Under the pieces are notes generated by a model that did no database searches, was not told where the DNA came from, and saw only the letters and a list, made by a program, of their open reading frames with translations. DNA of 64,000 nt from Urechis unicinctus. Its lineage: Eukaryota > Annelida > Polychaeta > Xenopneusta > Urechidae. This document shows, piece by piece, positions 1 to 64,000 of this stretch (its first letter is position 1; each line of letters begins with the position of its first letter). The stretch lies in NCBI GenBank assembly GCA_034190875.2, contig CM067348.1, positions 9,681,080 to 9,745,079 on the forward strand, given 5' to 3'. The position numbers and the translations under genes were made by a program.

Positions 1-334
1 AGAGAGCTTTCACGAGTGGAATCCCAGCCTCGAGGTGGTCGTGGGATGACACGCCGCAGCCGGCTGATGCACACCACACTGCAAAGTTTAACTGGTTCTG
101 CCAAAACTGCATTGGATTTGTCAACCAGTCTTTTACTACTTTGTCCGCTGTTACCGGCGGCACCTTATAGTTACTGAATAGATCAGGAAACTTTGCTGTG
201 AATGTACCACCATTGTGAACAACTTGAATTGTTTGTCGGGTTAGTTTATCTCCCACACCATATGTGGCTGGATACACCCCGCCCGCACCATATGGGGAAG
301 CTTTTCTATTGAAACTAAAGGCTTGTTTATTCAT
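1..334 (-). CDS. Virus-like virion-type protein, partial (fossil part)
   Basis: A leftward frame starts at ATG 334 and stays open to the window edge, about 111 residues. It reads MNKQAFSFNRKASPYGAGG and later contains NPMQFWQNQLNFAVWCAS followed by GCGVS. The Trp/Asn/Gln-rich WQNQLNFAVWC block recalls a conserved protein of invertebrate virus-like elements; I do not know its exact role and call it virion-type by context only. It is divergent from the rightward cluster, whose first likely start (341) is only a few bases away. Confidence 0.5.
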   Translation of the reverse strand, partial: MNKQAFSFNRKASPYGAGGVYPATYGVGDKLTRQTIQVVHNGGTFTAKFPDLFSNYKVPPVTADKVVKDWLTNPMQFWQNQLNFAVWCASAGCGVSSHDHLEAGIPLVKAL

Positions 335-340
335 AGTGCT

Positions 341-1031
341 ATGTATCACACTCTGTCAAATGTTCAAAGCGGCGGCGCTGTGTCCCTGCAAAAACCTATT
401 GACAACACTGCGGGCAATCTATGTGTTGGCCTAAGGTCAATCACGTATACTGTGGGCTGGTACAATCTAGAATCAGACGAGAGCATTGCATGGAGGTCAA
501 GGACTTCACAAGAGCGAGGATATGCTACATTAAAACCAGGCCTCTGGAGATTTTCAGCTTCTTCTTCAGGAGCATATTACACCATTAGGTATCGGTTTGG
601 AGGTTGATGCTGTAAATGGGGTTATTACCCTAACAGTTCCAGACAATGGGGGTGCGCACATAACAGGCGGAGTGTTAACAATGTTGGGTCTTGACGGCCT
701 CAGTGGGGGGTGGATACCTTCAGGTACTTACATAGGTGACCGGCCCATCAACTTTAGCATCTTTAACACACTTTATGTTCACCTCGATCAAGTCAGCACC
801 ACGCACAACATGCTAGATGGTGCGCCCACTACGCTTCTTGAAGTTGTTGGCTTAGAGGGTGGCTCTTTCGGTGATATTATAACCACGAACATCACTAATC
901 CTGTATGTAAGCGTGTTACTAGCGGAACAGTGCATGAGTTAAAGGTTCAGTTACGCGATAATAAAGGAAGGCTATTAGATAACCACGACTTACCTGTTAG
1001 CGTTGTTCTTGAATTTACAAGATGTCAATAA
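341..1031 (+). other. Virus-like structural (penton/minor capsid-like) region (fossil part)
   Basis: The rightward coding region starts around ATG 341 (MYHTLSNVQSGGAVSLQKPI). It encodes a beta-rich, glycine/threonine-rich protein with few charged stretches, containing FNTLYVHLDQVSTTHNML and ending in a VSVVLEFTR strand. Alternating hydrophobic strands, the LYVHLD segment and the polar terminus resemble the penton or minor-capsid type proteins of Polinton-like elements. This is inferred from overall character and gene order, not from a diagnostic motif. It overlaps the next frame by about ten bases, a compaction common in viruses and rare in animal genes. Confidence 0.4.
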
Positions 1032-2416
1032 AAACGAGTATTTATGGACCTAGGCAAAAACCGGCAAGCACTGTTCAGGGCGCCGACCTCTCGGAATATG
1101 CCTTAAAAACCTATGTATCTATTGGTGACTCACAAAAAATAAGTGCCGTAGGGGACACAATGGAAGGGGATCTTAATATGGATGGCAACATGATCACGGG
1201 ACTTCCTACGATAGGCCTTCCATCCTCTGGAGGACAAGCAATGTCATACCAAAACACAATAGATCTGGTAACTACCGCAGCCAATTCACTTGTTAGTAGA
1301 GAAGGTGATGGTATGTACGGAGTCCTTGAAATGGGAGATAATAAAATCATTCAGTTGGGAGACCCAATATCGCCTAAAGATGCTGCTAATAAAAAGTATG
1401 TTAATGCACAACACAGACAGCATCGCAGGGAGTTGAGAGAACACATAAACTCCCAAACGAAACATCTCATTACTATTTGGGCAGAAGCAAGTGGCCCCCT
1501 TCGGACAGGATATGAGTGGTCGTTTGGCCATGGGGCCAGGGGTCGAACCTCTCAAGACACAAGCTGTGGATACACCATATTATCTAATGGTAAGATCATT
1601 CGTATGGGGTTGTCTTCAGGTGTTGGTGCTGATACTGCTGCTATAACAGTCGTTCCTGTTATTAATGGAATGAATCAAGCGGTAGGAATAAGTAAGCCTG
1701 CTGACCAACGGTCTGTTGTAATATCTTTAGAACAGCCTTTACAGCTGGAAGAAGGCAACGTTATTAACTTTTATACAACCACACAAAACAGAGGGGCGAC
1801 TTGGTCTGTAGCTTCACTCCTAATTGAATTTGATATACAGACTTATGTATACAAAGACAGTATGAAACAACAACCAACGACTGCACCGTTAAATCTGGAG
1901 CCTCCTCCATGTGATCTGGGGCACTCCTATCGGCTGAATGAGATCAGTCTTAAGAAGCAATACCTTGAGAAAGAAATTGAAAAATATGGTGCTATGTACA
2001 AAAAATATAGGTGTGCAGTAAACTCTGTGGACGCTGTAGACACTGCTTTAGTTGCTGTGGGTATGTGTCTTGGCGCAAGTGGTGCAGGTGTAATGTCTAC
2101 AATAGTTGCCATTCCTATTGCCACAGTGTTGGGTGCTACTGGAGCCGCTTGTGGGCTACTTGTAATTGCTGTAAAATTCATCAGTAGGCGGCTGACCATT
2201 AAGTTAAAAAAGCATGACAAGATCCGCATTCTCGCTCAGAGCAAATTGAATACCATTGCTGACATTGTATCGGCGGCGCTTGAAGATGGGTATATCTCAG
2301 ATGATGAGTTTAAGCTCGTTTCGGTCGAGATCATGAAATATAGTCAAATGAAAAGTGACATTAAAGCAAAATGTTTGAAAGCGGCAGAATCGCCCCCTAG
2401 ACCTGCTAAGGTATGA
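1022..2416 (+). CDS. Fibre-like protein with C-terminal hydrophobic domain (virus-like element part)
   Basis: A 464-residue open frame. The N-terminal third holds two copies of a phage-tail-fibre-like pattern: GDTMEGDLNMDGNMITGLP (about residues 43-61) and GDGMYGVLEMGDNKI followed by DAANKKYV (about residues 95-127). The motif N-I-x-x-L-x-x-P with D-A-x-N-K-x-Y-V is common in trimeric tail or fibre proteins and in proteins of invertebrate virus-like elements. A beta-rich middle follows, then a hydrophobic C-terminal part (about residues 340-385, two likely membrane passes rich in Gly/Ala/Val) and a charged helical tail. Host attachment or a membrane-associated virion role is likely but inferred. 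No introns. Confidence 0.5.
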   Translation: MSIKTSIYGPRQKPASTVQGADLSEYALKTYVSIGDSQKISAVGDTMEGDLNMDGNMITGLPTIGLPSSGGQAMSYQNTIDLVTTAANSLVSREGDGMYGVLEMGDNKIIQLGDPISPKDAANKKYVNAQHRQHRRELREHINSQTKHLITIWAEASGPLRTGYEWSFGHGARGRTSQDTSCGYTILSNGKIIRMGLSSGVGADTAAITVVPVINGMNQAVGISKPADQRSVVISLEQPLQLEEGNVINFYTTTQNRGATWSVASLLIEFDIQTYVYKDSMKQQPTTAPLNLEPPPCDLGHSYRLNEISLKKQYLEKEIEKYGAMYKKYRCAVNSVDAVDTALVAVGMCLGASGAGVMSTIVAIPIATVLGATGAACGLLVIAVKFISRRLTIKLKKHDKIRILAQSKLNTIADIVSAALEDGYISDDEFKLVSVEIMKYSQMKSDIKAKCLKAAESPPRPAKV

Positions 2417-2444
2417 CCCTGACAGTCCATTTGAAGAGTGGGGG

Positions 2445-3387
2445 TTGCTAGATATAATGGAGGCGGCGATAAAATCTTTCTGCAACGATCATACTGGAGT
2501 CAAACAAAATACGGACCAGTGGGAGACCACGAGGAAGGGCTGCGTTGGAGGAAGTGACTACTCCGCTATCATAGGGCAAAACTACTTCAGCAGCTATAGC
2601 AAGAAGCTGACAGAAAAAACTAGCAACGAGGGTGTTCGCTTTAGCGCACCCTGCCTCTGGGGTACGACTTTTGAGGAGGTTGCAATTGCGGTATTGGAGA
2701 AGGTGTACGACACCAAGGTCTACGGAAATAATATCTATATTGAGGGCGGCGCGACGGCCTACTTTCCGGATGGCTTTTGTGTGCTCCCAATCCGGCAGGC
2801 TGGAGTGGATGCTGTCTGTCTGGGGCATCCTGAGGAGGTTGTGCTGCTCGAGATAAAGTGCCCCTACACTCGGAGTCCTGGGAGGGTGATTCCGAATATG
2901 TTTAAGCCTCAGGTTCTGTTGGGGTTGCACCACAGTCCGGTGGCGACCATCGGGGTGTTTGTCGACTGCGTTTTCAGGTTGTGCTCCTTTGAGGACCTGG
3001 GGAGAGCTGAGGCGTATAACCAGGTGTATCACAAGGATCAGAAGAAGTATAAGGAGACGGTGGCTTGGGGGGTGGGCGGGGGTGGAGGGGCTTGAAGACG
3101 GCGACTATAGTGCGAACGGGAGGTTTAATAGTTGCCTGGGCTTGGAACAAGAGCATCACGGTCCTTGGTTGGGAAGACCGAGTGGGACCACAGAGAGGCC
3201 GACGGGGGCTTTCTACTGTTGGAAGCTCTTTACGATGAGATTGATAACCGCTCGTCCCGATCCCGACTTTATCGAGAAGAACGACGCTAAGGTTGCCCAG
3301 TTTATACAGGACCTCAACCGCGTGAAAAATGGAACTTACAGCGATGGTCGCAGATATTTATCACTCAGTGACCTCTATGGTGACTAA
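2445..3387 (+). other. YqaJ-like viral recombinase/exonuclease region (virus-like element part)
   Basis: The frame opening at 2445 shows the YqaJ/lambda-exonuclease fold signature: GCVGGSDYSAIIGQN near the N-terminus, CLWGTTFEEVAI (helix with catalytic Glu), a YFPDGF Asp-bearing strand, and the metal-binding LLEIKCPY (E-x-K), followed by KPQVLLGLHHSP. This family processes double-stranded DNA ends for annealing-type recombination in phages and eukaryotic DNA viruses. The active-site pattern is directly visible, so this is the most secure call in the block. The rest of the region to 3387 keeps related coding character. It lies directly downstream of the fibre-like gene on the same strand. Confidence 0.65.
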
Positions 3388-4089
3388 CTACTGGTGAGGG
3401 CCTATACCATAGGGGCTGGAAGGGCTGGGCTCATATGGTACCATATGGTGGGGGGAGGTGCGAGCGGTTCGCTGGCTCATGTGAGTCACCCTGTATATGT
3501 GTGTTTTCTGGGTTGCTGTATAAGATTGCTGTGCTCGCACCCCCAGTCTCTATACTACTCTTCTCCTGTGATCCGGAACTTATTAGATACTGACTCTAAA
3601 ATCAATATCGCTGTTCATCTTGAAACTTTGAATGAAAGGCTCGAATTGGTCCTGTATTTCCCTTGTTTGGTTGTTGAAATACCAACCTCTATGTTGACAG
3701 CGAACCCAGTGACGCAAGGAAACCCCGTCTGTGGATGTTCACCAGCTGTGTTTCAATGGATTTGTTTACCATAAACCAGGCGTCATTCCAACCCAGACAA
3801 TATACAATTCATAACGAAAGGTTCACCGGAAAAAAAAACCCTTTCTAACAGCCACGCCCGTCTTTAACAAAAAGCCCCGATCCTACCGCACTGTAAATCC
3901 TTAAGCAATTCTCAACTACCCTAACTAAGGCCAAGTACCGTGCGTCTTGCAAACTAGAGGAGGGGGTGGGGGGATCAATCTTGATTGTGGGAGAGGTCGG
4001 GTGTGTCAGTTAACAAGGCCATAGATCAACCAAGTACGCGGGCTACATATAGTGAATGGCCCCTCTTCGTGGTCCTTGCATTGACGAGG

Positions 4090-4247
4090 TCTCATCTATA
4101 CACATATACGAATATATAAATACATAAAATATATATGTGTATATATATACTATATATATAAATATATATATATATGTATATATATACATATATATACATA
4201 TATATATATTTATATATGTATATATATGCATATATATATATATATAA

Positions 4248-4294
<47 letters not shown>

Positions 4295-4301
4295 AAATAT
4301 A

Positions 4302-4351
<50 letters not shown>

Positions 4352-4430
4352 TATATATATTTGTATATGTATAGATATATATAAATATAAATTCATATAT
4401 ATGCATATATGTATATATATATATGCATTC
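4090..4430. repeat. (TA)n microsatellite with TATG/TACA variants
   Basis: About 340 bp of nearly pure alternating TA, interrupted every few units by G or C to give TATATG and TATACA steps. All long open frames in this stretch (ICIYIYIYI-type) are artefacts of the repeat. A second array of the same type sits in the third intron of the neighbouring gene. Confidence 0.95.
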
Positions 4431-5204
4431 CGTACAAGGTAACAGTTTCACAGTGGATAATAAGGCAGAGCCAGATACACGCTCGGCAGGCTTGCAGAAA
4501 CCCATACGTCACACAAAGTGTGTGTTACTCAGCAATTATAAATAAGCCCAGCAAATTGCCCTGTGAATGGTAAACCGACGATCTGTAGTCACGATATGCG
4601 TCAGTAAGAATTGAGGACACGCCTGAGACACGCCTTTTGATCACATGCATTCACACCCGGCCACACCCAACCCGCCCGAAAAATATATCTGTAAACAGAA
4701 CAACCCATCGTGGTCGATTCGCGCGCCATTCACACCTGTATGGAGCGTTAAAAATCGGGACACTTATACTCAAAGAACCTGGATCTCAAACACGTTTTAC
4801 TCAAGGATTAGCACATGCACATATCCATAACGTAAGTATCAATTACAGTTATTTCTATTTGATACGCGCTTGGTGTATATAAACGCTCAACGTCTTCGAA
4901 GAGACAGTTTAACGATGTTTTTTAACCGCGTTCGCTCTGATGAATAGAGTTAAATATTCCTCATACGACCCATATGCTATAAAGACTTTACCTTCCAAGA
5001 ACACAAATCGGGCACGGTGATTTGAAATTTGACATTTTCTGGCGCCGCGAATCATCTAAGATGAAAATTGTTTCACGTTCTTCTAGTTTTTAAGACATTG
5101 AAACACGACCCTACGGTACTTCTTAGATTTAATGTAAAATGAGGGCGTGAAGAAGAGAAACATCATTGGAAGTGGTGTTGGACTTTTCTGATTGGTCTCG
5201 TCAG

Positions 5205-5345
5205 TATTGGGCTACAAAGTGGTGTCGTCATAATTCCTTCCAACTCCACGTAGCGCCCGCAAAAAAAGTGCCAAATTAGCCAAACTGGCTCAAACAGCGA
5301 TGGGGTTCTTTGTAGCCTTATAAAGCATAGTGATTCATATGAATG
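5205..5345 (-). repeat. Dispersed repeat copy A (SINE-like, unnamed)
   Basis: Read on the minus strand, this segment aligns along about 130 bp with 14455-14585 (+). Shared blocks are ACCCC followed by GCTGT, then GGGCG, then a near-exact ATTATGACGACA-Y-CACTTT. The conserved tail and opposite orientations indicate two insertions of one mobile repeat. No A/B box or poly-A tail is evident, so I do not name a family. Confidence 0.65.
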
Positions 5346-5485
5346 GCTCATTCACGTGAGGTACTTGTCATAATAACATGGATCATTTAACTATTCCGGT
5401 TGATTGATCCACACCAGCGTATTCACTTATAATTAACCACTTAAAACCGAGGTTTGAAATTAATGGCGATGTTTGTGTCAACCAG

Positions 5486-9230
<3,745 letters not shown>

Positions 9231-11469
9231 AATCACAAATTTCTGGTATTCAGTGCGAGACTGGTATAGATGCAGGCATTTTTGCACACTTGATATAAAA
9301 ATCACCAAACCATATTAAAAAAATCTGCAGTTGTATTTATTGATTGTATTTACACGCCAAATTTTACAAATTGGGATAGCGATAAGTGTTCTATTTTATT
9401 TTTGAATGATATATGCTATTTGTAATATTTAGAACAAGCTAGAAGGAACGTCTTTGTGAGAATGGTGCAGTTTAAGGGGCTTTATGCATGTCTGTCTTCC
9501 AGCCACGCACGTATGTCTACATTGATTCATTCAAAACATCCTCCTTGTAATGAACACTTGATCAATACTCACAGCTTGTATATGGGAAATCTATAACGAA
9601 TATGGAATAATATTGAATTGAATATTGACATTAATTAATACTATTTTGGCGGTAGGGGTGGGGACTTTCTGAGTAGTGATATATGTTTCATGTATTTTCA
9701 TTAAATATGCATTTATGTGAAACGCGGAACTAGAGTCTCTAAAGGGGAACGGGTACTCTGAGTGGGGTCGGTCTTAACGTGTGCTTTATTTTATTTACCT
9801 CAATGGCATTGGTTTGGGAGGCGGCGTATACTAAAGATGGATTTGCATAATATTTTTTTACATGAAGATACTGGACCCACTTTTATTTATCATTTTAATC
9901 ATCTTGTTATCATATATGTATATATATATATATATATGTATAAGCCGGTGTCTGTGTATTTAATTAAGTGATTGTTTCTTAATAAATATCTAAAGAGGGA
10001 AGTGCTGTCTGTTATATTCGAGAATTATTCAATGTATCTGATCGGTGGGGGAAAGTTGGTTCTCATCAAAACAATAACAGAGTGAAATTCGATGGAAACC
10101 AATGTGATGGTTGAGTTCACTTGTGATGGTTGGAATGCGCCCATTAAATCACTTTCCAAAGTGAGATGGGCGTTAGAAATAGATTTACCATCACAGCTGT
10201 TATTGGACCAATGGTAGGGCGTTTGTTGCGCGATACCACATTATGTCTTGGATACTATTGCTGCACGTGACAAAGGTTGTTACCGTGACGATGGTTCAGA
10301 GGCGTGGTCGCCACGACCAACCAGGTTAGTCCATATCTTTAACAGCCGCCGAGCCCCGAGACGTTGGGTCAACGGTCCCATGTGATTTTGTTGATTTCAT
10401 GGCATCATCGCTTGGTGACGAGAGTGTATTTCATGTAACTTCATAATCACCACGCAGATTAACGGGGAGAACCCTCTTAGCGTAGCTATAATCTCTTTGA
10501 TCATAGCTTGTTGGTGTGCCTAGGCCCTTGTTATTGTGAGAAATCCATCGTGAGTGTGCCTGGTAGCCCCAGTTGAATATACAATTTCAGCGATTTTGTG
10601 ACGATCTCATTATATTTTCTACTTGCTAAAATGACTATATGTATTGTTTCTATTCGTGGTGCTTGCCCGAGTTGGGGAGGGTGTTGTCGGGTAATTGAGT
10701 GTATAGAAGGAATATGTTTTTTGCAGCCTCTCGGTTTGACGACGGGCTTGTGGGGCCTCGTACTTGTACGGCGGGGTATGTTTTTCAACTGCAATTTGTA
10801 CGACGGCTTTTGTTGTGGAGCTTCGTGTTGCATGACAGGGTCAACTCAAGTATTATATTTTTGCGTTTGACTGGCTCCATACCTTTTGCCTATTGCGTTC
10901 TTGTCACAGGCGCCAACATATCTGATTGCTGAGGGGCCGGGTTAGGGGGGGGGGGTGAGGAGGTGCCTGATGCACCATCGACATCAAGGCGACCTTGAAA
11001 AAAACCAACCGAAGGCTGTCTTCAGAAATATACACACGACATAGCCTCATCCAATAATCCTATTTGCACAGAGGTCCACATACACACGACTATAGCTAAC
11101 GATCGAATAGCTATGCATGGACAATTCAATTATTTTTCGGTATCCGAAGAACGATTTCATGATTAAAAATCCCAACATGGTCAGATTATCAGTAACCCCC
11201 TACAGCTGATATTAATTATAAACCCCAGCTTCCCAGATCCACGAGTTACCTTTATGTCACCTGCCTCTTCCCCACTCTCCTCATACATACCCCATATTCT
11301 AGAACCACATGGTCATCCCTGCATCGGCAACGCCCGAAGGCCCCTACCCTCACTAACCTGGCTACTGCACGTCCCATGAGCATTGGGAAAGCGTGCCTTA
11401 GTCGTTGAGGGAAGCACTTATACATTTTAAAAATAATTCTTTCTTGGCTCAACACATCTCTCTACAATC
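9231..11469. other. Intergenic stretch, no gene recognised
   Basis: This is the 3' flank of the IgGFc-type gene. AATAAA-like signals occur (for example near 9979), but none can be tied to the transcript. A short TA run lies near 9915-9940. The opposed frames around 10531-10932 have no recognisable domain and no codon structure I trust. A poly-G run sits near 10945. Nothing else is supported. Confidence 0.55.
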
Positions 11470-13760
11470 TTTAGGCAAAGCTACATCTTAAATTCAAATG
11501 TTCAGAGGGCATATGCCACATATGACACAAAACCTTCACAATATCGCATGTGTCTTGACTACAGATACCTCAATCCACAAACAATTAAATCCATTCTTGC
11601 TATACCACGCATGGATGTCACGCTTGATGGGATAGGTCACAGTAAGCCAAAATACTTTTCTTGCCAATACTTAGCCTCTGGTTTCTTCCAAATTGACTTA
11701 ACAAAAGAATGTCAGGAATACACCACATTTACAACACCTGACAGGTGACACCTACAAACCTCAGTATGGGCTTACAACAATCACCCTCTTGGTTTCAAGA
11801 GTCAATGATGCAGACTTTGTCAGATTGTCTTGGTAAATACGCTTTGGTTTACATTGATGATATGATTTGAGGAGCATCTCCAACATCTGCGCCGTGTTTT
11901 TTTTAGCTTTTGAGAAGAGCTAATCCCAAGCTTCATCCCAAAAGTGTTCCCGCTCAAGGAAAAGGTTGAGTTCTTGGGATTGAAGCTCACACGAGAAGGC
12001 ACCCTACCATGCGATAATCACCTCCTGCAAGCTGTATCAACTTACCCCACTCCCACTACCGTCAAAGCAGATGCATCATTTCTTGAGCTGGCGAATCTGT
12101 GTAGGTAGTTTATTGAAATGCTGCTGCTGTTTGTAAGCCAGAATGTCATCGGAGATTCGATCAATTAAATAGTCTGCTCACGTGCAATCAGATTCTCGCA
12201 TATACTGACTTCGATAAGCCATTCATTCTCTACACAGATGCTAGCACATCAGCCATAGGGCACTGTCTGGTCCAAATGGACGACAGCGGGAATGAAAGAC
12301 CGATCGGGTACGCAGGGAGAGCCCTAAATAAACATGAACAGAATTATTCAATTACCCATTTTAAGCTACTAGCAGCAGTCCGTTAAGTAAATTACTGGAA
12401 GTCATATGTGGACGCGTACCCGGATTAGGCTACCATCAATACCCAACAGGACCTCACTGTATGCCCAGTTACTGCCAGGTCGGCGACAGAAAAACAAGCT
12501 ACGAGAGGCAGACATGGCAGTACCCCGCCGGCTCCAGATCCTTATACACCAACGGATCACACAGATCAGCAAAAGCAACAAGCGTACAAGAATCCCAGTG
12601 CACTAAGTTCAAAGACGCAGCGTACACTCAGCCAAAAAGCAGTAGACGTATCAGTCGATGTTATCCGCGACGAGCAAGGAAATTGTTCATTCTGCACCAA
12701 CATGATGCGATGGCTACAAGATGATATCCTTCCTAGTTCGAGCAAGGAAGCGAAGAAAGTTCTACTGAGAGAAAACGACTATATCACACGGGACGGCCTC
12801 CTTTACCATTTATTCAGACCCGTTGCATCTAATCCAGGAGACTTCCCGTTATCGCTGGTCGTGCCCGAGACCTTCAGGCATGCAGTTTTGTCCCAATGCC
12901 ACGACTCCGCATAAGTGGGTCATGTGGGTATTAACAAAATTCTATCCGCCTTGAAGCGGAGATTCTCTTGGCCAGGTATGTATCGCGATGTACGGGAATA
13001 TGTTGATAGCTGTCCTCAGTGTATAGGTACCAAGCGTTCTCACCGACGGGAGAGACCCGAAATGACCCACTTTGGCCCCAGCCCCCTGGAAGAGAATTTC
13101 GATGGACCATGTAGGACCCCTATCTCGTAGTAATCATGGCATCAATTACATTACAGTCGTAGTAGACCACTATTCCCGTTATGTGATAGCTTGGCCCACC
13201 AAGAACATAGACCCCCATCCTAGCAAGGAATTTCTTTAAGAAAATCATATGCATCCATAGACTGCCTCTAGAAATTCTTACAGAAAAAAAGGGTCCGACT
13301 TCACAAGTTCGCTTTTCAAGGAGTACACACTCTTCAAGGGGACACAGAAGTTCACATCAGTATACAAGCCATATACGATGGAAGAACGGAGAGAACCAAT
13401 TGTACAATCACAAACCTCTTCCGTACCTTATACCAAGACAAACCCCATCAATGGTACAACTACCTGTGTTCACCTGCGTTCACAGTCAATTCCACGGCGA
13501 ACCGAAACATAAATATGTCACCCTTTGAACTCCTGTATGGCAGAACACATCAGTATGCCTTGTAGGATCACCTACAAGACGTACTGCGCTTGCAGTTAGC
13601 GGACCGGGGCATAGATTTTAAAGCCCTGATCTTACGGCAACAGGAACCGGAAGTCAGAAGGTCGCCACCGGGCACAAATGACCTCATACTGTGGTTATGA
13701 CTAGGGAACCCCGGGTAAGGAACACACTGCCCAGTTGAAGGATCTTAACACCGGCAACTT
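11470..13760 (+). mobile_element. Ty3/Gypsy LTR-retrotransposon pol relic (fossil)
   Basis: In order on the plus strand: reverse-transcriptase sequence (MCLDYRYLNPQTIKSI, FFQIDLTKECQEYTTF; about 11545-11870), an RNase H segment with FILYTDAS and ALNKHEQNYSITHFK (about 12215-12385), the integrase zinc-binding domain (GHVGINKILSALKRRFSWPG, then VDSCPQCIG, an HHCC-type finger, about 12915-13060) and remains of the integrase core to about 13760. The RT-RNaseH-integrase order places it in Ty3/Gypsy. No gag or flanking LTRs were identified. It is clearly broken, with roughly half a dozen or more breaks, so an old copy. Confidence 0.85.
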
Positions 13761-14454
13761 CGTGCCAGGAATGATCACTTTTAACTGTATACAAGTTGTC
13801 AAATCGCGCGAACGGTTTCAATAAATCTATTTAAAAACAAGTTCAATGACTTTATTCTCATTTCGACTTCTAGTCATGCAATATGCGCGACGCTGAGTAA
13901 ATTTCATATAAACCGCGGCTTAGTGTAATAGGAATTTAATCCTTATGATGACTTAATGACGATCCTCGCTCAGTTTAGATTGAATCATTGTGCTTATGTG
14001 CCTTTTAGATCTAAGTAACGCCCAATGAAACTGCTCTGCAATAGCGTGTTTAATTGGTACACCCACACAACCAGCCTCTGTGACAAGGTCAGACTCCGTT
14101 GCTTGCTCCAAGAAGTTCACATGCGCTGTTCACAACTTTCGATCTCTTACGTCCGAGTTGTTGCAATGGGATATAAGACCGTCTTCAACCATTCGATCAG
14201 GGGCGAGATAATTTTAGCCCCATCGAACCAAGTATGTAAGCCGCTGCTCTGCTTTTTCTTTAACAGGTAATAAAACCTGATGTTGGTCTGTTGGACTAGG
14301 TAACAAGCCTACATGTAGCCCTACAGGACGAGGTATATAACTATCGATCTGTGTGGCGAGGTATACGCAGATCGATACTCATATATCGCGTCATTTAGGG
14401 CTATACCATATGGATGATTCACCAGCTAGAAAATGCAAAGCGTCAAAAGTCGTT

Positions 14455-14585
14455 ATCTTGAATAGCAATGCTATAGGGACCCCTTGCTGTAAGAGCCTGG
14501 CTGTTTTCGCATCCTTTTGGGGGCGTAACGGGTGGTCTGATGGGATTATGACGACATCACTTTACAGTCCTATATCGTCATGTAC
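14455..14585 (+). repeat. Dispersed repeat copy B (same family as 5205-5345)
   Basis: It aligns with the minus strand of 5205-5345. The best block is ATTATGACGACATCACTTTA, matching 18 or 19 of 20 positions, preceded in both by a GGGCG-containing segment and by ACCCC followed by GCTGT. Overall identity looks like 65-70 percent, so the copies are old or belong to different subfamilies. Confidence 0.65.
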
Positions 14586-15040
14586 ACTGATATTGTAGCA
14601 GGCGACTTAAGGGTCCCACCTAGCATCACGAAGTCTTACATAAAGAACCGAAGATAACAGCATTTTGCATTCTCCGAGCAGAAGTAACGCAGCGCAGAAT
14701 GTACTTGCGAATTGCCCTCTTTCTCAGAAATATTTGCTGACTGTGCTCATCATTACGTATTTTTAAATTCAATCATAATGTTTCCCAGCTGCTGAAACTG
14801 ACGTCCTTGACATTTAACTGGCAGTCGCGAAGATAATCGGATTCTTTTGACAGATATGAACTGATGCAGACGTAGTCAGGGATATCCTAATAAAATGCGT
14901 GGAGGCCAAAACGGAGGGTGTTACTGTTTCCGCTAACAGAACATTGTTGTACGTAAGTGTTAATATTCACATGAATTCTTTCCGAATCTCACTCGCCATG
15001 GGAGGGGATATCACTACTCGCTACTCATTAGCCCTTGTCG

Positions 15041-15440
15041 GTAGCCCTAGCCGCGCACGACGGTAATATAAATATATACCGTCGTGCACGGCTACGGTAT
15101 CCCAACAGACCAACTGTCGATCGTCTAGAGGAAGCGTAAGCTCCACTTGGTTCAAAAGAGCTACTTGTCGGACGGTGATATACATGTCATATACAGATAT
15201 ATACCGTCCTGCAGTGAATGTAGACACGCCATGGAAAACCACATTTCGAGCGATCGTCCCTTGTGGGGGCCATATCTTCAACACACTACTCTGGACCGAA
15301 TTTCGACCAGACGAGAGGTTGAAATGTCCTGGTCCAGTCAATCGTGTGGTGGTGACTTGCCCCGGTCGGACGGTTATATAAATATATACCCTCCAACACA
15401 CATCGTAAACACGCCACAGAAAACCATATATTTCGAGCGG
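15041..15440. repeat. Tandem family of AT-rich hairpins (three copies)
   Basis: Three inverted repeats share the core ACGGT-x-ATATA and TATATACC: 15041-15096 (arms about 23 bp, ACGACGGT pairing with ACCGTCGT), 15170-15209 (GGACGGTGATATA with TATATACCGTCC) and 15368-15394. The second and third are followed by related flanks (GTAGACACGCCATGGAAAAC near 15220, GTAAACACGCCACAGAAAAC near 15405) at a spacing of about 185-198 bp, so the unit is tandem as well as palindromic. No open frame is associated. Possibly a non-autonomous transposon or satellite. Confidence 0.7.
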
Positions 15441-16453
15441 TCAAGACTTCACGTCAATATTGTGTAATTACGTATCTGTATGTGTTTAGAATCTAGATGA
15501 ATATCTCCCGATTGACACTATTTTGGTTATCCACTGTCTCATTATTAAGCAATCATCACATAAACTTTGAGAATTGCAACTTTCGTTCACGACAACCTCC
15601 ATCTTGGAAATACAATGTCATTACGCAGTTTCAGTTTCACTCGCCATGTGGCAGCGGATATCCCAAAGACGTGTTATTTTGCTTTAATTGTCAAGGCAAA
15701 CTCAATATGTTGAATACATATTCCTTCTGTAAGGGAGGTATGACAAAATGATATTCATTGACAAAATGACACATGTACATAACATAATTCAATTTGAAAA
15801 GCTATTGATAGCTTGCAATGAACCTTGTCTGCGTGTACCTGCAGCATCCGATCTTGTCATTCAAAACAAACTTGGACTTTTCCAAATTTGTCTAGCCGGA
15901 TTCAATCGCCTTTGACGAATTCTCACACGGGAACTAACTCAACTTGTTCATAAATGTTCATAGATGTGAGAATTCATTCTTCATATGTACATTTGTATAT
16001 GTATCATTCATGAATGGAACTCGTATATTGTGTACGATTGTTTACCACGCGTTGGCTCTGATCATGGCAGGATGTCAATATGACCTCCTGCAGGGCTAGG
16101 TGGTGATATGCCCTAGTATGATTTTTGGATCTTTATCTTCTCACCTTTGGGATTCATCTTCATCAACATCCATTTCCCTTTCTAGCCTCATTTATCCCAG
16201 GAGACGACTGCTTAATCTCGTCAATCTTACCAAGTCAGCCTTGTAGGCACAATATGAAACATCATTGTTGGTGTGCCATTAAATCCTATTCTTACTTACA
16301 TGCTTGCTTACTTACTTACTTTCTTAATATCTTTTGCCAGATGTTATCAAAATGTACAAAGAAAACTCCATGGTTTAGTAGTTTAAACCCTGTACTTACT
16401 TATTCTGCACTCCCCATCTTTCAGCGTAGAGGTCTAAGGAACAATTCTCCGCC

Positions 16454-37348
<20,895 letters not shown>

Positions 37349-38362
37349 GAGACTGTTGGTGGGTGTTGTGTCTGTGAGAAATGTCTAGCAGCAGATTGCC
37401 TACAAGAAATGATTGGAATATCTCTTTGGTTGCATCACACAGTGCTGTCCAAAGCCTTTGATGCAGTGGTTAATGTTATACATATAACACTGGGTGGTTA
37501 TATATAAAGCTGTTGTTGTGGTTATGCATGGTCCTCATGGTTATTGATAATTATCTGACCTCATTGATGGTCATGTGTGACTGTTTTATGTGGTGTGGTT
37601 GATGGGTGAATGATTAGGTTCAATATGCTGGTATGCTGATAATTCATGGTTTATGATGCAAGGAAATAGTTTTGTTCCTTGATGTGGTTATGCGTCTGTT
37701 TACAGAGATTTATGTAATTATCTGTTATGTATATATAGATTCATATTTATATATTATACATGTATATAATATATATATATATACATAAATTATTGTGCAA
37801 TAATTTGCTGTTTTGAAATGTCGATGAATGGACAACATTCGCTTTCTTTGTATCGATTGTGTTATGTCTTCAGTCATTAAAGTCAATCAATGACCCAGCT
37901 TAAGCTATTAAGCAGAGTTATAGCTGATGGAATCCGAGGTTGTGTTTCGTAAAGTGTCGCAAGTCAAAATAAGACCATATATTGGAAGCCTTAGTTACAT
38001 CAATTTATCATTATCTGGTATATTATAGTGTCCCCATATACAATATACACTCATGTACATATTTTGTTTCCACATGTCTGTTATCAAAGTCGACTGCTGA
38101 ATATGCATGTTTACTCAAGTAAACCCATGGTTAATTGTTAAGGGTTGGTTGGTTAGTTTTTCCTGACTTATGTGATCATTTCAATCAATATATCACCCAC
38201 TAACAGGATGTTGTGCAACCACTGTCATTACTTGAAACCCTTTGTTGTGTTTGTTAATATTCATGTTGTTTACATTTTTAAGTGAGCTGTAACACACCCA
38301 AAGACTTAATTGTATGGTCCATTTATAATTTATCATTATATAACTGATGAATTTGGAATAAA
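37349..38362 (+). other. NALCN: NALCN 3' UTR and candidate polyadenylation signals
   Basis: Downstream of the stop at 37346-37348 the sequence is A/T-rich with no coding potential. Candidate signals are ATTAAA near 37876 and AATAAA at 38357-38362. The 16-mer CAATAATTTGCTGTTT occurs twice (near 37798 and 38382). From 38363 to the eIF4E2 stop codon at 38788 nothing else is seen, so the two genes converge within about 430 bp. Confidence 0.5.
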
Positions 38363-38787
38363 TGTTGTTTTCAAATTTATACAATAATTTGCTGTTTCAG
38401 CTCTCCTTGCCGTGAACTTCATATTTTGCAATGGTTAATTGATCATATTCCACAGAGAGGGCCAGGATGTGTATTCATAAAACTACATCATCCTCAAGCT
38501 TGTGAGAAACATACACATAAGCCCCCCTGTTAACACCCTCTCACCATTGACTTCACATACGTCTTGTATGAAATGCAACATCAAGGTTTGATGAGCCACG
38601 TTTTCTACGATGACTGAGGAGGATTGTTTTGCTTGGCATCAGCCCTAAACCTGGAATATAACTTGGCCTTTATTGATATGCCTAGACAGAAATGATCAAA
38701 GTCTGAAGTAGCTGCCGTATTTTGAATAGGTTTATTGTGATAATAGGATGAAGATGATGATGAGAGATGACTAGTGGGGTGACAACT

Positions 38788-40872
38788 TCACCTCATGAAT
38801 ACATCTGTATTTCTGTAGCTCGAATTGTCCCTGAAATCAAACCAAGCAAGAAATATCACAAACTGTTAAAGTACAGAGCTAATGGTACCCAAAGTCTAAA
38901 TGAGGCTACAAATTATTGCATGTTGCCTTGGTGAAATTGAGAAGTTAATACATATTGAAAGTAATTATAGTCATTTCTTCAGCAAGTTTGTCAATAACCC
39001 ACAACAGTACCCTCCATCAATGAATGAAATGATGTGTAGTCAATGTCCTAACCGATAATAATAACAATTATAAAAATGCAATATCATCCAATGAAAGCCT
39101 AAGCACACATCAGGAAGAACAGAACATGATCAAGACACGTCACACTCAGTCATATAGGCCCTGAATCCACTCACTTCAGACTGTCTGTGTGAGTTTTGTA
39201 TTCCATGATGGTGTTGGGTGGCAGGTTCAATATACGTTTCAAGACGTCTCTTATCCTGTTTGTCGTCTGCTGATCGTTGGCGATTTTATTCCACAATGAT
39301 AGGATATCCTCCTACAATAAGAAACATCACCACTTGAAATGGGTCAGACATTGAGTCCATGTTAAGTGGTTGATACTGTCTAAATACAGCTTGAATTAAT
39401 AAACAGTTTATGGTTAGCAAACTCCCAACTAGTAACATTGACAATGTCATGTTATAAGTTGAAATGATAAAGTTGAAATCATGTCTCTATATGATAAAAC
39501 CGGTAAGTCAATGCGTCATTCGATCCAAATCTGACCTATACAGGTAATGCAAGGTATCCAACAGCACCCAATGGATGCTCTTTGATCTCTAAGATAGTCT
39601 ATGTTCACAAATGATCCCTGTAGCTCATCTCACCTGGTACCTAACTGACACAACTGCCCCACAGATCTCTTCTCCGACCATGAACTGTTCACCCAGCATG
39701 GCTAACACCAGGTTCTCCCAGCACCGAGACACGAGGCCCTTCTTCAGACGGATGATCCACTTACCACCCGCTTTGTTGGCACTGTCCTGTACATAGATGA
39801 CAGATGGTGACATGCAAGTCTGCACAAAAAAACATCTTATTTTTAATGTCCATATTGGCCTTATTCTCACCTCCCACATGGGCCTTATTCCTGTTTTAAA
39901 AAGATGGAAGTCACAATGCCCAGTTAATTCACAGGGCCGTGCAATGTGACTGAAGTGGTTCCAAAACTGCTCCACCTGTTACAGTTACAAGGTTCATCGA
40001 TGAGATGTAGTAACAAGGATTTCATGCATCAGCAATGCAAGTAGTAGTATGCATGTACATGATGATGCACAAGTACAACTGTCGATAAAAGCTGTGTCAT
40101 AATTCTGATGACCTGGCAGTGACAATGACAAATGTGCTTTGCTTTAAGATTATAATTTTTTTTAAAACCAACATAATGCAGAGCTATAAGAATCAAACAA
40201 GTGGTTTGGAATAAACCAATCAATGAGAATCTCCCACACCAAAGTCAAATCAATGGAAAGCATACTGAGGCAAATGTTCCAACTTTCTTGAGGTTCTGGT
40301 CATATGACTGGGCAGTGTTTTGCTTTCCAGGGGAACGACGTGAGAACCATAGTGTGTAGTTGTACTGGAGAGGATGTTCACCGGGCTCAGCTTTCTTGAA
40401 CTGCAAGTCATAGGGATCCTATAAGTTGAGTGTTTAACTGTGCGCCAACACTGGTGTGTTACATGGTGCATAAAAAGGGACTCTATGTCTAAAATAATGG
40501 TTGATTGACTACTTACCTCATCTAAATCTGCAGGACACTTGGACTTCAAATCAGATTCCTCCTCCCCACTGTCTTCTGTCTTCAGCCTTGAGAAAACAAT
40601 CAACATCAATGAATGTAACAATATATATATGATTTTTGCAGTCTACGAACCGTTTGACACCCGATCGACCCTATTCTTGACAGGTAAAGATCAACCTGGA
40701 TCCCTGTACAGATCCCTCACACCCCGACCACCAGGACAGTGCCCAAATCACAACAGACGGAAAAACTCAAAGAATAAGAAGAACATGGCCAGATCTATAA
40801 AATATTTCAATTGATAAAGAAATGTTATCATTTTGAATCTTACAAAACTTACGCATCAAATTTGTTGTTCAT
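38788..40872 (-). CDS. EIF4E2: Eukaryotic translation initiation factor 4E type 2 (4EHP)
   Basis: Class II cap-binding protein that binds m7G caps without eIF4G and represses translation of selected mRNAs with GIGYF partners. Seven exons in transcript order: 40872-40853, 40586-40517, 40418-40266, 39975-39871, 39786-39634, 39311-39175, 38830-38788; about 226 aa (human 245). MNNKFDALK is identical in start to human 4EHP. Cap-stacking residues are Tyr69 (QSYDQN, Tyr in place of Trp56 of eIF4E is the 4EHP hallmark) and Trp115 (RPMWE); the dorsal partner-binding Trp is 86 (EQFWNHFSH). The basic pocket region GKWIIRLKKGL and GEEICGAVVSVR are present. The C-terminus is KDNSSYRNTDVFMR rather than the long vertebrate form ending in RLNVP, so this is a short-tail isoform or another last exon was missed. 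AATAAA on the minus strand is at 38736-38731. Head to head with MED4. Confidence 0.96.
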
Positions 40873-41026
40873 ATTTTGTTTATTGATTGTAAAAGCTTCA
40901 AGACTTGTAACTTCGTGTTTCCGATTTTTACTTTGCTCGACTTTATTGCATTTACAACAAGCTCATTGATTGGTTGCTTTAGACTACAAAACGGCGTCTC
41001 TGATTGGCTTTTCTTTCCCAAGCAAA
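40873..41026. promoter_or_regulatory. Likely bidirectional promoter between eIF4E2 and MED4
   Basis: Only 154 bp separate the two divergent start codons. The segment has no TATA box but carries two ATTGG elements (CCAAT on the minus strand) at 40969-40973 and 41003-41007, 34 bp apart, a spacing typical of NF-Y-driven bidirectional promoters. Both 5' UTRs must be very short or start within this segment. Confidence 0.65.
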
Positions 41027-43836
41027 ATGTCAGCCCCCAATACACGCCAAAAGCTGCTGTCAACGATAGAAGATGTGGAAATCATCGCTAAGTAATCAGC
41101 CGGGAATCACAATTTGTTTTGCTATGAATCTGAATTATAATTATCTATTTTAATTTTGTTTAACGTTCCCCATATTGGCATTGATCGTGACGTAGTAAGG
41201 CATTTTTCTCATTATCGCCCACAAAACAAAGACCGCTGTTGCCCCACAATCAACAGCCGGTTCGATAATTTTGTTGAGGGAGTACAAGCTCCCCAACTTG
41301 GTTCAATAGAGCTAGCCGCACCGGTTGCTTACATTCGGGCAATCTCTATCAGGTCATGAGCTACAGGACCCAAACTCGCCATATCTGCATATATGCCAAA
41401 ACTTGCCACTGCTATTGTAGTAATTGACATGTAATGGTAATTAAACTAATTCCGAGCGGTGAGCATAGAATCACTCGATTTCACTTTTAGGCCTGACGCC
41501 TGTATGTGTTCTTCTGTCTATATGTGCAGTATGTATGTTTTGCTAGAACAAATTACACATCACTGAGGTGATTCAGGGAGGGTGGGGGAGGGGTTTGATG
41601 GAAGGACAAACAGATAGTTTTGTTCATAGTTGATAGAACTATTTTTCCCCCCATTTACACCATTATTTACATAGGATTTGGAATTTAATTGGTTATTTTG
41701 GTAAGTCTAGCTTTTGCCTTTGTTTCATTAGAGAATTGCTGGACTTCATTGCTATGCCGAAAGCACAACGTCAAGATGATGTGAACACAGACCAATTGAT
41801 ACAGCTACTGATTGCCAAAGACAAAGAGCTAAAAGCAACACTACACACTGGTGAGCTTCAAATTACTATACAGAACAATAAATAAATATAAATCTTTCAC
41901 TTGGATCCATTATTGTGATCTATCTGATTGTATTATACAACCATTGATTGAACATCATGAAATATTCTTCTGGATTCCTGAAACAATGCCATAAATCTTC
42001 TGACCTTATTGTGTATTCTCATAGCCTGGGAGCAAGGTGAAATGCAGAAAAAGCTGGATTTGTTGAAATCTGAGGTCGAAGCTAGGGATGCTGATATTCG
42101 ACAGTTACAGCGTAATCTCAAAGAAGCTGAGAGTATTTTAGTAAGTTTTCCTCCAATATCTGATAAAATGACAGGTTCTTCTTCAGATGTAAGTTGCTTT
42201 TCACCATGCTTATAAGGCTTCATGTTGAGTGCCAAATTGATAACAAATCTACCCTTCATCATAACGTACCCTCTCAGTCATCAGTTGATGCAGTAACCCC
42301 CTACAACTGATACATTGAGGACATATTATTCTGCTTATCTGCTAATGTCATGTCAGACTGCAATCTAAAGATTCAATTATAATTGTTTGTATATTATTAA
42401 TCCTTCTGTAGTTTTGTTTCGCTGAATCTAAATTTATAAATAATGCCATGTCGTATACTTTCTATAACAGTGCTCATTAGTGTGCATCTGTTATGATCTT
42501 GAAACTTACAAAACAGTTTATTTGTCTTATTATGAGTCAATTTGGATGGGACGCCGTTTGCATAAATTGCCATCCAATCACATTGAAACAAGATTTATAA
42601 AATAAATCATATTGCTTCTTTAGGATAATCTGATATCTCCTTTCTTTTCTTTTCCCCATTTGTCATAATTATGTGTCTTTATAAATCAACATGCATTTTA
42701 TATCACAGGCCACTGCCATCTATCAAGCAAAGCAGAAGCTGCAGTCTATCAATCAAGCAAACTCAGCAAAAATTTCCTCAGAGGAGCTCATCAAGTATGC
42801 ACATAAAATTAGTGCTGCTAATGCTGTGGCAGCCCCACAGACATGGGCTCCAGGTGAAGTTATTTTTAAGATGAGTAACCGGTAAACATTATAATGAATC
42901 ACTTGTGATTAATCTTCAATACAGATGAAGCTTCAATTGTGAAGTCATAATGTCTCAAGAAATGCCCCATGTTGCACTATCTATTGCATGCTGTGACTTA
43001 AGGTGAAATTGCAGATGTACTGTAACTGTTGTACAGTTATTTATAAGTTGTATCAGCAAACATTGTGATACTCCCATCAATAACCAGTATGCTCGTATCA
43101 AATCTGTTCTGACCAAAGGAGGTGTTTAATTAATATTGCAAGTCTCATTGTTTTTTATAATGTTTAACTTAACAGCTGAAATTGGAAATGTTGTATTACA
43201 GGTGACCCGCGGAGACCCTATCCCACAGATATAGAAATGAGAATGGGTCTGCTGTCTAAATTCGGCGACCCTTCCTTCACAAGCCAGAGTTTGCAATCAC
43301 AAGCCAGCTTCCAAGAAAGTCCAGTTATGGGAAGGCCCCCGCTAGGTGTGTTGTAGTTAATTGGCATGGTTTTCCACATAAGGTGGGATTTAGCTGCCCT
43401 ACAGTAGCAATTGTGCCTTAAATACTGCCCCCATTCAATTTCATTCATTATTCACCCGAGAACACAGAAAGGCACATGAAAGCCCAATCTTTACTCGACA
43501 TGGATGCAAACAAAACAGTTTTAAAAACTAACAAAGATCATTGTCTATACAGCAAATTTGAATTTCCAGAACATGGTTACCATGCCAACAGAATAAATAT
43601 TTCCTGTTTCAGAGCACGGTTTGTCATCAACAGGTGGACATCAAGCTGGTCAACCCATGTCGTCATGGCAATCTGGAATGGAGATGACTAACAACCAGGG
43701 CGGAGCTGGCAGCCATTTTGGTTTGACCCCACCTCCCATGCATTCGTCTGGGTTGGACAGCAAGCATGTTAAAGACAGTGATGATGTGGAAATTATGTCC
43801 TCAGACTCTAGTAGCAGCAGCTCAAGTGATGAATAA
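41027..43836 (+). CDS. MED4: Mediator complex subunit 4
   Basis: Middle-module subunit of the Mediator coactivator of RNA polymerase II, acting in the nucleus next to MED7, MED9 and MED10. Six exons: 41027-41091, 41732-41850, 42025-42140, 42709-42853, 43202-43345, 43613-43836; 270 aa, the same length as human MED4. [20 protein letters not shown] matches the human STRERLLSALEDLEVL region, so the start is secure. Next come a coiled coil ([20 protein letters not shown]), the conserved [14 protein letters not shown] block, [18 protein letters not shown] and [14 protein letters not shown], the family's most invariant stretch. The tail is Gly/Ser/Met-rich and ends [20 protein letters not shown], an acidic-serine end also found in vertebrates and a plausible CK2 substrate. 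AATAAA lies at 44064-44069. Convergent with MED12. Confidence 0.97.
41286..41314 (+). repeat. Short dispersed repeat core in MED4 intron 1
   Basis: AAGCTCC-CC-AACTTGGTTCAA followed by TAGAGCTA closely matches 15138-15163 (AAGCTCC-ACTTGGTTCAA, then AAGAGCTA) beside the hairpin family upstream of NALCN. Apart from a short length difference only one base differs over about 26 positions, so both are likely remnants of one mobile repeat. Boundaries cannot be set. Confidence 0.5.
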
Positions 43837-44756
43837 ACTTCCACAACTTTCCATAATTTATGGTTTTGCCTGGATGCATTTTCATTGGAATATGTGTACT
43901 TCGTTTTATGTGTAATGGGAGACTACTGCTATCTAAAACAACAAAACTTATTTGGGTGAAAAACTTTGGAAAATTCACCACCTTGATTAAAGCTCTGAAA
44001 TTAGAATATGAATGTTCGAAGCAAAAAATTCTCCCCCTAAATAATCTGTGTGATTAACATATCAATAAATCTAACCACCTGATATTGTTCATAATCCTGT
44101 GAATAATTGACTTTAGAGTACATTGAGTATATATTTATTTGATCATACAATACAAGCATTCACATTCACAGACAACAACAATAAATATAGCATATACACT
44201 TGATCAGTTTTGTCCATGGAATTTATAAAAGTTCAAATTGTAATGAACACTAGCATTCAATCGGAGTGAATTGTGACTTTACCTGGGGCAATTTAAAGCA
44301 TGTTGGACGATGTCTAGTCAAAATTATTGGATCTTGTGATGTCATGAAAATTTAATACCATGTAGAACTCCAATGGGAAATACAGTTCTGACCACACTAT
44401 TTGAATTAAGTGTCACTTTTAGGTGATATAAACATGGAGGATCTTATTCGGAACGAACACATAATTCTGAGATATATTTACTTGCCATTAGTAAGAGTGT
44501 GTCTACAGGATAATGATTGACTTATTATATTCATGATGAAACGAATGAGCATGGTGTAGCTCCACCCCTTTTGAGTATTTAGTAGTCGGTAAAGTGATGG
44601 TTTGACAACAATCGCTAATATTACCTCTATTTGATTGGTTGGAAATAATGCTTTAATAGGAATTGATAATCAAGACGCACCATGACAATAAACTGGGCCA
44701 TAGTTCTATAAACACCTATGAGGTATTCTGCAACTCAACTGTCCATTACCACCACT
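43837..44756. other. Convergent 3' UTRs of MED4 and MED12
   Basis: No coding exon. It contains the MED4 signal AATAAA at 44064-44069 (+) and, for MED12 on the minus strand, an AATAAA at 44139-44134 plus an ATTAAA variant near 44652. If the distal MED12 signal is used, the two transcripts end within about 100 bp of each other. The rest is A/T-rich and unremarkable. Confidence 0.6.
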
Positions 44757-47700
44757 TCAATACTGCTGGTAAAAGTTACCCCCTGGAGCCCCGCCCTGTT
44801 GCCCCATAGTCCCACCCCCTGACATCTGCCTCTGCATCTGTTGTGGGTACATAGCCCGGACCTGCTGTTGCTGCTGCTGCTGTGGACCTTGCTGCATCGC
44901 TGACATCATTTGTTGACGTGACATTATCTGTTGCCGTGACACTGTGTAACCTGAGCCAGTGGTCTGTGGTCCACCAGGATTGTATCCTGTCATCGATTGG
45001 CCCATGTTGTTGTTGATTGGCATGGAGTTGCCCTGAGGGACTGCCCCTGTCCCGCTGATGTTTCCCATTCCCCCTATAGCAGTGTATCTGGAAAACAAAG
45101 ATACAGGCTTGACAAAAAGCAGCAATGATAGTTGATCAATATGAATAAGAAAGAACTGTACACCAGTCAAAATACATGACTAACTATCTAACACAAATGG
45201 ATGTATGCTTACGATCCTTCGATCAATTTGAATGTCAACTATCTGACGCAAATGTTCAACTGTCCAACAAGACTTTATACTTTTTTCCCCCCATGTTTCA
45301 ACTATTTTAAATCTTTCTCTGTATATACAGCTGTATTTAAATATTATTTTATATGATTTTGTTGTCTACATATATCTTTTTGCACATGAACCTGAGATAT
45401 CAACAGAGCAGTACCAACTATTGTGGACAGGGTCCATTGATCCCTGCATAGTTGTCCTCATTTTATGCACCAGTAATTAAATATCACATTGTTCTTACAA
45501 TATCAGTTAATCTCTAATTATTTCCATCATTGCATTCATAGATTGGCACATGCAGTCACTCTATATGTGCTAGGTTTATTCTCTGGGACATTTCTCTCCC
45601 AAATGTTTCTCATGGAATGATATATGGCCTCAGTACCTTGAAGTAGGAGTGCTGTACTGGCCGGACTGTGGTGGCTGTATGTATGGGCCGGCCTGGGTGG
45701 AGCCTGGCATCCTCTGCATAGCTCCGCCCCCTCCTGGATAACCCTGGCTGTATCCGGGCTGCTGGGGGGCCACCATGTTACCCCCTGCAGTGTCCATGCC
45801 TGGTTGCTGTGGCCCCATGCCCTGTGTATAGTTACTGTAACCCTGGTTCATACCTGGGGGGGGGGGGACAGGAAATGTAACATGAAATGTGGCTAGAATT
45901 GGTAGTTATCCACCAAGATCATTATAAAAAGTGGGCACTTCTTCACGTTGCTTAAAATTTAGCAACATACACTAATTTTGGTGACCCATTTATCTCGAAT
46001 CGAACACTGACTTATCCTTCCATATACTTGATTCACTAGGACACATAAACTTTGCTGTAATAGGGCACAAGTTAGTAAGTGGAACACGAAAATCATTCTC
46101 TACATATACCAGAATGACAGCCATACTTTGACCAAACATGTGTTTGCAAGGGAAATAAAAAGAGTTACTCATTATCTTACTATTCACATTATATGATTAA
46201 ACACAGCACACAAGACTTACTTTGGCCAGCCATGGGTTGAGGGAATCCCTGTGACGGCCCTGACATTCCTGGAGCCATGGATGGCCCTCCACTTCCATAC
46301 ATGCCCCCATCACTCATCCCCATACGGCCCATGCTAGCCGGGCCCGTCTGGCGATGCATGCCGAGACGTGCTCGTAACATCATCATGTTCTCTGCTGGGG
46401 GCGGACCTGCTGCTCGGCCCGTGTGAGGACCCCCCATAAAGCCGGCCGGACCCTGTGAGACCGTCTGGTGGCTGGGTTGGCGGGCTCGCAGATATTGGGT
46501 GAGAGCGGCTTTGGAGTTGGGTTGTGCAAAGCGAGGTCCACCTGTTGAGAAGAATCGGCAATACCACATGATAGGATGTATGGCATTGATGACTCGTTTG
46601 TTATTGAAATAACAATGAATGAATGCTGACAACTCATATTCCACATAGCAGGCACTCCAATCTTGAAATGACTCTTTCCTAGCCTCCAATATAAATATTG
46701 TATATGTAAACACCCTTACTTCCTAGTCTGTAATGTATATATTCTGTGTATTTAAGAGGATAGGGAGGAGGTGCAAATTCTGTATTAAGTTGATTTAGAT
46801 AAAACTTAGTCCGATTGATACAGAAGATGATGAGGTAATGACAATAGCCTCGTTTCAGATCATGATCATCAGGAGCCGTTGTTTATACAGGTTGAAATAT
46901 TCCCTCAGTTGCTCATACATACATCATCAAATTTGAGTTCATCAAAAGGTAGTTCCCGGAAAACAATAGCAGTTATCACAGAGCAAGAACGTTCACACAC
47001 CGGGCGGCAGATGCTGAGGAGGCATATACTGGCCAGTCTGTTGAGCTTGGGCAGGTTGTCCACTGGAGTACCAGTTGTTTGTGGGCTGTGGATGATACAT
47101 CTCCTGCCGACCAAACTGGGGTCCCATAGGAGCCATGGGGCCCTGCAAGCAATAGACCCACATCCATAAGAGATGGTGATGATCGCAATACTTCTGGACA
47201 TCTTCTCTTAAGCACTATTGTCTACTGGGCTCAGACCTCTGCCCACACTGGGTCATGAACCACCCTTAGCTGGGACAGATATCGGACTGGTTGGGGTCTT
47301 ACTCCCTCGGGGTTACTGACCTGTATGTTGTAGGTGACTGGGGTGGGGGTAGTGATGCGAGGAGATCCCCTCCTGTTGCGGCCTCGTTTGGATGGCTTCA
47401 CCGTTTTACCAGACTCGTTATGCTTGGCTTCCACTACAGGCAGGACGGCCTTCTCTTCCTGCTGTGTAACAAACAGGGCTATTGGTTCACGTCAGCATAC
47501 AAACATCACTTCACCATACAAATAATCACACTACTATACAATCACGGCCACATGTTGACTACACCATAAAGGTACACAGAAATGCTCATCTAACCCAAAC
47601 AACTACTTACTCACAATCATTCCAGAACACACACACACACATGCACACACACTCATGTAAAAACACACACACACACACACTCACTCACTCACTCTCTCAT

Positions 47701-50700
47701 TCATTCACTCACTCACTCACTCCCAAAACAGCCACAATCCCCTTTCATTATACACTAAGACACAACATGATTAAACCTACTGGTTTTTCCTGAGGTAGCG
47801 GTTCCAGGTCCTCAGGGGGGAGTGGAGGGGGTTCGAGGAAAAAGCTGGTGGGTTTCTTCACAGTATGTGTATGATACAACAGCAGTCTAACACACAACAC
47901 ACAATTATTGGGATAGAGATATTGAGATCATCAATTTATACAAAGGAAGATTAATCATAACAAAAGTAAAATCTTAAACAAGAAATATTGCACTTGAATC
48001 TTACACAGAGGGTTAAATAGACAACAAAAATGCATTGAATATAGAGTAATTTAAAATAATAAAGTCAGCCCTGATATAGAACAGGTCACACTGTACAACT
48101 TACCTGTGTTCCTCCTCATATTTGAGTGGTTTACGTTCACTGCGTACAGCACCAAACCAGGCGAGACTGAGGGGGGCCAAGTTCTTCTGCCCCTCGATCA
48201 TCTCCCAAGGACTCACTTTCTGTTTGTTACAGATCTGTACACCCTGTAGACAACATTGTGTAAGATGGAAATTTCTTAAAAGTGAAATATTCCATGTGAA
48301 CGATATGTGCTTTTGCTCCACAACTCCTGATCCACACAACTCCTCCCAGACTGATCAACATAACTCCTCCCACACTGATCCACACAACTCCTCCCACACT
48401 GATCCACACAACTCCTCCCACATTGATCCACACAACTCCTCCAACACTGATCCACACAACTCCTCCCACACTGATCCACACAGCTCCTCCACACTGATCC
48501 ACAACTCCTCCCACACTGATCCACACAACTAATCCCACACTGATCCACACAACTCCTCCCACACTGATCCACACAACTCCTCCCACACTGATCCACACAA
48601 CTCCTCCCACACTGATCCACACAACTCCTCCCACACTGATCCACACAACTCCTCCAACACTGATCCACACAACTCCTCCAACACTGATCCACACAACTCC
48701 TTCCATACTGATCCACACAACTCCTCCCACATTAAACTCTAAATTTCCTTCCACATTAACATACACAACTCCTCCTACATTGAATTCAACAATTCCTTCC
48801 ACACTGATTTACACAACTCCTCCCACTTTATCAACACAACTCCTTCCATATTGATCTCAATATTTCCTATCCCACAGCTCTTGTTTCAAATGAAGCTACT
48901 CACTGATCCACTACAGCTAATTCTTGTGCAGGGTGACAATGATGAAAAAGAATGCCTTTACTTATTAAAGCCACAAAACACAACAGACTTAATACTGTGA
49001 TCCTACAATACACAACAGACTTAATACTGTGATCCTACAAAACACAACAGACTTAATACTGTGATCCTACAAAACACAACAGACTTAATACTGTGATCCT
49101 ACAAAACACAACAGACTTAATACTGTGATCCTACAATACACAACAGACTTAATACTGTGATCCTACAATACACAACAGACTTAATACTGTGATCCTACAA
49201 TACACAACAGACTTAATACTGTGATCCTACAATACACAACAGACTTAATACTGTGATCCTGTAAACATCATCATCATCTACAGTGCCCATCACCTACCAG
49301 CCTGCGTTCGTCTGCCTCTGGACCTCGATTCTTGCCCTCAGCCAGTGAATGAGGCTCACATTGAAGCACCTCGCAGTAGAGTTTGGGCAGTGGCAGCAGT
49401 TGTCGCACCTGGTCTATACTGGCCGAGTGCTTCTCCCCCAACTCGCGCTGTCAACACACAGGTATCACTGCGTTAAAAAAATACACACCTATGGGAAAGG
49501 GAGGGGCCTTTCCATATTTTATCAACAAAATTCAATTACCATCCAAGAATTTTAATTCTAGCTCTAATTACAGACCAATAGCATACCTGGATCTGGCATT
49601 TAGGACTGTCAATACATATGATGCTCCGATTTAAAAAAGACAATTTCAGTGTTATTGTAGATCACAGGGGGCACTCTGTAAGACTCTGAATTGCAATTTC
49701 TAAGTAAGACTTCCACTACACACACACATTCAGAGGAAAAGTCTCCCAAAAGTAAAATTCAGTGATAACCGCCGGGTAATTCACCTTGAGTTTGCGGATC
49801 AGGCTGTGGTACAGCGTGTAGGATTTCTTGCTTTCCTCTCCCTTTTCTGAGTTCTCACTCACCAGGGTACCATGGATCAATACAGACAGCATGTCTAAAA
49901 TGACCGTGAAGAGCTCACTACAGAGGAAGAAATAAACTTGATTGAAAAGTTTGATATATTTCCTGGGTGGAGTCATTGAGTGGGTGGAGTCATTGAGTGG
50001 GTGGAGCTTAATAGTGGGTGAAGTTAATATGTGGGCAGAGTAGATGAGTAGATGATGTCATTCATTTTGTAGAGTTAAATAGTGCAAGGAGCCAACATAT
50101 GAAGTGGATGACTGACAGGTTGAATGATTAGCATCATTTAACAGAGAGGTACAATAAAGATGGTATTGATCTCTTTAGCAATGAGGGAATGTTACCTGTT
50201 GTTACTGATGTCCACCACACCATGACTGACCAGCTGCATGAGTAGAGCTGCCCAGTCCTGAACCAGGTTGTTATTCCTCTGAATCGTGTCAAACATCCCA
50301 CCAACCTGGTACCAGGCAAACACTTTCATTAAGTGCATTGCTGAATGTCTAATTCACATAGAGGGAGCAGCCTCACCAGATAGAATAGACTAACAGTGGG
50401 AGTGACCACACCAGATTAAGTGTAAAAAAGCAGTTCAAAAGCAGAGGGAGTGGACTCACCAAACTGAGTCGCAGCTGGAGAGCTTCCTGCATGAGGCTCT
50501 TGAGGCGATCATCAGTGGGGAGACCGCGGTCCTGCTGCTCCTTCGCGTTACTCACAAACTTTTCAAGTTGCTCTTGTAACGATTTGAGCAGGCACTCCCG
50601 TTGTTCATCCTGGCCTCTCAGACAGGCAAACACCAGACTCAAGAATGGCTGATGTGCCAATAAAGATGTACTGTAAACACAAAACAAAAACAAGATTTAT

Positions 50701-53700
50701 GTTTTTTTTCCACATTCAAAATTTAAAAATAATTATGGATGGCAGGCACCATTATGTCATGATATTAATCATACATATATACACCTGTCATGATATTAAT
50801 CATACATATATGCATCTGTCATGATATTAATCATACATATATGCACCAGTTATAAATGATCTTGTGCTGCTTTTAAATAGAACAATTGAGCCAAAATAAC
50901 TGTAAGAGGTATGTTAAAACATATAATGGGTAAAATTTTAACCAAATAGACAGACAGACCTTTTTTGTAGGTATTTTTCACGATCTTTGGAGTTCTTGGC
51001 GCTCCAGAAGTTGTTCCCTGTCTCCAGCACTTGGCCAGCTGTTTTGAGAACCTTGCCTTGGACAGCACTAGAGAGTTTGGAAATGAGAGGGGCCATAAGC
51101 CACACCCCCTCACTGTCCTTGTCAATCCTGATACACAGTAGCAATACATTATTAATACTATTGAATAACTGAAGGAAACTCATCTTGAATTTAACAGGTA
51201 AATTGATACAAGGAAAACTATTGAATTATGTCTGACATTGACAATTCTAATCAACCTTCACATAGAGTATAAAAGGGTTAAAGGATGGCATAAAAACATC
51301 TTGAATTTATTTGTAAAATTGATAATTGTTGTCTTGACAGGTAATAAAATGGTAAAATAAAAATTAATCGTGAACATATGAGTGACATTTACAATTTGGG
51401 TCAATCCTGACACTTTAGTTTTCGCAGGGTAAACTGTCACCAGAAAAGTCTTCTTGAATATGAGTGACAATTAAGTATTAAGTAATCCTAAATATCACTA
51501 AAAACACCCTTAAACATAGACTGTATACATCCAATAGCTCCTTCCTCACCACACCCTTCCCCCATTCACAATTGATGCATAGAAGCGAGCACAAATACTT
51601 ACCTGTTACACCTTATCGGAGCAAATCAAATGAAACCATCTTCAGATATACCAAATCAACATATCAATGCACAGTATCTTTTGTAATTACTCGCGAGTCA
51701 CCTGAGCAGGGCTCACTTACCATGAGGATCCATGCTGGTTGACAGAGGCGTCCAGCTTGTGTTTACATTCTGTCTGCCTCTGGAAAACCTCAATAGTGCC
51801 TCTAGCAATGTTCTCCAACAGCACAGACATTTGCTGTAAACAGGTGAATCAGACATCCATATTGACATACCAAGCTTACAACAAAAGACACATCAAAACC
51901 AACTTATTATCACTTCAAATTATTTAAAATGTTTTAATTGAGACATTTCAATTGACACCAAAAAACTATTACATTGTTGAAGTAGTCAGGCATCTATATT
52001 CAAATACATAACTAACAGCCCACCCATAATTAAGATAACATTATAAAATAAATGTACAAATGAGATCTTTGACTTGTACTAAAAAGTAATGCCTGTATTA
52101 ATTATAACCATTGTTGCAGCCGTTAGACTGGTCATAAGAGAGCTGAGTCAGCACTTACAGAATTGGTGGCCTGTTTGATCATGAGCTCAAGCTCCACCCA
52201 GGATACCCGCATCGACCACATGTCCATGCTCTGGAGGGCAAAGTGAAACACAGGAAGATAACACCAGCATCAACACAAATAAACATATAGAATATAACAT
52301 GTTTAAGGCATTCATCAAGTTGGAAAGTGAAAATTGGAGAGGATGGGTGGTGGAGAGGGTGGTGTGTGTGGGAGTGGGGGGTGGCTGTCGGCAGATAAGT
52401 AGAGGTTTAAGGGAGGAGGGTGAATTGACTGTTTTCTTTGACCGTGACCTTGACTGACCTGGAGGATGCGTGTGATGTGCCTCTGTTCCTCAGGTTCCTC
52501 TTCATCCTCGTCCTCATCGAGCAGCATGGGGCTGGGTAGACCTCCTGGGTAGCAGATCATCTGTACCAACTGCTGGGCCTGGACAGCACATATAACCACT
52601 CTATAACCACCACTGAACCATTGTGTAACCATAGAAACACATCAATTCACTATGGCATAATTACTCTGAATCACAAATGCGGTCACTTTCAAATATCAGG
52701 GTGAGTGCAAAACATTACAGCTAAATTTACTTAAAGTGGTTTCAACATGACCTTCAATGACTTCATCATGACCCTTACCTGTCTGTGGGACACCATTTTA
52801 TCCAGCAAGAGGTCAGAATCAAAGAGTCCTTTAGGATTTTTCAGGAATTTCTCTCGCACCCATTCCTGACTGCAGATCTCCTTCAGGCAGTGCTTGGCAT
52901 ACTCGCTGAGTCCAGCACTCTCAAAACCACCCTTGATCTTAGTCGGACTGAAAGCACATAACCACAAGGTTTAAACCATGATGATGGCAATGATGAGGAT
53001 GATGATGAAGGTGAAAATGATGATGAAGATGATGGTGAAGACGACATTGTTGAGGATGATGATGATGATGATGCCAATAGTAATAAAGATGATGATGAGA
53101 CAGTTGTTGATGAAGATGATGATGCATTCTCTGTAGCGAGGATGGTTGTACCCACACATGACTACCACACCCTACATTGTAGGGATGCTAAGCCCCATTC
53201 AAGCTCCTTCTGAAGCAGGCAGTTTCAGTTTCGATGTGAAGTTAACCAGCTGAGCAGAGTGATGTCTTTGATTGCATCTGCTCAAGCCCACTTTGCCAAG
53301 CCCACTTTGCCAAGCCCACTTTGCCAAGCCCACTTTATATGCGGAAAAGTGGTTTATTTTACTAACAAACCATCATTTTTATGTCTGGCCAATAATATCA
53401 ATACAAAGTCAGTCAAAAGGGGACGGTATTGAAGGCTTTGCTGTTGTTTAAAATAGTTGAACAGAAGCGCTCACACAAACTTGTGCCACAGACACTTGCA
53501 AATTATTCCCTAGAATATTTATGCTGAACATTGGCCACTTATGGCTGGGAAAGAGTTCTAAGTTCATAAATGGTGGTAAAATCACACATGCTAATTACAT
53601 ATTACAGACAAAATGAATTAAAAGGCAAAAAGCGTATTGATATCTTGGGGCATAAACAGCCCCATCGCGTTGAGGCAGTCTTAGTGAGGGTAGCTGGCGG

Positions 53701-56700
53701 CGTAACCACAAGCTCGCAACGGAGGGTGTATGATGACCATGATGATGATGATGATGACATAGTAGATGATGATGGCAATAGTGATAATAAATATGATGAT
53801 GACAATTATAATGATGATGATGACTATTAAGATCATCATTAATATATGCTTTGATCTCCGAGGAAAGAAGGAAATAGCGCTAACCCGCCAATCATGGCCA
53901 GGTCCATGTCCATATCCATTCCATCATCCAGACTGCTCAGCATGGAACTGATGATGTCATCACTCTTTTCCTTCTTCATTGAAGAGCTACTGGAGCCTCT
54001 GGCATTGCAACTGTCTCCTGAAATAACATTACATGTGGCAAATGAACACCAGGTCAAAACGCTGAAAACTTACATCTATCAGATTGCTAAGCGAATCCCA
54101 GAAGAATGAATATTATTCAGGAATGAGTCCCAGATCAGTCCAGCCCAGATGTTATAACAGTTCACATTTTGTTTGTTGTTGGGCTAATCATTCTAATTAA
54201 CGACTTCAACGACGTAATTTTCCGTCATGAAAAGATAAACCAACAACTATCATATGGCGGTCAGATTTTTGCCTTAAGAACCTGTACGGGGTTGAAAAAT
54301 ATGGTCAAATCTATGTTGAATCTTTGGTAAGGGAATATGTACTGTTACTCACCCAGCATCAGAATAGCTTTCAGCACTGCCACAACAGCTCCAACGGTGA
54401 TGCTGTTACGTGCCGCTTCCAGCAGATGTCTATCACAAGATGACTTAAGCACCATCGCGTTTGAGCTGATCAGAGATGCAGCGGGGAGTGTGGGAGATGT
54501 CTGGAAGAGCCGCAGTAAGAGATGACAAGTTAGCCGGGCCCCTGGCTCAGCGTCCGCTTCACCACCAGTACCAGCTAAACATCAAATAGAGTGAGCACAA
54601 AGTGAGACAATGCAATACATTAATGGTTGAAAGGCATTTTATGGTCAATGTATTGTTCAACATCACTGCTTATAGCTACATAAAGTTGCCAGAAGGCAGA
54701 CACTCACTGGATGGGCAGGCCAGCAGCAGGGAATGGAGGGCTACATGTTTGACGAGGTCTTCTAGCGTGAAGCAATGTCTGGCCACCAATACTGCTGTGA
54801 ATACGGCCAGGTTGTCATGGATTGACAAGTCTGATGACTGACAAACAATGCGATCATCAATGAAAATGTGTGAAGATCGTTAAGTGTGATGTGTACATGG
54901 TTTCTGTGTGTAGGAGTCACTGATTGAGCGGAGATCATGTTTAAGAGTATATTGAGTAAATGGTTACCTGATTGAATAAGTGGGTGGAGCTAATGAGTCT
55001 TATAGCAGGTGGAGCCACTAAGTGGGTTGTGTTGCAGAGTAGGTGGAGCAAATGAGTGGATAGATTAAGTGGGTGGGGTCATTAAGTGGGTGGAGTCATT
55101 AAGGGTAAGAGTAACATGTAAAACAGTATTAGTAATAAATCCCAAAAAACTAACAACTTTTCTTATTAGGAATAAACAATTTGGTTAAATGCAGTACAAC
55201 TCACATCATGAGTTGTAAGAACATCAATGAAACCACAGCCGTGATTGGACGACCAGCAGAGGGCTTTCAATACTCCCAGCCAATCAGAGCTGAGGATATT
55301 ACAACAGGCTGTGATATTGGCACAGACAATGGATACCTCATTCACTCTGAAAAGCAAATCACAATAATTTTGATATCAATATACCAATAGCTAAAATTTT
55401 GTGAGATATTTTGCTGTAAGTGATATCATTCTTGAATAATAACCCTGAACAATTGTGAAATTTGACTGATATCCTCAATAAGATGGTAGGATAGTGACAG
55501 CAGTCTTGAATCCTAACTTTAATTAAACAAGTACTCATCTTATAACTCATAGGAATCTTGAATTAGATCAAAGTTAATACTATAGCAAAATCAGAATGGA
55601 CTATTGAAATGACTGGTAGCCATCTTGAAATCACAAATTCGACACTTGAAAACGATTTTGTATGATTCAATGTTAACTTAAATGAAAAGGAGATAACATT
55701 AACGTTAACTCAGAATTCACTGAATAACTCTTACCGTTCTGGTGTTCCAGAGAGACACACCTCTCGTATAGCATTACACACCAACTTATACCGCTGTGCA
55801 ACTGAATCATTCAGTTCTTTGATCAGCTGAGGGTCTAGTTTCAATCTACAAACCACAACATGAAAATTCCGTTTTAATAGAAATCATAGTATGGCTATTA
55901 ACCCATTTGTCAAATAATGGCTGATGGCCAAATACCATGTTTATTTTTGCGACAGGAAAAGTAGCATTTCATTCAAAGTCATTGATTCTTTGGAGTTAAT
56001 GTCATTGTAATAAAAACACAGGGTTTATTTGCCGGTTTTCTGCCAGTGTAGCACTTACTTGGGGTCCTGCAGGTATTTGATCATGAAGCCGGGGTCCCAT
56101 GTCTGGTTGCAGGCGGATGGGGTTATTCTAGGATACAAGGTGTTCTGTACCTTAGTGACCACAGTCCCCCATGTATCATTGTACTTCATCTGTCGCAAAG
56201 AGAAAAAAAAAACACTGATGGAAGTTTTTGAGGGGCATTTTAAGACTCAAGTGCCTGTGGGTACCTGACTGTGTCAGGTTTGGGGTTGAACAGAGGACAA
56301 TGTGAAACTGATTTTAGGGGAAGTCAAACTCAATTAGGAGCCAGTAAATATCTGAATGATATTTTGGTGTAAGTATCAAGATGATATGTCTGCCTAGTTG
56401 ACCAGTAACAGCATGAAATGACTTACCCTGAGGAAGTAGCATTGAGTATAGAGCTCGTAGCGGTATGCTAGAATAACACGCTCAGCTGATGTACAGTCGG
56501 AGGGGTTACACACATGCTTCACCACCTTACAGAGACTGCAAATACAACACATGTTAAAAGTATAACCATTGATCAATATAACCACCATTTAACCACCACA
56601 CAAATATAAACACATGCATGTTTAACCATTTTAATATAACCACTCTATAACCACCATATTCAATCAACAATTTCCTAGAACCTATCCTTGATAACATATA

Positions 56701-59700
56701 TATAATGGTTTATCTTATGGTATTGTACCCATATCAATAGAATTGGATGTAAATCGGTGGTGAAGAGTGCCAAATACCATTACCTCACTGTAGCAACGAA
56801 TAACATTTTAACCCTTACCTTTCGAACACATCTGCAGTATGCTCCTGACAGACCAGTAGGTAGGCGTGGTATTTGCGCAGCACTGCAACCAGATACAGAC
56901 AGACGCTGGTGGAGTATACCCCGGCCAGACTGGACATCTTCTGCTGTAGCTGAGTCTCTACCTCCGGCAATTCCCTTGACAACTGTACAATCAAAACATT
57001 ATATGAATCACGTATAAAGGTCAGTGTACATCTTGGCTAATCAATATCAATGTCTGATGCTTTACCAACTAAGATGAGAGAGAGAGAAGTACAGACTTCT
57101 GAAGGACAATAATAATTTAATTAAACCCTGATGATGCTATTTGCATCAGAAATTATCATTTAAAATACACGGTAGTTGTAAACCACTGACATTGCTTTTG
57201 ATCAAAATCAATTGGTACAAAATATCTGGCTGTCAAAAGCAAGTGATAAGGGAAGGTAATTTATTTAAGTGAAACTGATACTAAATATGATCTGACCTTA
57301 AAGATCACCTACAACCTAATTGATTATTACAAAAAGGCAAACAGTTTAGTCAGCAAAAAGTAACTAGTAAGTAATGACCCCATGTCTGTAAAATAAATCA
57401 TGTTACTCGTGTGTCTATGACATGATGGGTCAACTTTCAAACAATGTACTCACCTTCAAGACAAAGTCAACCAGGCCATTGATATTATTACAATACTCCA
57501 TGAGATCCAAGAGGAATGATATATGATCGACAGGAGGCAAGTAATTAGCATTCCCTGTCGCAAATCCGTTAACCATCTCCACCACCGACGTGCGCACGGT
57601 CGCCGTGATAGCATGTTGGTCGTAATACGACAGCTTCTGGAATTTAGCGAACGTGCCTTCCAAGCTGCCCAATCCGCTCCCTGCTACAGACGAATCCAGG
57701 GCGTCCTTTTCCTTCTTACGCTTCATCTTGGTAGTGTCCCCACTACTGGTGTCAATGCTGTTCTTCTTGCCATACAGCTTCATGATCTCCTTGGTGATTT
57801 TCTTAACGACGTGTCGGGCTTCATCCCGAGCTTTCCCCACCCCGAACAAGACGACCATGCGCTGGTTACACTCGTGACTGCTCAGTTCGTCTTGAGGTAT
57901 CGGGAAATGCGTCGCGTATATAAGATGGCGCGATGATCCTTTCGTGGGGCTCGAGGCTTGCGGTAAAAGATGCCCAGACGATATGGGTGTGTGGGCTTTC
58001 CCGGGCGTGTGAGCCATGCCTGGTGTATGCCCCCCACCGCCAGGGGTCGTGGCCATCCCAGGGGTGTGGGCAGCCCCTGGTGTCAGTGGGGCCCCTGGTG
58101 TTCTGGCAGCACCTGGGGTGTGGGGTGCACCTGGGGTACGTGCCATGCCCGGAGTGTGGGCCTGGGCGGGGGTGGGGACTTGGCCCGGGGTAGCGGCTGA
58201 CATGGGCTGTTCTGACTTGACGGAGGCTGGGGACAGAAGAGGTAATTGACATTACCCACAATTCAATCATATAGAGACAGGATAAGTCCCACAATGCTTA
58301 CACAGGCCAATGCTACAATGAGTACAGATACAAATTATAACCATTTGTTGTGGATGACCCCAGTTGTAAACTACCACATGAATAACTAACAAGTATTGCC
58401 AAATGACTAAATGAAGCACTTGTCATCAGGGAGACAGATAAGTGAATTGCTCCACCCGCTAAATACACACCAACAAAATGTTTTAGTTTAAAGGCTAGGG
58501 AGAAAGAGCTTTTGAAAACTCAAGATAACAAACAACTATTTAGTTGAACATCCAATTTAAACTTGATCAAAGCAGAGAACATGGTTATATTTAAAATTCC
58601 ACCTGGACCAGGTGGTAATATTTAACATCTCAACAGGACCAGGTGGTTATATTAAACATTGCACCCAGACCAGGTGGTTATATTTAACATCTTGACAGGA
58701 CCAGGTGGCTATATTTAAAATCTCTCCTGGACCAGGTGGTTATATTTAACATTCAACCTGGACCAGGTGGTTATATTTTACATTCCACCTGGACCAGGTG
58801 GTTATATTTAACATCTTGACAGGACCAGGTGGTTACAAATACAACCTCACCTGGGCCATCAGGACTTGACTTTGGCTCATCTTTCAGCCCAAATATCTCA
58901 AAGCCAGAATCCAGAACTTGATTTTCTAACTCTTGCTTCATCTCCTGAAAGTAAATAGATACATCTTGATTTCAAGTTTCAAAAAGCATTTTCAGTTAGT
59001 AACAGAAAACACAAACTTCTCCATTTGCACATTATATTTATTTTCATATTTATTATGAGAATGATTTGAAATGCTTGAAACAACACTCACTTCCTGCTTG
59101 ATAGCGTCACTTTTGACACTCGATAAGTCCACAATCTCATGGTTGGCAACTGCAGCAACAGGTTGCACCAACGGAGCCTGCATCAGGTTGCCATGGGAGA
59201 TGAGCGAGCACATGTACGCATCATGCGAGAAAACATCGTAGGCGACCAGCTCACACATAAGACAGATGAGGTTTGCGAACGCTGTCCTGTTTTCAATGCT
59301 TGGGTTCATATCTGGTGACCAAAACAATTATAACGTGATACATTTTAATAATCAACATGCAATTTCTGTGATTAAGAATTTTATGTGTTAGGTTATATGT
59401 CCAGTCCTAGATATTAGTTGAAAAGCATTGGATGGAATCTGGGAAACTCCAAAACAGTTATATAAAAAGAAACACAGAGAAGTTACATCTGGGAATCAGT
59501 GAGAAGTGGGGAATTAAGGCATACAAAATTCTAAGGGATCAGGTAGGTATCTGTCAGGCTCATTCAACAAATGCACATATATTTTAAGTAAACAATCGAA
59601 ATATATAAACATATATATGAAAAATTGGTGATACAATGACTGCATATAAAACTTGCAGCAAAAGGAAGCGAGCAATAAATTGGCAGCCAGATTAAGGGTA

Positions 59701-62700
59701 ACATTGCCCACATGACACCACAGTGGGTGAACTAATGAGGCGATCACAGCAACAGGAGTCATATCTTACCTAAGACAGGTGCGTTGGTGTCAAGGAAATT
59801 CTTGAGGAGGTTCTGGAAGGGCATTGAGGAGGTGGATCCGTGGACGTCAGAGGTCACCGAGTCCCTCTCATCCCCCATCTCGTCCGAGGCAAACTTCTAC
59901 ACACACCAGATACGGAGGAGGATGGATAAAGATGATGCTACTTATGATGCAATTATTTAATATGAGTTGTCAATAAAACAAAGTGAAACATCAATTTTTG
60001 TCCCTCAGTGTTTCAACACATATATGGAGGATCGATCCTTTGAGCACTGATAATCTCTCTAAACAGTCAACTACTCGTTGCATGACAAGCACATTCACCT
60101 CAGCAGCCATGTCATTCTGGCGTTTCTCCAGCAGTTTAGCAACAACCACAGCCCGATGTACCCCCGTACGCTGGGTACTTACTGCCCATTCACACAGTAA
60201 CTTCACAATAGGCTCATCCCCGACACAAACCTACATGACACAAAATCTTAACATCTTGACGGAAACTCTATGGTTGCAATGAGCTGCAACATTCAACATT
60301 TTTCTCCAAAGCTGAATATAATGTCATAGAGCAATCGAGCATACATCAAACAATACTAACAAGTTAGAGAACAGAATTAATAGATCACTTGTAACAATTC
60401 AAATTTCAGTGTTTTTCAAGCTAAAAATGCATGTCTTATCAGTCTGAACTATTGTTTTCATGATAATTAGGTAAAAAAAAACCTAACATTTAAAATACAC
60501 AAAAATTTTTAATGAGGGAATTTTAAGCACACATATAGTCCTAAACATGATAAGAATGATGAGATGTAGGAAGGCTATGCTACACTCACGTCTTCCTCTT
60601 TAGACTGGCGCCCACCAAATACTTTGTGGTACAGGGTGTCCAGAGAGGACTGGGGCTCCACCTTATCAAACACATGTCTATCCAGAGCCTCCAACACATC
60701 CAGAACATGGCCAATCACAGTGCCTGACACAAACATATAATACAAGGGTGACCAATCACAGAGCATGACACAAACATATCGACCTGTGGAGTCAAATCAT
60801 GGTTTCTGACACAAATATTCATGCTATAGGAAGTAAAACACATTTATGATCAGGGCTCGCTGCCATGATTTGCACTTCTTAAATAGTAACAGAGGATCAT
60901 GCAGCTCGTTGCTGCCAACACTTGAGGTGAATATAGGTAACATAAGGCTGGCTGCCAAAAAAGGTCATTCTTCTTCTGAAGAATGACTACATTTATTGAA
61001 CTCACAACTATGACTTTAACCAACATGGCATAGTTGTTTAGTACACAAATTCTTAAAGTATAATAATTTCAACTATGTCCAAAAGAATAGATTTGACAAT
61101 AGTGACATAGTTGAGTAAGAACATACATATGTTATGAGTATCTAAATATAACGACTATGTCACTAGACAATATACACTTAAAAACTCTTGACATAATATA
61201 ACAAAGTTGCATACATAAAATTATACTTCCTATATGTGTTATAATATACAAGAAACATATGTAAAATATGACAGCCATTTATATTTAACAATATTATACT
61301 GATACAATTTGTAGAAAGACATGGATGATACAGTGCATGGCAGCAAGGTGGGGGCAAAAACAGCCCAGCTGAATAAAAAGGTGGAGAGTGGGGTGGTGGT
61401 GGGCGAATCGAGACAAAAATTGCGTAGCGTACCCTTTGCTTTGAAAAGCAAAAGAGGAGGCTCAAATGAAAGACCGAGTTTTATAACCTCCGAGGGAGGG
61501 CGCTGGTGATTGCGACCGCGTGCTGTTCAACCGCGAACCTGAGGTAAAGGGATTAGTTGACCCATTAAGGCCGAGTGGAGGCGGACGGTGCCGAGTAAGT
61601 TACATGGAGGCAAAAAGATTAGGTTCGCCATTCTCATAAATCGCGTTATGATCGCAGGTCATAACTGGTCAATACAACATGGCCAATCAAATTCCCTGAT
61701 ACAAACACACATCACACCCTGCTTTTTTTTTAACTTCACCAACTGGTCATCACATCAAAAAAACCTCTTGGAGAAGCAGAGATAAATACAGTAAACATGA
61801 TGTAATATGACTGAATTACCAACCTGTAGTTGACTGCTGACAGCGATCTGACGACCATCTCATCTCAGCTGCTCTGCTACGGGCAATGATCTGATTCTCA
61901 GCGGCGATCAACTGGATGCGAATCTACACAGAAACACCCACAAGTGGAATTTACTTTACTGATCAATACATAGATTATAACTAGTCAAGAGAACCACCAG
62001 ATGACAAGAAGAACGAGAAATAACTCAACCACACCAGAGATTGGATAACGCTCCATCACAGATCATCATCATGAATAAAGAGGAATTGGTAGAAAAATTT
62101 CATCTTCGTTTTTAAAAAAGATCCAAGAGATTGTTATATGACCCACATATTCCTATATGGGAATGAGATGGGTCAGAGATGCTGACCTGGTGGTTGTCGA
62201 GCCCCTGCGGCATCGGGAGTGAGGATGGGGCCACTGGTAGCAGATCGAGAGGAGAGTCACAGAGAACAGAGTTGGTCTTACTTTCCCCGAGATTGTGCCA
62301 TACCAACGCCCCCGGGCAGCGTACGGTGATGGTCTGAAGCAAACACACAAGCAGTACATATACTTCCCGATTATGATGTTGCTTTTAACGATGAGGGGAA
62401 TGATGATGAATGATTGCAATGCAGAGCCCCATAAATGCCATTGTTCACTTATCACAAATCAGTTTCTCCCCTGGGCAGTGGGAAGGGAACCAATTTGATA
62501 AGTATAAGGCTTTAATAGCACACCAACACTAGAGTGTCATACGGTACCTGGGAAACCTATTGGGAAACCATTGAGCAACTACATCACATTTCACATCCAT
62601 ACAACTGACAATTCTTTACATTGCCAGAACTAAACTGTAGATTACCACTGAGACCCACATCCATACAGCGTGACAATTGTTGACATTGCCAGAACTAAAC

Positions 62701-63930
62701 TGTAGAAAACCACTGAGACCCACATCCATACAGCGTGACAATTGTTTACATTGCCAGAACTAACCTGTAGAAAACCACTGAGACCCACATCCATACAGCG
62801 TGACAATTGTTGACATTGCCAGAACTAACCTGTAGAAAAACCACTAAGACCCACATCCATACAGCGTGACAATTGTTGACATTGCCAGAACTAACCTGTA
62901 GAAAACCACTGAGACCCACATCCATACAGCGTGACAGTTGTTGACATTGCCAGAACTAACCTGTAGAATACCACTGAGACCCACATCCATACAACGTGAC
63001 AATTGTTGACATTGCCAGAACTAACCTGTAGAATACCACTGAGACTCATAATGAGGCTACGATGCTGAGGACAGTTGTAATACTCAGCAAACAGCGTGGT
63101 TGACCCGCCACTGTTGCTGTTGGCTGAGGTAGAAGGCGCTCCCGTCGGGGTGTTGGTGGACACGTGCTGCTCACCAGACGTGCTGCAGAGTCATGACTTA
63201 AGTTAATGGTTCAATAGCAAGTTAACAAGCTGTCAACAGGGAAACTTTCGGCTATGGAAAAATGATCAATAGCAAGTCAATATATTCATAAGGATGTTAC
63301 ATCTTTCTCCCTTTTTTGACCATTGAATATTTTCAGTCCACTGTCATGGTAGAGAAAATATGCTTAGTATATCTGATGGCTATATTGTCTTATGTGAAAC
63401 AAAGCAAAATCTATAACAAGTTTAGATGTGATCTACTCACCCAGTAGACATGGCTGATTGGTTCATCGAGGCAATGCTACTTGATTCAAAGTAAAACTGA
63501 GATAGTTTCTGAGCGCAGAAATGTGCCAGTTTCCTTGACAACAGCTGAGAGGCTACATAATCTGATGTGTACTGTTCACACATGTAGGAAAATTAAAATA
63601 TAAAATATGAAATAATGTGCAAAAAAGAACATCTCATTAACTTATTTTCCAGCTCCACCTCGTTAACTCACCTTTAGCACCTGACTTACATGGTTACCTA
63701 TGAACATCTCCTTAACTCACCTTGAGCGTCTGACTAACATGGTTACCTATGATCATTTCATTAACACACCTTGAACACCTGACTAACATGGTTACCTATG
63801 AAGATTTCGTTCAACTCACCTTGAGCACCTGAGCTAGAATGAGTTTAAGTACTGTATCATCAGTAATCTTCATCTTCTCCAGCAACTCCAGCATCCAGTT
63901 TAGAAACTCATGTCTGTCTAGCAAGCCCTC
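44757..63930 (-). CDS. MED12: Mediator complex subunit 12 (C-terminal 1970 residues; 5' end outside the window)
   Basis: Kinase-module subunit linking CDK8/cyclin C to Mediator; nuclear. 35 exons, high to low: 63930-63820, 63571-63441, 63182-63026, 62333-62187, 61923-61824, 60723-60590, 60230-60099, 59896-59770, 59311-59091, 58944-58851, 58226-57454, 56982-56819, 56535-56427, 56189-56059, 55845-55735, 55346-55205, 54837-54708, 54574-54353, 54017-53885, 52947-52779, 52578-52459, 52230-52159, 51833-51721, 51127-50960, 50670-50460, 50305-50196, 49917-49785, 49447-49298, 48243-48104, 47886-47781, 47461-47321, 47142-47001, 46541-46221, 45853-45637, 45087-44757. Total length divides by three and phase is continuous. 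Landmarks: [22 protein letters not shown] (LCEWAV domain), [51 protein letters not shown] (PQL domain). The tail is Gln/Gly/Met-rich, ending YQQY, with a much shorter poly-Q than vertebrates. The N-terminal CDK8-activating segment is off the window. Confidence 0.97.
47620..47725. repeat. CA/CACT simple repeat in a MED12 intron
   Basis: CA-rich tracts followed by ACTC tetranucleotide repeats between exons 47886-47781 and 47461-47321. Simple sequence only. Confidence 0.9.
48325..48840. repeat. 24-bp minisatellite in a MED12 intron
   Basis: Over 20 copies of a 24-bp unit (CTCCTCCCACACTGATCCAC then ACAA) with decay towards 48840. Because the unit is a multiple of three, long repetitive frames appear on both strands (for example GGVVWISV repeats on the minus strand); they have no start context or homologue and lie inside an intron. 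Confidence 0.95.
48975..49262. repeat. 32-bp minisatellite in the same MED12 intron
   Basis: Nine near-identical copies of a 32-bp unit (AACAGACTTAATACTGTGAT then CCTACAATACAC). The near identity suggests recent expansion. On the minus strand each unit contains TTGTAGGATCACAG, acceptor-like but pyrimidine-poor. It follows the exon ending at 49298. Confidence 0.95.
50755..50846. repeat. 31-bp direct repeat, three copies, MED12 intron
   Basis: TGTCATGATATTAATCATAC followed by ATATATACAC-type ends is repeated three times between exons 51127-50960 and 50670-50460. Confidence 0.85.
52975..53336. repeat. GAT-rich simple sequence and 14-bp repeats in a MED12 intron
   Basis: Degenerate (GAT)n at 52975-53130 is followed by four copies of AGCCCACTTTGCCA at 53281-53336. 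A second (GAT)n tract lies at 53735-53850 in the same intron. Poly-Asp, poly-Ser and poly-Met frames over these are artefacts. Confidence 0.85.
58590..58860 (-). repeat. 30-bp minisatellite overlapping a MED12 exon end
   Basis: On the minus strand the exon ending at 58851 reads GGCCCAG then gtgaggttg, TATTTGTAACCACCTGG. The intron continues with seven or eight units of about 30 bp, GGTCCAGGTTGAATGTTAAA then TATAACCACCT. The exon end plus donor looks like the first, diverged unit of the array. Confidence 0.65.
62630..63055 (-). repeat. Seven-copy minisatellite of a MED12 exon end and donor
   Basis: The true exon ends GTCTCAGTGGTATTCTACAG with donor gttagt at 63026. A 65-bp unit holding the last 20 or so exon bases, the donor and the following intron (TTCTGGCAATGTCAACAATT) recurs downstream with exon-end copies near 62961, 62896, 62831, 62767, 62701 and 62635. 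All keep a readable exon end and donor-like GTTAGT or close to it. Confidence 0.92.
63666..63850 (-). repeat. Four-copy minisatellite of another MED12 exon end and donor
   Basis: The true exon end is GCTCAGGTGCTCAAG with donor gtgagtt at 63820. A 49-bp unit repeats this with small changes at about 63771, 63721 and 63671 (GTCAGGTGTTCAAG, GTCAGACGCTCAAG, GTCAGGTGCTAAAG), two of them followed by an intact GTGAGTT. Confidence 0.88.
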
Positions 63931-64000
63931 CTTGATACACAAACAAATACAAGTCCGGATATTGAATGAAAAATTAAAGTGATGTCTTGTAAGAGCTGAT

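Follow-up and report, generated by a model that had tools for sequence, protein, structure and literature searches.

The 64,000-nucleotide stretch of DNA analyzed here (the window) contains a minisatellite that runs across the end of a MED12 coding exon and its 5' splice site. This raises the questions of how an exon is spliced when its own donor is repeated in series, and of whether donors attract such arrays. MED12 proteins stood at the top of the homolog list, and a further exon matches the solved MED12 chain 8tq2_C (E=6.2e-42), in agreement with the initial annotation, which had named the gene. The annelid Capitella teleta provided the best match for both MED12 and NALCN, and judged by this protein homology the DNA is annelid-like, which led us to discard amphioxus as its origin. 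Gene models were built from homology alone, with 73 donors and 73 acceptors curated by hand, and several of their exon ends are uncertain (e.g. 59090, 24680, 24834 and 28507).

TRF places the minisatellite at 62592..63045 on the minus strand (period 65, 7.0 copies, 95% matches, score 801), and a copy-by-copy listing confirmed what had been proposed for its unit, namely, the final 20 nt of the exon, the donor and 45 intronic nt in every copy. Copy 1 takes its exonic portion from the 3' end (63026-63045) of the exon at 63026..63182, as delimited by spliced alignments, and carries the true donor, CAG/GTTAGT, at 63020..63025, supported by the sequence together with the homolog alignments. Four decoy donors identical to it over the whole 9-mer follow on the same strand in copies 2 to 5, at 62955..62960, 62890..62895, 62824..62829 and 62759..62764, so that the first intron bases of the five GT-bearing copies are 63025, 62960, 62895, 62829 and 62764. 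Copies 6 (62694..62699) and 7 (62629..62634), with first bases at 62699 and 62634, read CAG/TTTAGT, having TT in place of the donor GT. Thus, GT is retained in 5/7 copies; the seven copies and the serial extra donors of the initial annotation hold, while its count of six extra donors falls to four and its coordinates (62630..63055) were slightly off. After removal of the one extra T of copy 4, copies 1-6 differ pairwise at 0-2 of the 20 exonic positions and at 0-2 of the 45 intronic ones. Copy 7, the end copy, is the most diverged and an outlier, although an indel supplies part of its difference count. This pattern, with copies 1-6 alike and a deviant end copy, looks as it does in homogenized minisatellites. 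The intron that holds the array, 63025-62334, measures about 690 nt and leads to the exon at 62187..62333 on the minus strand, whose acceptor, 62333, and donor were used in 7/8 and 6/8 spliced alignments, respectively.

To establish which donor is spliced, we relied on eight MED12 homologs. The donor and the acceptor of exon 63026-63182 were each used in 7/8 spliced alignments, as were the donor and the acceptor of the join from 63026 to 62333. In the alignment with seven homologs this join has no inserted column and the Q that precedes it is invariant, so the seven proteins fit splicing from copy 1, and we infer that the first donor is also the one used in the living animal. Use of a decoy would lengthen the mRNA by 65, 130, 196 or 261 nt; the first three cause a frameshift, and the fourth, a multiple of three, runs into a stop codon within the array. 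Strength does not account for why the first donor would be chosen, because at least two GTs equal in strength to the true donor lie within 4/5 of the donor arrays found in the window. In classic experiments with duplicated donors, the donor nearest the acceptor was reportedly often preferred, which would make a choice of the first donor more telling. Donor arrays are also natural tests of donor choice, in which the spliceosome would have to take the first of five identical donors.

The exact match between decoys and true donor, and the fact that all four decoy products are frameshifted or stopped, are what would be expected if the array regulated MED12, with decoy use yielding frameshifted or prematurely stopped mRNAs and lowering expression. 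We nevertheless consider such a role extremely unlikely, given that comparable repeats in amphioxus are described as leaving regular splicing undisturbed (PMC3087553, PMC3902484), and that the folding of the array RNA does not surpass that of its shuffled versions (z=0.74), and so gives no sign of selected structure. The same folding result ruled out an RNA structure that conceals the decoys.

The sequence immediately upstream of the decoys admits another route, in which copies 2-5 would act as AG/GT zero-length exons of a splicing ratchet and the intron would leave stepwise. Since splicing of copy 1 to the AG of a later copy rebuilds the exon end and its donor, the mRNA would be the same by any route, and the array, if this were true, would correct for use of its own acceptors. 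Acceptor scores of copies 3, 4 and 5 are 9.22, 13.07 and 9.22, and that of copy 2 is 7.12, against a median of 9.1 for the 73 acceptors; copy 4 is the top-scoring acceptor in the intron, ahead of the true one (11.2). The donor score of copies 3-5, 10.11, falls at the 88th percentile of the 73 donors and at the 79th of the 68 donors outside arrays. By sequence score only, then, copies 3-5 place an acceptor directly against a donor, and the way copies 2-5 set an acceptor-like sequence beside a donor recalls the ratchet points of recursive splicing as presented in PMC8605326. However, the quality of these acceptors depends on a single short T-rich tract, and in the other donor arrays downstream GTs are preceded by AG in two, with acceptor scores of merely 0.6-5.9. 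Furthermore, ratchet points lie in long introns according to that source, a feature that is typical of them rather than strictly defining, whereas the MED12 intron is short, its copies are serial and near-identical, and their ratchet role is putative. We thus regard stepwise removal as very improbable, and prefer a single splice from copy 1, with the array passively removed.

The initial annotation had referred to other cases in the window, and these do exist. Two more donor arrays lie in MED12 on the minus strand: one at 63659..63832 (period 49, 3.5 copies, true donor 63819), which is the weakest of the five in a boundary-anchored similarity test (score 35), and one at 58582..58852 (period 31, about 8 copies, true donor 58850), in which no downstream GT scores as high as the 25th percentile of real donors and whose TRF edge, 58835, stops 15 nt short of the donor. 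NALCN, on the plus strand, has two, at 18828..18997 (period 45, 3.8 copies, true donor 18834) and at 26403..26785 (period 43, 8.8 copies, true donor 26406), the latter with a TRF start at 26408, 2 nt beyond the donor. Acceptors are crossed by a two-copy duplication of shift 41 at MED12 acceptor 60723 (60714..60812, minus strand) and by one of shift 108 at NALCN acceptor 21616 (21503..21636, plus strand). Judged by eye, the exonic share is short in every donor array, about 5-20 nt, which could mean that array boundaries cluster near the donor.

Five donor arrays in one window might suggest that donors are hit preferentially, as had been proposed. At threshold 30, tandem repeats contain 5/73 donors (6.8%), compared with 7.2% of all positions in the window, and at threshold 36 they contain 4/73, compared with 6.6% of positions; both counts exclude 22692, which is part of a NALCN exon duplication. 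The boundary-anchored test gave 2/73 acceptors in duplications. Duplicated tracts take up 1.5% of the coding sequence of the genes and 13.7% of their non-coding sequence, so that the donor rate is lower than the non-coding background. We also placed the tracts at random, using 57 of 60, several of them one-position spurs, and leaving out three with a shift of at least 300, including the NALCN exon pair 22692/23254. Depending on the assumed coding constraint, 6.8, 2.8 or 1.6 donors were expected. Under the strictest null, five were observed for 1.57 expected (P=0.019), a set that includes the spur 49297 and misses 63819 (score 35, cutoff 36), and under the two laxer nulls there was no donor excess (P=0.15 and P=0.89). 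Under the no-constraint null, acceptors were fewer than expected, three for 6.8 (P=0.04), one of the three being 48243, which the boundary-anchored test did not show. Duplication coverage is 9.6% exactly at donors, a figure that includes two donors of the NALCN exon duplication and one spur, compared with 5.5-6.8% at +5 to +40. An earlier TRF-based placement, superseded by the tract-based test, used 20 arrays, two short of the 22 gene-body minisatellites considered below, and counted three donors and no acceptors for 1.54 donors expected (P=0.016 for at least five donors, 0.058 for at least four). Its count missed 26406 and 58850 because the rule required at least 5 exonic nt, and the TRF edges there are 2 and 15 nt intronic. 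Hence a recurring process tied to 5' splice sites finds no support in the window, where donors are hit at about the background rate. The initial annotation had held that overlap with exon ends no more frequent than chance would speak against such a process; within the window a small donor excess appears solely under the strictest null.

A mutational process aimed at donors, in which R-loops or co-transcriptional splicing pauses seed tandem duplications at 5' splice sites, would account for that excess, and also for five multi-copy arrays at donors versus two duplications of only two copies at acceptors. Sense-strand G-skew points the same way, reaching 0.28-0.54 in 4/5 donor arrays against 0.02 (sd 0.22) in other introns, and the 22 gene-body minisatellites have a mean skew of 0.16 versus 0.01 in random segments (P=0.002). 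Yet, as regards the link to R-loops made in the initial annotation, donor arrays are not more skewed than other intron arrays (P=0.89). Moreover, 14/22 gene-body minisatellites are positive, which is not significant in a sign test (P=0.29), and donors are hit at the background rate, with no excess under the laxer nulls. Taken together, we consider this process unlikely. A lean in an early skew list, with 15/19 arrays positive, was lost once all arrays were kept.

We therefore favor, with a probability of roughly 0.8, a minisatellite of the type known as mirages in an annelid-like MED12, which would have arisen by chance duplication, grown in copy number and been tolerated through use of the upstream donor. 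A local tandem duplication would have begun by chance 20 nt inside the exon and stopped 45 nt into the next intron, after which slippage or unequal exchange may have raised the copy number to about seven and homogenized the copies. The array would be tolerated, and probably neutral, because the 5'-most donor, joined to the real exon, would be the one spliced, so that the remaining copies would depart with the intron. Arrays at exon ends may be the remainder of near-random tandem duplications, once selection has removed those that alter coding sequence. Counting against this reading, five donor arrays per 64 kb fall in the upper range of what the strictest null allows, and the duplication coverage at donors, the short exonic shares and the strong downstream GTs noted above weigh in the same direction.

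Mirages are repeats at exon/intron boundaries of amphioxus, described for the globins BflGb6 and BflGb9, Adh3, PGBD5 and TnC, with units of 10-160 bp at either boundary (PMC3087553, PMC3902484). On comparable features in these sources, the MED12 array appears to agree with them. First, minisatellite-like tandem units cross the boundary. Second, AG/GT signals are kept in many but not all copies, as in MED12. Third, the boundary copies lie outside homogenization. The unit of 65 bp, like those of the other four arrays (49, 31, 45 and 43 bp), falls inside the published range. Unlike here, where a single annelid-like sequence was analyzed, the host of the published repeats is a cephalochordate. With lancelet mirages as precedent, the MED12 array seems to be an annelid instance of a repeat type already described, not the sign of a new mechanism. 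Among the open-licence literature matches listed, none reported splice-boundary minisatellites in annelids. With five donor arrays in a single annelid-like window, these repeats would seem not to be confined to lancelets, and boundary arrays can be expected in other minisatellite-rich genomes.

Intron-creating tandem duplications resemble the array in that the duplication carries AG/GT and the sequence between copies can be spliced out, but there a new intron forms within an exon, whereas the MED12 case lengthens an existing one. A paper on a minisatellite with serial splice donors reportedly concerns a human gene. That minisatellite, whose paper is cited in PMC2572611, resembles the MED12 array in supplying donors in series, although, by the title, those donors serve a transcript, and the MED12 decoys are putative. 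The [D] stwintrons of Lipomyces (PMC7138796) are similar in that an intron already present is proposed to have had its donor element duplicated, but they form a nested unit removed in two steps, of a sort not seen in our array. It is tempting to speculate that donor-spanning arrays are raw material for intron gain, as proposed in PMC3087553.

The exon at 57430-58251 (minus strand) matches the solved MED12 chain 8tq2_C with an E value of 6.2e-42, as its sole match. With a crude MED12 query, assembled from the window sequence, the top match among the best 120 of 402 listed is Capitella teleta, an annelid (58% identity, 1964 bits), followed by Lineus (1673 bits). Spliced alignments of eight MED12 homologues use the donor at 63025 in seven cases and the acceptor at 62333 also in seven. 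In a protein alignment of seven homologues, the 63026/62333 join is free of any inserted column and has two invariant residues around it, Q just before and C six residues after. This fits an mRNA in which just the first 20 nt of a 65-bp minisatellite, termed MED12 65, are coding.

MED12 65 occupies positions 62592-63045 (TRF: period 65 bp, 7.0 copies, 95% matches). On the minus strand, each unit holds 20 nt of exon end, the donor and 45 nt of intron, confirming the composition described in the initial annotation. The first intron bases of copies 1 to 7, numbered 5' to 3' along the gene, are 63025, 62960, 62895, 62829, 62764, 62699 and 62634, with a 66-nt step at copy 4 from one extra T. Copies 1 to 5 carry CAG/GTTAGT, and in copies 6 and 7 the GT is replaced by TT; therefore, the decoy donors behind the true one are four, rather than the six originally proposed. 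Their use would lengthen the mRNA by 65, 130 or 196 nt, each shifting the frame, as had been anticipated for multiples of about 65 nt, or by 261 nt; a stop lies within the joined exons for +130, +196 and +261. Copies 1 to 6 are near-identical (0-2 differences per 20 exonic and 0-2 per 45 intronic positions, excluding the extra T of copy 4), and copy 7 stands apart, in part because of an indel. Homogenised tandem arrays whose end copy has diverged usually show this pattern.

MED12 65 is a real, well-formed member of an already known kind, the exon/intron-boundary minisatellites named mirages in amphioxus, to which a passage of PMC3902484 adds PGBD5 and TnC. In Drosophila, tandem duplication of proto-splice sites is argued to be a route to introns in passages of PMC2891723. 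Minisatellite-sized repeats are also reported from an earthworm metallothionein intron; the passages on them make no mention of their spanning the splice site (PMC12783039). As far as the listed literature matches show, the present case adds a new animal branch.

As the initial annotation had claimed, there are other cases in the window. TRF and boundary comparison gave four more donor-spanning arrays, named by gene and period: MED12 49 (donor 63819) and MED12 31 (58850), both on the minus strand, and NALCN 45 (18834) and NALCN 43 (26406), both on the plus strand. Boundary comparison also gave two-copy duplications over a MED12 acceptor (60723, minus strand) and a NALCN acceptor (21616, plus strand). 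At least two downstream GTs score up to the level of the true donor in four of the five donor arrays, namely, four in MED12 65, two in MED12 49, two in NALCN 45 (one of them not a counterpart of the true donor) and three in NALCN 43, with none in MED12 31. The mean for such high-scoring sites in 66 other introns is 0.086 per 100 nt.

Acceptor scores were obtained with position weights from the window's own 73 acceptors. On this scale the true acceptor reaches 11.2. Within MED12 65 it is exceeded by the AG of copy 4 (13.07); the AGs of copies 3 and 5 (9.22 each) are close to the median, and that of copy 2 is at 7.12. Judged by these scores, the copies resemble acceptors as well as being donors and, if spliced into, would restore an identical donor, leaving the mRNA unaltered. 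Such stepwise removal of the intron, or ratchet, is a possibility only at the level of sequence. The feature is absent from the other arrays, as AGs before downstream GTs score 0.6-5.9 in MED12 49 and NALCN 45, and none precedes the listed downstream GTs of MED12 31 and NALCN 43. RNA folding of MED12 65 is unremarkable (z=0.74).

A recurring process at 5' splice sites, as had been suggested, is unsupported in this window. At threshold 30, a boundary-spanning tandem copy lies downstream of 5 of 73 donors, against 7.2% of all positions (16.4-64 kb), and at threshold 36 of 4 of 73, against 6.6% (16.4-64 kb); a sixth donor, 22692, was left out of these counts as part of a NALCN exon duplication. 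Duplicated tracts cover 1.5% of coding but 13.7% of non-coding positions of MED12 and NALCN. Right at donors their coverage is 9.6%, a figure that counts one spur and the donors of the exon duplication; over +5 to +40 it is 5.5-6.8%. Unconstrained random placement of tracts gives 6.8 expected donors (P(≥5) = 0.89), whereas limiting coding overlap to at most one unit gives 2.84 (P=0.15), and to at most 0.35 unit, 1.57 (P=0.019). Even the smallest of these P values is weak, since it comes from a single window, chosen because a reader noticed it. The number of donor arrays is as expected from a repeat-rich genome under purifying selection, with a modest excess at most, and a donor-linked process genome-wide is a candidate claim.

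On the related suggestion of R-loops at 5' splice sites, sense-strand G skew is 0.28, 0.36, 0.53 and 0.54 in four of the five donor arrays and 0.03 in the fifth; other introns give 0.02 (sd 0.22) over their first 400 nt. However, the remaining intron arrays are skewed too (mean 0.21, against 0.37 for donor arrays; P=0.89). Across all 22 gene-body minisatellites mean skew is 0.16, against 0.01 in random segments (P=0.002), but by sign test the lean is not significant (14 of 22 with positive skew, P=0.29). A transcription link, if any, is without splice-site specificity.

Among the other repeats, nine copies of a 32-bp unit (48973-49260, 98% matches) begin 37 nt into a MED12 intron (donor 49297), short of the exon; this array is recent and purely intronic. 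Two arrays about 5 kb apart, at 49964-50060 and 55056-55103, have similar 17-bp units, TGGGTGGAGTCATTGAG and GTGGAGACATTAAGTGG, which by eye differ at 2 of 17 positions once rotated and perhaps derive from one dispersed element.

For NALCN (plus strand), the top match among the best 120 of 980 listed is also Capitella (71%, 2270 bits); by the two genes together, the window is annelid-like. The tandem homologous NALCN exons 22557-22691 and 23116-23253 encode in the pore region QEGW in one and QKGW in the other, and we take them to be probably mutually exclusive, providing alternative selectivity filters. A Lymnaea match among the same best 120 of 980 bears the name LNALCN-EEEE. At 24675-24850 the reading frame seems, by eye, broken or misassembled near HKIPSE/RMRDSF relative to Capitella. 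Elsewhere on the plus strand, an ORF at 2379-3095 encodes a YqaJ-like viral recombinase domain (PF09588, E=8.3e-11) and adjoins a long open frame at 1013-2413 that has no Pfam match, the two being possibly a virus-derived or mobile element; an ORF at 5950-6771, also on the plus strand, encodes an IgGFc_binding domain (PF17517, E=1.5e-20).
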